This document shows positions 1-64,000 of a stretch of 64,000 nucleotides of DNA, in pieces. Origin of the DNA: Candidatus Manganitrophus noduliformans (GTDB taxonomy: Bacteria > Nitrospirota > Nitrospiria > SBBL01 > Manganitrophaceae). Position 1 is the first letter of the stretch; every line of letters starts with the position of its first letter. The notes beneath the pieces were generated by a model. It ran no database searches. It worked only from the letters and a program-made list of their open reading frames with translations, and was not told where the DNA came from. The stretch is taken from contig NZ_VTOW01000001.1 in NCBI RefSeq assembly GCF_012184425.1, positions 558,001 to 622,000 of the forward strand. The letters are read 5' to 3'. The position numbers and the translations under genes were made by a program.

Positions 1-1006
1 TCTCGCTGTAGCGGGGATCGACATAACCCATGCCGATTCCCTTTCGCAGCGAGGGGGAGAAATTCCCCGAGGCGACTTTGCCGATGATCTTCTGGTCGGA
101 ATAGATCGTATGGCCCTCCCGGGGAACCCCCCCGGTGAGAAGCTCAAAGCCGATGAGCTTCCGTTGGGACCCCTTCTCCCGCTGCCGGACCAAGGCCTCT
201 TTTCCGATAAAATCTTTCTCAAAATCGATGAAGCGCTCCAGATCGGCCTCGATCGGGGTCGTCTTCTCGTCCATGTCGTGGCCGTAGAGAGGATAGCCCA
301 TCTCCAGCCGCAAGGTATCCCGCGCGCCGAGCCCGACCGGTTTGATCCGCTCCGCTTTCCCGGCCTCCAGCAGGGCATTCCAGACCGTTTCGGCCGCTTC
401 CGCCGGAATAACCAGCTCATATCCCTTTTCCCCGGTGTAGCCGGTTCGGGCGATGATTCCTTTGGCGCCGCGCGCCGGGACCAGCTCGGTTTCAATGAAG
501 TTTCGAAGGGCGATCTCGGTTTTACCGAAGGGAATGATCTGAACCAGCACTTCCCACGACTTAGGGCCCTGTAAGGCCAGCAGCGCCGTCTCTCCGCTGA
601 CATCCTTCAGATCGACCCCGGGGGGAAGATGGCTCGTCATCCACTTGAAATCTTTGTCGAGATTGGCCGCATTGACGATCACAAAAAACTTATCGACCCC
701 CCGCTTATAAAGGTAGATGTCGTCGAGGATGCCGCCGGTCTTGTTCAAGAGCATCGAATATTGGGCGCTTCCCCGCTGCATTTTGTGGACGGGGCCGGGG
801 GTCAGCCGTTCCAGATAGGCCTCCGCTCCCTTCCCGGAGAGCTCGAAGCGCCCCATGTGGCTGATGTCGAAGAGCCCCGCCGCCGTCCGAACCGACTGAT
901 GCTCATCCGTGACGCCGGAATAAGAAAGGGGCATCTGCCATCCGGCGAAGGGAACGATCTTCGCGCCTAACTTTACATGTCTCTCATAGAGAGGAGTTCT
1001 CTTCAT
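1..1006 (-). CDS. gcvT: Aminomethyltransferase, glycine cleavage T protein (3' end outside window)
   Basis: Transfers the methylene unit of glycine, held on the lipoyl arm of H protein, to tetrahydrofolate with release of ammonia. The reading frame is open from 1006 to the window edge (about 335 codons), so the C-terminus is missing. It begins MKRTPLYERHVKLGAKIVPF and contains the family stretch FAGWQMPLSYSGV followed by FDISHMGRFEL, then ARTGYTGEKGYEL near residue 190 and LGARDTLRLEMGYPLYG, all typical of GcvT folate- and substrate-binding regions. Two ATG codons are adjacent (1009 and 1006). The GAGGTG at 1011-1016 favours the second by spacing. It lies 36 bp downstream of livF on the same strand, so co-transcription with livGF is likely. 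No other gcv gene is in view. Confidence 0.93.
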   Translation of the reverse strand, partial: MKRTPLYERHVKLGAKIVPFAGWQMPLSYSGVTDEHQSVRTAAGLFDISHMGRFELSGKGAEAYLERLTPGPVHKMQRGSAQYSMLLNKTGGILDDIYLYKRGVDKFFVIVNAANLDKDFKWMTSHLPPGVDLKDVSGETALLALQGPKSWEVLVQIIPFGKTEIALRNFIETELVPARGAKGIIARTGYTGEKGYELVIPAEAAETVWNALLEAGKAERIKPVGLGARDTLRLEMGYPLYGHDMDEKTTPIEADLERFIDFEKDFIGKEALVRQREKGSQRKLIGFELLTGGVPREGHTIYSDQKIIGKVASGNFSPSLRKGIGMGYVDPRYSE

Positions 1007-1042
1007 CATCCACCTCGAACGGTTCGGTTGTGTGTGGCGCTC

Positions 1043-1759
1043 TTAGAGGGAAGATCCCGATCCCAAGTAGGCGGACTGAACCCGCGGGTTCTGCAAGAGC
1101 TGCGACGCCGGATCGGATAAGACGATCCGGCCGGTCTCCATCACATAGCCGCGGTCGGCCAATGTCAGCGCCGCGTGCGCGTTCTGCTCTACCAGAAGGA
1201 TCGTCTTCCCCTGCCGACGAATCTCCCTAATCATCTCAAAAATCTTCTCGGCCATCAAGGGGGAGAGGCCGAGAGAGGGCTCATCCAGAAGGAGGAGTTT
1301 GGGCCGCGACATCAGCGCCCGGCCGATCGCCAGCATCTGCTGCTCCCCCCCGCTGAGGGTCCCTCCCCGCTGAAATCGACGCTCTTTTAAAATCGGAAAG
1401 AAGGTGAAGATCTGCTCGAGATCTTCCTCGGCCCGCTTCGGGCCGGTTTGGAGGTAGCCCCCCATCTCCAGGTTTTCTAAGACCGAAAGCCTTGGAAAAA
1501 TCCGCCGCCCTTCCGGGACATGACAGATTCCCTTCTCAACAATCCGGTGCGGCGGAAGACCCAAGATCTCCTCCCCGCAAAAAAGAATGCTTCCGGAGCG
1601 GTTCGGAAGGATTCCCGAGATCGTCATCAGGGTGGTCGTCTTCCCGGCGCCGTTCGCGCCGATGAGCGCCACGACCTCGCCCGATGCGACCTCCAGGGAG
1701 ATCCCATTCAAAACCGTCACCGCGCCGTAGGAAGCGCGCAGATCATTTATTGCGAGCAT
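1043..1759 (-). CDS. livF: Branched-chain amino acid ABC transporter, ATP-binding protein LivF
   Basis: Cytoplasmic ATPase of a hydrophobic amino acid (HAAT) importer. Of 238 residues, Walker A GANGAGKTT sits at residues 34-42, the signature LSGGEQQ near 135 and Walker B LLLLDEPSLGL near 158, followed by a switch His in VEQNAHAAL. The length and the LSGGEQQMLAIGRAL stretch are typical of LivF rather than LivG. The start lies 20 bp after the livG stop, so the two are one transcript. The permeases and binding protein that would complete a Liv system (livM, livH, livK) are about 18 kb away on the same strand, beyond the urea island. The true substrate could be another amino acid or amide, since the HAAT family is broad. 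Confidence 0.9.
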   Translation of the reverse strand: MLAINDLRASYGAVTVLNGISLEVASGEVVALIGANGAGKTTTLMTISGILPNRSGSILFCGEEILGLPPHRIVEKGICHVPEGRRIFPRLSVLENLEMGGYLQTGPKRAEEDLEQIFTFFPILKERRFQRGGTLSGGEQQMLAIGRALMSRPKLLLLDEPSLGLSPLMAEKIFEMIREIRRQGKTILLVEQNAHAALTLADRGYVMETGRIVLSDPASQLLQNPRVQSAYLGSGSSL

Positions 1760-1779
1760 TTTAAAAAAGGAGCGCGGGG

Positions 1780-2592
1780 TCAGGGAAGTTTCGACTGCTC
1801 CTCACCTCCCGTCTCCGCCTTCCCGAGGTAGGCCTCGATGACCTTGGTATTGCCTTGAATCTCCTGCGCCGTTCCTTCGGCAATTTTCACCCCATGGTCG
1901 AGGACGAAGATCCGGTCGGAGATCTTCATCACCATTTTCATGTTGTGCTCAATCAGAAACGGGGTAATTCCCTGATCGCGGATCCGGCCGATCAGGACCA
2001 TGAGCGCCTCGGTCTCGCGGGGGTTCATTCCGGCCGCCGGCTCGTCCAAGAGGATCAGGCCCGGCTCCGACGCCAGCGCCCGGGCGATCTCGAGGCGCCG
2101 CTGGTCGCCGTAACAGAGATGGCGCGCCGTGAGGTCGTGCCGGTCGGCCAGGCCGACAAATTCCAACGATTGAAGCCCCTCCTCGCGGAGCCGCCGTTCT
2201 TTCCCTCGAAAGTGCCGGCTCTGCAAAAGCGCGCCGATAAAAGTGCCGATCAGCGGGGGAGCGCTTCGCGGATACCGGCCGACCATGACATTTTCGAGAA
2301 CCGTCATCTCCGAAAAAAGCCGGATGTTCTGAAAGGTCCGCGCCACCCCGCGACGGGTGATCTCGTGCGGCGGGAGAGAACCGATCGGCTCCCCTCGAAA
2401 CCGAATCAGGCCGGCGGTCGGCGGGATCAGGCCGGTAATACAGTTGAAAAAGGTCGTTTTCCCCGCGCCGTTCGGCCCGATGAGGCTGGTCACCTTCCCC
2501 GCTTCGATCGAGAGCGCAACCCCTTCGAGCGCCTTCAGCCCGTCGAAGGTTTTGGTCAGCCCCTCTATTTCCAAAAAAGCCTGTTGAGACAT
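1780..2592 (-). CDS. livG: Branched-chain amino acid ABC transporter, ATP-binding protein LivG
   Basis: Second ATPase of the HAAT importer, 270 residues from MSQQAFLEIEGLTKTF. Walker A GPNGAGKTT is at about 39-47. LivG-type landmarks are RTFQNIRLF after the Q-loop, the degenerate signature LCYGDQRRLEIARAL, Walker B LILLDEPAAGMNP and the C-terminal AYLGKA. I chose ATG 2592. A GTG eight codons upstream (2616) is possible but gives an untypical N-terminus. It is the first gene of the livG-livF-gcvT run and faces the porin gene across a 479-bp divergent gap, so its promoter must lie there. LivG is normally encoded directly after LivM; here the two are separated by the urea cluster. Confidence 0.9.
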   Translation of the reverse strand: MSQQAFLEIEGLTKTFDGLKALEGVALSIEAGKVTSLIGPNGAGKTTFFNCITGLIPPTAGLIRFRGEPIGSLPPHEITRRGVARTFQNIRLFSEMTVLENVMVGRYPRSAPPLIGTFIGALLQSRHFRGKERRLREEGLQSLEFVGLADRHDLTARHLCYGDQRRLEIARALASEPGLILLDEPAAGMNPRETEALMVLIGRIRDQGITPFLIEHNMKMVMKISDRIFVLDHGVKIAEGTAQEIQGNTKVIEAYLGKAETGGEEQSKLP

Positions 2593-3071
2593 GATTCCCG
2601 CTCTTTTGGATAACACATTTGAGGGAGGAAGTCAAAACGCGAGCACCTTATCACAGCGGCCGATGAAGGGTCAAGAAGAAGAACATTTTCCGAGTCGAAT
2701 TCGGGCGACACAGTGGAGACAAAAAAAACAGATTTGTTCATTTCGCGACAAAATCGTTCGGCCCGGTTACTTTTCGGGATTGCATTTTTGATGTCCTATT
2801 TCTATCCCCGCTGTCAAATAAATGACGCGCGGTTGTAGGGCGTTCGAGTTCTTTTGTGAAAGTAAGCGCGCTTACAGATCCAATCGGTATAGCAATTGCA
2901 CCAAGAGAATCATGTACGACGAGCGGTCGATTACGAAGAGGTAATCTCCGTGCAGGCAAGGTGCCTCATCCCGGCGTGGTTCGCGCGGGTGATGCACTTT
3001 TTTTTTGCCCAAAATGAAAGACCACCGACCCAACCGATCACCACAACCGACACATGGAGGAAAAAAACCAA
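2593..3071. promoter_or_regulatory. Divergent control region between livG and the urea porin, with a perfect 14-bp palindrome
   Basis: No gene is visible in these 479 bp. At 2862-2875 there is a perfect palindrome, GTAAGCGCGCTTAC, which fits the GTA-N8-TAC form bound by the CRP-family nitrogen regulator NtcA of cyanobacteria. Eleven bases downstream, 2886-2900 reads GG-N10-GC in the context CGGTATAGCAATTGCA. This matches the invariant dinucleotides and the TTGCA half of a sigma-54 promoter but has a poor -24 half. A TGCACC half-site (2897-2902) overlaps it. A start at about 2911 would give the porin a roughly 160-nt leader. Which of these is used cannot be decided by reading. Confidence 0.45.
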
Positions 3072-4196
3072 ATGATACGATATCGCCTTGGGCGCATCTT
3101 CGTTTTCCTGGGACTTCTCGGAATTCTTCTCTCCTCATTGGCAACAGGGCCTTCGACGGCCCACGCGGGGGGAACGATCAAAATCGACGACGTGCGCTCC
3201 GTCAGTGTCGGGATGGGGCTGCGGACCAGCTTCAACATGATCGAAGATGCCGCCCCGAGCGGAGAGGATTGGTCCAAAGACTTTGCGCTTGATAATATCC
3301 GCCTCTACATGAGTGGACAGCTCCATGAATTAATCACCTTTGAGTTCAATACCGAACGCGAGCAGACGTCCGCCACAACGGAGAGCATTCGTGTCCTGGA
3401 TGCGGTCGTGAAGTTTGGTTTTAACGATTACTTCAATATTTGGTTCGGCCGTTTTCTTCCTCCCAGCGACCGCTCGAATCTGGACGGCCCCTACTATCTG
3501 AACGCCTGGGATTTCCCCTTCGTTCAGATGTATCCGGCGATCTTCGCCGGGCGGGATGACGGCGCGGCGATCTGGGGGATGATCGGCGGAGGAAAATTTA
3601 AGTACCAGGTCGGCGCCTTCGACGGGACGACAGGCGGACCGAATGAGAAAGACAACCTCCTTTACGCGGGGCGGCTCACCCTCAATCTGTGGGATCCGGA
3701 GGCGGGGTACTACAACAGCAGCACCTATTACGGATCGATGAACGTTCTCGCAATCGGCCTGGCGGCAATGACCCAAAAAGACGCCGTCGGAACGGCGGGG
3801 GCTTCCGGCGATTTTACCGGCTGGAACGTCGATCTCCTCGTTGAGCGGAATCTCGGTTCGGCAGGGGTCGCGACCTTGGAAGGGGCCTATTATGACTACG
3901 ATAACGAAGGGCTTGCCACGGAAGGGGACGGCTACTTCGCGCTGATCAGCTATCTCCTTCCCGGCAAGGTCGGCGGGGAGACGCTTCAGGGACAGCTCCA
4001 GCCGATGGTCCGGTATCAGCGGTTCGAGAATGAAGGTCCGGCCACCGGCGATCACAGCCGACTCGATGTGGCATTGAGCTATATCATCGATGGACACAAC
4101 GCTCGGATCACCCTCACCTATTCTCAGGATGATCCGGCTGCCGCGGGCGCCCCCGATTTTGACATGATCAAACTGGGCCTTCAGTTCCAGATCTAA
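3072..4196 (+). CDS. Outer-membrane porin of the urea cluster (OprO/FmdC-like)
   Basis: Predicted outer-membrane beta-barrel that would let short-chain amides and urea into the periplasm. The 374-residue product starts MIRYRLGRIFVFLGLLGILL and has a signal peptide ending near AHAGG. The remainder alternates short hydrophobic strands with polar turns and ends LGLQFQI, the usual C-terminal aromatic-containing barrel strand without a terminal Phe. The stretch around FGFNDYFNIWFGRFLPPSDRS is characteristic of phosphate-selective-type porins. ATG 3072 is chosen because GGAGG lies 10 bp upstream at 3057-3061; an ATG 18 bp earlier has no ribosome site. It is the first gene of the urea cluster. A porin leads comparable urt/ure clusters in Nitrospira. 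Substrate specificity is inferred from position only. Confidence 0.75.
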   Translation: MIRYRLGRIFVFLGLLGILLSSLATGPSTAHAGGTIKIDDVRSVSVGMGLRTSFNMIEDAAPSGEDWSKDFALDNIRLYMSGQLHELITFEFNTEREQTSATTESIRVLDAVVKFGFNDYFNIWFGRFLPPSDRSNLDGPYYLNAWDFPFVQMYPAIFAGRDDGAAIWGMIGGGKFKYQVGAFDGTTGGPNEKDNLLYAGRLTLNLWDPEAGYYNSSTYYGSMNVLAIGLAAMTQKDAVGTAGASGDFTGWNVDLLVERNLGSAGVATLEGAYYDYDNEGLATEGDGYFALISYLLPGKVGGETLQGQLQPMVRYQRFENEGPATGDHSRLDVALSYIIDGHNARITLTYSQDDPAAAGAPDFDMIKLGLQFQI

Positions 4197-4210
4197 CGGG
4201 CATCCTCTCA

Positions 4211-4238
4211 TAGGGGCAGACACACGGGTCTGCCCCTA
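4211..4238. repeat. REP-like hairpin between porin and ureD
   Basis: Arms TAGGGGCAGAC (4211-4221) and GTCTGCCCCTA (4228-4238) are perfectly complementary around a 6-nt loop. The outer bases ATAGGGGC...GCCCCTAC match the foot of the 28-bp palindromes at 10977 and 13497. No T-run follows, so it is not a classical terminator. Confidence 0.8.
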
Positions 4239-4247
4239 CAAATACGG

Positions 4248-5078
4248 ATGGGACGGCAGGTGCACGGGATTCTAAACATCACCTTTGAACAAAAGAGAAA
4301 TCGAACGGTGGCGCGGGAGATCCGCCAGCAGGCGCCGCTTCGGGTGATCCGGCCGTTCTACCCCGAGGGGGAGGGGACGGCCCATCTTTATCTTCTCAAC
4401 GCCACGGCGGGAATTCTGGAGGGGGACCAACTCGAGATCTCCCTCCGTCTGGAGAAGGGGACCCACGCCGTCGTGACGACGCCGGCGGCGACGCGGGTCC
4501 ATCCGACGCCGTCGGGGGAGGCCCGCCAGCGGACCACCCTCTCCGTCGGTCCCGGCGCCACCCTGGAATATCTGGCCGAGCCGGTTCTCCCCTATGCCGG
4601 AGCGGCTTTTCATCAAGAGACCGATATTTTTCTGGAGGAGCAGGCCATCCTTTTTTACGCCGACCTCCTCGGCCCCGGAAGGCTTGCCCGGGGGGAATCG
4701 TTTGCCTACCGGCTTTATGAGAATCAATTGCGGATCGTCGATCCGGAAGGGGTTCTGGTTCAAGAGCGATTTCGGCTGGCCCCCTCCGAACGCCCGTTGG
4801 AGGAGATCGGGGTGATGGAGGGCTTCAGTCATCTCGGCACCCTTTATCTCTTCTGCCCGGAGTCGGCCCGGATGAGGCTTCTTACGGCTTTCCGATCGGT
4901 CGAACGGGCCGATCTTTTCTGGGGGGCCACGCTCCTATCCCGTCGGGGTCTGGCGGTCCGGGCGCTGGCCCACGACACCCCGGCCCTTCACGGTTTTTTT
5001 TTAACCTCTGGGACCTTTTTCGAAAGGAGGTGTTGGGGAGATCCCTCCCCCCCATTCGAAAATATTGACCATTCTTAA
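4248..5078 (+). CDS. ureD: Urease accessory protein UreD
   Basis: Scaffold that binds the urease apoprotein and, with UreF and UreG, delivers nickel to the active site. The 276-residue product has the UreD core: LNITFEQKRNRTVAREIRQQ, then APLRVIRPF, LLNATAGILEGDQ, VVTTPAATRVHPT and LEYLAEPVLPYAGAAFHQ. The length is usual for the family. The start is uncertain: ATG 4248 lacks a clear Shine-Dalgarno site and an in-frame GTG at 4260 (VHGILNITF) is equally good. A hairpin immediately precedes it. It sits apart from ureF and ureG, upstream of the transporter genes. The C-terminus (RRCWGDPSPPFENIDHS) is polar and not obviously conserved. Confidence 0.93.
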   Translation: MGRQVHGILNITFEQKRNRTVAREIRQQAPLRVIRPFYPEGEGTAHLYLLNATAGILEGDQLEISLRLEKGTHAVVTTPAATRVHPTPSGEARQRTTLSVGPGATLEYLAEPVLPYAGAAFHQETDIFLEEQAILFYADLLGPGRLARGESFAYRLYENQLRIVDPEGVLVQERFRLAPSERPLEEIGVMEGFSHLGTLYLFCPESARMRLLTAFRSVERADLFWGATLLSRRGLAVRALAHDTPALHGFFLTSGTFFERRCWGDPSPPFENIDHS

Positions 5079-5168
5079 GCGAATCGATCGACACATGTGA
5101 TTGATGGGGGCATCGTTTGTCGCCCTGAAGTAAGTCAAGGGAAGATCACTATCAGAAGGAGAGGAGAG

Positions 5169-6563
5169 ATGGTGGGAGAAAAAAAATCAACGGAAGGGGT
5201 CAAAACAAAACGGCGTTATCTGAAGCCGACATTATTCGGTCTTCTGGTTCTCTTGGCGGTGGGGGTCGTCGGGACCTTCGCTGCAAGGGAGGTCGCAAAT
5301 GCGGCGGGGGAGGAGAAACCACCCATCAAGATCGGCATCCTCCATTCGCTCAGCGGAACGATGGCGATCAGCGAGCAGTCGATCAAAGACATCATGATGA
5401 TGGGAATCGAGGAGATCAACGCCAAGGGGGGGGTGCTCGGCCGGAAGATCGAGCCGATCGTGGAAGATCCCGCCTCCAACTGGGACCTCTTCGCCGAGAA
5501 GGCGAAGAAGCTTCTGGTTCAGGACAAAGTTCCGGTGATCTTCGGCTGCTGGACGTCGGTCAGCCGGAAGTCGGTGCTCCCGGTGGTCGAGAAGAACAAC
5601 GGCCTTCTCTTCTATCCGGTGCAGTATGAGGGGGAAGAGTGCTCCCGGAACATCATCTACACCGGCGCGTCGGTCAACCAGCAGGCCGTTCCCGCCGTGG
5701 AATATTTCCTGAGCAAAGAAGGGGGGGAGAAGAAAAAATTCTACCTGCTCGGCACCGACTACGTTTATCCGCGGACCACGAACAAGATCCTCCGGGCGAT
5801 GCTCCTGAAGAAAGGAATCGCCGAGAAGGACATCATGGAAGAGTACACCCCGTTCCATCACCAGGACTATCAAACGATCGTCGCCAAGATCAAACGGTTC
5901 TGCGCCGGCGGGAAAGCGGCGGTGATCAACACCGTCAACGGCGACTCCAACGTTCCCCTCTTCAAAGAGCTGGCGAACACTGGGGTGAAAGCGGACGAGT
6001 GTCCGGTGATGTCGTTCAGCGTGGCGGAAGATGAGCTGCGCGGCCTCGACACCAAGCCGTTGGTCGGCCACCTGGCGGCGTGGAACTATTTCCAATCGGT
6101 CAGCACCCCGGAGAACAAGGAGCTGGTCAAGAAGTTCAAGGCATTCGCCAAAAAGAACAACCTCCCCGGCGGGGCGAGCCGTGTGGTGGATGATCCGATG
6201 TTCTGGGGGTATAACGGCCTCTATCTTTGGAAGGCGGCGGTCGAAAAGGCGGGGAGCACCGATGTCGATGCGGTGCTGAAGGCCTATCCCGGACTGGAGG
6301 TCCAAACGGCGGCGGGAAAAATCGTGGCCGATACGCGGAACCATCACACCGCGAAGCCGGTTTATATCGGCCGGATCTTGGCCAACGGTCAATTCGAGAT
6401 CATCTGGCAGTCGAAAGGGCTCGTGACGCCGGAGCCGTGGAGCGAGTACACCTATCCCGATCGCCAATGTGATTGGAGCAAGGGGGGCAAGGGGTCGTTC
6501 GACATGAAGGGGGGCCAGAAGGTCTTCCTCGATCCGTCGGCGATGCCGATCGAGCCGATGTAG
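5169..6563 (+). CDS. urtA: Urea ABC transporter, periplasmic urea-binding protein
   Basis: Captures urea in the periplasm and hands it to the UrtB/UrtC permease pair. The 464-residue product opens with a basic segment (MVGEKKSTEGVKTKRRYLK) and a hydrophobic stretch LFGLLVLLAVGVVGTFAA, a long signal peptide or anchor. It then runs IKIGILHSLSGTMAISE and later FGCWTSVSRKSVLPV and YPVQYEGEE, which are diagnostic of UrtA rather than amino-acid-binding relatives. ATG 5169 is chosen because a purine-rich AGGAGAGGAGAG abuts it. The frame is open 72 bp further upstream, but no ribosome site is present there. A 9-bp GC-rich hairpin follows the stop. Homologues of about 430-460 residues are normal. Confidence 0.95.
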   Translation: MVGEKKSTEGVKTKRRYLKPTLFGLLVLLAVGVVGTFAAREVANAAGEEKPPIKIGILHSLSGTMAISEQSIKDIMMMGIEEINAKGGVLGRKIEPIVEDPASNWDLFAEKAKKLLVQDKVPVIFGCWTSVSRKSVLPVVEKNNGLLFYPVQYEGEECSRNIIYTGASVNQQAVPAVEYFLSKEGGEKKKFYLLGTDYVYPRTTNKILRAMLLKKGIAEKDIMEEYTPFHHQDYQTIVAKIKRFCAGGKAAVINTVNGDSNVPLFKELANTGVKADECPVMSFSVAEDELRGLDTKPLVGHLAAWNYFQSVSTPENKELVKKFKAFAKKNNLPGGASRVVDDPMFWGYNGLYLWKAAVEKAGSTDVDAVLKAYPGLEVQTAAGKIVADTRNHHTAKPVYIGRILANGQFEIIWQSKGLVTPEPWSEYTYPDRQCDWSKGGKGSFDMKGGQKVFLDPSAMPIEPM

Positions 6564-6579
6564 TTTAAAGCAGGTGTCG

Positions 6580-6611
6580 GGGGCCGGGGGGCGGAAACGT
6601 CTCCCGGCCCC
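6580..6611 (+). repeat. GC-rich hairpin between urtA and urtB
   Basis: GGGGCCGGG (6580-6588) pairs perfectly with CCCGGCCCC (6603-6611). No T-run follows. Hairpins at this place, between the binding-protein gene and the permease gene, commonly protect the upstream mRNA end or attenuate downstream expression. Which applies here is inference. Confidence 0.7.
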
Positions 6612-6629
6612 GTGTGGTATGGCGAAAAG

Positions 6630-8312
6630 ATGAAATTACAAATAGTCGTTCTGGTCTTCATTTTTCTTTTTGGGCCGCTTCAGTCCGCTTGGTCGGAGGG
6701 GTCCCTTCCCGCCGGTGGAGATAAGGGGCTGCTCCTCCAGCAGATCGCCGGGGATGATCCGGAGGTTCAGGCGGGGACGCTGAAGGAATTGGCCGAGGAG
6801 GGAGATCCGGCGAGTCTTCCCCTCCTCACGGCGCTGCATGAGGGGAGTCTTTACCGGTGGACGACCGACGGAGCGGTCCGGGTTGTCCGCGTTGAAATGG
6901 TCGCCTCGCCCGACGGCGAGAAGAAAGGTCTCCTGGTCGATCCGTTGACCGGGGAGCGGATCGGCGAAGGGGATGGAACCGACGAGGGATTCGAGATGAT
7001 CTCGGTCGGATCGAGTGAAGGGCGGCGGTGGGTCTCGGCGGCGCTCGACCGGATCAAACTTTCCGATCCTTCCCCGGAGGCGCGCCGCTCGGCGGCGACC
7101 AAAATCGGGAACGGGGGGGATCTCTCCAATCTTCTCCCGCTGACCCGGGCCTTGTCCCGGGAAACCGATCGTTGGGCGCGGCATGCGATGGAAGAGGCGG
7201 TTGGACAAATTCAGCTCGCAGATCCCGATCCGGCGGTCCGTCGCGCGGCGGCGGAGCGGTTGGGGACGATCCACAGCCAGCAGGGGCTTCCCCGATTGAA
7301 GGCCCTCTTTTCCGAGGAGCCGGCCGAAACCGACCCTGCCGTCCGATCGGCGCTCCGGACGGCGATCGGACGAATCGAGGACTACCAGGCCCGGGAGCAG
7401 TTTGTCGGGACCCTTTTCAGCGGGATCAGCCTCGGATCGATCCTGTTGTTGATGGGGCTCGGCCTGGCGATCACCTTCGGGTTGATGGGGGTGATCAACA
7501 TGGCCCACGGCGAGATGATGATGATGGGGGCCTATACAACCTTCGTCCTGCAGGAGATTTTCAGAACGCGCTTTCCGGCGGGGTATCACGATCTCTATTT
7601 TATCGCGGCGCTCCCGCTCTCTTTTCTTGTGGCCGCCGTGGTCGGGTGGCTTTTGGAGAAGGGGGTGATTCGGTTTCTCTACGGAAAGCCGCTCGAGACG
7701 CTGCTGGCGACCTGGGGGATCAGCATGATTCTGCAGCAGGCGGCGCGGTGGTATTTCGGCGATCTGACGAGTGTGAACGCGCCGACCTGGATCCGCGGCG
7801 GCGTTCAGGCGACGGTCGGTCTGGTTTTACCTTACAATCGCATTTTCATTATCGCCTTAAGCATCGTGGGATTGGTGGGGGTTTCTCTTCTCCTCTCGCG
7901 GACCCGCTGGGGGCTGAAGATCCGGGCGGTCACGCAAAACCGCGACATGAGCGCGTGCCTGGGGATCTCGACCCGCCGTGTCGATGGATGGACCTTTGCT
8001 TTGGGAGCGGGCCTGGCGGGGCTGGCGGGATGCGCCTTGAGTCTGGTGGGGAATGTCGATCCGGAGATGGGGAAAACCTATATCGTCGATTCGTTTATGG
8101 TGGTCGTGGTCGGCGGGGTCGGCAAGCTGGCCGGGACGGTCGTCTCGGCGTTTGGGATCGGAATGCTGAATAAGATCTTGGAGCCGATGATCGGCGGGAC
8201 CGGCGGGGCGATCTACGCCAAAATTTTTATCCTCGCGGCGATCATCCTCTTCCTTCAGCGAAAGCCCTCCGGTCTCTTCCCGGCCAAAGGCCGCGCGGCG
8301 GAGTCGGCATAA
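6630..8312 (+). CDS. urtB: Urea ABC transporter permease UrtB with periplasmic N-terminal region
   Basis: LivH-type inner-membrane permease. The 560-residue product starts with a signal-like segment, MKLQIVVLVFIFLFGPLQSA. About 230 residues with HEAT-like repeats follow (DPSPEARRSAATKI, DPDPAVRRAAAERL), and the multi-span permease begins at about residue 262 with TLFSGISLGSILLLMGLGLA. The permease part contains VINMAHGEMMMMGAY and VVVVGGVGKLAGTV, typical of this family. The extra N-terminal region is normal for proteobacterial-type UrtB and absent from LivH. ATG 6630 is used because the signal peptide starts there; an in-frame GTG at 6612 would add six polar residues. The stop TAA (8310-8312) shares its last base with the next start. 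Confidence 0.94.
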   Translation: MKLQIVVLVFIFLFGPLQSAWSEGSLPAGGDKGLLLQQIAGDDPEVQAGTLKELAEEGDPASLPLLTALHEGSLYRWTTDGAVRVVRVEMVASPDGEKKGLLVDPLTGERIGEGDGTDEGFEMISVGSSEGRRWVSAALDRIKLSDPSPEARRSAATKIGNGGDLSNLLPLTRALSRETDRWARHAMEEAVGQIQLADPDPAVRRAAAERLGTIHSQQGLPRLKALFSEEPAETDPAVRSALRTAIGRIEDYQAREQFVGTLFSGISLGSILLLMGLGLAITFGLMGVINMAHGEMMMMGAYTTFVLQEIFRTRFPAGYHDLYFIAALPLSFLVAAVVGWLLEKGVIRFLYGKPLETLLATWGISMILQQAARWYFGDLTSVNAPTWIRGGVQATVGLVLPYNRIFIIALSIVGLVGVSLLLSRTRWGLKIRAVTQNRDMSACLGISTRRVDGWTFALGAGLAGLAGCALSLVGNVDPEMGKTYIVDSFMVVVVGGVGKLAGTVVSAFGIGMLNKILEPMIGGTGGAIYAKIFILAAIILFLQRKPSGLFPAKGRAAESA

Positions 8313-10282
8313 TGTCGGTCGATTCGAAGAAGGGGAACTTCGGGCTGATTGCAACGGCGCTTGTTCTGGGGGTGATCCTTCCGATCCTCAACATGCTTCC
8401 GGCCGGCGCCGCGCTCCATCTTCCCGACTTTTATCTAACCCTTCTTGGGAAATATCTCTCGCTGGCGATCTTGGCGATCGGCATGGATCTGCTCTGGGGT
8501 TATGCCGGGATCTTAAGTCTCTGCCAGGGGGTTTTCTTCGGCCTCGGCGGATATGCCATCGGGATGTATCTGATGCTGGAGATCGGGTCGGAGCAGAGTA
8601 AATACGGCGAGGCGATCCCCGATTTCATGGTCTGGAACCAGGTGGCGGAGCTCCCCTGGTTCTGGAAGCCGTTCGAGCACTTCGGATTGGCGGCGCTGGG
8701 GGTGATCCTGATCCCGGCCCTCTTCGGGGGGATCTTCGGCTATCTCACCTTCCGCAGCCGGATCAAAGGGGTCTATGTCTCCATCCTGACGCAGGCGCTT
8801 GCTTTCGCCGCCTGGCTCCTCTTCAATCGAAACGAAATGAACCTCGGCGGAACGAACGGCCTCACCGATTTCAAGACCCTCCTCGGGTTTTCCCTCCACG
8901 ATCCGGCGACGCAGCGGGGACTCTACATCGCAACGGTCGTTTTCCTCATCGGGGCCTATCTTCTCTGCCGGTCGATCGTTTCCTCCAAGTTGGGGAAGGT
9001 CCTTCGTGCGATCCGGGACAACGAGCGCCGCCTCCATTTTTGCGGCTTCTCCACGACCGGATTCAAAGTTTTCGTCTTTTCCGTCTCGGCCGTTTTGGCG
9101 GGGGTGGCCGGCGCCTTGTATGTGCCGCAAGTGGGGATCATCACCCCCAGCCAGATGGGGGTTCTCCCGTCGCTGGAGGTGGTCGTCTGGGTCGCGCTCG
9201 GCGGCCGCGGGACGTTGATCGGCGCGGCCCTCGGCGCCGTCGTCGTCAACGGTCTGCGGACCTATCTGACGACCAAGGTCCCGCAGCTCTGGCCCTTTCT
9301 CCTTGGCGGGCTTTTTGTCGCAGGGGTCCTCTTTTTTCCGAACGGACTGGTCGGATTGCCGGCTCAGATCCAACAGTGGGTAAAACGAAGGTTCGGAAGA
9401 GTGAAATCTGCAAGCGGGATGGGGGAGGGGCTTCCCTCGAACGGTCAGCCAAAAGAAATTGATGGAAGCAGGAAAGATGTTCAGGTCGATGTCGCAGTCA
9501 TTGAGGAAAAAGCAACGGCTCCTCCGAGGGAGACGATCATCTATCTGGAGGCGGTGACGGTCAGCTTCGAGGGCTTTTTGGCGCTGCGCGACTTGAATTT
9601 TTTTATGGAGCGGGGAGAGCTCCGGTTCGTCATCGGGCCGAACGGGGCCGGGAAGACGACCCTGCTGGACGTGATCTCCGGGAAGGTCAAGCCGGCGAAG
9701 GGCCGGGTCATCTTCGAAGCGGGGACCGATCTTCTCCCGTTGAGAGAGCACCAGATCGCCAACCGGGGGATCGGCCGAAAATTTCAGACCCCGACCGCTT
9801 TTCCGCACCATACCGTTTTCGATAATCTCGCCCTCGCGCTGCGGGGGAAGAAGGGGGTGATCCCGTCTCTCTTCGGCCGGCGGGGACGGGAGGAGCGGGA
9901 GCGGATCGAGGCGATCCTCCACTGGATCGGGCTGGCGGAGCATGCCGAGCGGTTCGCCGGAACCCTCGCCCACGGCCAGCGGCAGTGGCTGGAGATCGGG
10001 ATGGTGATGGCGCAGGAGCCGAAGCTTCTTTTGATCGACGAGCCGGTGGCGGGGATGACCGGAAAAGAGCGGGAGGAGACCGGCCTGCTTTTAGAGGGAA
10101 TTGCCCGGGAGCATTCGGTGTTGGTGATCGAACATGACATGGAGTTCGTCCGCCATTTCGCCAAAAGGGTGACCGTCCTCCATGAGGGGACGGTTCTTTG
10201 CGAGGGGCCGATGTTGCAGGTTCAGAACGACCCGCGGGTGGTCGAGGTTTATCTCGGACGGGAGCAGGAGGCCCATGCTTGA
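8312..10282 (+). CDS. urtCD: Fused urea transporter permease and ATPase, UrtC-UrtD
   Basis: A single 656-codon frame carries two subunits that are usually separate. Residues 1 to about 355 are a LivM-type permease (IGMDLLWGYAGILSLCQGVFF, FRSRIKGVYVSILTQALAFA, RAIRDNERRLHFCGF). A linker rich in charged and small residues spans about 356-408 (genomic 9377-9536). Residues from IIYLEAVTVSFEGF to the end are the ATPase, with Walker A GPNGAGKTT, GRKFQTPTAF, the UrtD-type degenerate signature LAHGQRQWLEIGM and Walker B LLLIDEPVAGM. There is no internal stop or frameshift, and no obvious in-frame start with a ribosome site at the junction. It overlaps urtB by one base and urtE by eight, so translation is coupled. 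Such a fusion would fix one UrtC per UrtD in the complex. Confidence 0.93.
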   Translation: MSVDSKKGNFGLIATALVLGVILPILNMLPAGAALHLPDFYLTLLGKYLSLAILAIGMDLLWGYAGILSLCQGVFFGLGGYAIGMYLMLEIGSEQSKYGEAIPDFMVWNQVAELPWFWKPFEHFGLAALGVILIPALFGGIFGYLTFRSRIKGVYVSILTQALAFAAWLLFNRNEMNLGGTNGLTDFKTLLGFSLHDPATQRGLYIATVVFLIGAYLLCRSIVSSKLGKVLRAIRDNERRLHFCGFSTTGFKVFVFSVSAVLAGVAGALYVPQVGIITPSQMGVLPSLEVVVWVALGGRGTLIGAALGAVVVNGLRTYLTTKVPQLWPFLLGGLFVAGVLFFPNGLVGLPAQIQQWVKRRFGRVKSASGMGEGLPSNGQPKEIDGSRKDVQVDVAVIEEKATAPPRETIIYLEAVTVSFEGFLALRDLNFFMERGELRFVIGPNGAGKTTLLDVISGKVKPAKGRVIFEAGTDLLPLREHQIANRGIGRKFQTPTAFPHHTVFDNLALALRGKKGVIPSLFGRRGREERERIEAILHWIGLAEHAERFAGTLAHGQRQWLEIGMVMAQEPKLLLIDEPVAGMTGKEREETGLLLEGIAREHSVLVIEHDMEFVRHFAKRVTVLHEGTVLCEGPMLQVQNDPRVVEVYLGREQEAHA

Positions 10283-10964
10283 GGTGCAGGGGATCAACGT
10301 CTCTTACGGAGACAGCCAGGTGCTTCGGGGGGTTCATCTGAGCATCCCGGCGGGGAAGGTTGTCTGTCTGATGGGTCGGAATGGAGTGGGGAAGACGACC
10401 TTGATGAAAACCATCATCGGCCTCCTCGCCCCCAAGGGGGGAGGAATCACGCTGGCCGGGGAGGAGATCACGAAGGCGCCCCCCTACTTGCGCGCCCGGC
10501 GCGGAATCGGCTATGTTCCCCAGGGCCGGGAGATCATTCCGAGCCTGACGGTCGAAGAAAATCTCCTGATCGGTCTGGAGGCGTCGGGCGGGAGAACGAT
10601 CCCGGCGGAGGTTTTCGACCTCTTCCCCGTTCTGAAGACGATGCTCGGCCGGCGCGGCGGCGATCTCAGCGGCGGGCAGCAGCAGCAACTCGCCATCGGC
10701 CGGGCGCTCGTCTCCGGTCCGCGGCTGCTTCTTTTAGACGAGCCGACCGAGGGAATCCAGCCGTCGATCATCAAGGAGATCGTGGCGGTGATCCGCCGGA
10801 TCAAGGGGGAGGGAAAGATGGCGATTCTCCTGGTGGAGCAGTACCTTTCATTGGTCCGGGAGATTGCCGATTCGTTCTACGTGATGGAGAAGGGGGCGAT
10901 TGCGGCGGAAGGGCCGGTTGAGAAATTGACCGACGAGGTGGTCCGCCGGCATCTGACGGTGTGA
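10275..10964 (+). CDS. urtE: Urea ABC transporter, ATP-binding protein UrtE
   Basis: LivF-type ATPase completing the urea importer, 229 residues from MLEVQGINVSYGDSQVLRGV. Walker A GRNGVGKTT, LSGGQQQQLAIGRAL and Walker B LLLLDEPTEGIQPSII are intact. ATG 10275 overlaps the last eight bases of the upstream fused gene. The frame is open further upstream, but only in sequence that encodes the fusion protein in another frame. The GIQPS sequence after Walker B is typical of UrtE. With UrtD fused to UrtC, UrtE is the only free ATPase subunit in this operon. Confidence 0.95.
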   Translation: MLEVQGINVSYGDSQVLRGVHLSIPAGKVVCLMGRNGVGKTTLMKTIIGLLAPKGGGITLAGEEITKAPPYLRARRGIGYVPQGREIIPSLTVEENLLIGLEASGGRTIPAEVFDLFPVLKTMLGRRGGDLSGGQQQQLAIGRALVSGPRLLLLDEPTEGIQPSIIKEIVAVIRRIKGEGKMAILLVEQYLSLVREIADSFYVMEKGAIAAEGPVEKLTDEVVRRHLTV

Positions 10965-10976
10965 TGTTTCGGATGG

Positions 10977-11004
10977 GTAGGGGCGTATTGCAATACGCCC
11001 CTAC
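10977..11004. repeat. 28-bp perfect palindrome, copy 1 (REP-like)
   Basis: GTAGGGGCGTATTG is followed at once by its exact reverse complement. The same 28 bp occur at 13497-13524. The GTAG at the foot of the hairpin is the tetranucleotide found in REP elements mobilised by TnpA-REP (RAYT) transposases. It sits between urtE and ureA with no T-run. Confidence 0.9.
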
Positions 11005-11016
11005 AGAGGAGATTAA

Positions 11017-11319
11017 ATGCATCTGACACCCCGGGAGCAGGAGAAGCTCCTGATCTATCTGGCGGCCCAATTGGCGAAGGAGCGGAAGGGACGCGGCCTC
11101 AAGCTCAATTATCCGGAGGCGGTGGCGCTCATCACCTCGGCGGTGATGGAGGGGATTCGCGACGGGAAACGGGTTTCGGAGCTGATGGAGATGGGGCGGA
11201 AGATCCTCTCGCGGGACGACGTCATGGAAGGGGTGCCGGAGATGATCAAGGAGATCCAGGTGGAGGGGACCTTCCCCGACGGAACCAAGCTGGTGACGAT
11301 CCACGATCCGATCACGTGA
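11017..11319 (+). CDS. ureA: Urease gamma subunit
   Basis: Small structural subunit of nickel urease (urea to ammonia and carbamate). The 100-residue product begins [20 protein letters not shown] and includes [26 protein letters not shown] and [14 protein letters not shown], so it is full length and unfused. A strong GAGGAG lies about 6 bp before ATG 11017, directly after the 28-bp palindrome. It is followed by ureB after an 85-bp gap that carries another hairpin. Confidence 0.97.
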
Positions 11320-11352
11320 AATAGGATGATGCAGGGTGTCGTCCTCTGTATG

Positions 11353-11381
11353 GTAGAGACGTCCCGCCGGGAAGTCTCTAC
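11353..11381. repeat. REP-like hairpin between ureA and ureB
   Basis: GTAGAGAC (11353-11360) pairs with GTCTCTAC (11374-11381). Inside, TCCC pairs with GGGA after a single G-A mismatch. The GTAG foot is shared with the other elements of this operon, although the stem sequence differs. Confidence 0.75.
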
Positions 11382-11404
11382 AGAGGCCTAATGAGGAAAA
11401 CATA

Positions 11405-11776
11405 ATGATTCCAGGAGAATATTTCATCGCCGACGGCGAGATCGAGGCGAACGCCGGCCGGCGGACCATTGAGATGACCGTCACGAATACCGGCGACCGG
11501 CCGGTTCAGGTCGGCTCTCATTTTCATTTCTTCGAAGTGAACCGATCGCTTTCCTTCGATCGGGAGGCCACATTCGGGATGCGGCTGAATATCCCCTCGG
11601 GCGGCGCGGTCCGGTTCGAGCCGGGAGAGAAGAAGCGGATTGTTCTTGTGGCGCTCGGCGGGAGCCGGATTGTCCGAGGATTAAACGGCCTGACCGAAGG
11701 CCCGGCGGGATCGGCGCAGAAGAGCGCGGCGTTGATGCGGCTTCGGGAAAAGGGATTTCAGGAGGGAAACTCATGA
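11405..11776 (+). CDS. ureB: Urease beta subunit
   Basis: Structural subunit of urease, 123 residues starting [19 protein letters not shown], with [21 protein letters not shown] and [18 protein letters not shown], which are highly conserved. The C-terminal extension ([18 protein letters not shown]) is typical for separate beta subunits. GAGG lies about 8 bp before ATG 11405. The stop overlaps the ureC start by four bases (ATGA), indicating translational coupling with the catalytic subunit. Confidence 0.97.
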
Positions 11777-13491
11777 GTCTGAAGATCCCGCGGCGGGTCT
11801 ATGCCGAAATGTTCGGACCGACGACCGGCGACCGGGTCCGCCTGGCCGACACCGACTTGATCATCCGGATCGAACGGGACCTGACCGTTTATGGGGACGA
11901 ATGCAAGTTCGGCGGGGGGAAAGTTCTCCGCGACGGGATGGGGCAGTCGGTCGGGGCGACGTCGGAACAAGGGGCGCTCGATTTGATTATCACGAATGCG
12001 TTGATCCTCGATTACTGGGGGATCGTGAAGGCCGATATCGGGATCAAGGGAGGCCGGATCGTCGGAATTGGAAAAGGGGGGAATCCGGAGATCATGGACG
12101 GCGTGACCGCCGGGATGGTGGTCGGCGCCGCCACCGAAGTGATCGCCGGCGAGGGGATGATTGTCACCGCCGGCGGGATCGACTCCCATATCCACTTCAT
12201 TTGCCCGCAGCAGATCGATGAAGCCATCACCTCCGGGATTACGACAATGATCGGCGGCGGGACGGGACCGGCCACCGGGACGAACGCGACCACCTGCACC
12301 CCGGGGCCGTGGAATCTCGCCCGGATGCTCCAGGCGGCCGACGGCTTTCCGATCAACCTTGGTTTTCTCGGAAAGGGGAACGCGTCGTCGACGGCGCCGC
12401 TGGAGGAGCAGATCCTCGGCGGAGCGATCGGGTTGAAGCTGCATGAAGATTGGGGTACCACCCCGCGCGCCATCGACACCGCGCTCACAGTCGCCGATCG
12501 GTTCGATGTCCAGGTGGCGATTCATACCGATACCTTGAACGAGGCCGGTTTCGTCGAGGCGACGATCGAGGCGATCGCCGGGAGGACGATCCATGCCTAT
12601 CACACCGAAGGAGCCGGCGGCGGACATGCCCCCGATATTATCCGCCTCTGCGGGGAGGCGAACATCCTGCCGGGATCAACCAATCCAACCCGGCCGTTCA
12701 CGGTCAACACGATCGACGAACATCTCGACATGCTGATGGTCTGCCATCACCTCGATCCTTCGCTCCCGGAAGATGTCGCCTTTGCCGACTCCCGGATTCG
12801 CCCCGAGACGATCATGGCGGAGGATATTCTTCACGATCTCGGCGCCTTTTCGATCATGGCCTCCGACTCCCAGGCGATGGGGCGGGTGGGGGAGGTGATC
12901 CTCCGGACCTGGCAGACGGCGAGCAAGATGAAGGGACAGCGCGGCCCGCTGCCGGAAGAGGGGGAAGGAAGCGACAACCTCCGGGCGCGGCGGTACATCG
13001 CCAAATACACGATCAATCCGGCGATCGCGCATGGGATCGCCGACGAGGTCGGATCGCTCGAAGTGGGAAAGCTGGCCGATCTGGTCCTCTGGCGGCCGGC
13101 GTTTTTCGGGGTGAAGCCGGAGCGGGTGGTGAAGGGGGGTATGATTCTCCGGGCGGCGATGGGCGATCCGAACGCCTCGATCCCGACCCCGCAGCCGGTC
13201 CTCTACCGTCCGATGTTCGGCGCCTTCGGGGGCGCTCCCTATGAAAACAGCATCACCTTTCTCTCCAAGGCGGCGGCGGAGACCGGCCTCGCGGCGAGCC
13301 TGGAGCTGAGGAAAAGAACTGTTGCGGTGCAGGGTTGCCGGCGGATCGGGAAACGGGAGATGTGGCTGAACGATGCGCTCCCGCGGATCGAGGTGAACCC
13401 GGAGACCTACGAGGTCAGGGCCGACGGGGTTCTACTGCGCTGCGAGCCGGCACAGAAGCTGCCGATGGCGCAGCGGTATTTTTTGTTTTAA
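11773..13491 (+). CDS. ureC: Urease alpha (catalytic) subunit
   Basis: The 572-residue catalytic subunit carries the dinuclear nickel site. The nickel ligands can be read: HIHFICPQQ (first two His), KLHEDWGTT with the Lys that is carbamylated, [12 protein letters not shown] and the His-rich [12 protein letters not shown], and [12 protein letters not shown] with the last Asp. The flap segment [20 protein letters not shown] contains the mobile Cys and catalytic His. The length equals that of bacterial alpha subunits (about 570). Nothing suggests inactivation. It is followed by a copy of the 28-bp palindrome before ureF. Confidence 0.98.
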
Positions 13492-13496
13492 ACGGT

Positions 13497-13524
13497 GTAG
13501 GGGCGTATTGCAATACGCCCCTAC
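13497..13524. repeat. 28-bp perfect palindrome, copy 2 (REP-like)
   Basis: Base-for-base identical to the palindrome at 10977-11004, five bases after the ureC stop. No T-run follows. An ATG directly abuts its right end (13525) but is probably not the ureF start. Confidence 0.9.
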
Positions 13525-13539
13525 ATGCATGGACCGGAA

Positions 13540-14241
13540 ATGAATCTTTCTCCAAAAGATCTCCTCGGCCTTCTTCAATGGTGCGACTCCCTCTTCCCGG
13601 CGGGGGGGTATGCCCACTCCTTCGGTCTGGAAGAAGCGGTCCGGGAGGGGAGGGTGCGGGACGGCGAAGGGCTCTTTCGGTCGATTCGGGCAAAGTTGAT
13701 CTACTCGGTTTTTCCAGGGGAGTGCGTCCTCATCAGGAAAGCGAATGCGGCAGCCGTGCAGGCGGATTTGAAGACGCTCTCCGCTTTGGATGAAGAGGGA
13801 ATGGCGATGCGGCTGCCGATGGAATTCCGGGAGGGAAGCCGGGCCATCGGGCGGCGCTGGATTCAGATGACGGCCGATCTTTATCCCTCTTCGTGGACGA
13901 GAGGATGTCTGGAAGCATTGAAGGAGGGACAGCTTCGGGGCGATCCGGCCGTGGCTTTTGCGCTGGCGGGCGTGGCCGCCGAGCGGCCGATGGTTCCGAC
14001 CCTGATCGGATATCTCTATGGGATGGCGTCAGGGCAGGTCTCGGCGGGGCTGCGGCTGTTGCCGATCGGCCAGGGGGAGGGGCAGCGGATCCTCGCCCGG
14101 CTCTGGAAGGAGATTTGCGAGGGGGGAGCGCTGGAGCACGTTCTCTCGGAACGGGAGGTGGCCCCGGCTTCATTCCAGCCGGCGTTGGAGATTCGCAGCA
14201 TGCGGCATGAAATGGCCGAGATGCGGTTGTTTCAGTCGTAG
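13540..14241 (+). CDS. ureF: Urease accessory protein UreF
   Basis: Acts with UreD and UreG in nickel insertion and is thought to gate the UreG GTPase. The product is 233 residues from MNLSPKDLLGLLQWCDSLFP. Family features are SLFPAGGYAHSFGLEEAV near the N-terminus, SSWTRGCLEAL, AFALAGVAAERPMVPTL in the helical core and the C-terminal PALEIRSMRHEMAEMRLFQS. An ATG at 13525, five codons upstream, touches the palindrome and would add MHGPE. I prefer 13540 because homologues begin near the DLLGLLQ segment, but neither start has a strong ribosome site. Confidence 0.92.
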   Translation: MNLSPKDLLGLLQWCDSLFPAGGYAHSFGLEEAVREGRVRDGEGLFRSIRAKLIYSVFPGECVLIRKANAAAVQADLKTLSALDEEGMAMRLPMEFREGSRAIGRRWIQMTADLYPSSWTRGCLEALKEGQLRGDPAVAFALAGVAAERPMVPTLIGYLYGMASGQVSAGLRLLPIGQGEGQRILARLWKEICEGGALEHVLSEREVAPASFQPALEIRSMRHEMAEMRLFQS

Positions 14242-14243
14242 GG

Positions 14244-14309
14244 TGTGGGGTATGGCGCACCTGGTGAGAAGATCTGTAACGAACACGGTTATTCGGCGCC
14301 GGCCCCACA
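14244..14309. repeat. Imperfect inverted repeat between ureF and ureG
   Basis: TGTGGGG plus GGCGC on the left (14244-14258) face GCGCC plus CCCCACA on the right (14296-14309), with a three-base mismatch inside the arm and a 37-nt loop. It fills almost the whole ureF-ureG gap. It resembles the other hairpins of the operon in place but not in sequence. Confidence 0.55.
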
Positions 14310-14329
14310 TATAAATTGGAGGGAAGGGG

Positions 14330-15019
14330 ATGGGAGGATTTCATGATCATGAGCCAGTCGCTCCGACGCCGCGGCAGCTCCGCCTGCCGGTCCGTATCGG
14401 GATCGGCGGTCCGGTCGGTTCCGGGAAAACCGCCCTCACTGAAAGGCTCTGCATGCGGCTGCGGGATCGGTATCATCTGGCGGTCGTGACCAACGACATC
14501 TACACCCGCGAGGATGCCGAGTTTCTGATCCGGGCGGGGGCTTTGGAAAAAGAGCGGATCATCGGCGTCGAGACCGGCGGCTGTCCCCACACGGCGATCC
14601 GGGAGGATGCTTCCGGAAACCTCCATGCCATCGATCAGCTGGTCCATCGGTTTCCCGATTTGGAATTAATCTTCGTCGAGAGCGGCGGGGATAATCTGGC
14701 CGCCACCTTCAGCCCGGAGCTGGTCGATCGGGCGATTTATGTGATCGACGTGTCCGCGGGGGACAAGATTCCGCGCAAAGGAGGTCCCGGAATTACCCGG
14801 TCCGATCTGCTCGTCATCAACAAAATCGATCTCGCCCCATACGTCGGGGCCGACCTCGGCGTCATGGACCGGGATACGAAAAGAATGCGCGCCGATCGTC
14901 CCTACATCTTCACCAATCTCAAAAGGCTGGAAGGCCTGGATGAGGTCTGCAGGTGGGTCGAAGAAATTCTTGCCGAGGCGCTATCGGTAGAGAAGAAAGC
15001 GGTTTTTCCTCGTCCATAA
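14330..15019 (+). CDS. ureG: Urease accessory GTPase UreG
   Basis: SIMIBI-class GTPase that carries nickel to the UreD-UreF-urease complex. The 229-residue product has the P-loop GPVGSGKT at about residues 29-36, [15 protein letters not shown], the metal-binding [17 protein letters not shown] (Cys-Pro-His), [17 protein letters not shown], and the G4 motif NKIDL. The N-terminus has only two His (FHDHEP), not the His-rich tail of some UreG/UreE proteins. GGAGGGAAGGGG abuts the start. No ureE or nickel permease gene follows: the cluster ends with a hairpin 5 bp downstream. Confidence 0.97.
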
Positions 15020-15024
15020 ATAGA

Positions 15025-15131
15025 GAAGAGGGGGCGCCTTTCGGCGTCCCCTCTTCGCGCGGGCACAGGAGGGGTGTATCATCCCACGACGTTGCCCGAC
15101 GCCGTGGATCCCCCCGCCCTGGCGGGCGGGG
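15025..15131. terminator. Hairpins closing the urease operon and the convergent lipoprotein gene
   Basis: A 14-bp stem with one mismatch, GAAGAGGGGGCGCC against GGCGTCCCCTCTTC (15025-15056), begins five bases after the ureG stop. A second hairpin, CCCCGCCC-TGGC-GGGCGGGG (15112-15131), lies just beyond the end of the opposite-strand lipoprotein gene. Neither has a T-run. They are the obvious transcript ends between converging units, but factor-independent termination is not certain. Confidence 0.6.
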
Positions 15132-15144
15132 TACTCCTTTGAAT

Positions 15145-17706
15145 CTACTCCACTAAAATCCCTTCCGAGTACTTCACGCCGTCGGTCTCCGGCACATCTC
15201 CCATGTTGTGATCGACCAATACGGGAACCGAGTTGAGGTCGATGCTGTCGGCAACGCTGATGTCGAGATCGCCTGGATCATTCTCCAGGACGGCCAAGAA
15301 CTGGCTGACCTCCAGCGGTTTCACCAGGTAGCCCTTGGTCTGATCATCGGCATCGGTGACCTGGGTGCCGGCCGGGATGTTAATGATCTTATTGGAGATA
15401 TCCTCCGTCATCACGTGACCGTTCTTGAAGAGCTCGTGGAAGAGATCCGGCAAGCCGTGCATCCAGCCGTCATACTGAAGCGCGAGAGACTTTTCCTCTC
15501 CCGCATTGTTGGTCAACGTCACCGGCAGGAGGCGAACCGGGTCGCTCAGCAGGACGTAGTTGTTGCTGGCATCTTTGAGGTATTGCTGACTTCCCCACAT
15601 GTCTCCCTCTCTTGGGTAGTCCCAGTTAAACTGGTTGGTTGTCTGGTTGCCGTTGACATAAGCGACCAGTCCCCACTGCCCATTCGTGACCACTTGCCCC
15701 ACCTGAGGAGCGGGGTTCGAGGATTGATCCGTCTGGCCGATCGTTTTGTAGACCAGCTTCATGAAATTGGCGCTGTTCGGATCGGTAACGAATTCAAACG
15801 TCGATTCGGTGTCCGGCGACCAAGACGACTTGAAGACGGTGCCGGTTGGGACAAAGGTCGAAGCGTTTACCGGATTTGCCGTGCTCTGAATCTCGATCTT
15901 CACCTCGTAACCGGTGCTGGTCCGCTTGACGATATAATTGGCCCCCCGGCTGTTGATGTAGAACTCCCGGTCGAGCGGCATGGTGTAAGGCTTGTCGCCC
16001 GTCTCGCTAGGGGCGAACTCGGGTGTCCAGGTCTCGGTATCGAAACCGGTTAACGTTTTCTCAACCCAGCCGGTTCCGTTGTACATGATGTAGATCGACC
16101 CGCCGATGTTGACCCAGAGAAATTCATTGTCGCTCGGCGTATAAAGAGTCGAGGTCGCGGTGGTCCTTCCAGTGGAAGAATCGAACGTGCCGACGTAGAA
16201 ACCGGCGCCGCTCGGCCCGTCCGCCAGATAGACGTAGTTGGTCGGTGGGTTATTTTGATCACAACCGTTGCATTGATTGATATTCACGAACTTTCTATTG
16301 TCGTTCTCGCCGACAATCAGTGAATCGAACGCCGTGAATTTGCTGGCGCAATTCTGCTGGAAAAACCCGGTATCTGGGTCGAAGGTATGGGTGCATTCAT
16401 ACCAACCCGCCCCGTCCGGCCCCGATGCGAGATATCGGAGCTCGAAATTCGAATTGACCCAGGTTTCGACCGGGATTCCCTTGACGTCATTGACATTGGC
16501 CGCGACCGCCGTCCGCTTCGTTAGGGTTCCAACGAATGGGGCCGAGACGGTGTAGGTCTCCGCATTCTGCTGCGGTCCTCTGTCTTGACGGGTGACCGTC
16601 GTCCCCTGAGGGATCGTTCCACCGTCGGACCAGAGCGAATGACGACCCTGCCAGGCGCCATAGTAGGCGAACCGGTGGCGGCCCTCGCCGTCGGTGTAGT
16701 CCACGGGGAAGCCGAATGACTTGGTCTTCATAATATCCTGGCCGGTTGTGCTGTCGAACAGACCGTAACGATGGGTCATGTCGTTGACGGAAGTCCGGTC
16801 TTTATATTGAACGGCGCCCTCTGCTTTTTGAAGGGCCAAGTGGTTCGCGTTGTAGGCATATTTTGCGACCACCGGGGCCGGGTTGCAGTCGGGCTGATGG
16901 CAGCTCTCCCAATCGGGGAACATCACCTTGCCATAACCATCCGTCTCAGACCGATTCATAATCGCCTTCATTTCATGGGGAGGCGCATCGGTCGATTCGG
17001 TCTGGCGCTCGTTGATGCGAATGACGGAGCGGCCGTTTGCATCGACACCGGCATCCGCCGCAAAGAAGGAGTCGGGTGAATCGCCAAATTTGACATTGAG
17101 CTTCCAAACGCCGTAGTCGCTATAGGAGCCATCTTCCTTGCGTGTCGCCGATTGGTATATTTTAAACTCGGCTTTAATGAGACGGTTGATGTCGGCCTCG
17201 TCGATCCAAACCCGGACGCGATTGACGTCCTGGCCGTCCTCCTCAATCATCGCCGAATCGACGACCCACGGCTCCAGACTCTTGGTCTGGACGCCGTTCT
17301 GCTCGTCCTGGAAGGAGACCATCGCTTTGTACGGTCCCTGATTGACGTTGGCCTCGTCGGCGTAGTTCGTCTGAGCCAGCGCTGCGAGGACCTCTTCGAT
17401 GATATCGAACTGCTCCAGCGTGTGCTCGTTCACATATTTGCGGGTGACGGCCTTGCTGTAATCTGTGTTCGGGTCGGTCGCCGCCTGCTTCAACGCGGAG
17501 AGCTTTGATTTCAACCCCGGCTTGGTGACCCCTCCGACGCTTCCGGAAAGATTGGTCGGCACCGCCGAGATTTCGGTCGGCACCTCGAAGCCGGCCGACT
17601 GAGAGCCACCACCACCCGATGAACTGCTTCCTCCTCCGCCTCCGCAGGCAGCCAGACTGAGGCTTAAGATCAACGAAGCCGAAGCCACTGCAAGTAACCT
17701 ATTCAT
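15145..17706 (-). CDS. Large repeat-containing lipoprotein, function unknown, under c-di-GMP riboswitch
   Basis: An 853-residue exported lipoprotein that I cannot assign to a family. The signal peptide ends in the lipobox LAAC at about 18-21, and the acylated Cys is followed by a flexible Gly/Ser run. In the middle, about residues 420-570, three related units occur: WVN...RYLASGPDGAGWY...FDPDTG, FVN...VYLADGPSGAGFY...FDSSTG and WVN...IYIMYNGTGWV...FDTET. Cysteines are few and partly paired (SCHQPDC, CNGCDQ); there is no CXXCH, so it is not a cytochrome. AGGAGG precedes the ATG. A c-di-GMP-I aptamer and terminator lie in its 260-nt leader, which suggests a surface role in attachment or matrix. 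That role is inference. It converges with the urease operon. Confidence 0.85.
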   Translation of the reverse strand: MNRLLAVASASLILSLSLAACGGGGGSSSSGGGGSQSAGFEVPTEISAVPTNLSGSVGGVTKPGLKSKLSALKQAATDPNTDYSKAVTRKYVNEHTLEQFDIIEEVLAALAQTNYADEANVNQGPYKAMVSFQDEQNGVQTKSLEPWVVDSAMIEEDGQDVNRVRVWIDEADINRLIKAEFKIYQSATRKEDGSYSDYGVWKLNVKFGDSPDSFFAADAGVDANGRSVIRINERQTESTDAPPHEMKAIMNRSETDGYGKVMFPDWESCHQPDCNPAPVVAKYAYNANHLALQKAEGAVQYKDRTSVNDMTHRYGLFDSTTGQDIMKTKSFGFPVDYTDGEGRHRFAYYGAWQGRHSLWSDGGTIPQGTTVTRQDRGPQQNAETYTVSAPFVGTLTKRTAVAANVNDVKGIPVETWVNSNFELRYLASGPDGAGWYECTHTFDPDTGFFQQNCASKFTAFDSLIVGENDNRKFVNINQCNGCDQNNPPTNYVYLADGPSGAGFYVGTFDSSTGRTTATSTLYTPSDNEFLWVNIGGSIYIMYNGTGWVEKTLTGFDTETWTPEFAPSETGDKPYTMPLDREFYINSRGANYIVKRTSTGYEVKIEIQSTANPVNASTFVPTGTVFKSSWSPDTESTFEFVTDPNSANFMKLVYKTIGQTDQSSNPAPQVGQVVTNGQWGLVAYVNGNQTTNQFNWDYPREGDMWGSQQYLKDASNNYVLLSDPVRLLPVTLTNNAGEEKSLALQYDGWMHGLPDLFHELFKNGHVMTEDISNKIINIPAGTQVTDADDQTKGYLVKPLEVSQFLAVLENDPGDLDISVADSIDLNSVPVLVDHNMGDVPETDGVKYSEGILVE

Positions 17707-17785
17707 TTGTTGCCTCCTGTTTGTGTTTCGATGTGTTCTCTCGGACGACCTAGAAATGGGCAGCCTCTCGTTTGCATCCTTGCAA

Positions 17786-17824
17786 AATAAAAAAGCCCAT
17801 TTCCAAACTCTAGAAATGGGCTGC
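17786..17824 (-). terminator. Riboswitch-controlled intrinsic terminator
   Basis: On the minus strand GCCCATTTC (17821-17813) pairs with GAAATGGGC (17803-17795) across a 9-nt loop. A run of six U, then A and four U follows (17794-17784). Its 5' side (GCAGCCCA, 17824-17817) is also exactly complementary to TGGGCTGC at the 3' end of the upstream aptamer (17872-17865), so aptamer unfolding can block it. A second copy of the 5' arm, GCCCATTTCTAG, recurs downstream at 17750-17761. Confidence 0.88.
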
Positions 17825-17861
17825 GCATATAAATAAGGATAGAGCGATTCTTATTTATCCA

Positions 17862-17946
17862 GGGCAGCCCAACTAGCATGCCGGCGACTCCTTTCGCCCG
17901 GCGAAGCCTTGAAGCTTTGCGCCCCAACCTTTCGGTTGGTTTGCCT
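17862..17946 (-). ncRNA. c-di-GMP-I (GEMM) riboswitch aptamer
   Basis: Read on the minus strand, the element carries the GEMM-I signature in order: GGCAAACC (17945-17938), a short stem capped by a GAAA tetraloop (CCAACCGAAAGGTTGG), GGGGCGCAAAGC, a variable second stem containing GCGAAAGGAGTCGC, and the closing GCTAGTTGGGCTGCC (17876-17862). The base at the position equivalent to Vc2 G20, just before CAAACC, is G, as in c-di-GMP-binding rather than A20 cGAMP-selective members. It lies about 160 nt upstream of the 853-residue lipoprotein gene. Promoter, aptamer, antiterminator and terminator follow one another in the expected order. Confidence 0.92.
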
Positions 17947-17977
17947 TTATCTTGGATTCAGACTTTGTTCGTGGTAA

Positions 17978-18005
17978 AAGATACCAAAAAGTAATATTTT
18001 GTCAA
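17978..18005 (-). promoter_or_regulatory. Promoter of the riboswitch leader
   Basis: Minus-strand TTGACA (18005-18000), a 16-bp spacer and TATCTT (17983-17978). Transcription would begin near 17971, about 25 nt before the aptamer. The same hexamer pair with the same spacer is found upstream of the REC-GGDEF gene at 51667-51694. A second TTGACA on the plus strand (18031-18036) faces the opposite way, toward the gene at 18066. Confidence 0.75.
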
Positions 18006-18065
18006 GGGCGGAAGAGGAAAAAAGAGACCTTTGACAAAGATTGTTCAATGCCGTAGTCTCAACGG

Positions 18066-18521
18066 ATGCAGAAACGGTTTGTATCCTTCTCCCTTTTTGT
18101 TATTTTTCTCCTCCAGGCGTTCTTCGGCTGCTCGCCGGCCCGGTTTCTTTCCAAACCGGAATGGCGCCTGCAAGGAATTCGGATCGACCGGATCGATCTT
18201 TCGGGGGCCTCGGTGGGTCTGGCTCTACGCATTACCAATCCGAACCCCGTCGGCGTGACCGTCCGGCATCTGACGTATCAATTTTATTTACATGAAGTGA
18301 AAATTGCGGAGGGAGAGATGACAGCCCCCTTCGAGCTGCCGAGGCACGAATCGATCGATGTTGTCCTGCCGGTGCAGATGAGCTTCAAAGAGGCGCGCGA
18401 GCTGGCGCCGCTATTGAGACAAAAAACGGAGGAGATCGACTATCGATTAGAGGGGGAGATCACCTTGCAGGCAATGGGGACGGAGAAGCGTTTTCAGCTT
18501 CATCATGCTGGAAAGAGGTAA
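18066..18521 (+). CDS. LEA14-like (water-stress/hypersensitive-response domain) lipoprotein
   Basis: A 151-residue exported protein with the lipobox-like FFGC after a hydrophobic leader (MQKRFVSFSLFVIFLLQAFFGC). The rest fits the LEA-2 domain: a beta-sandwich pattern around GIRIDRIDLSGASVGLALRITNPNPVGVTVRHLTYQFYL, where the N-P-N-P-x-G-V sequence is diagnostic. Bacterial members are small periplasmic lipoproteins without a proven function; some have been tied to desiccation tolerance. TTGACA at 18031-18036 with a poor -10 (TAGTCT, 18053-18058) would start the mRNA at about the ATG, so the message may be leaderless. It ends 11 bp from the converging rnd gene. Confidence 0.75.
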   Translation: MQKRFVSFSLFVIFLLQAFFGCSPARFLSKPEWRLQGIRIDRIDLSGASVGLALRITNPNPVGVTVRHLTYQFYLHEVKIAEGEMTAPFELPRHESIDVVLPVQMSFKEARELAPLLRQKTEEIDYRLEGEITLQAMGTEKRFQLHHAGKR

Positions 18522-18532
18522 TCTGGAGGGGG

Positions 18533-19684
18533 TCACTCTTTACGGGCCTTGGGCGGGGTGGAGATTTCCTTGAGGAGGAGTTCTCCGTAGCGGTGGATCT
18601 GCCACTCCCGAAGGGATGCGACTTCCCGGAGCGCCTCGATCGATTTCGGCGTCCGCTTGGCGATATCGCGCAGCACGCCGCTGGTGACCACCATCGCCGG
18701 CTCCACCCCTTCTTGCTCCGCCTGTTTGTTTCGCCACTCTTTCAAGCGGGTCAACAATCGTTCTTGTTCAGGAGTAAGCGGGGCGCTGCCGTTTCGCTCG
18801 ACTTTCGGGAGCGGATCGGTCGTTGTCAGTCCCTTTGCCACGGCATTCAGCCAGAGGGCCGGATTTCGAAAGACCGGCGCCGTTTCCCTGGGGAAAAGCC
18901 GCTTCAAATCCTCCTCTGATCGGGGCGATTCTTTGGCCATCTTAATGAGATCATCATTAGAGATGATTTTAAACGGCGGGCGGTTTCTCTTTTTCGCCAG
19001 ATGGTTGCGCACTACGGCGAGCTCCCGTAAAACTTTTTGAGAAGCGGCGGGGAGGACGCGCGCCCCTTTGATGCGCAGGTAATCATCCGGCTCGAAGGTT
19101 TTCCCGCTCCAGGTGATCGCTTCCAGCAGCCGGCATTCCTCTTCGATTTGGTCCATCCTTCCTTTTTCCGCGATTTCCTTTTTCAGAAGCTCGTAGAGCG
19201 GAACCAAGTAGGCGGTGTCTTGGGCGGCGTAATCCAATTGATCCTTCGGAAGGGGACGGATCGACCAGTTCGATTTTTGATGGGTCTTCGAAAGGTTTAA
19301 TTGGAAATAACGCGCAATCAGATTCTGAAGGGAGAATTCTCGAACCCCCAACGCGCGCGCCGCCAAGGCGGTGTCGAAGATCGGGCCGATGTTGAACCCG
19401 AAGTCGCGCTTCAACGACACCAGATCATAATCGGCGCCGTGAAAAATTTTTAAGATCGATCGCTCTTCGAGAAGCGCGCCGAGCGGTTCCACTGTTTCAA
19501 GAAGGAGCGGATCGAAGATGAAGTGCCGCTCCGCTCCGGAGATCTGAATCAGACTGACCCTCTCCTGATAGCTGTAGAGGGAGTCCCCTTCCGTGTCGAC
19601 GCCGATGATAGGGGCGCCGCGCAAGGCATCGACCGCCTCGCTGAAGGCGTCCGGTGTCGTGATGTAGTCGTAATGAAAATCCAT
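18533..19684 (-). CDS. rnd: Ribonuclease D
   Basis: 3'-5' exoribonuclease acting on tRNA precursors and structured RNA ends. In 383 residues the DEDD-y metal ligands are visible: IIGVDTEGDSLYSY (Asp, Glu), IFHGADYDLVSLKRDFG (Asp) and YAAQDTAYLVPLYELL (Tyr, Asp). An HRDC-like helical domain fills roughly residues 210-300 (LRELAVVRNHLAKKRNRPPFKIISNDDLIKMA), and a second HRDC-like segment follows (LLTRLKEWRNKQAEQEGVEP). The length is typical. It starts 23 bp after the thioredoxin-like gene's stop, so the two are probably one transcript. Confidence 0.93.
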   Translation of the reverse strand: MDFHYDYITTPDAFSEAVDALRGAPIIGVDTEGDSLYSYQERVSLIQISGAERHFIFDPLLLETVEPLGALLEERSILKIFHGADYDLVSLKRDFGFNIGPIFDTALAARALGVREFSLQNLIARYFQLNLSKTHQKSNWSIRPLPKDQLDYAAQDTAYLVPLYELLKKEIAEKGRMDQIEEECRLLEAITWSGKTFEPDDYLRIKGARVLPAASQKVLRELAVVRNHLAKKRNRPPFKIISNDDLIKMAKESPRSEEDLKRLFPRETAPVFRNPALWLNAVAKGLTTTDPLPKVERNGSAPLTPEQERLLTRLKEWRNKQAEQEGVEPAMVVTSGVLRDIAKRTPKSIEALREVASLREWQIHRYGELLLKEISTPPKARKE

Positions 19685-19707
19685 TTCAGTCTGACAGTCC
19701 AGTCTGG

Positions 19708-20214
19708 TTATGCCTCTTTTAAGAGTTGTTGCAACGCTTCTTGGAATTCGCGGCGCTCGAAGAAGCCGCCGCTAAAATGATGCAGGACCAGCTCCCCCTT
19801 TTTATTCAATAGAAAGAGGGTGGGGGTGAACTGCGCTCCGAATCGGGTGGAGACCCGATCGTTCGAATCGTAGAGGACGGGAAAATTGAAAACATCGGGG
19901 TGTGATTTTACATAGCCCCGGATGTTCGCCTCCGAATCTTTAAACCCGATGGCGATCACCTGAAACGGTTTCCCCTTCATCTTTTCTTTGAGGTCGCGAA
20001 CCTTCGGTAGTTCGTGTTTGCACGTACCGCACCAGGAGGCCCAGAAGATGAGCAGGGTCGGCTTATCGAGCAGGTCTTTGTCGGTGTATTTTTCCCCGTC
20101 GAGGGAAAGAAGCTCGAACGGCGGGACTTTGGGGCCGCCGGCATCCGCGTGGACCCCTCCCAACAAGAAAAGGGAGAAGAGAAGCACCATCACGAAGGAA
20201 AGGCTCTTTCTCAT
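19708..20214 (-). CDS. TlpA/ResA-type periplasmic thioredoxin-like protein
   Basis: A 168-residue exported thiol-disulfide protein. The leader MRKSLSFVMVLLFSLFLLGGVHA is followed by a thioredoxin fold with the redox motif WCGTCK (in LIFWASWCGTCKHELPKV) and the cis-Pro region QFTPTLFLLNKKG. Proteins of this kind reduce disulfides in apocytochromes or other periplasmic clients. No cytochrome maturation gene is adjacent, so the client is unknown. It lies 76 bp after livM on the same strand and upstream of rnd. Confidence 0.88.
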   Translation of the reverse strand: MRKSLSFVMVLLFSLFLLGGVHADAGGPKVPPFELLSLDGEKYTDKDLLDKPTLLIFWASWCGTCKHELPKVRDLKEKMKGKPFQVIAIGFKDSEANIRGYVKSHPDVFNFPVLYDSNDRVSTRFGAQFTPTLFLLNKKGELVLHHFSGGFFERREFQEALQQLLKEA

Positions 20215-20290
20215 CTGATTTCCTCCTTTATTTCGGTCTTACTCGTTTTTATCACAGCCCCCGCCCTTTCGCAAGCTGCCTTACGTAGAT

Positions 20291-21421
20291 CTAATGACGC
20301 TTTCCGAGGAGACCCTGAGGACGGAAGATCATCATGACCACCAGCGCCGCGCCGAAAATCAGCATCCGATAACTCGTCAGGCCCCGGAGAAGCTCCGGCA
20401 AGACGGTCAGGAGGAAAGCGCCGAGGATCGCGCCGGGAAGACTCCCCATCCCCCCCAATACGACCATCGAGAGGACCCGGACCGATTCGAGAAAGGTAAA
20501 GCTCTCCGGCGAGACAAACGTATACTTGGCCGCAAAGAAGACCCCCGCCACCCCGGCGATCCCGGCCCCCAATGCGAAGGCGAGGATTTTCATCTGGGTG
20601 GTGTTGATTCCCATCGCTGCCGCGGCGAGCTCATCTTCACGGATCGCGATCCAGGCCCGGCCGATTTGAGAATGGGTCAATCGGTAGATGGCCAGGACCG
20701 TGACGAGGAGGAGCGCGAGAACGAGGTAATAAAAATGGATCGGCTGACGGAGGACGAATCCGGGCAGCTCCGGCCGCCCGATGCTCAAGATTCCATTTGG
20801 GCCGTTCGTGACCGAGTCCCAGTTATTGAAGACCAGATAGATGATCTGGACGAAGCCGAGGGTCACGATCGCCAGATAATCGCCCCGAAGGCGCAGCGTA
20901 ATCGTCCCGAGGATCACGCCGAACGCGGCGGCGACCGCCCCGCCGAGCGGAAGACCGAGCCAGAAAGAGAGGCCGATGCCGGTGGAGAGGAGGGCATAAA
21001 CATAGGCCCCGATCCCATAGAAGGCGGCGTAACCGAGATCGAGAAGACCGGCGTAACCGACCGTGATGTTCAGCCCGACCGCCAGCAATGCGTAGAGTCC
21101 CGCCAGGCTGAGGATGTCGATGTAGTAGTTGTTCAGAAAAAGAGGAAGGACGAGGAAGAGGGCACCCCCTCCGGCGAAGAGCGCCGCCCGATTCACCCGG
21201 GCGATCGTCTCTCCAATTTCCCTCACCCGCCTTCGAAAGAGGATCATCCCGGTATGGAGAGGCTCGCTCCTCCCCCAGATCATCATCCCCTGCCAGAAGA
21301 TCCCGCCGGCCGCCAGGATCAAGGCGAGCTTCCCCGCCTCTTGCCACCCCATGAAGGGAAGGGTGAGCAGCCCCATCCAGAGGCCGATCAATAGCGAATT
21401 CTTTAACACGGAGATCGACAA
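20291..21421 (-). CDS. livM: Branched-chain amino acid ABC transporter permease LivM
   Basis: Inner-membrane permease of a HAAT importer, 376 residues. About two N-terminal spans precede the conserved LivM core: YALLAVGLNITVGYAGLLDLGYAAFYGIGAY, TLRLRGDYLAIVTLGFVQIIY, NGPNGILSIGRPEL, GRAWIAIREDELAAAAMGIN and VLGGMGSLPGAILGAFLL. It starts with TTG at 21421, preceded by AAAGGA at a 5-bp spacing. It follows livH by 13 bp. No livG or livF follows; the nearest copies are at 1.0-2.6 kb on the same strand, and they are the likely partners. Confidence 0.92.
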   Translation of the reverse strand: MSISVLKNSLLIGLWMGLLTLPFMGWQEAGKLALILAAGGIFWQGMMIWGRSEPLHTGMILFRRRVREIGETIARVNRAALFAGGGALFLVLPLFLNNYYIDILSLAGLYALLAVGLNITVGYAGLLDLGYAAFYGIGAYVYALLSTGIGLSFWLGLPLGGAVAAAFGVILGTITLRLRGDYLAIVTLGFVQIIYLVFNNWDSVTNGPNGILSIGRPELPGFVLRQPIHFYYLVLALLLVTVLAIYRLTHSQIGRAWIAIREDELAAAAMGINTTQMKILAFALGAGIAGVAGVFFAAKYTFVSPESFTFLESVRVLSMVVLGGMGSLPGAILGAFLLTVLPELLRGLTSYRMLIFGAALVVMMIFRPQGLLGKRH

Positions 21422-21434
21422 ATTATTCCTTTGA

Positions 21435-22337
21435 TCACGCCCGTTCCGGGACCTTTTCGCCGAGCAGGCCCGAGGGACGGAAGATGAGGACGAAGATTAA
21501 AATCAAAAAGGCGAAGCCGTCTTTAAATTCGCTGGAGATGTAGGCGGCGCCGAGGCTTTCGACCAGTCCCAGCAGCAGCCCGCCGACCATGGCGCCCGGG
21601 ATGTTTCCGATCCCGCCGAGGACCGCCGCGGTGAAGGCTTTGATGCCGGCGACGTAGCCGATAAAAAAATGGACCACCCCGTAATACATCGCCACCATCA
21701 CCCCGGCGACGGCGGCGAGGATCGACCCGATCGCAAAGGTCACCATGATCACCCGGTCGATCGGGATGCCGCAGAGCGACGCCATCGTTTTATCCTGCGC
21801 CGTCGCCCGCATCGCCTTCCCTAGGCGGGTCTTTCGAATAAAGAAGTGCAGCGTTCCCATCAGAACGACCGAAGCGAGGAGGATGAAGAGCTGAATTCCG
21901 CTGATCGGAAGGCCCGCTTCGGCGATCGGACCGGTCGGAAGAATGTGGGGGAAAACCTTGTCGCCCGATCCCTGCGTCAACATCACATAATTTTGAAGAA
22001 AGATCGACATCCCGATCGCCGAGATCAGCGGCGCGAGCCGGTGAGCGTGCCGAAGCGGCCGGTAGGCGATCCGCTCCAACGTCATCCCATATCCGGCGCA
22101 GGTCGCCGCCGAGAGGAGAAAGGTCAGAATGAGCGAGAGGAAAAGATGCGATTCGGTCAGGCCGGCGACGGTGAAGAGGCCGAGGAAAATGATCCCGAGA
22201 TAGGCGCCGATCATGTAGATCTCGCCGTGGGCGAAGTTGATCAGCCCCAAAATGCCGTAGACCATGGTGTAGCCGAGCGCCACCAGCGCATACACCGCGC
22301 CGAGGGTAAGGCCGTTGATCAATTGCTGTAAAAACAT
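21435..22337 (-). CDS. livH: Branched-chain amino acid ABC transporter permease LivH
   Basis: A 300-residue permease with the LivH pattern: LINGLTLGAVYALVALGYTMVYGILGLINFAHGEIYMIGAY at the start, RPLRHAHRLAPLISAIGMSIFLQNY, KTRLGKAMRATAQDKTMASLCGI, and near the end KAFTAAVLGGIGNIPGAMVGG. The stop of the desaturase-like gene and the start of livH are two bases apart, so they are co-translated or at least co-transcribed. It probably dimerises with LivM. Confidence 0.93.
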   Translation of the reverse strand: MFLQQLINGLTLGAVYALVALGYTMVYGILGLINFAHGEIYMIGAYLGIIFLGLFTVAGLTESHLFLSLILTFLLSAATCAGYGMTLERIAYRPLRHAHRLAPLISAIGMSIFLQNYVMLTQGSGDKVFPHILPTGPIAEAGLPISGIQLFILLASVVLMGTLHFFIRKTRLGKAMRATAQDKTMASLCGIPIDRVIMVTFAIGSILAAVAGVMVAMYYGVVHFFIGYVAGIKAFTAAVLGGIGNIPGAMVGGLLLGLVESLGAAYISSEFKDGFAFLILIFVLIFRPSGLLGEKVPERA

Positions 22338-22338
22338 G

Positions 22339-23172
22339 CTAGGTCCTTGTCTCTTTCGGGGTGCTTTCGGCGATGGCGCTGCTACAGCCTCGGCCGAACG
22401 GCATCACCATCAGCTTCAAAAAAGTGCGGTCTTCCGGATTCGGGTACTCCTTCAAGCCGATGTTCAACCGCTCCTGCGGCGCCATCCGGTAGGTTCCGAT
22501 CGACCGGTCCCAAAACGAGAAGATCGTCGAGTAATTCGAATTGGTCTCCGCCGGAACATCCGAGTGGTGGACCCGGTGCATATCGGGGGTGACGAAAACC
22601 CAACGCACCGCCGACTCCAACGGCTCCGGAATTTTGAGGTTGCTGTGTTGGAACTGCGCTGCGAGCAGCAGCGCTCCTTCGAAGATCACCACGGAGATCC
22701 ACGCCGGCCCTAAAAGGGCGATCGCCCCCAACCGCAAAAGAATCGACACGCCGATCTCCGCCGGGTGAAACCGGGAGGCCGACGTGACATCGAGGTCCCG
22801 GTCGGTGTGGTGGACCCGGTGGAGCCGCCAGAAGAGCGGCACCCGATGATACGCCATGTGCCACAAATAGGTGACGAAGTCAAGGTAGAGCAGGGAAAGA
22901 AAAATATTCCAGCCGAGCCCCGCCGGAAAGAGATGGAGCAGCCCGATCCCGCGCGTCTCCAAAAACCGGGCGTAAGCGACGACCGCCCCGCCGAAGGCGA
23001 TGCCGAGGAGGAGCGTGTTCCCCCCCGCGATCAGCAGATTCAGACCATAGTGGCGAAAAATCGGATCGACCCGTTTTCGAAAAGGGAAGAGGTTCTCGAT
23101 CGCCATGAACAGAAAGAGACCGGCGAAGCCGGCCAGGCCGCGCAGACCGGTGGGGGTGAGAAGGATATCCAT
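22339..23172 (-). CDS. Sterol desaturase/fatty acid hydroxylase family membrane protein
   Basis: A 277-residue membrane protein with the His clusters that bind a di-iron centre in this superfamily: HMAYH, HRVHHTDRD and later HRVHHSD. Four to five hydrophobic segments precede and separate them. ATG 23172 (MDILLTPTGLRGLAGFAG) is preferred over an upstream start that would add 21 polar residues, but the ribosome site is weak. Members hydroxylate or desaturate lipids, carotenoids or sterols; the substrate here is unknown. It sits between livK and livH in one apparent transcript, which is unusual for a Liv operon. A 108-bp AT-rich gap to livK could hold its own promoter. Confidence 0.8.
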   Translation of the reverse strand: MDILLTPTGLRGLAGFAGLFLFMAIENLFPFRKRVDPIFRHYGLNLLIAGGNTLLLGIAFGGAVVAYARFLETRGIGLLHLFPAGLGWNIFLSLLYLDFVTYLWHMAYHRVPLFWRLHRVHHTDRDLDVTSASRFHPAEIGVSILLRLGAIALLGPAWISVVIFEGALLLAAQFQHSNLKIPEPLESAVRWVFVTPDMHRVHHSDVPAETNSNYSTIFSFWDRSIGTYRMAPQERLNIGLKEYPNPEDRTFLKLMVMPFGRGCSSAIAESTPKETRT

Positions 23173-23280
23173 AATGTGCAGAGGGTCTCGCTTATGATAA
23201 CTTATGCTATGTATAGATATAGAAAGGAATTCCACCGAGGGAAGGAAGATCGGGATGAATTTCCGATGGCCGGCGATTCT

Positions 23281-24423
23281 TTATCCCTGCGGCTTCCAGA
23301 ACTCCTCGAACTTGCCGTTTTTGGTGATCCAGACGATGTAGGGGGACTTCTTGACGTCTCCCTTTTCGTCGAACTCGATGTGGCCGAGCGCCCCGTCATA
23401 GTTCACATTCCGCATGATCTCGGCGACCCGCTTCCCATCTTTGATCTTTCCCTCCTTCTCGGCTTCCGCGAGCGCAGTCAGAAGGATGTTTGCGGCGTCA
23501 TAGGAGTAGATGGCGTAGGGGGCGAGCTCGTTTCCATATTTGGCCTTGTATTTTTCCAGAAATTCTTTCGCTTCCGGCATGTTTTCGGGATCGGGGGTGA
23601 AGGTGAGGTAAGTCCCTTCGGCCGCCGCCCCGGCGATCTCGATGAACTTCGGATCGATGACCCCGTCGCCGCTGAGCATCGGGGCGGTGAGGCCGACCTC
23701 TTTCGCCTGCTTGGCGAGCTGTCCCCCCTCCGGAAAGACCCCGCCGAAGAAAAAGAGCTCCGGATTCTTCCCTTTGATCGAGGTAAGGATGCCCCTGAAA
23801 TCTTTGTCCCCCTGAGTGACCCCGTCAAAGGAGACGACCTCGGTCTCCGGATGGGCGGCAAGACTTTTTCGAAACTCTTCGGCCAGCCCCTGGCCGTAGG
23901 TCGTCTTGTCGTGAAGGATGGCCACTCTCTTTAACTTGAGTTGTCCTCCGGCGAAGTCGGCAGCCACCTTCCCCTGCTGATCGTCCCGGCCGCAGACGCG
24001 GAAGACGTTCCAAAATCCTTGATCGGTCAATCTCGGATTGGTTGAGGCGGGGGTGATCATCGGAACACCGGACGAATGGTAGACAGCCGAGGCGGGGATC
24101 GACGCACTCGAATTAAAATGTCCTACCATCCCGACGATGCCGGAATTCACCAGCTTGTTCGCCACCGAGACCGCCTGTTTTGGGTCGTGCTGATCGTCGC
24201 CGACTTCCAGGCGGAGCTTCTTCCCGTTGATCCCGCCGCGCGCATTCCACTCCTCCACCGCCAGGCGCGCCCCCCGCTCGACATCCCCCCCGAGCTTGCT
24301 CTGATCGCCGGTCATCGGGCCGGCGACGCCGATCACAATCTCGGACGGACCCTCGGCCCCCTTCTGGCAGCCGGCGAGGGCGCTCGCGAGGATTGCGATT
24401 AAAAGAAAAGCCGTTCGAACCAT
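23281..24423 (-). CDS. livK: Branched-chain amino acid ABC transporter, substrate-binding lipoprotein
   Basis: A 380-residue periplasmic binding protein anchored as a lipoprotein (lipobox LAGC in MVRTAFLLIAILASALAGC). The type-1 binding fold is evident: IVIGVAGPMTGDQSKLGGDVERGARLAVEEWNARGGINGKKL, VGMVGHFNSSASIPASAVYHSSGVPMITPAST and FRVCGRDDQQGKVAADF. ATG 24423 has GAGGGGGA about 8 bp upstream. The start lies inside the last 25 bases of the PBP1B gene. It would feed LivH/LivM. The close relation to UrtA is only at family level; UrtA has different pocket motifs. Confidence 0.92.
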   Translation of the reverse strand: MVRTAFLLIAILASALAGCQKGAEGPSEIVIGVAGPMTGDQSKLGGDVERGARLAVEEWNARGGINGKKLRLEVGDDQHDPKQAVSVANKLVNSGIVGMVGHFNSSASIPASAVYHSSGVPMITPASTNPRLTDQGFWNVFRVCGRDDQQGKVAADFAGGQLKLKRVAILHDKTTYGQGLAEEFRKSLAAHPETEVVSFDGVTQGDKDFRGILTSIKGKNPELFFFGGVFPEGGQLAKQAKEVGLTAPMLSGDGVIDPKFIEIAGAAAEGTYLTFTPDPENMPEAKEFLEKYKAKYGNELAPYAIYSYDAANILLTALAEAEKEGKIKDGKRVAEIMRNVNYDGALGHIEFDEKGDVKKSPYIVWITKNGKFEEFWKPQG

Positions 24424-26702
24424 TTGAGAATTCCCCCTCGACATGATTGTGTCGGCTCCGTCCCTTCGATGAAGGCTTCTTCCTTCCCATCGAGACAGGT
24501 CTTTCCATTTTCATTCACCCGCTCGAAGACGATCCCGGCCGGCGGGGGGAAGTCGGTCGGCGATGTCGCCACGACCGCTTCCTTCATAAAGGCAGTCCAA
24601 ATGGGCAATGCCGCCGCGGCCCCCGTCAACTCCACCGGGTCGTTCTGATCGAACCCCACCCAAACGACGGTGACCAGCTCCGGGGTATACCCGGCAAACC
24701 AGGCGTCCCGCTCATCGCTGGTGGTTCCGGTTTTCCCGGCGGCCGGACGATCGAAGCCGAGCCGCCGGACCCCTTGCCCGGTGCCCGACTCGATCACCCC
24801 TTTCATCAGATGGGTGACGAGAAAGGCCGCCTGCGGCGAGATCACTTCGAACGGCGGCATTTCCTCCGAGTCGGGGGAGTCGAGGCGGAGATTGGCCGGA
24901 TCGATCACCCCTTCCACAAAGAGCGGGTCGCGCTTGATTCCTTGACTGGCCAACGTCGCGTAGGCGACCGCCATCTCCAGGGGCGAAACCTCGGAGGTTC
25001 CGAGCGCCAGCGAAGGAAGATCTTTCAAAGGGCTGATCACCCCCAACGCGCGGGCAACGTTGCTGATCTTTTCGATCCCGACCTCTTGCGACAGACGAAC
25101 GGTCGCAGTGTTCAGCGACTGCTCGAGCGCGGCACGCAGCGTCACCGGCCCGAGATAGTTTCGATCGTAATTCTGCGGCGACCAGTCGCGGCCTCCCGCC
25201 TGCAGGGTGATCGGAGCATCCTCGACCAGGCTGATCGGCGTATACGGTCCTCTCCCGTTGGCCGCTTCTTCAAAGGCGGCCAGATAGACGAACGGCTTGA
25301 AGAGCGATCCCGGCTGGCGGCGCGCCTGCGTCACCCGGTTGAATTGGCTGGTGCCGTAGTCGCGTCCCCCGACCAGCGCCCGGACCTCTCCGGTTCTGGG
25401 GTCGATCGCCACCAAGGCCGCTTGAATCTGCCGATCCGGTTCGGCCCGCTTCAGGTGGGAGTATTGCCGCTCCAGCATCCGAAGCCCGTCGCGGAGCTTT
25501 TCCTCGGCGATCCGCTGCAGCTCGACATCGAGCGCGGTGAAGATCCGAAGCCCGCCCGAGTTGAGAAGATCGCCGGGGTAGGCCGCCGCCAGACGCTGGC
25601 GGACCTCATCGACGAAATAGGGGGCGGCGTTCAACCGCTCTTTCACCTTCCGGCCGGAAACGGTCTCTGCGCGGGCGTTGATGTATTGACGAAGGGTGAT
25701 CTTCTCTCCCGCGAAGAGGGTTTCCAGGACCAGGTTGCGGCGCTGAATCGCCTTCTTCAGATTTTTCTGAGGAGAGAGGGTATTCGGAGAGCGGATCATC
25801 CCGGCCAGCAGCGCCGACTCTCCCATCGTCATCTCGCCCGGCGGCTTGCCGAAGTAGAACCAGGAGCCCTGGCCGATTCCGTAGATCCCCATGATTCCGT
25901 TTTGGCCGAGATAAATTTCGTTCAGGTAGGTCTCGAGGATCTCCTCTTTGCTATAGCGCCGCTCCAGGAGGAGCGCCATGATCGCCTCATTGACCTTTCG
26001 GTTCCAGGTCCGCTCGCTGTCGAGATAAAAATTCTTGACCAGCTGTTGCGTGAGGGTGCTCCCTCCCTGGACGATCCCGCCGGCGCGAAGATTGGCCCAA
26101 GCGGCGCGCAAGATGCCGCGCGGATCGATCCCTCTGTGCTCGTAGAAGCGGCGGTCTTCCATGGCGAGGATGGCATCGATCAGGATCGGCGGGGCCTCCG
26201 ACAATCCGATCAGGCTCCGCTCCTCCCAGATCCCCTCATAAAATCCCCCGATCACCTCCGGCTCGATCGGTACCCGGTCGAGATCTTCCGCGAGTGAAAG
26301 ATCGACGATCCGATCGATCTGCCTCCCGGTGGAAAAGGAAAGACTCACCGGAATGCCTTGCTGAAGACGGTCAGGGTAGGCGAAGTCGTGGAGAAAGATC
26401 TCCAGGCCGTCATGGGTCAGATAATACTCCCCCGACTTTCGGACCGGCCGCTTCACCGGATGATAATTCAATCGTTTGAGCCGGGAGACCACGTGACTCT
26501 TCTCAATATCGAGGCCGGGAGAGAGGACGAGCGGGGCCGAGTAGATCTTGGACGGGAGCTTCCACCGCTGGCCCTCGAACTTTGTGATCACCTGATAATC
26601 GAGGTAGGCGATATAAACTGCGGTGAAAGAAAGGAGCAGGAGGGAGAGTCCCAGGAAAATGCGGAGAGGTCGGCTTTTTCGTTTTTTCTTCATTAGAAGC
26701 AT
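24399..26702 (-). CDS. mrcB: Bifunctional penicillin-binding protein 1B (glycosyltransferase/transpeptidase)
   Basis: Class A PBP that polymerises and cross-links peptidoglycan, 767 residues. A cytoplasmic basic tip (KKKRKSRPLR) and a membrane anchor are followed by a UB2H-like region (GLDIEKSHVVSRLKRLNYHPV). The GT51 domain contains AILAMEDRRFYEHRGIDP and GGSTLTQQLVKNFYL. The transpeptidase has SxxK in GSLFKPF, SxN in QSLNTA and KTG in AGKTGTTSDERDAW. The order and length fit PBP1B. ATG 26702 and ATG 26693 are both possible starts. Its 3' end overlaps the livK start, but function does not link them. Confidence 0.94.
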   Translation of the reverse strand: MLLMKKKRKSRPLRIFLGLSLLLLSFTAVYIAYLDYQVITKFEGQRWKLPSKIYSAPLVLSPGLDIEKSHVVSRLKRLNYHPVKRPVRKSGEYYLTHDGLEIFLHDFAYPDRLQQGIPVSLSFSTGRQIDRIVDLSLAEDLDRVPIEPEVIGGFYEGIWEERSLIGLSEAPPILIDAILAMEDRRFYEHRGIDPRGILRAAWANLRAGGIVQGGSTLTQQLVKNFYLDSERTWNRKVNEAIMALLLERRYSKEEILETYLNEIYLGQNGIMGIYGIGQGSWFYFGKPPGEMTMGESALLAGMIRSPNTLSPQKNLKKAIQRRNLVLETLFAGEKITLRQYINARAETVSGRKVKERLNAAPYFVDEVRQRLAAAYPGDLLNSGGLRIFTALDVELQRIAEEKLRDGLRMLERQYSHLKRAEPDRQIQAALVAIDPRTGEVRALVGGRDYGTSQFNRVTQARRQPGSLFKPFVYLAAFEEAANGRGPYTPISLVEDAPITLQAGGRDWSPQNYDRNYLGPVTLRAALEQSLNTATVRLSQEVGIEKISNVARALGVISPLKDLPSLALGTSEVSPLEMAVAYATLASQGIKRDPLFVEGVIDPANLRLDSPDSEEMPPFEVISPQAAFLVTHLMKGVIESGTGQGVRRLGFDRPAAGKTGTTSDERDAWFAGYTPELVTVVWVGFDQNDPVELTGAAAALPIWTAFMKEAVVATSPTDFPPPAGIVFERVNENGKTCLDGKEEAFIEGTEPTQSCRGGILKWFERLFF

Positions 26703-26806
26703 TTATACCATCTTTCCCTTGTAAATTCAATGGAAAAGGCTGTTTCCGTTGACAGCCGCGGTGAATCATGATAATCCTCGACCGAAGAATCTTGTAGGAA
26801 CCCTCC

Positions 26807-27511
26807 ATGACCGAGACGCAAAAAAAGGCGATCATCATCATCTTCGCCAAAGCTCCCGAACCGGGATTGGTGAAGAGCCGTCTTCAATCGATTCTTCATC
26901 CGGAAGAACGGGCCCGGCTGCAAGCCGCCATGATCCTCGACACCCTTGCCCTGACCGATTCTCTCCCGGTTCAACGGGCGTTGGCGGCGGCCCCGCCGGC
27001 CGATCACCCTTTCCTGGTCCGGTGTGGAGGGGAGCGGTCGATCCCGTTGATTCGTCAGGAAGGAGAAACCCTGGGAGATCGAATGAAGAACGCCTTCGAT
27101 TGGGGGTTCGGTGAGGGGTTTCAGCGGGTGGTCCTCATCGGGTGTGATGCGCCGACCCTGCCGGCCGATCTGATCCGGCAGGCGGTCGATCGCCTCGAAC
27201 AGTCGCCGCTCGTGATCGGGCCGAGTCTCGACGGCGGCTACTATCTGATCGGCGCGCGGCCGCCGCTCCCCGATCTCTTCAGCGGGATTCAATGGGGGAG
27301 CGATCGGGTCTTGATTTCGACCCTGCGAAGGATCAATGCCGAGAAGCGCGGCTGCGCGCTGCTTCCCTTCTGGTATGACATCGACCGGCCGGGCGATTTG
27401 ATCTTTCTTAAAGAGACGCTCGCCCTCCACGAGCGGCAAGGAGCGCCGCTTCCGAAGGAGACGCACCAGTTCCTTCGCTCCCTTTCCTGGGAAGGCCGAG
27501 AAGAGAGATGA
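26807..27511 (+). CDS. TIGR04282/DUF2064 family glycosyltransferase-like protein
   Basis: A 234-residue protein with a nucleotide-diphospho-sugar transferase-like fold: IIIFAKAPEPGLVKSRL at the N-terminus (the family hallmark FxKxPxPGxxKTRL), then VVLIGCDAPTLPADLI and GPSLDGGYYLIG. Members are found beside isoprenoid or arsenosugar genes, and most have no assigned reaction. Its stop overlaps the hemW start by four bases, so the two are translationally coupled. It is divergent from mrcB across a 104-bp gap. Confidence 0.85.
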   Translation: MTETQKKAIIIIFAKAPEPGLVKSRLQSILHPEERARLQAAMILDTLALTDSLPVQRALAAAPPADHPFLVRCGGERSIPLIRQEGETLGDRMKNAFDWGFGEGFQRVVLIGCDAPTLPADLIRQAVDRLEQSPLVIGPSLDGGYYLIGARPPLPDLFSGIQWGSDRVLISTLRRINAEKRGCALLPFWYDIDRPGDLIFLKETLALHERQGAPLPKETHQFLRSLSWEGREER

Positions 27512-28629
27512 AGCCGATCGGACTCTATATCGATTTCCCTTTTTGTCTTTCCCGTTGCTCGTTCTGCGCCTTCAATATTCAGGGATACCGGGAGGGGTTT
27601 GCATCGCGGTATGCCGACGCCCTTCAAAAGGAGATCGCCGCATATGCCGACGCGCCGCTCTGGCGGGACCGTGTCGTCACCACTATTTATTTAGGAGGCG
27701 GGACGCCGAGTCTCTACTCCCCGGAGGTCCTCGCCGGTCTTGTGGCGCTCTGTCGGAAACGGTTTCCCGTCGCCCCCGATGCCGAGGTGACGTTGGAGGC
27801 GCATCCCGCCACGATCCATCCGGAAAATCTTGCGCTCCTTAGGGAAGGCGGAATCAATCGCCTCTCGATGGGGGTGCAGTCGTTCTCCGATGCGCATCTC
27901 GAAGCGCTCGGTCGGCGCCACACGGCGGAGGCCGCGCGCGCCGCCTTCCATGCCGCTCGCTCGGCCGGCTTTGCCAACATCGGGATCGATCTGATCTATG
28001 CGCTCCCTGATCAATCCTGTTCAGCCTGGGAGGCCACCCTCCAGGCGGCGATCGATCTTGCCCCGGAGCATCTTTCTTTGTATGGGCTTTCGATCGAGGA
28101 GGGAACCCTCTTTGATAAGAAAGCCCGCGCCGGGCTTCTCTCTCTTCCCACCGAGGGGGAGGCGATCATGCAGTATCAAACCGCGCAAGCGCGCCTGGGG
28201 GCCGCCGGTTACCGGCACTATGAAATTTCCAACTTCGCCCGGCCCGGCTACGAATGCCGCCACAATCTTCTCTACTGGGATCGGGGCGAGGTCCTCGGCG
28301 TCGGCCTCTCGGCCCACACCTACCTCGATCGGGAACACCGCGCGAACACCGACTCGCTCCAGGCCTATTTGGAGAAAATCGCGTCGGGGCATCTTCCGGT
28401 CGATCGCACCGAAAAGGTGAGCCCGGAGATGTTGCGGAAAGACCGGATCATCTTCGGGTTGAGAAAGACGGAAGGAATTCCACTCGAATTCCTGAAGGAA
28501 GACCCCTCCCTCCGAAAGACCACCGACCGACTCATCTTGGAGGGGCTTCTTTTGATCGATCAACAACAGGTCCGGCTGACCCCTAAGGGGCTGCTTTTGG
28601 CGGATGAGGTCGCCGTCGCTTTCCTCTGA
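27508..28629 (+). CDS. hemW: Radical SAM protein HemW (coproporphyrinogen III oxidase-like)
   Basis: A 373-residue radical SAM enzyme with the cluster motif CLSRCSFC near residue 14 followed by Ala-Phe. The fourth Cys of HemN is therefore absent, which marks HemW, a heme chaperone/transferase rather than the oxidase. Other family features are YLGGGTPSLYSPE, EAHPATIHPENLALLREGGINRLSMGVQSF and the C-terminal HemN-C segment (RKDRIIFGLRKTEGI). It is coupled to the upstream gene by a 4-bp overlap. It is convergent with the following flavoprotein gene 21 bp away. Confidence 0.87.
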   Translation: MKPIGLYIDFPFCLSRCSFCAFNIQGYREGFASRYADALQKEIAAYADAPLWRDRVVTTIYLGGGTPSLYSPEVLAGLVALCRKRFPVAPDAEVTLEAHPATIHPENLALLREGGINRLSMGVQSFSDAHLEALGRRHTAEAARAAFHAARSAGFANIGIDLIYALPDQSCSAWEATLQAAIDLAPEHLSLYGLSIEEGTLFDKKARAGLLSLPTEGEAIMQYQTAQARLGAAGYRHYEISNFARPGYECRHNLLYWDRGEVLGVGLSAHTYLDREHRANTDSLQAYLEKIASGHLPVDRTEKVSPEMLRKDRIIFGLRKTEGIPLEFLKEDPSLRKTTDRLILEGLLLIDQQQVRLTPKGLLLADEVAVAFL

Positions 28630-28650
28630 TCCCGATCATTCATGTGAGCC

Positions 28651-29856
28651 CTACCGCTGGAACGTCTCAAAGATTTTCGAGGCGAACGGAAACGCCGCGG
28701 GCCGGAGCACCAGATCGAGAATCGACCAAAGCGGTCGCAAGTCTTTCCGTATATTTCTATAGCGATCTTCCCCTTGGGTCAACCGGCAGAAGCGGGTCCA
28801 GCCGATGAGCCGGCTGAGAGGCCCGTTCGATCGGCGCCAGAGCAGATTGGCTGCAACGGCGGGAGCGAGGTGGAAGAGAGACCACATCTGGAAGGCGATC
28901 TGAAGCTCGGGGATCAACTCCCGCTCCACCTCCTGCCGGTAGCCTTCCAGATCGGAGACTTTCCCATCCAAGTGTGCGGCAAGATGTGTGGCCGCCGCCC
29001 GGCCGCTCCAGATCGCGCCGTAGATCCCCTCTCCGGTCAGCAGATCGACCAGGCCGGCGGCATCGCCGACCAGAAGGAGGTTGCCATGGATCAGCGGCGT
29101 ATCGGGACGGCGGATCGGAAGGGGGGCGGCCCGGACTCCCCAGAGCGCCGCCGGGTCGAAGCCGTAACTGCGGACCGCCTCCTCGAACTTCCGGCGCAGG
29201 GCCGATCCGACCGACGGCAACCCCCCGATCCCGATGTTGAGATGATCCCCCTTCGGAAAGAGCCAGTGATATCCGCCGGGGACGGCGCCGAGATCGATCC
29301 CGACGCGGGTTTGCCACCGCTCCGGGAAGCGGCCGCTCGGGGTGACGTTTCCTTCCAGGGCGAGGATGCGCCAGCGCGGCACGGTCAGTCCGGCGCGCTT
29401 GGCGGTCTCCCCATTCGCGCCGTCGGCCGCCACCAAGGTCCGGCCCTCGAACGTTTCGCTGCCTGTTCGGACGATCACCCGGGATCGCTCCCGCTCGATC
29501 TCGCGGAGCGGGGTCCGCTCCCGTAGGGTCGCTCCGGCCTTGACCGCCTGTTCGACTAAGAAATGATCGAACCGGTTCCGCTGGACGAGATGAAAAAGCG
29601 GCTGCGCTGCATCGCGGGCAAAGCCGCCGCGGCGGGAGAACGTCAGGTCGAGCCCGCGAATCGAGCGTTCGACGACCGGGGCAAGATCAAACGGCAAAAG
29701 ACGCGCGGCGCGCAGCGTGATCCCGCCGCCGCACGGTTTGTCGCGCGGGAAGGTCGCCTTATCGAGGAGCAGAACCGACATTCCCCGCGCCGCGCACTCC
29801 CGGGCCGCGGTGCTTCCTGCCGGACCTCCCCCCACCACAATCACATCATAACGCAT
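28651..29856 (-). CDS. Geranylgeranyl reductase family FAD-dependent oxidoreductase
   Basis: A 401-residue flavoprotein with the dinucleotide motif VVGGGPAGSTAARECA at the N-terminus, LLDKATFPRDKPCGGGIT (the CGGG typical of the family), LVAADGANGETAKRAG and VGDAAGLVDLLTGEGIYGA for the second FAD contact. Relatives reduce the prenyl chains of chlorophyll or archaeal lipids, or act on other polyprenyl substrates. The substrate here is unknown. It begins 25 bp after the stop of the adenylate-forming enzyme gene, so the pair may act in one pathway. Confidence 0.85.
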   Translation of the reverse strand: MRYDVIVVGGGPAGSTAARECAARGMSVLLLDKATFPRDKPCGGGITLRAARLLPFDLAPVVERSIRGLDLTFSRRGGFARDAAQPLFHLVQRNRFDHFLVEQAVKAGATLRERTPLREIERERSRVIVRTGSETFEGRTLVAADGANGETAKRAGLTVPRWRILALEGNVTPSGRFPERWQTRVGIDLGAVPGGYHWLFPKGDHLNIGIGGLPSVGSALRRKFEEAVRSYGFDPAALWGVRAAPLPIRRPDTPLIHGNLLLVGDAAGLVDLLTGEGIYGAIWSGRAAATHLAAHLDGKVSDLEGYRQEVERELIPELQIAFQMWSLFHLAPAVAANLLWRRSNGPLSRLIGWTRFCRLTQGEDRYRNIRKDLRPLWSILDLVLRPAAFPFASKIFETFQR

Positions 29857-29881
29857 CGCAAACCTGAGAGAAGGACGTCAA

Positions 29882-31339
29882 CTACTTTCTCGTGTATCGG
29901 TGCTTCACCCCGATTGGAAAATAGTCCGGATCGCCGGACGGCTTCAACGTCACCTCCGGCCGTTGGCGCGCGGCGGGAACGTAGTGGGCGAACTCGCTGT
30001 TCAGCCGCAGCAGCTCCCGCTGAATTGATGCGGCGATCGCCTGCCGTTTCTCCTCATCGCCGGTGATCCCCGGCAGGAGCTCGACGGCCACACTGAAGCG
30101 CTTGTCCTTCGTTTCGGTCTCTTGCACCTGAAGGACGAACTTCCCGGTGACCCACTGTTTGATCGGCGCTTGCTCCAGGCCGACGGTGACATTCTCCGGG
30201 TAAATGTTCGCGCCGTAGTAGGAGACGGTGAAGTCGGCCCGGCCGAAGAGATAAACAAAGGGGAGGGGATAGACGCCGCGCAGGTCGGTCAATGAATCTC
30301 CGCCGTTTTCCTTCACGAACCGGAGCATTGTTTCGTAAGGAACGACGCCCCCTTTGTCGGCGATATGATAACGGATGAGCGGCACGCCGTTGTCGCCGGT
30401 GACGATCAAGGTCCCCTCCGGCGTGACCTCGAAGAAGCGGCTCAACGGATCGTATTGGACAAGCGTCGGGAGGCGGGATTCTCCGAACCGCTTCCGCGCT
30501 GCGGAAGGGTGGGTGGCGAAAAACCGTCGGAGGGTGATGGAAATCGGTGTCTCGTTCCCCATCACCCCGGCATCGGCGGTTCCGTAGAGGGAGGCGGTGT
30601 CATGGACCGGATCGCTCGATCCAACCCGCTCGCAGACCAGCGTTCGCCACTCTTCGCTGAAGACCTCGCCCGCGAAGACCATTCTGATCCGATACCGTTT
30701 CCAGTCGATCCCCTGCGCAATCCCATGATCGATTACCTCCTTGATAAACGGCGGATAACCGGCGAGGACCACCTGCTCGAAGTGCGGACCCAGGGTCTCG
30801 ATCACTCGGAAGATCTCGCTCTTGTTGTTCCCCGGCGTGACGAGGGTGATCGGGTAACCCTTCTGGGCAAGATACCGGCAGCAGGCGGCGGTGTACATCC
30901 CGCCGACCCAGGTGCCGAGAGCAAAGCAGATCACCGCTAGCGTGGGGCGGCGGTCGGCTTGGAAAGCATCCCTGAAAATCTGCTCGAAACGAAAGGAGAC
31001 GTCGAGCTCATGTCTCAGAGAGCGGGGCCAGAAGAGGGGGGTTCCGGTCGATCCGGAGGAGACGGCGATCATCTCGCAGTCGTGCAACTTTTCCCCGCGG
31101 CAGCGCTGCGGGAGCGGGTAGACGGTCATGTAATTTTGTTTCGTGAGAAGGGGGAGGGTTTGAAAGTCGGCAGACGTTTGAATCCGGCCCGGATCGATCT
31201 CTTCGCGTTTTAGGAAGTCGCGGTAGGCGGGAACCTCGGCGGCGACCGAGTGAAAGAGGGTGAGGGCGGCCTGCTCGGGCGATTCGGTCAGATGGCGTGC
31301 GAGTCTGGTTTCCAGGGGGGTTGAGAAAAAAGCATCCAT
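29882..31339 (-). CDS. Phenylacetate-CoA ligase-like adenylate-forming enzyme
   Basis: A 485-residue PaaK/coenzyme-F-synthetase-type enzyme. It shows the AMP-binding motif VSSGSTGTPLFWPRS, FALGTWVGGMYTAACC, the YGTADAGVMGNETP segment and a C-terminal domain with FGRADFTVSYYGANIYPENV. Such enzymes activate aryl or other carboxylic acids as acyl-adenylates, often passing them to CoA. ATG 31339 is chosen: GGAG lies about 7 bp upstream, and the 24 codons of open frame before it are untypical. It is co-directional and close to the geranylgeranyl-reductase-like gene. The actual acid substrate cannot be read. Confidence 0.82.
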   Translation of the reverse strand: MDAFFSTPLETRLARHLTESPEQAALTLFHSVAAEVPAYRDFLKREEIDPGRIQTSADFQTLPLLTKQNYMTVYPLPQRCRGEKLHDCEMIAVSSGSTGTPLFWPRSLRHELDVSFRFEQIFRDAFQADRRPTLAVICFALGTWVGGMYTAACCRYLAQKGYPITLVTPGNNKSEIFRVIETLGPHFEQVVLAGYPPFIKEVIDHGIAQGIDWKRYRIRMVFAGEVFSEEWRTLVCERVGSSDPVHDTASLYGTADAGVMGNETPISITLRRFFATHPSAARKRFGESRLPTLVQYDPLSRFFEVTPEGTLIVTGDNGVPLIRYHIADKGGVVPYETMLRFVKENGGDSLTDLRGVYPLPFVYLFGRADFTVSYYGANIYPENVTVGLEQAPIKQWVTGKFVLQVQETETKDKRFSVAVELLPGITGDEEKRQAIAASIQRELLRLNSEFAHYVPAARQRPEVTLKPSGDPDYFPIGVKHRYTRK

Positions 31340-31477
31340 CGTGCGGCTCCGCTCATCAGCAAATGTCAGGGTCAGACCATTATACTGAATCGGGGCGGAG
31401 CGATTCCACAATCAAAACGAAAATGGACGATTTCAGACAAGATGGATGATTCTGCGCGGTTCCGAAGCGTTCCGACG

Positions 31478-31657
31478 CTAACCCCTCGCTCTGGAACGAC
31501 GGGACCGTGCCCTCATCTCGTGCGCCAAGATCACCGGGTCCTCGATCCGCCCGCAGCAGAGACACCGCGCGCCGACATAGTCCCAAGGACGCGATTCGAT
31601 CGATGTAAATAAAAATTTCTCCGCCACCATCAGCCCGCCGCATTTTCTGCAATTCAT
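31478..31657 (-). CDS. Small zinc-ribbon protein
   Basis: A 59-residue protein, MNCRKCGGLMVAEKF onward, with two Cys pairs, CRKC near the N-terminus and CLCC in the middle, spaced as in a zinc ribbon. It ends in a basic tail rich in Arg (RARSRRSRARG). GAGGGGGGAT ends four bases before the ATG, a strong ribosome site that decides the start against longer readings. The function is unknown; a nucleic-acid or protein contact is plausible from the basic tail. Confidence 0.75.
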   Translation of the reverse strand: MNCRKCGGLMVAEKFLFTSIESRPWDYVGARCLCCGRIEDPVILAHEMRARSRRSRARG

Positions 31658-32031
31658 TTTATCCCCCCTCGATGTTTGATTGTTGGTATGACGATCATAG
31701 GCTAAAGCAAGCAATGTGCCGTGACATGTTAGGAAGGAAAGAGTGAGAAAAAAGGCCGTTTGACGATCCGAAGGGATCAAAATCGGAATCGGTGGGACGG
31801 TTTCTCTTCCGGAATTCGGAAGTCTTCCGGAAGGAAGAATGTCTTTCCGCAAGAATATCCCTGCCCTGCTGTATGATTTCGATGCTTTGCTGTATCTCTC
31901 CTCGTTCCCTGAAAATCAGGCGGATCGGATCTGGTAAACTACTCGGAGAGGGAAGAACGGTTAAATGAAAAAGAGGGTCCGTCCAATCCAAAGGAGTGGA
32001 TCTGGAGGGGAGAGGCTGGTTCGCGAAACGC
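31658..32031. other. Non-coding stretch upstream of the zinc ribbon and rimO
   Basis: No convincing gene is seen on either strand. The region contains a perfect 10-bp palindrome CTTCCGGAAG (31824-31833), with a partial copy just to its left (CTTCCGGAA, 31806-31814). It must contain the minus-strand promoter of the zinc-ribbon gene, for which TTGCTT is the best -35 candidate but no good -10 is visible. Confidence 0.5.
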
Positions 32032-32060
32032 TTGTTTTTCGGGGGAAGTTGGCATACAAT
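32032..32060 (+). promoter_or_regulatory. rimO promoter
   Basis: TTGTTT (32032-32037), a 17-bp spacer and TACAAT (32055-32060). Transcription would begin near 32067, downstream of any longer rimO frame, which supports the TTG start at 32086. Confidence 0.7.
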
Positions 32061-32085
32061 AGCCGTTCTTTCCGGAGAGGTCGGT

Positions 32086-33564
32086 TTGAAATATTCAAAT
32101 GAAAAGAAAAAGGTCGGGCTGGTCAGCCTCGGCTGCCCCAAGAATCAGGTCGATTCCGAGGTGATGCTCGGATCGCTCCTTCAGGCGGGGTATGAATTGA
32201 CCGCCGAAGCGGGAGAGGCCGATATCGTGATCGTCAACACCTGCGGATTCATCGATCAGGCCAAAGAGGAGTCGATCGACACTCTCATCGAAATGGGAGA
32301 GCTGAAAAAGAGCGGCCGCTGCCAAGCGCTCATCGCTACCGGATGTCTGACGCAACGTTATTCGGGCGATCTCCTCGATCAGCTTCCGGAGATCGACGCC
32401 GTCGTCGGGACCGGCGACTTCCCGAAGATCGCCTCCCTCTGCGACGCGCTGCTGAATCCGAAGAGAACAGATAATCGCCCGAGCCTCACCGAGACGCCGA
32501 CCTATCTCTATCAGCCGGAGACCCCGCGCCTGCGGCTCGGGCCGAAACACTGGGCCTATATCAAAGTGTCTGAGGGGTGTAACTACCGTTGCTCGTTCTG
32601 CAGCATTCCCTCTTTTCGGGGGGATCTTCAGAGCCGGACGATCGATTCGGTCGTCCGCGAGGCGCAGGCGCTGGCGGACGAAGGGGTGGTTGAGATCAAC
32701 CTGATCGCCCAGAGCCTCACCAGCTTCGGTTGGGACCGCCGGAAAAAGGGGGAGCTGGTCACCCTTCTGAAAGCGTTGGTCCGGATCGACGGCCTTCGTT
32801 GGATCCGCCTCTTCTATACTTATCCGACCGATTTCACCGACGCGTTGATCGATCTGATCGCCGAGGAGGAGAAGATCTGCCGCTACATCGACCTCCCGCT
32901 TCAGCATATTGACGATACCATTCTCAAGAAGATGAACCGGAAGGGGAAGCGGCGCGACATCGAGCGGCTGATCGAGAAACTTCGAGACCGGATCCCCGGC
33001 GTCACCCTCCGAAGTACTTTCATTGTCGGTTTCCCGGGGGAGACGGAGAAAGAGTTCCGGGGCCTTTCGGAGTTCATCCGGGAGACCGAATTCGACCGGC
33101 TCGGCATCTTCACTTACTCGCTGGAGGAGGGGACCTCCGCCCATCCGCTCGGCGATCCGATTGCGGAAGGGGTCAAGATTAAGCGCCAGAAGGCGCTGTT
33201 GGAAATGCAACGGAAGATTTCTCGGCGCAAACACCGGAAGATAATCGGGTCCGTGCAGACGGTCCTGGTCGACGGGCTTTCGAAAGAAAGTGACCTTTTG
33301 ATCGAAGGGCGACTGGAAGGACAGGCCCCCGACGTGGACGGCGTCGTCCTGATCAATGACCTAGGGGGAATGGTTGGAGGTAGGAACGGAAACCACGACA
33401 CCGGAGGAGAGGTGGTGAACCCGGGCCGGTTTGTCTCTGTTCGAATCACCGCCGCGCACGATTACGATCTGGTCGGGGAGATCGCGGAGGGAAAAGACGA
33501 TCTCGCCCCGCCTCAAAAAGAGGAGGCGCTCCTTCCGATGATTTCGCCGTCAATGCATCGGTGA
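32086..33564 (+). CDS. rimO: Ribosomal protein S12 methylthiotransferase RimO
   Basis: Radical SAM enzyme that methylthiolates Asp of ribosomal protein S12, 492 residues. UPF0004 domain: VGLVSLGCPKNQVDSEVMLG, VNTCGFIDQAKEES, ATGCLTQRY. Radical SAM cluster: CNYRCSFC in KVSEGCNYRCSFCSIPSFRG. A C-terminal TRAM domain ends AHDYDLVGEI. The TRAM part carries an extra segment (GGMVGGRNGNHDTGGEVV) and the protein has a 26-residue tail not usual in the family. The start is TTG 32086 with GGAGAGG 5 bp upstream; no in-frame ATG is available nearby. The antiporter-like gene follows 7 bp later. Confidence 0.92.
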   Translation: MKYSNEKKKVGLVSLGCPKNQVDSEVMLGSLLQAGYELTAEAGEADIVIVNTCGFIDQAKEESIDTLIEMGELKKSGRCQALIATGCLTQRYSGDLLDQLPEIDAVVGTGDFPKIASLCDALLNPKRTDNRPSLTETPTYLYQPETPRLRLGPKHWAYIKVSEGCNYRCSFCSIPSFRGDLQSRTIDSVVREAQALADEGVVEINLIAQSLTSFGWDRRKKGELVTLLKALVRIDGLRWIRLFYTYPTDFTDALIDLIAEEEKICRYIDLPLQHIDDTILKKMNRKGKRRDIERLIEKLRDRIPGVTLRSTFIVGFPGETEKEFRGLSEFIRETEFDRLGIFTYSLEEGTSAHPLGDPIAEGVKIKRQKALLEMQRKISRRKHRKIIGSVQTVLVDGLSKESDLLIEGRLEGQAPDVDGVVLINDLGGMVGGRNGNHDTGGEVVNPGRFVSVRITAAHDYDLVGEIAEGKDDLAPPQKEEALLPMISPSMHR

Positions 33565-33571
33565 GGGGGCC

Positions 33572-34813
33572 GTGACCGCCTCTCTCCTGATCTTTCTCTT
33601 CACCTATACCTTTATCGCCGTTCGGAACATCCCGGGCGTTCCGCTCGATATGCCGGCCGGCGCGCTGGTCGGCGCCGTCTTAATGGTGGCAACCGGCGTC
33701 CTCTCCCTCCAAGAAGCCTACATCGCCATCGACTGGAACACCCTCCTCCTCCTGCTGGGGATGATGCTCGTCGTCGCCTATCTTGCGATGGGTGGGCTCT
33801 TTCACTGGATCGCGTCATGTTTGGCCCGCCGCTCCCTCTCCCCCTTTCGCCTCCTGGTCTGGGTGGTCCTGCTGAGCGGATTTCTCTCCGCCATTTTCGT
33901 GAACGACACGATCTGTCTTCTTTTCACCCCGATTCTGCTCCCGCTCCTCCGGTCGCTTCGCTTGAACCCGATTCCTTATTTAATTGCGCTGGCGACGGCG
34001 TCGAACATCGGCGGCCAGATGTCGATCATGGGAAATCCGCAGAACATGTTCATCGGGAATCATTCGGAGATTTCATTCGCCCGATTCTTCCTTCTGCTCT
34101 CGCCGATCACCCTGATCGGGTTGGCCCTGAATGTGGCCGTGATCGCCTGGATCTATCGAAAGGAGCTGGCGTCTCCCGCTTCCCCGGTCGAGATCGGGCC
34201 GAACGACCTCCTGCCCGAGACCGATCGCCCCCTTTTAATCAAAAGCCTGGCGGTCGTGGCGGGGATGCTGGTCCTCTTCTTCGCCGAGCAGCCCTATCCG
34301 CTCGTTGCGATCGGGGGGGCGGCGGTCCTCTTTCTGATCGGCAATCGAAAACCGGAGCTCGCCTTCCGAAAGGTCGATTGGACGCTGCTGGTCTTCTTCG
34401 CCTCCCTCTTCGTGGTGATGCGGGGGTTGGAGCGCTCGGGATGGGTCCGGTTGGTGCTGGAGGGAAGCGCGCCGCTGCTTCAAGGAAGCCCGGCGCAGGT
34501 GGTGGCGGTGCTCAGCGGGGTGACGCTGGTTCTCTCGAATCTCGTCAGCAACGTTCCGGCGGTCGTCTTGCTGGAGCCGTTCGTGGAGGCGCTTCCCAAC
34601 CCCGATCTGGGGTGGCTCACCCTGGCGATGAGCAGCACGCTTGCCGGGAATCTGACGCTGGTCGGCTCGGTCGCCAATCTGATCGTCGTCTCATTGGCGC
34701 GCCCGGAGGTGGAGATCTCCTTCTGGGAGTACTTCAAGGTCGGCGCGATCTTAACGCTGCTGACGATCGGCGTGGGGGTAGGGGTCCTCATCTTAGAGGC
34801 GAGGTTTTTGTAG
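33572..34813 (+). CDS. ArsB/NhaD superfamily anion or sodium transporter
   Basis: A 413-residue polytopic membrane protein with about 11 hydrophobic spans. Features of the superfamily are FVNDTICLLFTPILLPLL, TASNIGGQMSIMGNPQNMFIG, and in the second half LVSNVPAVVLLEPF and STLAGNLTLVGSVANLIVV, the inverted-repeat substrate loops of IT-superfamily carriers. The substrate (anion, arsenite, citrate or sodium/proton) cannot be read. The start is GTG 33572, eight bases after rimO. A strong terminator follows the stop. Confidence 0.85.
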   Translation: MTASLLIFLFTYTFIAVRNIPGVPLDMPAGALVGAVLMVATGVLSLQEAYIAIDWNTLLLLLGMMLVVAYLAMGGLFHWIASCLARRSLSPFRLLVWVVLLSGFLSAIFVNDTICLLFTPILLPLLRSLRLNPIPYLIALATASNIGGQMSIMGNPQNMFIGNHSEISFARFFLLLSPITLIGLALNVAVIAWIYRKELASPASPVEIGPNDLLPETDRPLLIKSLAVVAGMLVLFFAEQPYPLVAIGGAAVLFLIGNRKPELAFRKVDWTLLVFFASLFVVMRGLERSGWVRLVLEGSAPLLQGSPAQVVAVLSGVTLVLSNLVSNVPAVVLLEPFVEALPNPDLGWLTLAMSSTLAGNLTLVGSVANLIVVSLARPEVEISFWEYFKVGAILTLLTIGVGVGVLILEARFL

Positions 34814-34819
34814 CTTGTA

Positions 34820-34849
34820 TCCGGCCGGCGATCGCCGGCCGGACTTTTT
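34820..34849 (+). terminator. Intrinsic terminator after the transporter gene
   Basis: A perfect 24-bp palindrome whose left half is TCCGGCCGGCGA (34820-34831), followed by C and five T (34845-34849). It also lies just beyond the end of the converging FKBP gene. Confidence 0.9.
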
Positions 34850-34870
34850 CCCCTCGGATCGGTCGGGTGA

Positions 34871-35299
34871 TCAGGCCACCTCAAGCAGCTCGATCTCGAA
34901 TGTCAACTCGCGTCCCGCCAAAGGATGATTGCCGTCCAATGTGACGCTCGAATCGGAGGCGTCGGTCACGGTGACGACGATCGATTGGCCGTCGGATTGG
35001 GGAATTTGATATTGCTGTCCCACCTGCGGATCGACCCCTTCGGGGAGGTTCTGTCGATCGACCACCAGGACCATCTCTTCATGGCGCGGGCCATAGGCAT
35101 TTTCCGCCGGGATGACGACCTTCTTCGACTCTCCCGGATTCATTCCGACCACCGCTTCTTCAAAGCCGGGGATGACTTCTCCTTCGCCGATGGTGAAAGG
35201 GAGCGGTTCCCGTTCTTTGGAAGTGTCGAATACCGTCCCATCCTCGAATTTCCCGACGTAGTGAACTTTTACGGCATTCCCGCGTTTTGCTTGAGCCAT
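34871..35299 (-). CDS. FKBP-type peptidyl-prolyl isomerase, SlyD-like
   Basis: A 142-residue prolyl isomerase: VKVHYVGKFEDGTVFDTSKEREPLPFTIGEGEVIPGFEEAVVGM is the FKBP core, interrupted by an insert-in-flap domain (PAENAYGPRHEEMVLVVDRQNLPEG) as in SlyD. The His/Cys-rich nickel-binding tail of E. coli SlyD is missing; the protein ends FEIELLEVA. This matters because a metal-binding SlyD could have helped nickel supply to urease. It is cytoplasmic, with no signal peptide. Confidence 0.9.
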   Translation of the reverse strand: MAQAKRGNAVKVHYVGKFEDGTVFDTSKEREPLPFTIGEGEVIPGFEEAVVGMNPGESKKVVIPAENAYGPRHEEMVLVVDRQNLPEGVDPQVGQQYQIPQSDGQSIVVTVTDASDSSVTLDGNHPLAGRELTFEIELLEVA

Positions 35300-35585
35300 G
35301 ATTCTCTCCTTTCGGTAAATGGCAATGGGTGGCGTAATGATGAGGGGTCGCCCTTGTGAAAGAGATTGGATGTAGATCGCGTCTTCATCGATCCGATCGA
35401 GACGGGGAAAACATCCAGGGTGATTCTAATCATAAAACATCGCGCCCAATCATTGCAATCGGGAAACCATTTTTCGAGGTGTCGAGCCGCTGACCGCAGG
35501 AACGCGGCGCCGAAATCGAGATTCCCGCGGATAGATAAAAACAATGACCCGCGCTTGGGTGTTTTAACGGAAGGCTTTATTTCCA
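35300..35585. other. Non-coding stretch between the FKBP and PilZ genes
   Basis: No credible gene on either strand. The right end leads into the PilZ promoter; the left end must hold the FKBP promoter on the minus strand. No strong hairpin is seen. Confidence 0.4.
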
Positions 35586-35613
35586 TTGAAAATTGTTTCA
35601 AATTTGGTACAAT
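35586..35613 (+). promoter_or_regulatory. Promoter of the tandem-PilZ gene
   Basis: TTGAAA (35586-35591), a 16-bp spacer and TACAAT (35608-35613). The -35 is the left arm of a small inverted repeat, TTGAAA-ATTG-TTTCAA, which could be an operator. Transcription would start near 35620, about 50 nt before the ATG. Confidence 0.7.
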
Positions 35614-35671
35614 TAATCCGTTTCGGATCTCCAATCCCATCTTAAGATATCCCGGATAGGAGAATTAAGAC

Positions 35672-36274
35672 ATGTCGGTTTCAGCCTACGAAAGACGCAA
35701 GTTCGTTCGCGTGGACGTCAACTTCGAAGCGCGGATTAATCGCAACATCCGCGCGGCGATCAAAAAGCTGAGTCTCGGCGGATGCCTTGTCGAGTGCAAC
35801 AAGCCCCTGGGCGATGCCGACCCGCTCGAAGTGAGGTTCTCCGCCTTCGGCGAAACGTTTCACCTGCGCGGCCGGGTCATTCACGTGATCGGCGCCAACC
35901 AATACGGAATCCGATTCGAGTCCCACAACGACGATCAGCTCCTCCGCCTTGTCGATGCCATTAAAAAAATCCAGGACGCTTCCATCGCGAGACGTTCGAC
36001 CCGTTTGAAGGTTCAGCAGGAGGCCCTTCTGGATAAAGAGCCGTCATTGCTGGTGGACTTGAGTGAAGGGGGCTGTTTTGTGCGGACGGCCCATCGCTTC
36101 AATCTCGGAGACATTATCGAGGTCCAGTTTTTATTGAATGATGAAGAGATTCATCTCGCCGGTCAAATTCGATGGACCGGCTCGGAGGGGGTCGGCGTCG
36201 AGTTCCTCTCTCCCGATCCCACCCAAATCGGCGACATCGCCCGCTTCCTGGTGAAGAAACATCCCCCCGCTTAA
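35672..36274 (+). CDS. Tandem PilZ-domain protein (predicted c-di-GMP receptor)
   Basis: A 200-residue cytoplasmic protein made of two PilZ domains. The first has RRKFVRVDV followed by KLSLGGCLVE, giving the RxxxR and (D/N)xSxxG c-di-GMP contacts, with K in place of D/N. The second has RRSTRLKV followed by VDLSEGGCFV, a full match. Both continue into the expected beta-strands (RGRVIHVIGANQYGIRFE; AGQIRWTGSEGVGVEFL). AGGAG lies 9 bp before the ATG. No output domain is attached, so it would act by protein contact. It is one of four c-di-GMP-related elements in the window. Confidence 0.85.
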   Translation: MSVSAYERRKFVRVDVNFEARINRNIRAAIKKLSLGGCLVECNKPLGDADPLEVRFSAFGETFHLRGRVIHVIGANQYGIRFESHNDDQLLRLVDAIKKIQDASIARRSTRLKVQQEALLDKEPSLLVDLSEGGCFVRTAHRFNLGDIIEVQFLLNDEEIHLAGQIRWTGSEGVGVEFLSPDPTQIGDIARFLVKKHPPA

Positions 36275-36321
36275 CGGCCCCGCCGGAATTCTATCTTTCA
36301 GCGCATGGGTCGGCTCCCTCT

Positions 36322-37332
36322 TTACTTCTGCGCCAAACTTCGGGCGACATCGGCCAGGCCGTGAACCACCCGCGCCAGACGAACCTGATCGACCGTCTCC
36401 GGCCTGTCGGTGGGGAGATGGTAGTGCGGGTTTCGAAAGGGGACCGTGTCGGTGATCATCATCGCCGGGTAGCCCTCTTTCCAAAACGAGTCGTGATCGG
36501 ACCAAAAGACGCCGGGGATCCAGGCGGGGGCGGCGACCCCCTCCGAGGGGAAGGGGGTTCTCCTTCGAAAGGCGGCGATGCTTTGTTTCACCAGTCGCCT
36601 GTACCGGATGTTTCCGACAAAGGCGATAAAGTCGCCGCGATCCGGATAAAAGAAGCTGAACGGGAAGGGATACCGCTGGCTGCCGGGCTCCGAGGCGTAA
36701 TAACCGATCGACTCGATCGAAACCATCGCCGTGATTTTATCCCCCCGCCGTCTTGCTTCACGGGCGTAGACCCGGCTTCCCATCTGGCCGGTCAGAAAAA
36801 TCGGCGGCTCCTCGTTGGTGAAGGCGACGAACCGAATGGTCCGGTCGAATCGTTTTCCCTTCAATAACGCGGCCAGCTCCAGGAGCGCCGCCACCCCGGT
36901 GGCATTGTCGTCCGCTCCCGGCGAGCCGAAGACGGAGTCGTAATGCGCGCCGAAAAGAACAACCTCTTCCGTCCCGTCTTGGCCCGGGAGGGTCGCCTCC
37001 AGATTCCGGAACGTTTGGCCGTTGTGAGTGTACTCCTGTGAGACGATTCCGTAACCGATTTGCCGAAGGGTCGATTCGATATAACTCGCCGCCGCTTCAA
37101 GCTGCGCCGGTTTCTGAAGGTTCCGCTCGCCGATCCGACCGGCGAGGAGGGAGAGGTGGGATTGAAGCCGCGCGCGGCTTGCTTCTTCCGCGGGGGTGAG
37201 GGGCGGGAGGGGTCCGCGGAAAGAGGCCGCGGGCATTCGGATCATGACACTCCAGAGGAGGAAAAATCCGATCAGCCCGACACCGAGCAGGGTCAGCGGC
37301 AAGATCGTTCCTGAATAAAGCCGAAGGGTCAT
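36322..37332 (-). CDS. M28-family zinc aminopeptidase, membrane-anchored
   Basis: A 336-residue protein with an N-terminal membrane segment (ILPLTLLGVGLIGFFLLWSVMI) and a periplasmic or external M28 domain. The two-zinc ligands can be followed: FGAHYDSVFGSPGADDNATG (His, Asp), FTNEEPP (catalytic Glu and Glu ligand), VSIESIGYY and the late HYHLPTDRPETVD (His). It would release N-terminal amino acids from peptides outside the cytoplasm. ATG 37332 is preferred over 30 codons of additional open frame with no anchor-like features. Confidence 0.87.
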   Translation of the reverse strand: MTLRLYSGTILPLTLLGVGLIGFFLLWSVMIRMPAASFRGPLPPLTPAEEASRARLQSHLSLLAGRIGERNLQKPAQLEAAASYIESTLRQIGYGIVSQEYTHNGQTFRNLEATLPGQDGTEEVVLFGAHYDSVFGSPGADDNATGVAALLELAALLKGKRFDRTIRFVAFTNEEPPIFLTGQMGSRVYAREARRRGDKITAMVSIESIGYYASEPGSQRYPFPFSFFYPDRGDFIAFVGNIRYRRLVKQSIAAFRRRTPFPSEGVAAPAWIPGVFWSDHDSFWKEGYPAMMITDTVPFRNPHYHLPTDRPETVDQVRLARVVHGLADVARSLAQK

Positions 37333-37545
37333 TGGCGGTTTTCTCCCGGCGTCCTGTAGACAGATCCTCTGCACGGATGCGCCGTTGTTTTTGATTCTAT
37401 CGGATCGGAGGCCCGGCCACAAGAAGAGGGGTGGAGAGTTGACGAGGGAGGATCGATTCGGTTACAAGGGGAGGGTCATGTCGGTAGGAAGACCGGGTCG
37501 GTTGCGTAGTCTAATCATATCAAAATGGAGAGGGAGGATGATGCG

Positions 37546-38403
37546 ATGAATCGGAAGGGAAATCTGTTCGGATATATGCTCCTTTTAGCGATGATCTTCC
37601 TGGTGCCGGTTGTTTCCGCGTGGGGAGCGGAGACCCGGCTGACCTGGCACGGCCATGCGGCGTTTGAGATCGTGACCCCCGGCGGGGCGGTGGTGGTGAT
37701 CGATCCCTGGCTGAAGAACCCGGTCAATCCGAATGCGAAGGAAGGCAAAGATCCGCTCGCCGGATTTGAAAAGGTCGATTACATTCTGCTCACCCACGGT
37801 CACTTCGACCACGTCGGCGATGCCGTTGCTTTGGCGAAGAAGACGGGGGCCCGGCTCGTTTCCAATTTCGAGCTTGGAAGCAACATGGCCAAGCTCCACG
37901 GGTTTCCAAAGGAGCAGATGGGATTCGATACGTTAATGAATATCGGGGGGGAGATTCAGATCGCGAAGGGGGAGGTGACCGTTCTGATGACGCCGGCCGT
38001 CCACTCCAGCGGCCTCGGCCATCCGAACGCGGGCGCGCAAGAGGCCGATATCGTCTACGCCGGCAACCCGGCGGGATTCCTTCTGGTGATCAAGAACGGC
38101 CCGACGATCTACCATACCGGCGACACCGCCTACTTCGGAGATATGGCGCTAATCGGCCAGCATGCCCCCGACGTCGCCCTGATCAACATCGGCGGCCACT
38201 TTGGAATGTCCCCGGCAATGGCGGCGAAGGCCGCCGCGACGGTCAAAGCGAAGTTGGCGATTCCGCATCACTTCGGAACCTTTCCTGTTCTGACCCAAGA
38301 TCCGAAAGCCTTTGTTGATGCGCTTGGGAAGGAGAAAATTCCTGCCCTGGTGATGAAGCCGGGAGAGACGGTGGTTTTTGACGGAAAGAAACTCAAAAAA
38401 TAA
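37546..38403 (+). CDS. Exported UPF0173 metallo-beta-lactamase-fold hydrolase
   Basis: A 285-residue protein of the UPF0173 family with the metal motif THGHFDHVGD, HTGDTAYFGDMALIG and PHHFGTFPVL. Unlike most family members it carries a signal peptide (MNRKGNLFGYMLLLAMIFLVPVVSAWG), so it should act in the periplasm. The substrate is unknown. GGGAGGATGCG abuts the ATG at 37546. Its stop is followed by a 17-bp inverted repeat and the remains of a GGDEF-EAL gene. Confidence 0.85.
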   Translation: MNRKGNLFGYMLLLAMIFLVPVVSAWGAETRLTWHGHAAFEIVTPGGAVVVIDPWLKNPVNPNAKEGKDPLAGFEKVDYILLTHGHFDHVGDAVALAKKTGARLVSNFELGSNMAKLHGFPKEQMGFDTLMNIGGEIQIAKGEVTVLMTPAVHSSGLGHPNAGAQEADIVYAGNPAGFLLVIKNGPTIYHTGDTAYFGDMALIGQHAPDVALINIGGHFGMSPAMAAKAAATVKAKLAIPHHFGTFPVLTQDPKAFVDALGKEKIPALVMKPGETVVFDGKKLKK

Positions 38404-38418
38404 GCGTGTCCAACCGAC

Positions 38419-38477
38419 CCTGAGTGCAGCGAAGCGGCTGCTTTTATCACCAGAAGGAGTGCTTCGCTGCACTCAGG
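38419..38477. repeat. Perfect 17-bp inverted repeat at the edge of a truncated gene
   Basis: CCTGAGTGCAGCGAAGC (38419-38435) and its exact reverse complement (38461-38477) flank 25 bp. It begins 15 bp after the UPF0173 stop and ends about 45 bp before recognisable GGDEF sequence. No T-run follows. The CTGAGTGCAGCGAAG core looks like the dispersed repeat family with CTTCG/CGAAG stems seen in many environmental genomes. Confidence 0.85.
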
Positions 38478-39296
38478 AGAGCGGATCAGAAAATCTGCAA
38501 GATTCCAACCTGTTTACAAAGCGATGTCGACCAACTGATCCGTCTGGCCGATCGGGCTTTATACATTGCCAAAAAACGGGGCGATAAGATCCATATCGGT
38601 GAAGAAGAGTATTATCTGGATAACCAGGTGGTCCAGATCGCTTTTCAACCGATCATCGATACCCTGTCGGGGGAGACGCTGGCTCACGAAGCGCTGAGCC
38701 GCGACGCGCAGGGAAGAGTGAGTGTTTACGAGCTTTTCAAAAAATATGAGGCGATCGGTAAATTGAATGAGCTGAAGGAGATCTGCTTCAAAAAGCAGAT
38801 CAAGGCGGCTCAGGCCATCGGGCTCAAGCGGGTCTTTGTCAACGCCGATTTCGCGCTCTTAGAGCGTCTCGACCCCGTGGCGACCTCCTCTCGTCTGGAG
38901 GTGATTTTGGAAATCTCGGAGAAGGAAGCGTTGCATGATTTGAAAAACCATTTGAAAGTCGCGCAAAAGTGGCGCGAGAAAGGGTTTCGATTCGCCATCG
39001 ACGATTTTGGAGCCGGTTTTATCTCCCTGCCGTTCATCGCCAAGCTGGTCCCCGATTATATCAAGATCGACCGCCTTACCATTCTTCAGGCCGTTTCATC
39101 CGAGAAATTCAGGGAGTTTTTAAATTATCAGGTGTTGGCTTTGCGCAATTACGCGAAAAAGGGAATTATCGCTGAAGGGATCGAGACCCGGAAAGAGCTC
39201 GCGGTTGTAAAAAAGATGCGTGTCCATCTGATTCAGGGCTTCTTATTCGGAAAACCCGAAGTGATCGAACTTCCGGATGAAAAGAAAATGGAATAA
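38424..39296 (+). pseudogene. 5'-truncated GGDEF-EAL protein (c-di-GMP phosphodiesterase remnant)
   Basis: Only the last helix of a GGDEF domain remains (DVDQLIRLADRALYIAKKRG, from about 38523), followed by a full EAL domain. The first 130 or so residues of GGDEF, including its active site, are missing. The EAL domain keeps HEALSR, FVNADFAL, LEVILEISEKEA, IDDFGAGF, PDYIKIDR, EGIETRKEL and QGFLFGKP, so the phosphodiesterase centre looks intact. The frame can be read from a GTG inside the upstream inverted repeat, but there is no ribosome site there. Loss of the front by a rearrangement at the repeat is the simplest reading. A short EAL protein may still be made. Confidence 0.8.
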
Positions 39297-39326
39297 GGAC
39301 CGAAAACGGGTTCATTGTTAATCCGT

Positions 39327-39806
39327 CTACACGAATCGCGCCACCAGGAAGATCCCCACCATCGCGAAGCCCAACGCAAGCTTGGCGGCCGCGCCGAGCG
39401 CCAGCCCCAAGGAAGCGCCGATCCCGGCCCGCCCCGCCGCCGTAAGATCGCGCCGCGCGGTCAATTCGCCGATGACCGCCCCGACAAAAGGCCCCAGCAG
39501 AACCCCCGGTAAACCGAAGAACAACCCGGCGAGGGCGCCGATCGCCGCGCCCGCCGTCGCACGCCTGGAGGCGCCGAAGCGCTTTGCTCCGAACGCCGTT
39601 GCTGCGAAGTCGACCAGATAGGTCAGCACCGCCATCCCCCCCAGCGCCGCCAGCGTCCATCCCCCTACATAGACGAAATCTTCCGCCCAGGCCGCCAGGA
39701 GCAAGCCGACGAAAAGGAGCGGCGCGCCGGGAAGGGCGGGCAACACCAGCCCGGCGAGGCCGAGCACGATCAAAACGACGGCGAGAATCCAGAGAAGGGC
39801 GATCAT
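39327..39806 (-). CDS. DUF456 family membrane protein
   Basis: A 159-residue hydrophobic protein with four to five spans, matching the DUF456 pattern: VLGLAGLVLPALPGAPLLFVGLLLAAWAEDF near the start, LTYLVDFAATAFGAKRFGASRRATAGAAIGALAG in the middle and GPFVGAVIGELTARRDL. The function of the family is unknown. It is the last of a minus-strand run that begins with the tandem 131-residue paralogues, 42 bp beyond the RsbRD-N-like gene. Confidence 0.83.
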   Translation of the reverse strand: MIALLWILAVVLIVLGLAGLVLPALPGAPLLFVGLLLAAWAEDFVYVGGWTLAALGGMAVLTYLVDFAATAFGAKRFGASRRATAGAAIGALAGLFFGLPGVLLGPFVGAVIGELTARRDLTAAGRAGIGASLGLALGAAAKLALGFAMVGIFLVARFV

Positions 39807-39848
39807 AGGAAATGAAGACGGCCTCGTGACCGCGGATGGTTCGGGTGA

Positions 39849-40286
39849 TTAAGCGGCTTCACTGTAAGCGGAAATGGCATTAATCAAGACTTCGTCCATG
39901 TAAAGATTGATGATGCGCGCCGCAGGATAATAGGCTTTCAGATCGACGTTCATCAAAGGATTGGCGCAGCGATCCGCCAAGAAGTCGAGCATCTTGGTTC
40001 TCAGCAGGGACACCTCCCGCGCAAGCTCCCGTCCGCGATAACCTTGTTGAAAGCGCAGGTAGACTTTGACGCGCCCTTCCAATGTGTTGGTGGGGGACGG
40101 TGTTTCATCGGCTCGAAGTAATTCGCAGATCTCTTCAATAATCGCAGGGACGTGGTCGCGTAATTCAAGACGCGACAGCGCGGCGTCCGAGTCGATCCGC
40201 ACGTCGCTCCGCACGGCTTGTATCCACAATTCGGTGAGAGATTCGATGTTTGCTTCTACAAGGGCACTGAGCTTCTCATTCGCCAT
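39849..40286 (-). CDS. RsbRD N-terminal-domain-like protein
   Basis: A 145-residue all-helical protein, MANEKLSALVEANIESLTELWIQAV, with LSRLELRDHVPAIIEEICELLRADE and FQQGYRGRELAREVSLLRTKMLDFL. This pattern resembles the RsbRD_N domain, usually the N-terminal sensor part of stressosome proteins or histidine kinases. Here it stands alone with no STAS or kinase domain. It overlaps the upstream 131-residue gene by 31 bp on the same strand, so the two are co-expressed. Family assignment is by pattern only. Confidence 0.6.
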   Translation of the reverse strand: MANEKLSALVEANIESLTELWIQAVRSDVRIDSDAALSRLELRDHVPAIIEEICELLRADETPSPTNTLEGRVKVYLRFQQGYRGRELAREVSLLRTKMLDFLADRCANPLMNVDLKAYYPAARIINLYMDEVLINAISAYSEAA

Positions 40287-40651
40287 GGCTGATCTCCGGG
40301 CTCACGTTTACACAGGTTGTACACGCTCTCTTTCAAACACTCCTCGAACTCTTTCCCTTGTGTTTCTTTTACGAATTCAAGAAAGCCGTAGATGTTTCTG
40401 ATCTCCTCGTCGTTGAATCCCATGGTCCTCAAAAGATCGTCGTTCGCGCGAAAGGACAACGGATAGGGAAGAATTCGAAATAGAAATTTCCCCGACGCTT
40501 GAAATTTGACAATGGCGTTATGGAGATCCTTCAGCATCATAAAAGACGAGATAAGGCATTCATAACTTTGTTGGCTGGCCCGAATCAGGAGATAGATAAA
40601 ATCTTCGTTATAGTTTTTGATCAGTTGCTCGAAATCATCCTGTGTAAACAT
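40256..40651 (-). CDS. Conserved 131-residue protein, paralogue A, function unknown
   Basis: Starts MFTQDDFEQLIKNYNEDFIYLL and is predicted helical and cytoplasmic. About 100 of 131 residues are identical to the protein at 41022-41417, with the strongest conservation in SYECLISSFM, LPYPLSFRANDDLL, GFLEFVKETQGKEFEECL and VYNLCKR. I do not recognise the family. A good -10, TATAAT, at 40675-40670 and AAGGAAGAG as ribosome site precede it, so it can be expressed independently of copy B. Its end overlaps the RsbRD-N-like gene. Confidence 0.7.
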   Translation of the reverse strand: MFTQDDFEQLIKNYNEDFIYLLIRASQQSYECLISSFMMLKDLHNAIVKFQASGKFLFRILPYPLSFRANDDLLRTMGFNDEEIRNIYGFLEFVKETQGKEFEECLKESVYNLCKREPGDQPWRMRSSVPL

Positions 40652-41021
40652 GCGTCACTCTTCCTTTTAATTATATTGTTCACAAAACGCCACGGGCAAT
40701 GACCCATTGCCGCCCCCCACCTTGACAAGGTGAGAAAGAATAGGTGCACCGGTTGATACAGTCGCTTTACGAAGCGAATGGTGTACCTATTTGAAGTGCC
40801 AAGAGAAAGGGTTACCGAAAGCATAGCCAGGGCATTCTTCTCGGTTCAAGAAGGGAAAGTCATTCCGTTAAAACGCTTAGAAATCGACAAAAAGAGGGGG
40901 GAACCCGAAGGAAAATGGCGCCGTTTTATAAGGAGAGCCGCCCAGATGGAGGTGAGATGTATTGATCCCTGTGCCGTTCCGCCCCGCTTCCATCCGCGTA
41001 GCCTCCTGTTCGAAGGTCCTG
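40652..41021. repeat. Palindrome-rich gap between the two paralogues, with promoter
   Basis: Three palindromes lie in 100 bp: GGCAATG-ACC-CATTGCC (40695-40711), CACCTTG-A-CAAGGTG (40718-40732), and a larger structure with arms AATAGGTGCACC (40739-40750) and GGTGTACCTATT (40780-40791). The last encloses TCGCTT-TACG-AAGCGA (40762-40777). The minus-strand promoter of copy A (TTGCCC, 18 bp, TATAAT at 40675-40670) touches the first palindrome. The remainder, 40792-41021, shows nothing convincing. Confidence 0.65.
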
Positions 41022-41417
41022 CTACGAAGGCAATGCGCTTTTCATTTTCCAAGCTTGATCATCCGGCAGACGTTTACACAAATTGTAGACGCTTCCTTCT
41101 AAACATTCCTCAAACTCTTTCCCTTGTGTTTGCTTCACGAATTCAAGAAAGTGATAGATGTTTCTGATCTCTTCGCCGTCGAACCCCATGCTCTTGAGAA
41201 GATCGTCGTTGGCGCGAAAAGACAAAGGATAAGGGAGGGTTCGAAATTGGAAATCTCCCGAGGCCTGGAACTTGACGATTACGTGATAGAGATCCTTCAG
41301 CACCATAAACGAGGAGATGAGGCACTCATAACTCCGGTGGCTCGCCCGTATCAACAGGTAAAGATAGTCGTCATTGTAATGCTTGATCAGTTGCTCGAAA
41401 TCCTCTTGTGTGAACAT
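41022..41417 (-). CDS. Conserved 131-residue protein, paralogue B, function unknown
   Basis: Starts MFTQEDFEQLIKHYNDDYLYLL and is the same length as copy A, with about 77 percent identity over the whole length and no gaps by eye. Differences cluster in surface-like positions and at the C-terminus (DDQAWKMKSALPS against GDQPWRMRSSVPL). The pair is a tandem duplication, not a recent identical copy. It is the first gene of the apparent run B, A, RsbRD-N-like, DUF456. Confidence 0.7.
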   Translation of the reverse strand: MFTQEDFEQLIKHYNDDYLYLLIRASHRSYECLISSFMVLKDLYHVIVKFQASGDFQFRTLPYPLSFRANDDLLKSMGFDGEEIRNIYHFLEFVKQTQGKEFEECLEGSVYNLCKRLPDDQAWKMKSALPS

Positions 41418-41697
41418 GCGGCGCTCTTTCCTGATCCGTGATCTGTTTAGGTGGTTGTTTCTATCCGGTGAGGTGGAAACGATGCTGCGCGCCTCGTCGC
41501 AATCAAAATGAAAAGGGGGCCATCTTCTCTTTAAGGATGATGTCGGCCCAACACCCTACCTTGAAGAAAAGGAGGACCCCTCATGCGTTACACTGATCTT
41601 GAGTATCATGAAAAAGTATAACGAAATTAATTGTTCTCAATCAAGCGGGAAAGTTCACAAAAATGAGGCCGGTCGGATGAAAATAATCTACGTCCGG

Positions 41698-42126
41698 TTA
41701 GGGGATCTTTTCCAGCTGCCGCAGCATTGTGGCGGCATCGAAATAGAGTCGGGCGAGGGAGATCTTGCCGTTTTTGAGTTTGAAGATTTCACAGAACGAG
41801 AGATCGATCGACTTGCCGGTCGGCGGGATCGATCCTTTGGGGCCGATGAGCGGGCCCGATTGATGGGTTCCTTTCCCGGTGAACTCGACGGTGACCCAAT
41901 CGCCCGAGGCGATCAAATTCGTGATCTCGATCCGCGCATCCGAGAAGGCGGTGGTCCACATCTTTAAAAACGCTTTATACCCTTCCGGCCCCTCGTAGGT
42001 GGTCGCAAAGGGGATATTGGTCCATCGCACCTTTGGATCGACCAGGGTTGCCCCGTACCCGAAATCACGTTTATTGAAAGCGCTGTAATGTTCCCGAACG
42101 ATGTTGGCATTCTCTTCCGTGGACAT
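41698..42126 (-). CDS. SnoaL-like ester cyclase/NTF2-fold protein
   Basis: A 142-residue protein of the SnoaL/NTF2-like group: REHYSAFNKRDFGYGATLVDPKVRWTNIPF, GYKAFLKMWTTAFSDARIEITNLIASGDWVTVEFTGKGTHQ and FCEIFKLKNGKISLARLYFD. These proteins bind small hydrophobic ligands, and some cyclise polyketides. No biosynthetic genes are adjacent, so the role is unknown. ATG 42126 is preferred because GGAGGGGAGC abuts it. Confidence 0.8.
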   Translation of the reverse strand: MSTEENANIVREHYSAFNKRDFGYGATLVDPKVRWTNIPFATTYEGPEGYKAFLKMWTTAFSDARIEITNLIASGDWVTVEFTGKGTHQSGPLIGPKGSIPPTGKSIDLSFCEIFKLKNGKISLARLYFDAATMLRQLEKIP

Positions 42127-42168
42127 GCTCCCCTCCTCCATCATCGCGGGCCGATCGAATCAAATCCG

Positions 42169-45100
42169 TTAGATAGAATCGGACGTCACCGGCGCTCCGA
42201 CCGGATGTCCATTGCCGTTCGTTCGCTCCTTCTCGTTCAAGTCGACCGAGATGAGGCGGGAGAGACCGGTCTCCTCCATCGTGACCCCGTAGAGGACATC
42301 GGCAATCTCCATCGTCCGCTTGTTGTGGGTGATGACGATAAATTGCGTCTGCTGCGACATGTCGTCGATCGCCTTGGTGAACCGGCGCGTGTTCTCTTCA
42401 TCGAGCGGGGCGTCGATCTCATCGAGCAGACAGAAGGGGCTCGGATGGATCAGGAACGTTGCAAACAAGAGGGAGATCGCCGTCAGCGCCTTCTCCCCGC
42501 CGGAGAGAAGGGTGATGCTGCGCGGTTTCTTCCCCGGAGGCTGCGCCACCATCTCGATCCCCGATTCGAGCGGATGGGCCTCGTCCAGCAGGATCAACTC
42601 CGCCTTGCCGCCGCCGAAGAAGGAGACGAAGACCTGTTTGAATTTCTCATTCAGAAGGTGGAACGTATCGGTGAAGAGACTCTGCGTGGTTTTGTTGATC
42701 TTGGCGATCGCCTGCCGGAGACTCTCCATCGAAGTGGTTAAATCGGTCTCCTGCGATGTGAGAAACTGGTAGCGGGTCTCCAGCTCGCGGTACTCTTCGA
42801 TGGCGCCGATGTTCACCGGTCCCATCTCATCGAGCGAATGCCGGAGCGTCGCCGCGCGATCTCGCGCCTGGTCCATCGTCCATTCTCCTTCTTCGGAAGA
42901 AGGGGGGGGAGGGGGAGTCGTCTCGGCGATCTCGATTTGATAATTCATGAAGATCGTCTCCCGGATCTTTTCCTGCGTCATCTGGGCTTCAATCTTACGA
43001 AGGGCGCGCTCCTGGAGTGATTTCTGCGTCTGGTCCAACTGCGAGCGAACCTGGTGGATCTCCTGCTCTATCCGTTGTAATTGTGCCAGAACGGCGGCGT
43101 GGACCTCGGTCTTCTCACGGATCTGGGCGACCTTTTCCTCCCGTTCGGACATGGCCTGCGAGATGGCCGTGGTTGTTTCAGCCTCTTCCGTTTCAGCCGC
43201 CCGCCACTTCTCCTTGAGCGAGGCGAGAAGACGCTCTTTCTCTTGGAATCGCTGCCCGAGCTCTTCCTGGGCCCGGCGGACCCGGTCCCGCTTCTCCAGG
43301 AGGTGACGATGCCGCTCTTTGAGGGAGGCCGTTTCCATCTTTAACCGGACAACCTCTTCTTTCATTCCCCCCAAGCTTTGCCGAAATGCCTCGACCTGCT
43401 CCTGCTGACGGACAATTTCCGCCTCTTTTTCTCCCTTGAGGCGCTGCGCTTCGGCGATCCGGTTCCGTTCTTCTTCTTCTTGCTGCAAGAGTTCCCGTTC
43501 TTCCTTCGTTCCTTCCTCTTGCTCGAAGAGGACGGTCTGAAGGGCGTTCTGGAGACGGTCGATCTCCGCCAGCGAGGTGCTGTGATCTTTCTGCTCATGC
43601 AATTGCTGCATCTCGAGCGATCGGATCTCCGCCGTCAGCGTTTCGATCTCCTGCCGCGTGGTCTGGAGGGTCCCCTGCGTCTCAGTGATTTCCCCTTCCA
43701 ACCGGCGGATCTCTTCATGAAGATGGTCCATCTGGTCGGATAACGATTTGATCTCCCGCTTCTGTTCAAGAAGACCGGTCTCACCCCGTTCTCCCCCGGT
43801 CACCCCGCCGGAAGGATCCAAGACCTCGCCCTGCAGCGTGACCCAAACGGCCGGGGCCGATGCGCTTTCCCAGAGCCGAAGGGCGACGTCGAGGTCTCGA
43901 ACCAGAACCACCTCTCCGAGGAGGGCGTTCGCCAGAGCGTCATACCCTTCCCGGCTGGTCACCAGATCGAGGGCGCGGCCGATGACTCCGTCTTGGCCCG
44001 CTTCAAGCGGGGGAGCGCCCTCCCTCCGAACGCGGGGCCGGCGGGGGAAGAACGTTCCCCGCCCCATCTGAGATTGCCGGAGGTGTTCGATTCCCTGCTT
44101 GATCTCGGCCGGTCCTTCCACGATAATGCCCCGCAGACGGCTCTCGAGCACCGCTTCGATCGCTTTTTCGTAGGGGGCCGGGACGTCGATAAAGTCGGCG
44201 ACCATCCCGTGAGTTCCCTGGAGCTGGACCAGCAGGCTCTCCGTTCCCGAGCCGAGAAGCCCTCGGTAAAAACCTTCGCGGGAGGCGAGCTGAGCGGCCA
44301 GAGCGGCCCATTCTTCCTTCGCCTGGGAGAGCCGGGCCGACCGGGCTTTGAGGTCGGCCTCCGTTTCTTTCAAACGGGCGGCGGCGGCGGTCTGCGCGGC
44401 GCTCTTTTCCGAGAGACGCTGCCGTGTTTGCTCCAACGCTCCCTTCAACTGGCCGGCGGCCTCTTCGATCGTTTGTTTTTTCCCTTGGACCGCTTCGAGT
44501 TCCTGGGCGCCGCGCCCTTTACGTTTAAAGAGATCCTCTTTCCGCCGCTCGATGTGAAGGAGGTTATTGTTCGCCTGGGTGAGCCGCGAGGCAAGCTCGA
44601 AGAGAAAGACCTTCTCCTGCTCCAGGCGGGCGATCTCACGATTGAGCTCTTCTTCGCGCCGGCTCGACTCTTCCTGCCGCTCGGCGAGGAGCCGCTCCCG
44701 TTCCGGTTGCTCCCGTTCGATCTCTTCCCGCTCTTTCTCAAGAAGTTCTTCTTCCGCTTTCAGGCTCGCTTCGGCCTGGCGGATCTCTCCGATCTCCTGC
44801 TGGTTGCGCGCTTCGGTCTCGCTCCACTCTTTCCGCTGGGCGCGGATCGTCTCGATCCGCCCCTCCAGCCGTTGGATTTTTCCCTCGATCTCGAAGACCT
44901 GCGTCTTGATCTGCCCCAGCGCCTGCTCCTGCTCGGTCAAGGCGAGCTTGATTTCGGCCTGCTTCAAATCGAGTCCGGCGAGACGGTTCTCTTCCGAAGA
45001 CGCCGTCTCCTGCAGCCCCCTCTCCTCCTGCTCCAGAAGCTCACGTGTCCCGCACCACTGATCCCACTCGGCGCGGGCGACCCACAGCTCCAGCGCGCGG

Positions 45101-45774
45101 AGCTCCTCCCGCAGTTTCTGGTATTTTTCCGCCTTTCGCGCCTGGCGGTCGAGGGAATTGATCTGCCGCTTGATCTCGCCGATGATATCCCGGACGCGCG
45201 TGAGGTTCTGTTCGGTCGCCTCCAGCTTGCGAAGCGCTTCCGCCTTCCGGAGGCGATACTTGGCGATTCCGGCCGCTTCTTCGACGAGCTCCCGCCGCTG
45301 CATCGGAGAGGCGGAGATCAGATCATCGACCTTCCCCTGCTCGATGATGGTATGGGCGCGGTATCCGGCCCCGGTATCGATCAAGAGGTCCCGGATATCT
45401 TTCAACCGGCAGGTCGTCTTGTTGATGAGATATTCGCTCTCGCCCGAGCGGAAGAGCCGCCGGCTGACGGTGATCTCGGCGTAAGGGGAGTAGGGAGGGG
45501 GGAGTTCATTGTCGATGTCGCCGAAGGTGAGAGACACCTCCGCCATCCCGAGCGCTTTGCGCTGCTCCGTTCCGTTGAAGATCACATCTTCCATCTTTTC
45601 GCCGCGGAGGTTTTTGGCGCTCTGCTCTCCCAGCACCCAGAGGATGGCATCGGCCAGATTGCTCTTCCCGCAGCCGTTCGGCCCGACGATGGCATTGATG
45701 CCGGGCTGGAAGGTGACCACGGTTTTGTCGAAGAACGATTTGAATCCGAAGACCTCTAATTTTTTAAGACGCAT
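42169..45774 (-). CDS. smc: Chromosome segregation protein SMC
   Basis: A 1201-residue ATPase of the condensin complex. N-terminal head: MRLKKLEVFGFKSFFDKTVV and Walker A GPNGCGKSN at 31-39. Two long coiled coils rich in Glu, Gln, Arg and Leu follow, separated by a hinge around QGTHGMVADFIDVPAPYEKAIEAVLESRL and ending near GGVTGGERGETGLLEQKREI. The C-terminal head has the signature LLSGGEKALTAISLLFATF and Walker B FCLLDEIDAPLDEEN. ATG 45774 has GAGG 8 bp upstream and gives the canonical N-terminus; 50 codons of further open frame look non-coding. scpA and scpB are not in the window. Confidence 0.96.
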   Translation of the reverse strand: MRLKKLEVFGFKSFFDKTVVTFQPGINAIVGPNGCGKSNLADAILWVLGEQSAKNLRGEKMEDVIFNGTEQRKALGMAEVSLTFGDIDNELPPPYSPYAEITVSRRLFRSGESEYLINKTTCRLKDIRDLLIDTGAGYRAHTIIEQGKVDDLISASPMQRRELVEEAAGIAKYRLRKAEALRKLEATEQNLTRVRDIIGEIKRQINSLDRQARKAEKYQKLREELRALELWVARAEWDQWCGTRELLEQEERGLQETASSEENRLAGLDLKQAEIKLALTEQEQALGQIKTQVFEIEGKIQRLEGRIETIRAQRKEWSETEARNQQEIGEIRQAEASLKAEEELLEKEREEIEREQPERERLLAERQEESSRREEELNREIARLEQEKVFLFELASRLTQANNNLLHIERRKEDLFKRKGRGAQELEAVQGKKQTIEEAAGQLKGALEQTRQRLSEKSAAQTAAAARLKETEADLKARSARLSQAKEEWAALAAQLASREGFYRGLLGSGTESLLVQLQGTHGMVADFIDVPAPYEKAIEAVLESRLRGIIVEGPAEIKQGIEHLRQSQMGRGTFFPRRPRVRREGAPPLEAGQDGVIGRALDLVTSREGYDALANALLGEVVLVRDLDVALRLWESASAPAVWVTLQGEVLDPSGGVTGGERGETGLLEQKREIKSLSDQMDHLHEEIRRLEGEITETQGTLQTTRQEIETLTAEIRSLEMQQLHEQKDHSTSLAEIDRLQNALQTVLFEQEEGTKEERELLQQEEEERNRIAEAQRLKGEKEAEIVRQQEQVEAFRQSLGGMKEEVVRLKMETASLKERHRHLLEKRDRVRRAQEELGQRFQEKERLLASLKEKWRAAETEEAETTTAISQAMSEREEKVAQIREKTEVHAAVLAQLQRIEQEIHQVRSQLDQTQKSLQERALRKIEAQMTQEKIRETIFMNYQIEIAETTPPPPPSSEEGEWTMDQARDRAATLRHSLDEMGPVNIGAIEEYRELETRYQFLTSQETDLTTSMESLRQAIAKINKTTQSLFTDTFHLLNEKFKQVFVSFFGGGKAELILLDEAHPLESGIEMVAQPPGKKPRSITLLSGGEKALTAISLLFATFLIHPSPFCLLDEIDAPLDEENTRRFTKAIDDMSQQTQFIVITHNKRTMEIADVLYGVTMEETGLSRLISVDLNEKERTNGNGHPVGAPVTSDSI

Positions 45775-46124
45775 CTTTATATCCTCAAATATTCGATGGG
45801 TAAATTGGAGAGAAAAGGAGTTAAGCAAACCGGGGCGGGGAAGAAAATACCCGGCGTCGTGGGGGATCGATCCTGAATGTCGAATCGGTCCATCAAGATA
45901 AGCAGAGAGACCTCCAAACAACAAGAAATTTGTTTCTTCATAACACAGGTTTCGGTTAAAGTAAAGAAAATAGTCTATATCTAGGGGTCTCGATCAGAGA
46001 GAGTCCATCGGGTCGCGGTCGGGGTTGCAGCTTTTGCACAGAAGTGCTAAAGATTGCAATCGGCTATTGATCCGGCTGGGATATACTGAACCGAGGGAAG
46101 CATTCATTCGGTGATGGAGGATTG
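45775..46124. promoter_or_regulatory. Divergent gap between smc and the HAD phosphatase gene
   Basis: No gene is seen in 350 bp. A possible smc promoter on the minus strand is TTTACT (45965-45960), 17 bp, TATGAA (45942-45937). On the plus strand TATACT (46083-46088) is a good -10 for the HAD gene but lacks a matching -35. Confidence 0.4.
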
Positions 46125-46799
46125 ATGAGGCGGTCTATTCAGAATGTTGTTTTCGATCTTGGCGGGGTTCTTTTGGAGTGGAAGCCCGATCAAATCTTAG
46201 CGCGGCTTTATCCGGAGGCCCCGAAGACGCAGGCCCTCATCAAGAAGGAGGTCTTTCAACATCCCGATTGGCTTGCCCTGGATAAAGGGACCCTCGACGA
46301 GGAAGCGGCGATTCTGTTATTCCAGCGGCGAACGGGGCGGCCTCTCTCGGAGATGAAGAAACTGATGGACACTGTGAGAGAGACCCTCATCCCCATTCAG
46401 CCGACGTTCGCGCTTTTAGAAGAGCTGTCGAAGGAAGGGATGAATCTTTATTGTGTGTCGAACATGCAGGTGAATGTCTTCGCCTATCTTCAGAGGCGAT
46501 ATGATTTTTGGGGGAAGTTCAAGGGGCTGGTGATCTCGGCGCACATTCGAATGATCAAGCCGGACGCCGAGATTTTCCACCATCTCTTCTCCCGCTACGG
46601 GTTGGTTCCCGCTGCCTGTGTCTTCATCGACGACCACCCTCCCAATGTGGAGAGCGCACGACGGCTCGGAATGGAGTCGATTTTATTTCAGGGGGCCGAC
46701 GACTGCCGGCGCCAGCTTCAACGCGTTCAAGGCCTCCTCCGGAACAAGAGGAACGACCCCTCTTCCTCATCGATCGATTTTCCTTCGCTGCCCCGCTGA
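46125..46799 (+). CDS. HAD-superfamily phosphatase, YihX-like
   Basis: A 224-residue HAD hydrolase. Motif I is VVFDLGGVLLEW: the nucleophilic Asp is present, and the second Asp of the usual DxD is Gly, as in YihX-type sugar phosphatases. Motif II is YCVSNM, motif III centres on the Lys of IRMIKPDAEIF and motif IV is FIDDHPPNVESARRLGM. The helical cap includes HPDWLALDKGTLDEEAA. The substrate is probably a small phosphorylated metabolite. ATG 46125 follows GGAGG by 4 bp; a TTG one codon upstream is less likely. Confidence 0.87.
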   Translation: MRRSIQNVVFDLGGVLLEWKPDQILARLYPEAPKTQALIKKEVFQHPDWLALDKGTLDEEAAILLFQRRTGRPLSEMKKLMDTVRETLIPIQPTFALLEELSKEGMNLYCVSNMQVNVFAYLQRRYDFWGKFKGLVISAHIRMIKPDAEIFHHLFSRYGLVPAACVFIDDHPPNVESARRLGMESILFQGADDCRRQLQRVQGLLRNKRNDPSSSSIDFPSLPR

Positions 46800-46964
46800 T
46801 ATAACAATCTCGACGAATCGTCCCCGCTTTAAAACCCCCTAGAAAGAATATATTAACGAAACGCACTTCATCTGGTTTCCCCTGTTCTCGGTAGGATATT
46901 TCGTACCATCGAGATGAGAGATAGTCTGATTGCGGATTTTTAATTTCGCGGCATAAATAGAAGG

Positions 46965-48359
46965 ATGAATAAATGTAAAGGCATCTTGCGGTGCTTGGCA
47001 GGGTCGAACGTCCTGGGGCTTTTCCTTTGGGATGTTCATGGAAATATCACCGAGGCCAACGATGCTTTCCTCAACATGGTCGGCTACACGCGGGAAGAGC
47101 TTCTCTCCGGGAGACTGCGATCGCGCGACATGACGCCGGAGGAATATAGGCGCCTTGATGAGAAAGGACTTCGAGATCTCGCGGAGACCGGCGTCTGCGC
47201 CCCTTTTGAGAAGGAGTATGTCCGTAAAGACGGCAGCCGTGTTCCGATTTTATTCGGAGCGATCATGCTGGAGGGCTCTCAACACAGCGGAATTAGTTTT
47301 GTTCTCGATTTGACCAATCGGGACAAGGTGCAGAAGGCGCTCAGCGAGAGCGAAGCGCAGCGGGAAGCGATTCTGGAGGCCTCATTCGATTGTATTATTA
47401 CCATCGATCATGAGGGGAAGATCCTTGAGTTCAATCCGGCGGCCGAGAACACATTTGGTTATCGCCGCTCCGAAGTGATCGGGGAAGAGATGGCGGAACG
47501 GATCATCCCTCCTGCTTCTCGAGAGCGGCATTGGGCAGGCATCAGGCACGCTCTTGCGACCGGAGAAGGGAAGGTGCTGGGTCGGCGCATCGAGATCACG
47601 GCAATGCGGGCGGATGGAAGTGAATTTCCTGCGGAGTTGAAAATGACGAGGCTCTTTTTAAAAGGGCCTCCCGCCTTTACCGGCTTTATTCGGGACATCA
47701 GCGAACGCAAATGGATCGAGCAAGAGCGACACCGCCTCTCATTTCAGGAGCGCATCGCACGAACCGAGACGGAAGAGGCCCGTCGCCACATGGCCTTTCT
47801 GTCGGAGGCCGGCACGCTGCTTGCCTCATCACTCGACTATGAAACGACGCTCGCCGGTATTGCGCGCCTCGCCGTCCCTTATTTGGCCGATGGGTGCGTC
47901 ATCGATATTTTGGAAGAGAATCAAACGTTGCGCCGTTTGGCCGTGGCAGCCGCCGATCCCGCCAAAGAGGCGCTCGGAAGGAAGCTGTTCCATCGCGATC
48001 CCTCCGACCTAAACGGACAGCACCCCATCCGACGGGCGCTGCAGATTGGAAAGTCGATCTTCCTTCCGGAGATCACCGACGAGATGCTGGTTTCCGTCGC
48101 ATGGGATGACGAACACCTGAAAATTGCCCGATCGCTCGGGTTGAAATCGGCGATCCTCGCGCCGCTTCGGGTCGGGGAGCGTACACTCGGCGCGATCTCC
48201 TTCGTCTTGATCGATTCGGGCCGTCGGTATCGTACGGCGGATCTGGAGTTGGCGGAGAATTTAGCACGACAGGCCGGAGCGGCGCTGCAGAATGCCCGGC
48301 GCTGTCGGGGGTCTTGGAAGGAGATTCGGGCTCACAAACGGTCGAAGGACCGGCTTTGA
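46965..48359 (+). CDS. PAS-PAS-GAF sensor protein lacking an output domain
   Basis: A 464-residue protein. PAS 1 is at about 15-120 (LGLFLWDVHGNITEANDAFLNMVGYTREELL), PAS 2 at about 130-250 (IITIDHEGKILEFNPAAENTFGYRRSEVIG, FTGFIRDISERK), and a GAF domain at about 280-445 (LASSLDYETTLAGIARLAVPYLADGC, LAENLARQAGAALQNAR). In relatives the GAF domain is followed at this point by a histidine kinase. Here the frame ends within 20 residues in a basic tail (WKEIRAHKRSKDRL), and no HisKA or ATPase motif is found in any frame downstream. It is either a stand-alone sensor or a truncated kinase. Confidence 0.82.
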   Translation: MNKCKGILRCLAGSNVLGLFLWDVHGNITEANDAFLNMVGYTREELLSGRLRSRDMTPEEYRRLDEKGLRDLAETGVCAPFEKEYVRKDGSRVPILFGAIMLEGSQHSGISFVLDLTNRDKVQKALSESEAQREAILEASFDCIITIDHEGKILEFNPAAENTFGYRRSEVIGEEMAERIIPPASRERHWAGIRHALATGEGKVLGRRIEITAMRADGSEFPAELKMTRLFLKGPPAFTGFIRDISERKWIEQERHRLSFQERIARTETEEARRHMAFLSEAGTLLASSLDYETTLAGIARLAVPYLADGCVIDILEENQTLRRLAVAAADPAKEALGRKLFHRDPSDLNGQHPIRRALQIGKSIFLPEITDEMLVSVAWDDEHLKIARSLGLKSAILAPLRVGERTLGAISFVLIDSGRRYRTADLELAENLARQAGAALQNARRCRGSWKEIRAHKRSKDRL

Positions 48360-48535
48360 CGCGGACCTGCGGAAATTAAGGATATCCCGATATGAGCGCG
48401 ATTCCGGATTTACAAATCACAGGCGAATCTATTTGCGTCAATCCCCTCGAAGGAGGGATATTCCCGCCGGGATGAATGAATAATAAAGAGGCGGGAATAT
48501 CCGATGACCGGAACGGTTTTTAATATATTTTTATA

Positions 48536-49036
48536 CTAAAAGTCGCGGTTTATATTTTCTTCGGTCTTCAAATACCATTTCAGGAAAGGGATGAGGGTGT
48601 CAGGATTGTTCGTTTTCATATACACATATTCCAGGTAAGCGCGGTGGACCTGGTGGATTGTCTCTTCGTTTTCTCCTGTTTTGGAACAGATATCCTCGAT
48701 GAGATTCGAATATTTGATAAATAGCTCCGGAACCTCGCCAACAGCCGCTTCGGATATCCTGCCGTGCCCTAAAACCGTTTCGATAGTGAGGAACTCTTTT
48801 TTTGTTTGTTCCGCCTCAAGGTCCATAAGAGAGCTAAGCGCGCCATATTTCGTGAAAGGGCTCACCCCTTCCCTTGTAATCTCCTTTTCCATCAGGATAT
48901 CTTGTATTACTTCTAGTAACGACGGGGGAAGCGCTTCGGGAGTATAAATGTGGAGAATACGCTCGATCCTTTGCTCCGAGATTAATGTCTTGTCGATGAT
49001 AAACGCGATGAGTTCACCCCACTGATGATCGTCCAT
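48536..49036 (-). CDS. Conserved helical protein of unknown function
   Basis: A 166-residue soluble, mostly helical protein that I do not recognise. It starts MDDHQWGELIAFIIDKTLIS and contains two helical halves with acidic surfaces (ILHIYTPEALPPSLLEVIQDILMEKE; GEVPELFIKYSNLIEDICSKTGENEETIHQVHRAYLEYVY). No signal peptide or cysteine motif. ATG 49036 is set by GGAGG about 5 bp upstream. A well-formed promoter flanked by an inverted repeat lies 130 bp upstream, so regulated expression is likely. Confidence 0.6.
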   Translation of the reverse strand: MDDHQWGELIAFIIDKTLISEQRIERILHIYTPEALPPSLLEVIQDILMEKEITREGVSPFTKYGALSSLMDLEAEQTKKEFLTIETVLGHGRISEAAVGEVPELFIKYSNLIEDICSKTGENEETIHQVHRAYLEYVYMKTNNPDTLIPFLKWYLKTEENINRDF

Positions 49037-49166
49037 GTTTGTCCTCCGTCGCAAGGCGACACACCCGGCAAGATGAAAGACCCCGGAAACAATCACGATG
49101 GTGTCTTATAAAACATGAAGGTTCTCTCATTCTTCGCTCTCGGGGGGTTATTAAATTCATATATGG

Positions 49167-49205
49167 ACTATACCATAAAAGTATAAAAAGTCAATATTTA
49201 TGGTA
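49167..49205 (-). promoter_or_regulatory. Promoter with overlapping inverted repeat (operator candidate)
   Basis: Minus-strand TTGACT (49194-49189), 16 bp, TATAGT (49172-49167). Arms TACCATAAA (49171-49179) and TTTATGGTA (49197-49205) are perfect reverse complements that flank the -35 and cover the edge of the -10. Bound protein would block RNA polymerase. The leader to the gene at 49036 would be about 125 nt. Further right, CTTCTCT-GT-AGAGAAG (49305-49320) is a small hairpin past the end of rnr; the rest of 49037-49374 shows nothing. Confidence 0.65.
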
Positions 49206-49374
49206 AAAAAGTAAGATTATGATTCGGCTTTGGGATCAGCCGGTTGCGATGGGTTAGTGGAACGGGGAAGGGGGCCAAGACATGATGGAATAAGCGAACG
49301 ATGTCTTCTCTGTAGAGAAGAGCCGCTTTTCTTGTTCTAATTACATTAGCATGTTTCGCGGGCGCTGAACGGCC

Positions 49375-51525
49375 CTATTTCGACCGCCGCTTCCGTTGGC
49401 GTGGTTTTTCCTCTTCCATCAAACCGAAATCAATCTGCCAATTCTCCAGATCGACCCGATCGACGCGGACTTGGATCGGGTCACCCAGCCGGAAGGTGCG
49501 CCGATGATGCTCGCCGATCAGCGCGTGCTGCTTCTCGTCGTAGATGTAATAATCGTCATGCAGATTGCTGACGTGAATCAATCCCTCGACAAAATAGCTG
49601 CCCAGTTCGACAAAGAGGCCGTAGGCGGCGACGCCGGAGATGAAGCCGCTGTAGATTGCGCCGACCTTGTCCGACATGAACTTGACCTTCTTCCGTTGAA
49701 TCACCTCCCGCTCCGCCTCCATAGAGGCCCGCTCCCGCTCCGAGGTATGCTTGCCGATTTCAGGGAGGCGACGTCCCCATTCTTCCTGCTCGTCTTGCGA
49801 CATCCGTTGATGGAGGGCCTTTTTTAAAAGACGGTGAACCACCAGATCGGGATAGCGCCGGATCGGCGAGGTGAAGTGGGTATATTCCTCCGAGGCGAGT
49901 CCGAAGTGCCCGTGGTTCTCGGCGGAGTACTTCGCCTGCTTCAGAGAACGAAGGAGAATTTGATTGATGAGGCGCTCCTCCGGGCGCCCTTTCACTACGT
50001 CCAAGACATCGGAGAGCGACTTGGGGCGGATTCTTTCCAGATCGCGAAGGAAGAGGCCGAAAGTCTTGAGCAGTTCATTGAATTCAAAAATCCGGGTCGG
50101 GGTCGGCGGATCATGAATCCGATAGAGAAAGGGGACCTCCAGGGCGGTCATATGTTCGGCGACCGTCTCATTGGCGGCGAGCATGAACTCTTCAATGATC
50201 TGATGCGCGACATTCCGCTCCTCTCGGATGATGTCGATCGTCTCCCCGGTGAGGCTGAGGACGATCGAAGGCTCGGGAAGATCGAAATCGAGGCTCCCCC
50301 GCTCCAGCCGGTTCTTTCGAAGCTGCATTGCGAGCCGCTCCATCAATTCGAATTGAGGAAGCAGCGCGGCATACCGCTCCCGCACCTTCTGGTCGCGGTC
50401 AACCAGGATCTGCCGTACGGCGGTATAGGTCATCCGCTCGTCGCTTCGAATCACGCTGTTATAGAGCTTGTAGCCGACCCGCCGGCCGTCGGCGTCGAAG
50501 GTCATCTCCGCCGTCATCGCCAGCCGGTCTTCTTTCGGATTGAGGCTGCAGATGCCGTTGGAGAGCTTCTCCGGAAACATCGGGATGACGGCGTCGGGGA
50601 AATAGACCGACGTTCCCCGCTCGTACGCCTCCCGGTCGAGCGCCGACCCTTGCGGAACATAATGGGAGACATCGGCAATGTGGACCCGGAGAAGATAACC
50701 CTTTCGGGTCTTCTCAATCGAGATGGCGTCGTCGAAATCGCGTGCCTTCTCTCCATCGATCGTCACGGTCGGAAGACCCCGGAGGTCTTCTCTCCCCCTG
50801 CGCATCTGGGCGGTGACCGACTCTTTGATCTTGTCGGCCTCCTGCATCGCTTCCTGCGGAAAATCGCGCGGGAGGCCGTACGACTCCACGACCATCATCG
50901 TATCGATCCGGGGATCATCCGCCTTCCCCAGCACCTTGACGATTTTCCCCTCCGGGTTTCGGGTTTTGGTCGGGTAGGAGAGAATCTCGGCGAGAACGAT
51001 TTCTCCCGTTTCGGCCGAGAGGCTGTTTTCGGGGGTGACATAGAGATCGCTGGTGATTCGTTTGTCGGCGGGGATGACGAATCCGACCGTTCGTCCTTTT
51101 TCATACCGGCCGACAATCTGTTTGCGGGCCCGCTCCAAGACCCGAATGACCCTTCCTTCCCGCCGCCCGTCGGGCTTGGTTGCTTCGATCCGGGCGACGA
51201 CGCGGTCACCGTGCATCGCCTCTTCCATTTTCTTGGCGGCGATGAAAATGTCGGGTTCTCCCTCCGTTTCGGGGATAACAAACCCGTATCCGTCGCGGTG
51301 CCCTTTTAGCCGGCCGATCACCAGGTTCATCTTCTGCGGCAGGCCGTAGCGGTTGCCGCGGGTCTTGATGATCTCCCCCTCCTGGATCATTTTACGGAGA
51401 AGTTTCTTGATCTCTCTTCGCGCATCCTTGGGAACTTTGAGAGCCCGCATCAGCTCCTTCAGGAGCATGGGGTGGTCGGATTTCTTCTCCAGTTCTCGAA
51501 GAACCGCTTCTTTTTCAATGCGCAT
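49375..51525 (-). CDS. rnr: Ribonuclease R
   Basis: A processive 3'-5' exoribonuclease for structured RNA, 716 residues. An N-terminal winged-helix region (MRIEKEAVLRELEKKSDHPMLLKELM) and two cold-shock domains (LKGHRDGYGFVIPE; GRYEKGRTVGFVIPAD) are followed by the RNB domain with the catalytic Asp cluster in DGEKARDFDDAISIEK. An S1 domain near the end (VGAIYSGFISGVAAYGLFVELGSYFVEGLIHVSNL) and a basic tail (RQRKRRSK) complete it. A perfect -10 TATAAT (51551-51546) with a weak -35 TTCCAA precedes it. Confidence 0.95.
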   Translation of the reverse strand: MRIEKEAVLRELEKKSDHPMLLKELMRALKVPKDARREIKKLLRKMIQEGEIIKTRGNRYGLPQKMNLVIGRLKGHRDGYGFVIPETEGEPDIFIAAKKMEEAMHGDRVVARIEATKPDGRREGRVIRVLERARKQIVGRYEKGRTVGFVIPADKRITSDLYVTPENSLSAETGEIVLAEILSYPTKTRNPEGKIVKVLGKADDPRIDTMMVVESYGLPRDFPQEAMQEADKIKESVTAQMRRGREDLRGLPTVTIDGEKARDFDDAISIEKTRKGYLLRVHIADVSHYVPQGSALDREAYERGTSVYFPDAVIPMFPEKLSNGICSLNPKEDRLAMTAEMTFDADGRRVGYKLYNSVIRSDERMTYTAVRQILVDRDQKVRERYAALLPQFELMERLAMQLRKNRLERGSLDFDLPEPSIVLSLTGETIDIIREERNVAHQIIEEFMLAANETVAEHMTALEVPFLYRIHDPPTPTRIFEFNELLKTFGLFLRDLERIRPKSLSDVLDVVKGRPEERLINQILLRSLKQAKYSAENHGHFGLASEEYTHFTSPIRRYPDLVVHRLLKKALHQRMSQDEQEEWGRRLPEIGKHTSERERASMEAEREVIQRKKVKFMSDKVGAIYSGFISGVAAYGLFVELGSYFVEGLIHVSNLHDDYYIYDEKQHALIGEHHRRTFRLGDPIQVRVDRVDLENWQIDFGLMEEEKPRQRKRRSK

Positions 51526-51665
51526 GGTGATTCACTCCTGGGATGATTATACAGAAGCCCCGTCGAAGTTGGAAGTCCCCCCACGGGGCGATCCGGTTGT
51601 GTTTCGCAGGTCAATGATTGTGATATTTCTCACTCATCGAGCTTGCCCTAGAGGGGCTCCATTTT

Positions 51666-51694
51666 CTTGACAGGTCAAGGGGATGTGGTATCTT
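51666..51694 (+). promoter_or_regulatory. Promoter of the REC-GGDEF gene, overlapped by a palindrome
   Basis: TTGACA (51667-51672), 16 bp, TATCTT (51689-51694), the same elements as the riboswitch promoter at 17978-18005. The -35 lies inside the palindrome CTTGAC-AG-GTCAAG (51666-51679), a likely operator. The predicted start near 51702 leaves a leader of about 140 nt. Confidence 0.75.
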
Positions 51695-51705
51695 TGGCTC
51701 AGATT

Positions 51706-51800
51706 GACGCTTCCGTCAAGCCTTGGGAGAGCGTCGGCCCGAGAGAAAAGACACCGCCGCTTCGTATGCCTCCCCCAAAATAACTGCGGGGAAGGCATAC
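51706..51800 (+). repeat. Structured leader of the REC-GGDEF mRNA
   Basis: Two hairpins lie in the leader: TTGACG-CTTC-CGTCAA (51704-51719) and a 13-bp stem with one mismatch, GTATGCCTCCCCC (51764-51776) against GGGGAAGGCATAC (51788-51800). Neither is followed by a T-run. I could not match the leader to a known riboswitch class. Confidence 0.55.
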
Positions 51801-51840
51801 ATACGTGTTCAGATTCAGTTCCCGTCGCGAGGAGCAAGGA

Positions 51841-52797
51841 ATGGCCAAGATCCTGGTCGTTGACGATAGCGCGTTTGAGGCCAAGCACTCCAAGGTTCTG
51901 CTCGAAAGAGAGGGCCATGAGGTCCTGATCGCCGAAAACGGGATGCAGGGCATGAAGTTGATCAAACTTGAGCGGCCCGATTTGATTCTCCTCGATTTGG
52001 TGCTTCCCGATATCTCCGGTCGAGAGGTCTGCCGGTGGGCAAAGTTGAATGTCGAGTCGCAATCGATCCCGATTATTATCTTGACTGCCCGGACCGAAGT
52101 CAAGGAGCGTGTGGCCGGACTGGAAGACGGGGCGAACGATTATGTCACCAAACCGTGCGATGATTCGGAGCTGAAGGCGCGGATCGACGCCGTTCTCCGC
52201 GAGAAGACCCTCCGTGATCAGCTTGAGAAGAAGAACACGGAGTATGAGGAGCTGATGCGGAAATTCGAGCGGATGGCGATTACCGATCCGGTGACCGGTC
52301 TTTTCAACCGAAGGCGGTTCGAGGAGATGCTGGCCCAGGAGTTCGAGCGCTACCGCCGCTATGGGACTCCATTTACCTGCCTCATGATCGATGTCGATCA
52401 TTTCAAAAGAATCAATGACACTTACGGCCATGACGTCGGCGATCTGGTTTTAAAGGAGACGGCACAGACGATCCAGGCGCAGATCCGGGGGGTTGATACG
52501 GTTTCCCGGTATGGAGGGGATGAATTCGCGGTGCTTCTCTCCCAGCAGAAAGGAGAGGAGGCGGTGAAGGCGGCGGGGCGGATCCTCAGACATGTCAGGC
52601 AGCTTCGCTTCAAAGAGATGAAAAAGGGGGAAAAAATTACGTTGAGCATCGGAATCGCGGCGCTGCCAGACCCCGACTTGAAGGAGATGGATCAGATTAT
52701 GCCATGCGCCGATTATGCCCTCTACAAAGCCAAAAAAAACGGAAGAGACTGTGCGGAATCGGCCACGGTCCATGAATCCAATCAAGATCCCCAGTAA
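51841..52797 (+). CDS. Response regulator with diguanylate cyclase output (REC-GGDEF)
   Basis: A 318-residue PleD-like regulator that should make c-di-GMP when phosphorylated. REC at 1-120: LVVDDSAFE (acidic pair), LLDLVLP (phospho-Asp), TAR and TKPCD (Lys). A short coiled linker (EKKNTEYEELMRKFERMA) leads to GGDEF at about 150-310: DPVTGLFNRRRFEE, MIDVDHFKRINDTYGHDVGD, an intact RYGGDEF and the inhibitory RxxD (RGVD) exactly five residues before it, so product inhibition is expected. ATG 51841 is chosen because REC starts there and GAGGAGCAAGG precedes it. No partner kinase is adjacent. Confidence 0.95.
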   Translation: MAKILVVDDSAFEAKHSKVLLEREGHEVLIAENGMQGMKLIKLERPDLILLDLVLPDISGREVCRWAKLNVESQSIPIIILTARTEVKERVAGLEDGANDYVTKPCDDSELKARIDAVLREKTLRDQLEKKNTEYEELMRKFERMAITDPVTGLFNRRRFEEMLAQEFERYRRYGTPFTCLMIDVDHFKRINDTYGHDVGDLVLKETAQTIQAQIRGVDTVSRYGGDEFAVLLSQQKGEEAVKAAGRILRHVRQLRFKEMKKGEKITLSIGIAALPDPDLKEMDQIMPCADYALYKAKKNGRDCAESATVHESNQDPQ

Positions 52798-52884
52798 GCT
52801 TCTTTCCGCTCCCTGATCGAATCGGGGGCTTCAATTCAACCCGATAAGTTGATACAATAAATATCGTTCACACGGAGGACCGTT

Positions 52885-53334
52885 ATGAGACGCGTCGACT
52901 ATATGCTGGGGGGAGAGGATTTCAAGAAGATGTCGGCTGCCCACTTCATGCAGACCGATGTTTATTATTACCCGAAGAATGCAACCGGAGACAAGCTCGC
53001 GACCGCAATCACGATGGGTGGATTCGGCAGTGTGCCGATTGTCGATAAAGGAAAGAGATTGGTCGGGATTATCAGCGAATTTGATCTGCTCAAGGCGATC
53101 ACAAGCGGAAAAGAGCTGGAAAAGGTGACGGCGGAAGAGATTATGACGGTGAGCCCAATCTGTGTGACCGAAGAGACCCTATCGGAAGAGATCATTCAAT
53201 TGCTTCAAGAGAAACATCTGATCCGGGTGCCGGTCGTCGATAAGAACGGCACCCTGGTGGGGGTGGTTGCAAGGAGGGATATCTTACAGGGCTATCTGAA
53301 ATCGAAGGAGAGCCCGCCCCCCTGGTGGTTTTGA
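52885..53334 (+). CDS. CBS-domain-pair protein
   Basis: A 149-residue protein consisting of two CBS motifs (FMQTDVYYYPKNATGDKLATAITMGGFGSVPIVDKGKRLVGIISEFDLL; IMTVSPICVTEETLSEEIIQLLQEKHLIRVPVVDKNGTLVGVVARRDIL), which together bind an adenosine nucleotide. It is a stand-alone Bateman module and its partner is unknown. A promoter TTCAAT-17-TACAAT lies about 30-60 bp upstream and CGGAGGACC is the ribosome site. It ends two bases before the converging gpmI stop. Confidence 0.87.
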   Translation: MRRVDYMLGGEDFKKMSAAHFMQTDVYYYPKNATGDKLATAITMGGFGSVPIVDKGKRLVGIISEFDLLKAITSGKELEKVTAEEIMTVSPICVTEETLSEEIIQLLQEKHLIRVPVVDKNGTLVGVVARRDILQGYLKSKESPPPWWF

Positions 53335-53336
53335 CT

Positions 53337-54920
53337 TCACCTGAGGTCCATTCGCTTCCCCGCTTCGCTCCTCACGATCAATGAGTCGTGGTCCATCTGC
53401 GGCGGCTTCGGGATCTGCATCAGATCGAGAATGGTCGGCGCGATATCGGCGTGGATGCCGGGCCGAAGCCGGACCTTTTCCGGAGAGACCAGAATAAAGG
53501 GGACCGGCAGCGTCGTATGGGCGGTATGCGGCTCCCCCGTTTGGTAATCGATCATCTGCTCCAAGTTGCCGTGATCGGCGGTGATCAGAACCGCTCCCCC
53601 TGCCGCAAGGGTTTTGTCGACGATCCGTTCAAGGCATCGATCGATCACCTCGACCGCCTGCATCGCCGCTTTCAACACGCCGGAATGCCCCACCATATCG
53701 GGATTGGCGAAGTTCAACACAACCAGGTCGAACCGGCCGCGCTCGATCTGGCGGACTACCTCGTCGGTCACTTCATACGCGCTCATCTGCGGTTTCTGAT
53801 CATAGGTCGCCACCTCTTTGGGAGAGGGGATTAAGATCCGCTCTTCTCCTTCGAACGGGACCTCTCGGCCGCCGTTGAAGAAATAGGTGACGTGCGCATA
53901 TTTTTCGGTCTCGGCGATCCGAAGCTGGTGGAGCCCCCGCCGGCTGATCACCTCCGCCAGGATCTGGTCGAGCGAAACCGGCTCGAACGCCGCCGGTAGG
54001 GGGAGGGTTTCATCATAGCGGGTCATCGTGACGAATGCGGCGAGCTGCGTGAAAACCTCCCGCGGGAAACCGGTGAAATCTCTCTGCGTCATGGCGCGGG
54101 TCAGCTGCCGGGCGCGGTCGGCCCTGAAATTAAAGAAGAGGACGCTGTCCCCGTCTAGGACTTTTCCGACCGGCTTTCCCTCCTCAACGATGACAACCGG
54201 CTTCACGAATTCGTCGGTGATCTGCGCCGCGTAGCTCTTCTCTACAGCCACTCTTGCAGAGATCTCCTCGATTCCTTTCCCTTCGACGATCGCTCGATAG
54301 GCCTTCTCGGTTCGATCCCAGCGCTTATCTCGATCCATCGCATAATAGCGCCCGATCACTGTCGCGATCTTCCAGTCGGCGCCGGAGGGGCGCTTTTCCT
54401 CAAGGACCTGCTCGAGCTGATCGATATAACGAAGCGCACTCTGCGGGGGGGTGTCCCGCCCATCCAGGAAGGGATGAATCCGAACCGATCGGAGCTGTTT
54501 CTTCCGCGCCATTTCCAAAAGGGCAATCAGATGGTCGATGTGGCTGTGAACGCCGCCGTCCGAGAGAAGCCCCATCAGATGAAGGGTGTTGTTCCGCTCC
54601 TTGGCCGCATCGAGCCCCGCATTCAGGGCCGGGTTGTTGAAGAAGGTTCCCTCGGTGATCGCCTTATTGATCCGGGTAAAATCTTGATAGACGATCCGGC
54701 CCGCGCCGATGTTCAGATGCCCCACCTCCGAATTCCCCATCTGTTGATCGGGGAGCCCCACCGCCTCGCCGGAGGCCTCGATATAGGTGTTCGGATAATG
54801 CTCCAGGAGTGACCGGTAAAAAGGGGGATCGACCAGCGCGATGGCGTTTGCATCGGTCCGGGGATTGATTCCCCAGCCGTCCAGGATGATCAGGACGACA
54901 GGTTTCGGTCTCTGCGGCAT
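53337..54920 (-). CDS. gpmI: 2,3-bisphosphoglycerate-independent phosphoglycerate mutase
   Basis: Interconverts 3- and 2-phosphoglycerate, two Mn-dependent, 527 residues. Alkaline-phosphatase-superfamily ligands are visible: LIILDGWGIN, the phosphoserine in QQMGNSEVGHLNIGAGR, HIDHL, RYYAMDRDKRWDR, FNFRADRARQL, NPDMVGHSGVL and ITADHGNLEQM. The start ATG follows the stop TAA of the LapA/LapB gene with no gap (TAAATG), so it is translated from the same message. It is the last gene of the rplU-to-gpmI run. Confidence 0.95.
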   Translation of the reverse strand: MPQRPKPVVLIILDGWGINPRTDANAIALVDPPFYRSLLEHYPNTYIEASGEAVGLPDQQMGNSEVGHLNIGAGRIVYQDFTRINKAITEGTFFNNPALNAGLDAAKERNNTLHLMGLLSDGGVHSHIDHLIALLEMARKKQLRSVRIHPFLDGRDTPPQSALRYIDQLEQVLEEKRPSGADWKIATVIGRYYAMDRDKRWDRTEKAYRAIVEGKGIEEISARVAVEKSYAAQITDEFVKPVVIVEEGKPVGKVLDGDSVLFFNFRADRARQLTRAMTQRDFTGFPREVFTQLAAFVTMTRYDETLPLPAAFEPVSLDQILAEVISRRGLHQLRIAETEKYAHVTYFFNGGREVPFEGEERILIPSPKEVATYDQKPQMSAYEVTDEVVRQIERGRFDLVVLNFANPDMVGHSGVLKAAMQAVEVIDRCLERIVDKTLAAGGAVLITADHGNLEQMIDYQTGEPHTAHTTLPVPFILVSPEKVRLRPGIHADIAPTILDLMQIPKPPQMDHDSLIVRSEAGKRMDLR

Positions 54921-56288
54921 TTAGATGATCTCCCGAGGGTGCGGGGTGGAATAGGGGGTTTCGGCGAGGGCTTTCTTATGGGCTTTGTCGACCAGGATCG
55001 GATTGGCCTGATAGGTATTCCACCGGCCGCACCGGCCGCATCGCCCCGACCATTCGATGGTGTGATAGTCGCATTGGGCACAGTAGTAGGGGACCAAGAC
55101 CCGTTTCTTCAGCTTGAGACCTTTTTTGAACGCTTCCACGGCCGACTCGGGCTCTCCCCGCCGCATATAAATGTTTCCGAGGATCTTGTGTAGATCGGGG
55201 AAATATTCGACATGGGCGTCGATCTCCGCCAAGGTCTCGAAGGCGTCATCGATCATTTCAAGACGATAATAGAGCTTTCCGAGAAAAAATTTAAGAACGG
55301 TGTTGTGGCGGTCTTTATCGATCGCCTTCCGGTAGACCTGCAGGATTTTCTCCGGCTCCCCCATTTCGAGGTAGAGATCTTCCAGGCGATGGAGCAGGAT
55401 GAGGTGGTTCGTCATTTCATAGGCTTTTTCCAGCAGGGCCGCCGCGAGTTCGGTCTTTCCTTCTTTCAAATGGACTTCGCCGATGCCGATGTAGGCCGGC
55501 AAGAATCCCTTTTCAAGTTTGATGGCCCCTTTGAAGTAGCGCCGGGCGATTTCTTTCTGGTCGCGTTGGAGGAAGAGCCGTCCGATCTCGTATTTGATCC
55601 CGAGGAAAATAACCCGCTCTTTTTGGTTTGCCTCGGAGGAGAGCGGCAGCTTGAGGATCTTCTCTTGGATCGGATGGGCCTCTTCCCAATGCTGAAGCCG
55701 AATGTAGAGGTCCCGAAGACGGGTGAGCGCCGCGACATTGGTTTCATCGAGGTGTAGAATTTCCTTCAAATGCTGAATCGCCTCCTCGAATCGCTGGGCT
55801 TCTTCGAGATCGCGCGAGAGGGCGAGGAGGACCTCGATGTTTTGCTCGTCGAGACTCCGCGCCTTCCGATGGAGCCGGATCGCCTCGTTGAAATTCTTCT
55901 CGATCCGCTGAATCTTTCCGAGCCGCAGGAGGGTGCTGACATGATTCGGGTTCAGCGCCAGCACCTTCTGGAAAAGGAGGGTGGCGTCGCGATACCGCTT
56001 TCCGAGAAAGGCGTTAACCGCCTCGGTATAATAGGTCTCGACCTGCGCTTCTTTCTTTTGCAGCCGGGTGTATTTCCAGTTGAGAAAAAGGTTTCTGGTT
56101 TCGCGGATGCCGGCGGAGAGGATGACCAGGAGGCCGCCGAAGGCGGTGGAGAAGAGAATCAGCGCGGTGACCGGCATTTCATAGGAGGTCTCGCGCGTGA
56201 TGAAAAGGGTGACCTTTTCCGGATTCAGCTGGGCGAGATAACCGACAATTCCGATGAAGGCGAAGAAAATAAGGATTAAGAGAGGCAT
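54921..56288 (-). CDS. Fused LapA-LapB-like envelope assembly protein (TPR, rubredoxin-type zinc site)
   Basis: A 455-residue protein. Residues 1-85 have two membrane segments and the LapA (DUF1049-like) pattern (LILIFFAFIGIVGYLAQLNPEKVTLF; PVTALILFSTAFGGLLVIL). Residues about 85-400 are TPR repeats of the LapB/YciM type (AFLGKRYRDATLLFQKVLALNPNHVSTLLRLGKI). The C-terminus has two Cys pairs, CAQC and CGRC, in YYCAQCDYHTIEWSGRCGRCGRWNTY, the LapB rubredoxin-like site. In E. coli, lapA and lapB are separate genes; LapB guides FtsH-mediated LpxC turnover and thus LPS synthesis. Here both are in one frame. It lies between rsfS and gpmI with gaps of 0-3 bp. Confidence 0.85.
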   Translation of the reverse strand: MPLLILIFFAFIGIVGYLAQLNPEKVTLFITRETSYEMPVTALILFSTAFGGLLVILSAGIRETRNLFLNWKYTRLQKKEAQVETYYTEAVNAFLGKRYRDATLLFQKVLALNPNHVSTLLRLGKIQRIEKNFNEAIRLHRKARSLDEQNIEVLLALSRDLEEAQRFEEAIQHLKEILHLDETNVAALTRLRDLYIRLQHWEEAHPIQEKILKLPLSSEANQKERVIFLGIKYEIGRLFLQRDQKEIARRYFKGAIKLEKGFLPAYIGIGEVHLKEGKTELAAALLEKAYEMTNHLILLHRLEDLYLEMGEPEKILQVYRKAIDKDRHNTVLKFFLGKLYYRLEMIDDAFETLAEIDAHVEYFPDLHKILGNIYMRRGEPESAVEAFKKGLKLKKRVLVPYYCAQCDYHTIEWSGRCGRCGRWNTYQANPILVDKAHKKALAETPYSTPHPREII

Positions 56289-56291
56289 GGA

Positions 56292-56729
56292 CTATCTGAC
56301 CCTCCCTCGCTCTTTCTTTTTACTCGGAGGCTCTTCCATCTCTGAAGAAGGGAAAGGGAGTTGCGGGGCGTCTCCCCAGAGTCGGTCGAGATTGTAAAAC
56401 TCCCTTGCTTCTTTTTTAAAGATATGAAGGATCACGTCGTTGTAATCGACGAGGACCCAAAGGCTCGCCCCACGGCCTTCGACCCCAAGGGGCTTCGATC
56501 CCTTTTTTGCAAGGGAGTCGTGAACCGCATCGACGATGGCCCGAATCTGAGGCTCCGATTCCGCAGAGCAGATGACAAAAAAGTCGGCGAGGGAGGTCAA
56601 GTCGCCGACTTGGTAAACGGTAATTTCCTCAGCGTGCTTCGACTGGGCGGCCGTCGCAATGAGAAGGGCCTTTGCCTTGGCATCCCAGGCCGGTTTCTTT
56701 ACGCGGGCTTTCTTTGAATCCTTAGGAAT
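56292..56729 (-). CDS. rsfS: Ribosome silencing factor RsfS, apparent AUU start
   Basis: Binds ribosomal protein L14 and blocks subunit joining when nutrients are short. Conserved core: TSLADFFVICSAESEPQIRAIVDAV, PLGVEGRGASLWVLVDYNDVILHIF and REFYNLDRLWGDA. The family's N-terminal helix is also present upstream in frame (WDAKAKALLIATAAQSKHAEEI, then TVYQVGDL), but between it and the nadD stop there is no ATG, GTG, CTG or TTG. The first usable codon is ATT 56729, two bases after the nadD stop (56732-56734), with AGAGGA 5 bp before it. A start at TTG 56600 would remove the helix. A C-terminal Lys/Glu-rich tail is present. The AUU start is inference from spacing and conservation. Confidence 0.85.
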   Translation of the reverse strand: MPKDSKKARVKKPAWDAKAKALLIATAAQSKHAEEITVYQVGDLTSLADFFVICSAESEPQIRAIVDAVHDSLAKKGSKPLGVEGRGASLWVLVDYNDVILHIFKKEAREFYNLDRLWGDAPQLPFPSSEMEEPPSKKKERGRVR

Positions 56730-56731
56730 CG

Positions 56732-57445
56732 TTATCCTCTTTCCTGATCTGATCGGTCCCGAAATGTCTCTGATGAAGCCCCATAGAGTTTGTTTTTTAT
56801 TATATATGAGGCTACCGGTTCAGGCAAGAGATTTTTCGTCCCTCGGCCGGCCGCGAGCCTCTTTCTGATTTCGCTTGCCGAGATCGGGCTGGGGGAAATG
56901 GAGAGAAAGTGTATCGATGTCTCTGATGTTAAAGGAACAGTTACGATCCCCTCCTTCCGGCGGTCGAGTTCCAGGAGCGGGCTCGAATTACTCCTTTTGA
57001 GCTTTTGAAGCGGGCCGAGATCGGGCAATTGCGAAAATGGGTGGCCGGGACGGGTGACGACAATAAAGTCAGAGAGTGTGAAGAGGCGCTCGGGCTCCCT
57101 CCAGGTCGGGAGATCAACGAAGGCGTCCGTGCCGATGATGAAGAAAAGCCGGTCATGGGGGTGGAGACGTTTCAGCTCCGAGAGGGTTTCTACGGAATAC
57201 GACTTGCCCGGTCGTTTTACCTCGATTTCGCAGAGCTCGAATTCGGGATGGCCTAATAGGGCCAACCGGGTCATTTCAAGGCGATGTTTTGCCGGAGGGA
57301 TTCCTTCTTCCTCTTTGTGGGGTGGCGTTCCGGAAGGGATAAAAAGAATCCGATCAAGATGAAGTTTTTCACGGACGGCCCCGGCGATGTAGAGATGGCC
57401 GTTGTGGATCGGGTTGAAGGTGCCGCCTAGAAGGCCGATGCGCAT
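56732..57445 (-). CDS. nadD: Nicotinate-nucleotide adenylyltransferase
   Basis: Converts nicotinate mononucleotide and ATP to deamido-NAD, 237 residues. It begins MRIGLLGGTFNPIHNGHLYIA (the GGTFNPxHxGH nucleotide-binding motif) and contains FIPSGTPPHKE, FIIGTDAFVDLPTWREPERLF and SISPSPISASEIRKRLA, the ISSTxIR-type motif. The C-terminus (LYGASSETFRDRSDQERG) extends slightly beyond usual homologues and overlaps the region needed for the rsfS ribosome site. The gap to proA holds a repeat (57459-57534). Confidence 0.95.
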   Translation of the reverse strand: MRIGLLGGTFNPIHNGHLYIAGAVREKLHLDRILFIPSGTPPHKEEEGIPPAKHRLEMTRLALLGHPEFELCEIEVKRPGKSYSVETLSELKRLHPHDRLFFIIGTDAFVDLPTWREPERLFTLSDFIVVTRPGHPFSQLPDLGPLQKLKRSNSSPLLELDRRKEGIVTVPLTSETSIHFLSISPSPISASEIRKRLAAGRGTKNLLPEPVASYIIKNKLYGASSETFRDRSDQERG

Positions 57446-57458
57446 AGTTCATAAGAGG

Positions 57459-57534
57459 ACGTGAATCGTTCAACGTGAATCGTTATTCGTGCAATCCGTT
57501 TTTGCGTTTAACATTGAACGAATAGCGAATCACG
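57459..57534. repeat. Direct and inverted repeat in the proA-nadD gap
   Basis: ACGTGAATCGTT occurs twice (57459-57470 and 57473-57484). The second copy continues into CGTGAATCGTTATTCGT (57474-57490), which is mirrored by ACGAATAGCGAATCACG (57518-57534) with two mismatches. The structure nearly fills the 90-bp gap and interrupts an otherwise tightly packed operon. Confidence 0.8.
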
Positions 57535-57535
57535 A

Positions 57536-58807
57536 TTACTTTCGAATTTGTCCATCCCCGAAGATGATGAATTTCATGCAGGTCAGCGCTTCGAGGCCCA
57601 TCGGGCCGCGGGCATGGATGCGGCTGGTGGAGATCCCCATTTCAGCGCCGAGGCCGAGCTGATAACCGTCGTTCAAGCGGGTCGAGGCGTTGACGAAGAC
57701 GGCGGAGGCATCGACCTCGTTCAAAAATCGCATGGCGTGCGCATAGTCTTGCGTGATGATCGCTTCCGAGTGCTGGGATCCATGGGTGGCGATATGCGCC
57801 ATCGCCGATTCGATCGAGTCGACGACCTTGACCGAGAGAATTAAATCGAGATATTCGGTTTTCCAGTCGGTCTCACTGGCCGGAACGATTTTGGATCCGC
57901 CCCCTCCCTCCAGGAGTTTTATCGTCTCCGGACAGCCTCTGATCTCCACGCCGGCCTCTTGCAGTCGCTTTGCGATTTTGGGGAGGAACGACGCCGCGAT
58001 TTTCCGATGGACTAAGAGGCTCTCCATCGCATTACAGGTGGCGGGGCGCTGGACTTTCGCATTCAGAGAGATCTCTTCAGCCATTTGAAGGTCGGCCGAT
58101 TCGTCAACGAAGGTATGGCAGATTCCCTTGTCATGTTTCATCACGGGGATCTTGGCGTGTTCCACAACGGTGCGGATCAAACCTTCTCCGCCGCGGGGGA
58201 TAATCAGGTCGATGAGGTCATCGAAGGTGAGGAGATCGAAGATCGCTTGGCGATCGGTTGTTTCCACCAGCGTGACGGCATGAGGGGGAAGTCCGGCCGC
58301 ACGGCCTGCCTCGTCCAAATGGCGCGCAATGGCGATGTTGGAGTGAATCGCCTCCGATCCGCCCCGGAGAATCACACCGTTCCCCGACTTAATGCAGAGG
58401 CCTGCCGCATCGGCGGTGACGTTCGGACGCGACTCGTAGATGATGCCGATCACGCCAATCGGAACCCGCATCTGGCCGACCTGAATGCCGTTGGGCCGCC
58501 GCGTCATCTTGAGGACCTCGCCGACCGGATCGGGAAGGGCGGCCACTTCCCGCAGCCCGGCGGCCATTTCCGTTATTCGCTTCGGCGTGAGGGTCAGCCG
58601 TTCCAGAAGGGGTCCGGCGAGCCCTTTTTCTTTCCCCGCTTCGAGGTCTTTCATGTTTTCGGTCAGCAGAGAAGCGGTTTCGCGCTCCAGGCGCTCGGCC
58701 ATGGCGAGAAGGGCGCGATTCTTCACTTCGGACGAGCACTTTGCCAGGCTTCGCGCCGCCGCTTTTGTCCGTTGCGCCTGTTTTCTGAGGGTTTCTTTAA
58801 GCCCCAT
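57536..58807 (-). CDS. proA: Gamma-glutamyl phosphate reductase
   Basis: Second step of proline synthesis (glutamyl phosphate to glutamate semialdehyde), 423 residues. Family landmarks: RMRVPIGVIGIIYESRPNVTADAAGLCIKSGNGVILRGGSEA, LIIPRGGEGLI, the catalytic Cys in KVQRPATCNAMESLLVH, VNASTRLNDGYQLGLGAEMGIST and HARGPMGLEALT. It overlaps the end of proB by 11 bp, so translation is coupled. Confidence 0.96.
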   Translation of the reverse strand: MGLKETLRKQAQRTKAAARSLAKCSSEVKNRALLAMAERLERETASLLTENMKDLEAGKEKGLAGPLLERLTLTPKRITEMAAGLREVAALPDPVGEVLKMTRRPNGIQVGQMRVPIGVIGIIYESRPNVTADAAGLCIKSGNGVILRGGSEAIHSNIAIARHLDEAGRAAGLPPHAVTLVETTDRQAIFDLLTFDDLIDLIIPRGGEGLIRTVVEHAKIPVMKHDKGICHTFVDESADLQMAEEISLNAKVQRPATCNAMESLLVHRKIAASFLPKIAKRLQEAGVEIRGCPETIKLLEGGGGSKIVPASETDWKTEYLDLILSVKVVDSIESAMAHIATHGSQHSEAIITQDYAHAMRFLNEVDASAVFVNASTRLNDGYQLGLGAEMGISTSRIHARGPMGLEALTCMKFIIFGDGQIRK

Positions 58808-59933
58808 TGAGGATCACCAAATTATCCCGATGAATCACCTCATCGGTAGACTTGTAACCGAGCTTTTTCTCGATCTGAGAAGAATGAATTCCTTTAATCA
58901 ATATCATCTCAGACGCACTGTAGTTCGTCAAGCCTTTTGCAATCTCTTTCCCATCGGAAGCGAGGCATCGGATGGCGTCGCCGACCTCGAATTTTCCGGT
59001 AATCTCGCGGATGCCGGAGGCGAGGAGCGACTTCCCTTTTTTCAAGATCGCCTCCACCGCGCCGGCATCGAGAACGACCTCTCCTTTCACCTTCAGGGAG
59101 TGGGCGATCCAATGCTTCTTGGAGGTGAGGCGGACCGGTTTCGGTAGGAAGAGGGTCCCGATCGATTCTCCCTGAAAGGCCCGTTGCATCAACCCGGGAG
59201 CGGTTCCATTGACGATCAGGGTTGTCACACCGTAGGCGGCGACGCTTTTGGCCGCCTGGACCTTGGTCGCCATCCCGCCGGTGCCGCTGATCGCTCCAGG
59301 CTCGCCGGCGATCCGCTCGATCTCCGGCGTGATCTCCTCGATCAACGGGATCAAGACCGCCTCCGGGTTTTTTCTCGGATCGGCGGTGAAGAGGCCGTCG
59401 ACATCGGAGAGAATCACCAACAAAGAAGCATCGACGAGATGAGTAATTTGCGCGGCGAGGTGATCGTTATCGCCCAGCTTGATCTCATCGACCGTGACGG
59501 TGTCGTTCTCATTGATGATCGGCAAAATGCCGTGTTCCAGAAGGGTCATCAGGGTGTTTCGGGCGTTGATGAAGCGTTTTCGATCGGCAATGTCTTCCCG
59601 GGTCAGGAGAACCTGGGCGACGTTGATCTGAAACTTCTCGAAATGTTTTTCATAGGCCCACATCAGCCGGCTCTGTCCGACGGCCGCGGCCCCCTGCTTG
59701 AGGGGGATCGTCTTCGGCCGGCGTGTCAGCCCCAGCTTCTCCATCCCGCAGAGGATGGCGCCGGAGGAGACCAAGAAGATCTCGTGTCCTTCGGACCGGA
59801 GGAGAGACACCTCTTCGGCAATCTCCGCCATCCGCTCTTCGCGAAGGCCCTTCTCGTGCGAGGCGATGATGCTGCTGCCGATTTTGATGACAATCCGTTT
59901 GTTTTTATGGAGGCGCTGTCGCGGCGAGGACAT
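58797..59933 (-). CDS. proB: Glutamate 5-kinase
   Basis: First step of proline synthesis, 378 residues: an amino-acid-kinase domain (VIKIGSSIIASHEKGL, VSSGAILCG, NENDTVTVDEIKLGDNDHLAAQI, LLVILSDVDGLFTADPR, GTGGMATKVQAAKSV) followed by a PUA domain (GEVVLDAGAVEAILKKGKSLLASGI). ATG 59933 (MSSPRQRLHKNKRIVIKIG) is chosen over a longer frame that only mirrors the obgE 3' end. It begins 13 bp after the obgE stop. Confidence 0.96.
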   Translation of the reverse strand: MSSPRQRLHKNKRIVIKIGSSIIASHEKGLREERMAEIAEEVSLLRSEGHEIFLVSSGAILCGMEKLGLTRRPKTIPLKQGAAAVGQSRLMWAYEKHFEKFQINVAQVLLTREDIADRKRFINARNTLMTLLEHGILPIINENDTVTVDEIKLGDNDHLAAQITHLVDASLLVILSDVDGLFTADPRKNPEAVLIPLIEEITPEIERIAGEPGAISGTGGMATKVQAAKSVAAYGVTTLIVNGTAPGLMQRAFQGESIGTLFLPKPVRLTSKKHWIAHSLKVKGEVVLDAGAVEAILKKGKSLLASGIREITGKFEVGDAIRCLASDGKEIAKGLTNYSASEMILIKGIHSSQIEKKLGYKSTDEVIHRDNLVILNGA

Positions 59934-59946
59934 CCCGGTCTCCGAG

Positions 59947-61083
<1,137 letters not shown>

Positions 61084-61341
61084 TTACGAGGAGGGATAGA
61101 TGCTGACCCGCTTTTTATCTCTTCCAACCCGCTCGAACGTAACGACGCCGGAAATCTTTGCGAAGAGTGTATCATCGCTTCCGATTCCGACATTCAAACC
61201 GGGATGGATACGGGTTCCCCTCTGCCGGACCAGAATATTTCCGGCCAAAACCTGCTCGCCACCGAACCGCTTGACTCCCAAGCGTTGGGCGTGGCTGTCG
61301 CGGCCATTTCGGGAGGAGCCGACCCCTTTTTTATGTGCCAT
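61084..61341 (-). CDS. rpmA: Ribosomal protein L27
   Basis: An 85-residue large-subunit protein beginning [20 protein letters not shown] and [23 protein letters not shown], full length. The N-terminus starts directly with AHKKG and has no cleavable Firmicutes-type extension. It is 24 bp after rplU. Confidence 0.98.
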
Positions 61342-61365
61342 TGCTCTAACTCCTGTTCAAAATAT

Positions 61366-61677
61366 TTATTTTACGATTTCTAAAATCTTCAGACGGGTAA
61401 ATGCCTGTCGGTGTCCCTGCGTTCTCCGATAGTTCTTTCGTCTCTTTTTCTTGAAGACGACCACCTTGCGATTCCGGCCCTGCTGGAGAATCTCGCCGAC
61501 CACCTTGGCGGTTTTGATCTGCTCGGGATCGACGGTGACTCCCTGATCGTCCTGCAGGAGCAAAAGGGATCGAATCTCTACCTTGTCACCGACCTGACCG
61601 ACACATTTTTCCACTTGAACGACATCACCGGTGGTCACCCGATACTGTTTTCCACCTGTTTCCATCACTGCGTGCAT
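61366..61677 (-). CDS. rplU: Ribosomal protein L21
   Basis: A 103-residue protein, MHAVMETGGKQYRVTTGDVVQVEK with VVGEILQQGRNRKVVVFKKKRRKNYRRTQGHRQ, a complete L21. It is the first gene of the operon, preceded by GGGAGATAGGAA and a strong promoter 35-65 bp upstream. Confidence 0.98.
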   Translation of the reverse strand: MHAVMETGGKQYRVTTGDVVQVEKCVGQVGDKVEIRSLLLLQDDQGVTVDPEQIKTAKVVGEILQQGRNRKVVVFKKKRRKNYRRTQGHRQAFTRLKILEIVK

Positions 61678-61714
61678 TTCCTATCTCCCTTTTTCTGGTC
61701 CTTCGAAAAAATTT

Positions 61715-61743
61715 ATTAAACACGATTTCACCTTTTTTGTCAA
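61715..61743 (-). promoter_or_regulatory. Promoter of the rplU-rpmA-obgE operon
   Basis: Minus-strand TTGACA (61743-61738), 17 bp, TTTAAT (61720-61715): a near-consensus sigma-70 promoter. Transcription from about 61708 gives a 30-nt leader. Confidence 0.85.
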
Positions 61744-61919
61744 GAAGTTTCCAGCAGATAGGCAGTATAGAGATATAGAAGGCCCATCACTCCAAGAAAG
61801 ATCGGGGCGGGGAACAGAGTTTGAGCAACGAAATTCGAATGATCCGTTACAGTGAACCGTAACGATATGTAAGGGGTCGGCTATGGGAGGGCCGGGAAGA
61901 TCAGCATTGACCGGATTAC

Positions 61920-62339
61920 CTATTTCTCTAGTTCAATCTGAATAAGCCCATTCTGAACGGCGTAGCGGATCAGTTGTGCAAGATTCTGAAGGGCGAGCTT
62001 GTTCATTATATTCACGCGGTGTGTTTCGACCGTTTTAACGCTGATACCCAGTGTTTTGGCGACATCTTTATTTCTCAGGCCGCCTGAGATCAGGCGAACG
62101 ATCTCCGCTTCCCGCTTCGTAAGGGGCCTCTTGTGGGGCGTCTGCTTCTTTATCCTCGTCTTCGCTTTTTCGACGGTTTCCGTCGTCTTTTCGTTTTCTT
62201 TGCCGCTGTGGTGAGACATTAAATAGGGCGTTCCCGTGATCTTGCTGTTTTTCTCTATCTCTTGACCCTGCGCAAACTTCGCGAGACTCTCCTGATGGTT
62301 TTTAACTCCATCCTTAATGTCATCTGATGACATCATCAT
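61920..62339 (-). CDS. LuxR-type helix-turn-helix protein without ligand domain
   Basis: A 139-residue protein. Residues 1-70 are polar and low in complexity (TETVEKAKTRIKKQTPHKR). Residues about 73-135 are a GerE/LuxR DNA-binding domain: PLTKREAEIVRLISGGLRNKDVAKTLGISVKTVETHRVNIMNKL. There is no REC or autoinducer-binding domain. It is divergent from luxI and shares the 334-bp gap containing the lux box, so it may be part of the same circuit, or the gap may also serve it. GAGAGGG lies 4 bp before ATG 62339. Another ATG three and six bases further in is possible. Confidence 0.82.
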   Translation of the reverse strand: MMMSSDDIKDGVKNHQESLAKFAQGQEIEKNSKITGTPYLMSHHSGKENEKTTETVEKAKTRIKKQTPHKRPLTKREAEIVRLISGGLRNKDVAKTLGISVKTVETHRVNIMNKLALQNLAQLIRYAVQNGLIQIELEK

Positions 62340-62673
62340 TTGCCCTCTCGGTATGTTTGTTGTTCGTCGGCTCTGCCACTTCCTTCAAGTAAGGCGGCTT
62401 ATCACGTTCCTGACCGGTTCCACATTCTTTCAAATCAAGACAAAAAGAAAAGGATCCAGGTTCTCATAAATCCTCTTGGTGTTTCCCCCTCAGCCCGTCT
62501 CATTGAGAAAGCTTCTGTTTTAATGATTTTCTTCTTAGTTTATTTCAATGTGCATTCTATCGGGCTCGTCTAAAAAGTCACCTGTCAGTTCTAACAGGTC
62601 GGCATATTCGTCATCTTCAGGTAGCCTTGCCTTGTATCACCGTCATTTCACCCTTTCACAAATGGAGGAAAAA
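62340..62673. promoter_or_regulatory. Divergent gap with a lux box upstream of luxI
   Basis: No gene is seen in 334 bp. At 62580-62599 lies ACCTGTCAGTTCTAACAGGT, whose ACCTGT/ACAGGT arms and 8-bp spacing equal those of the Vibrio fischeri lux box. Its centre is 84 bp before the luxI ATG. With the usual -42.5 placement, transcription would start near 62632, and TAGCCT at 62622-62627 is the best -10. The part between 62340 and 62560 shows no clear minus-strand promoter. Confidence 0.8.
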
Positions 62674-63405
62674 ATGGATTATCGGACGATTCAGTTTTAT
62701 GAAGATGGATGTTGGATCAGATCGATTGAATCGGAAGAAGAGTATTTGCAGGCTTACCGGCTGCGGTATGAGATTTTTTGCGAGACTCTCGGCTGGGTTC
62801 CGGCCAATCCGACCGGATTGGAGATTGACCGGTACGATTCGTTTGCAACATTACTGGGGCTCTTCTCGGAAGAGAATACCCTTCTGGGAATGATCCGTCT
62901 CCTCCCTCCGAACCAACCTTTTATGTTGGAGACCGATTTTTCGGATTTGGTTGCTCCCGGATACCAGATCCGCAAAGAGATCGATACCGCCGAAATCTCC
63001 AGGCTCGCGATAACACCCTCCGCAAAAGAACAAGGACTCTCTTCCCGCTATCTGAACATCCTTCTCAAAGGTCTCTATCAGTGGACCCTCGTCAACAACG
63101 TCCGGTATTCCTATCTCGAAGTCGAGAAGCGTTTTTGGAGAATTCTTCAATTTCTGGGGTTTATTTCGACGCCGATCGGTCCGGTGAAATGTCTCCCTCC
63201 GGCGGGCGCGAACTCAATGGCCGCTATTCTGGATTGGGAGGCATTTCGATCCCACAACCGGAATCGCCAACCTGAATTTCTCGACTGGATGACTACGGTC
63301 CAATCAGCCCCTGCTGTAGCGCCAGGGCAATGGCGTGTCCACGGGTCGAAGCCTGAAGTTTTGAAAGAATATTTTGGACATGAAAATTCACTGTCCGTTC
63401 GCTGA
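62674..63405 (+). CDS. luxI: Acyl-homoserine-lactone synthase, LuxI family
   Basis: Makes an N-acyl-homoserine lactone from S-adenosylmethionine and an acyl carrier. All LuxI key residues are readable: Arg and Phe in YRLRYEIFC, Trp in ETLGW, Glu and both Asp in LEIDRYDS, Arg in LLGMIRLLPPNQPFML, and Glu/Ser/Arg in AEISRLAI. The 243-residue length exceeds the usual 190-220 by a C-terminal tail (WMTTVQSAPAVAPGQWRVHG onward) encoded over the end of luxR on the opposite strand. ATG 62674 is used because GGAGGA stands 5 bp upstream; an ATG at 62662 lies within that site. The exosortase-associated acyltransferase family is similar, but the LGW and RLLPPNQPFML segments and the neighbours favour LuxI. 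Confidence 0.9.
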   Translation: MDYRTIQFYEDGCWIRSIESEEEYLQAYRLRYEIFCETLGWVPANPTGLEIDRYDSFATLLGLFSEENTLLGMIRLLPPNQPFMLETDFSDLVAPGYQIRKEIDTAEISRLAITPSAKEQGLSSRYLNILLKGLYQWTLVNNVRYSYLEVEKRFWRILQFLGFISTPIGPVKCLPPAGANSMAAILDWEAFRSHNRNRQPEFLDWMTTVQSAPAVAPGQWRVHGSKPEVLKEYFGHENSLSVR

Positions 63406-64000
63406 TATGTAAGATATGGGAGATTTCCCAGCTCGTTTTCCCTTCCTTCATCCAGTCCAGAACCTCCCGCTCGCGATGTGAGAGATCCGGATTTTGGGTG
63501 GAGGAGGGGGAAAGGGTTCGCATCAGCGCGACATGAAGGTGAGGCACAAGGTATTCGAGTATCGTGGCGTGACGGGTATGATCCGACATCGATTGGCCCG
63601 CGAAGGAGAAGATGCTCCCGACACTTCTTCGGTGACAGGCGACCCCGAGCGTAATCCCCTCCGATAGGCCGAATGTGTCCGCATCTCTAATAAATTTTAG
63701 CTCGCCTGGGGAGGTGGCTTGTCGATAGGTTTCCGACCAGATCTGAGTCTTAAATCGACCATAATGGGACTGAAGAATCGGATCGACTTCCGAATAATCC
63801 TCTTTCGTATAGAGGCGGATCCAGTCAAGGGGGTAACTGATGTTGACCATTTTCATGAAGCTTTGAAAACGGGTTTCGGCGTCGATCTTTCCAAGGCAAA
63901 TGATCGTATGTGTAGAGGGAATGAGCGCTTCGACGCGGGAGAGGAGGGATTTAAATTCTTCTTCGGTATTGACGCTCAGGGAGGCATGAATCAACTCTAG
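63293..64000 (-). CDS. luxR: Autoinducer-binding LuxR-family regulator (5' end at window edge)
   Basis: About 233 residues from TTG 63994; the frame is still open at the window edge, so the true start may lie outside. The autoinducer-binding domain shows Trp and Tyr in DWIRLYTKEDY, Asp-Pro in SEVDPIL, Trp in QIWSETY and the Gly-rich FGLSEGITLGV. The HTH domain has Glu, Leu and Gly in LSHREREVLDWMKEGKTSWEIS and VNFHVQNILSKL. All nine residues usually counted as LuxR hallmarks are present. It faces luxI tail to tail and their coding regions overlap by 113 bp. It is the probable activator at the lux box upstream of luxI. Confidence 0.92.
   Translation of the reverse strand, partial: LELIHASLSVNTEEEFKSLLSRVEALIPSTHTIICLGKIDAETRFQSFMKMVNISYPLDWIRLYTKEDYSEVDPILQSHYGRFKTQIWSETYRQATSPGELKFIRDADTFGLSEGITLGVACHRRSVGSIFSFAGQSMSDHTRHATILEYLVPHLHVALMRTLSPSSTQNPDLSHREREVLDWMKEGKTSWEISHILHISERTVNFHVQNILSKLQASTRGHAIALALQQGLIGP

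Follow-up and report, generated by a model that had tools for sequence, protein, structure and literature searches.

Locus and layout of the leader

The window analysed here is the whole 64,000-nucleotide stretch C1:558001-622000 of the 5.17 Mb genome of Candidatus Manganitrophus noduliformans. On its minus strand a promoter, a GEMM-I aptamer, an antiterminator, an intrinsic terminator and the gene of an 853-aa lipoprotein follow one another in this order, and a LEA_2-domain gene (18066-18521) is divergent from this leader. Candidatus Manganitrophus sp. GAC4 (CP114561.1, L073), of the class Nitrospiria, is a close relative among the loci compared. The features are as follows.

17978..18005, minus strand: sigma-70-type promoter, TTGACA (18005-18000), 16-nt spacer, TATCTT (17983-17978)
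17857..17957 (approximate), minus strand: c-di-GMP-I (GEMM-I) aptamer, matched by RF01051 (71.1 bits) and RF03167 (62.0 bits), with covariation in P2
17864..17871, minus strand: switching strand TGGGCTGC, comprising the 3' base of P3, G91 and C92, which has two alternative partners, one within the aptamer and the other the antiterminator arm
17829..17858, minus strand: upper antiterminator stem ATAAATAAG/CTTATTTAT with its loop; other stems stand here in other genera
17817..17824, minus strand: antiterminator 3' arm GCAGCCCA, whose last five bases are the start of the terminator
17784..17821, minus strand: intrinsic terminator, GCCCATTTC and GAAATGGGC around a loop, then the tract TTTTTTATTTT
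15145..17706, minus strand: gene predicted to be controlled, encoding an exported lipoprotein of 853 aa, mostly beta-strand, with a lipobox (LAAC) before a Gly/Ser-rich stretch; Shine-Dalgarno sequence AGGAGG at 17718-17713

The promoter, which a preliminary description of this DNA had claimed, is present and is the sole promoter-like site detected in 17600-18200. A TTGACA-type -35 element with a -10-like hexamer is also found upstream of most orthologous leaders. The entire leader is unusually stable (folding z = -3.06; 0 of 200 shuffles equally stable), and about 80 nt separate the end of the terminator from the lipoprotein gene. Directly after the terminator lies GGCTGCCCATTTCTAGG (17765-17749, minus strand), which imperfectly repeats the antiterminator arm and the 5' half of the terminator. 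This copy is retained with changes in close kin and was not seen in more distant leaders.

By protein search, the lipoprotein is distributed in the Nitrospiria and occurs sporadically in MAGs of Gamma- and Deltaproteobacteria. No credible relatives were found in Pfam, NCBIfam, a PDB sequence search or Foldseek with the AlphaFold2 model, which is mostly beta-strand and of moderate confidence (mean pLDDT 73.8, pTM 0.54). The nine loci of distant homologues (Gamma- and Deltaproteobacteria, remote Nitrospirota) contain no GEMM aptamer. Elsewhere in the window, an Rfam match to 5_ureB_sRNA (11926-12223, minus strand, 98.1 bits) is antisense to an apparent ureC frame and may merely mirror the conservation of the urease coding sequence.

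Mutually exclusive helices and their conservation

The antiterminator consists of an outer helix of eight perfect pairs, in which TGGGCTGC (17871-17864) meets GCAGCCCA (17824-17817), and an upper stem of nine perfect pairs between 17858-17850 and 17837-17829. Its energy is -20.7 kcal/mol, 4.1 sd below dinucleotide shuffles. In the terminator, GCCCATTTC (17821-17813) and GAAATGGGC (17803-17795) form at least nine pairs, followed by the T tract. Antiterminator and terminator are mutually exclusive because GCCCA (17821-17817) is common to both, and antiterminator and aptamer exclude each other because they share 17871-17864. The aptamer and the terminator have no base in common and can therefore coexist. 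The switching strand contains the ligand-pairing residue C92, with P1 (ATCCA 17957-17953/TGGAT 17861-17857) just outside the strand, and the antiterminator reaches into the base of P3 through UGGGCUGC of this strand. Two exclusive structures had been proposed from the letters alone, one formed by the aptamer's 3' strand and an extending stem, the other a hairpin with a U-run; both stand at the proposed place, and both are conserved and covarying in orthologous leaders.

Orthologues of the lipoprotein were located by protein search and their leaders were then read. The same order of aptamer, antiterminator and terminator occurs in 17 leaders from eight genera and four families of Nitrospiria, most of them with a recognisable promoter. 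In L091 and L097 a GEMM-I aptamer is present and the terminator is different or not recognisable. In the alignment of 16 leaders from which the pairing statistics were taken, 96.9% of the cells of the outer antiterminator helix are paired, compared with 26-48% after the partner strand has been shifted by 1-3 columns. Double changes were counted in 12 cells of this helix versus 3.3 in shuffles, a contrast whose weight the shuffle control overstates, as the leaders are related and the counts represent few independent events. In two neighbouring pairs both bases vary (U-A to C-G; G-C to A-U, with G-U intermediates).

Column 96 of the alignment, position 90 of the aptamer, is U in six leaders and C in ten. 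In all ten the C breaks the aptamer pair A49-U90, whose partner stays A, and exactly these ten leaders have G in place of A at the antiterminator partner of position 90. This compensation in 10 of 16 leaders therefore argues for selection on the antiterminator helix itself, beyond the needs of the aptamer. The inner stem varies in sequence between genera with pairing predicted in all of them, and the antiterminator segment is stabler than the shuffle mean in 17/17 leaders (z -1.3 to -6.1). The terminator helix is paired in 100% of cells and has two pairs with double changes, including GTTC/GAAC in L095. Sequence and comparison thus establish both the exclusive helices and their conservation before the same gene.

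Ligand pocket and predicted sign of the switch

The GEMM-I aptamer named in the preliminary description was recovered by the covariance-model search that it had suggested. The match to RF01051 (c-di-GMP-I) reached 71.1 bits (E 1.1e-13, genome-wide) against a curated cut-off of 35 bits; that to RF03167 (c-di-GMP-I-GGC) reached 62.0 bits (E 6.0e-14) against 59 bits. The main family is thus 9 bits higher and the E-value of the GGC variant slightly lower, and an Rfam scan with clan competition names RF03167 for the window aptamer. The three-way fold of P1, P2 (with a GAAA loop) and P3 is present, and three P2 pairs vary on both sides among the leaders. In Vc2 numbering, mapped in this analysis from the model alignment, the pocket residues are G20 (17945), A47 (17918) and C92 (17864), the c-di-GMP set. 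The aptamer class and these residues are established by sequence and comparison.

The window RNA resembles RF03167 in overall fold and scores just over its cut-off, but differs from it at one base of the core: the model consensus is GCGAAGC, whereas the window RNA has GCAAAGC. The differing base is position 47, which is A in the window and in 16/16 aligned leaders and G in the RF03167 consensus. In the Vc2 structure the base at position 47 is sandwiched between the two nucleobases of the ligand. The name GGC presumably denotes positions 20, 47 and 92. We rejected the GGC-variant identity on the grounds of fewer bits than RF01051 and the missing consensus G47. The cGAMP (GEMM-Ib) specificity of the window copy was rejected as well, since A20 is required and 17945 is G. 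G at position 20 goes with a preference for c-di-GMP and A with one for c-AMP-GMP, and homologous Desulfobacca aptamers that differ at this position shift their preference in in-line probing (PMC9481103).

Position 20 is not G in three orthologous leaders: it is A in L085/L066 and L095 and C in L086/L067. The equivalent Cd1 mutations G11A and G11C had no large effect (PMC9262584), so these orthologues may still bind c-di-GMP. All three variants retain the platform and the gene of the window switch. A near-copy of the riboswitch and its platform, with G20, precedes a different, 468-aa lipoprotein in L053 (G034:C62:89129); in the same genome the orthologous copy of the window switch has A20.

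It is unlikely, though the likeliest of the alternatives, that the same RNA and platform respond not, or not only, to c-di-GMP, and that the ligand of the GGC variant or 3',3'-cGAMP switches the gene off. The clan competition result is in its favour, as are the eight A20 aptamers and the Hypr-like GGDEF protein (Ser, L117) of the same genome and the A20 of two orthologous leaders. Against it stand the higher RF01051 score, the A at position 47 in the window and its orthologues, and G20, the residue tied to c-di-GMP preference (PMC9481103). The window RNA most likely senses c-di-GMP, ligand identity and binding being read from sequence.

Folding calculations with ViennaRNA bear on the sign. Folded as nascent chains that end with the antiterminator arm, before the terminator exists, the leaders have antiterminator probabilities of 0.72-0.99. 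Blocking the switching strand to imitate a ligand-bound aptamer gives a terminator probability of 0.98-1.00 in 17/17 leaders. The transcript model of the window has the antiterminator formed by nucleotide 157-159 and the terminator closing at about 181. Without ligand, the full-length window leader (longer construct) is near even at equilibrium, 0.51 vs 0.49; in the shorter construct the terminator is favoured, both for the window and for its close relatives. Given this balance, we assume that read-through must be decided kinetically. Kinetic control is normal for transcriptional riboswitches. In an energy model that leaves out tertiary contacts and ligand, the best alternatives are more stable than the closed aptamer by 8-10 kcal/mol, and a large contribution of both is therefore assumed. 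Since the antiterminator shares bases with both the aptamer and the terminator, anything that keeps this strand bound within the aptamer tips the balance towards the terminator; strand sharing and folding calculations thus bear out the earlier proposal that the aptamer's grip on this strand promotes termination.

We consider the leader to be a c-di-GMP-I riboswitch that turns transcription off through an expression platform of the Cd1 type, with a probability of about 0.82 that includes the predicted ligand and sign. We infer the start site and the direction in the cell: RNA polymerase would start shortly past the -10 box and transcribe the aptamer first. When c-di-GMP is present, it would pair with C92 and lock UGGGCUGC in the P3 base and the pocket. 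The locked strand would leave no antiterminator, the GCCCAUUUC/GAAAUGGGC hairpin would form and transcription would end before the lipoprotein gene. At low c-di-GMP, the freed UGGGCUGC would pair with the newly made GCAGCCCA about 20 nt before terminator closure; since this arm includes the 5' half of the G+C-rich terminator stem, the polymerase would read through.

The known counterpart is Cd1 of the flagellar operon of Clostridioides difficile, which was shown experimentally to be a transcriptional OFF c-di-GMP-I riboswitch; in Cd1 an antiterminator that pairs with the ligand-binding C87 competes against the aptamer and the terminator, which are compatible with each other (PMC9262584). The window has the same OFF anatomy, in which the antiterminator shares strands with both the aptamer and the terminator: it has a GEMM-I aptamer, a coexisting terminator, and an antiterminator that pairs the ligand-binding C and dismantles the pocket. 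It differs in phylum, target gene and stem sequences, and its antiterminator enters the base of P3 (UGGGCUGC) and is topped by a stem of variable sequence.

The sign is not guaranteed by the GEMM-I class, because in Bc1 of Bacillus c-di-GMP unfolds the terminators in SHAPE data (PMC11218506). The 3',3'-cGAMP (GEMM-Ib) riboswitches of Geobacter, pilM and others, are transcriptional ON switches (PMC9262584, PMC6456294). Their aptamer fold is near-identical and such RNAs also occur in the genome of the window, but they have A20 and the opposite sign, with a terminator that uses the aptamer's own 3' strand. An ON switch in the window, in which ligand binding promotes read-through, would agree with Bc1 and with most other GEMM-I leaders of the genome, whose ON-type terminators share the aptamer 3' strand. 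It is nevertheless very improbable, as the window terminator has no base in common with the aptamer, only the antiterminator overlaps the aptamer, and locking the switching strand drives every leader to the terminator. A constitutive terminator behind a decayed aptamer, with no regulation, would fit the equilibrium preference of the shorter construct and is also very improbable, since eight genera retain A47, C92 and every helix, and an RNA that does not switch would have no use for compensatory changes in its antiterminator.

The type of switch is known; new is a predicted and comparatively supported c-di-GMP transcriptional OFF switch in the Nitrospiria, a class that includes manganese oxidisers. 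It would tie c-di-GMP to a conserved exported lipoprotein without a known family.

Other GEMM-I leaders and tandem aptamers

The host genome contains 48 GGDEF domains and ten GEMM-I aptamers, two with G20 (the window and C3:207935) and eight with A20. A simple hairpin scan of 37 GEMM-I loci from this genome and its relatives found terminators for 25. The terminator is separate and downstream in 12/12 G20 loci and in the single C20 locus, and it overlaps the aptamer 3' strand, the pilM-type ON design, in 11 of 12 A20 loci; many of these loci are mutual orthologues, so that the numbers describe a pattern and carry no statistical weight. Two divergent GEMM-I-like RNAs, L014 (G000:C2:810798) and L015 (G000:C1:1856913), with 45.3 and 36.7 bits, have A20 and the atypical cores GAGCTACCC and TAGCACCCC. 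No c-di-GMP-II aptamer was found in the host genome, a weak negative as the control genomes likewise gave no match.

One GGDEF locus, L117 (G000:C4:65194-65667), has Ser at the base-selectivity position (GHLMGS), the sole case among 30 loci inspected. The cGAMP synthase of Geobacter has Ser instead of Asp at the equivalent position, and L117 is a lead as a candidate Hypr-type cGAMP synthase.

Tandem leaders were found in four other genomes of the genus.

L061, G005:C1:1017732: tandem leader
L062, G003 (CP114561.1), C1:3347788: tandem leader
L059, G002:C517:10415: tandem leader
L049, G004:C20:152470: tandem leader, first terminator shortened

Each of these leaders has first a G20 aptamer and a terminator belonging to it, and then, a short distance downstream, an A20 aptamer whose terminator is of the ON type. 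The gene after the tandem encodes, in at least three of the four genomes, an exported protein that appears fibronectin-III-like by eye. Provided that the residues indicate the ligands correctly, the tandem would act as a 'NOT c-di-GMP AND cGAMP' gate. PMC9481103 tabulates natural tandem gates, and the c-di-GMP/cGAMP pair is not among them; a literature search for mixed cGAMP/c-di-GMP tandems in Nitrospirota found none.

A lineage-wide rule can be proposed tentatively, at somewhat less than even odds: the sign would follow the messenger (G20 OFF, A20 ON), the tandem gate would operate in four genomes, and the swaps at position 20 would be natural rewirings of the messenger with the platform unchanged. 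One genome holds matched aptamers with opposite predicted output, OFF for the c-di-GMP type and ON for the cGAMP-like type, and its relatives combine both in tandem; this allows direct tests of what sets ligand specificity and of how the sign of a switch evolves. A similar aptamer pair with a promoter between the two aptamers occurs in L057. One of the 48 GGDEF domains is encoded in the window itself (52276-52749, plus strand, in a protein with a 337-aa frame).
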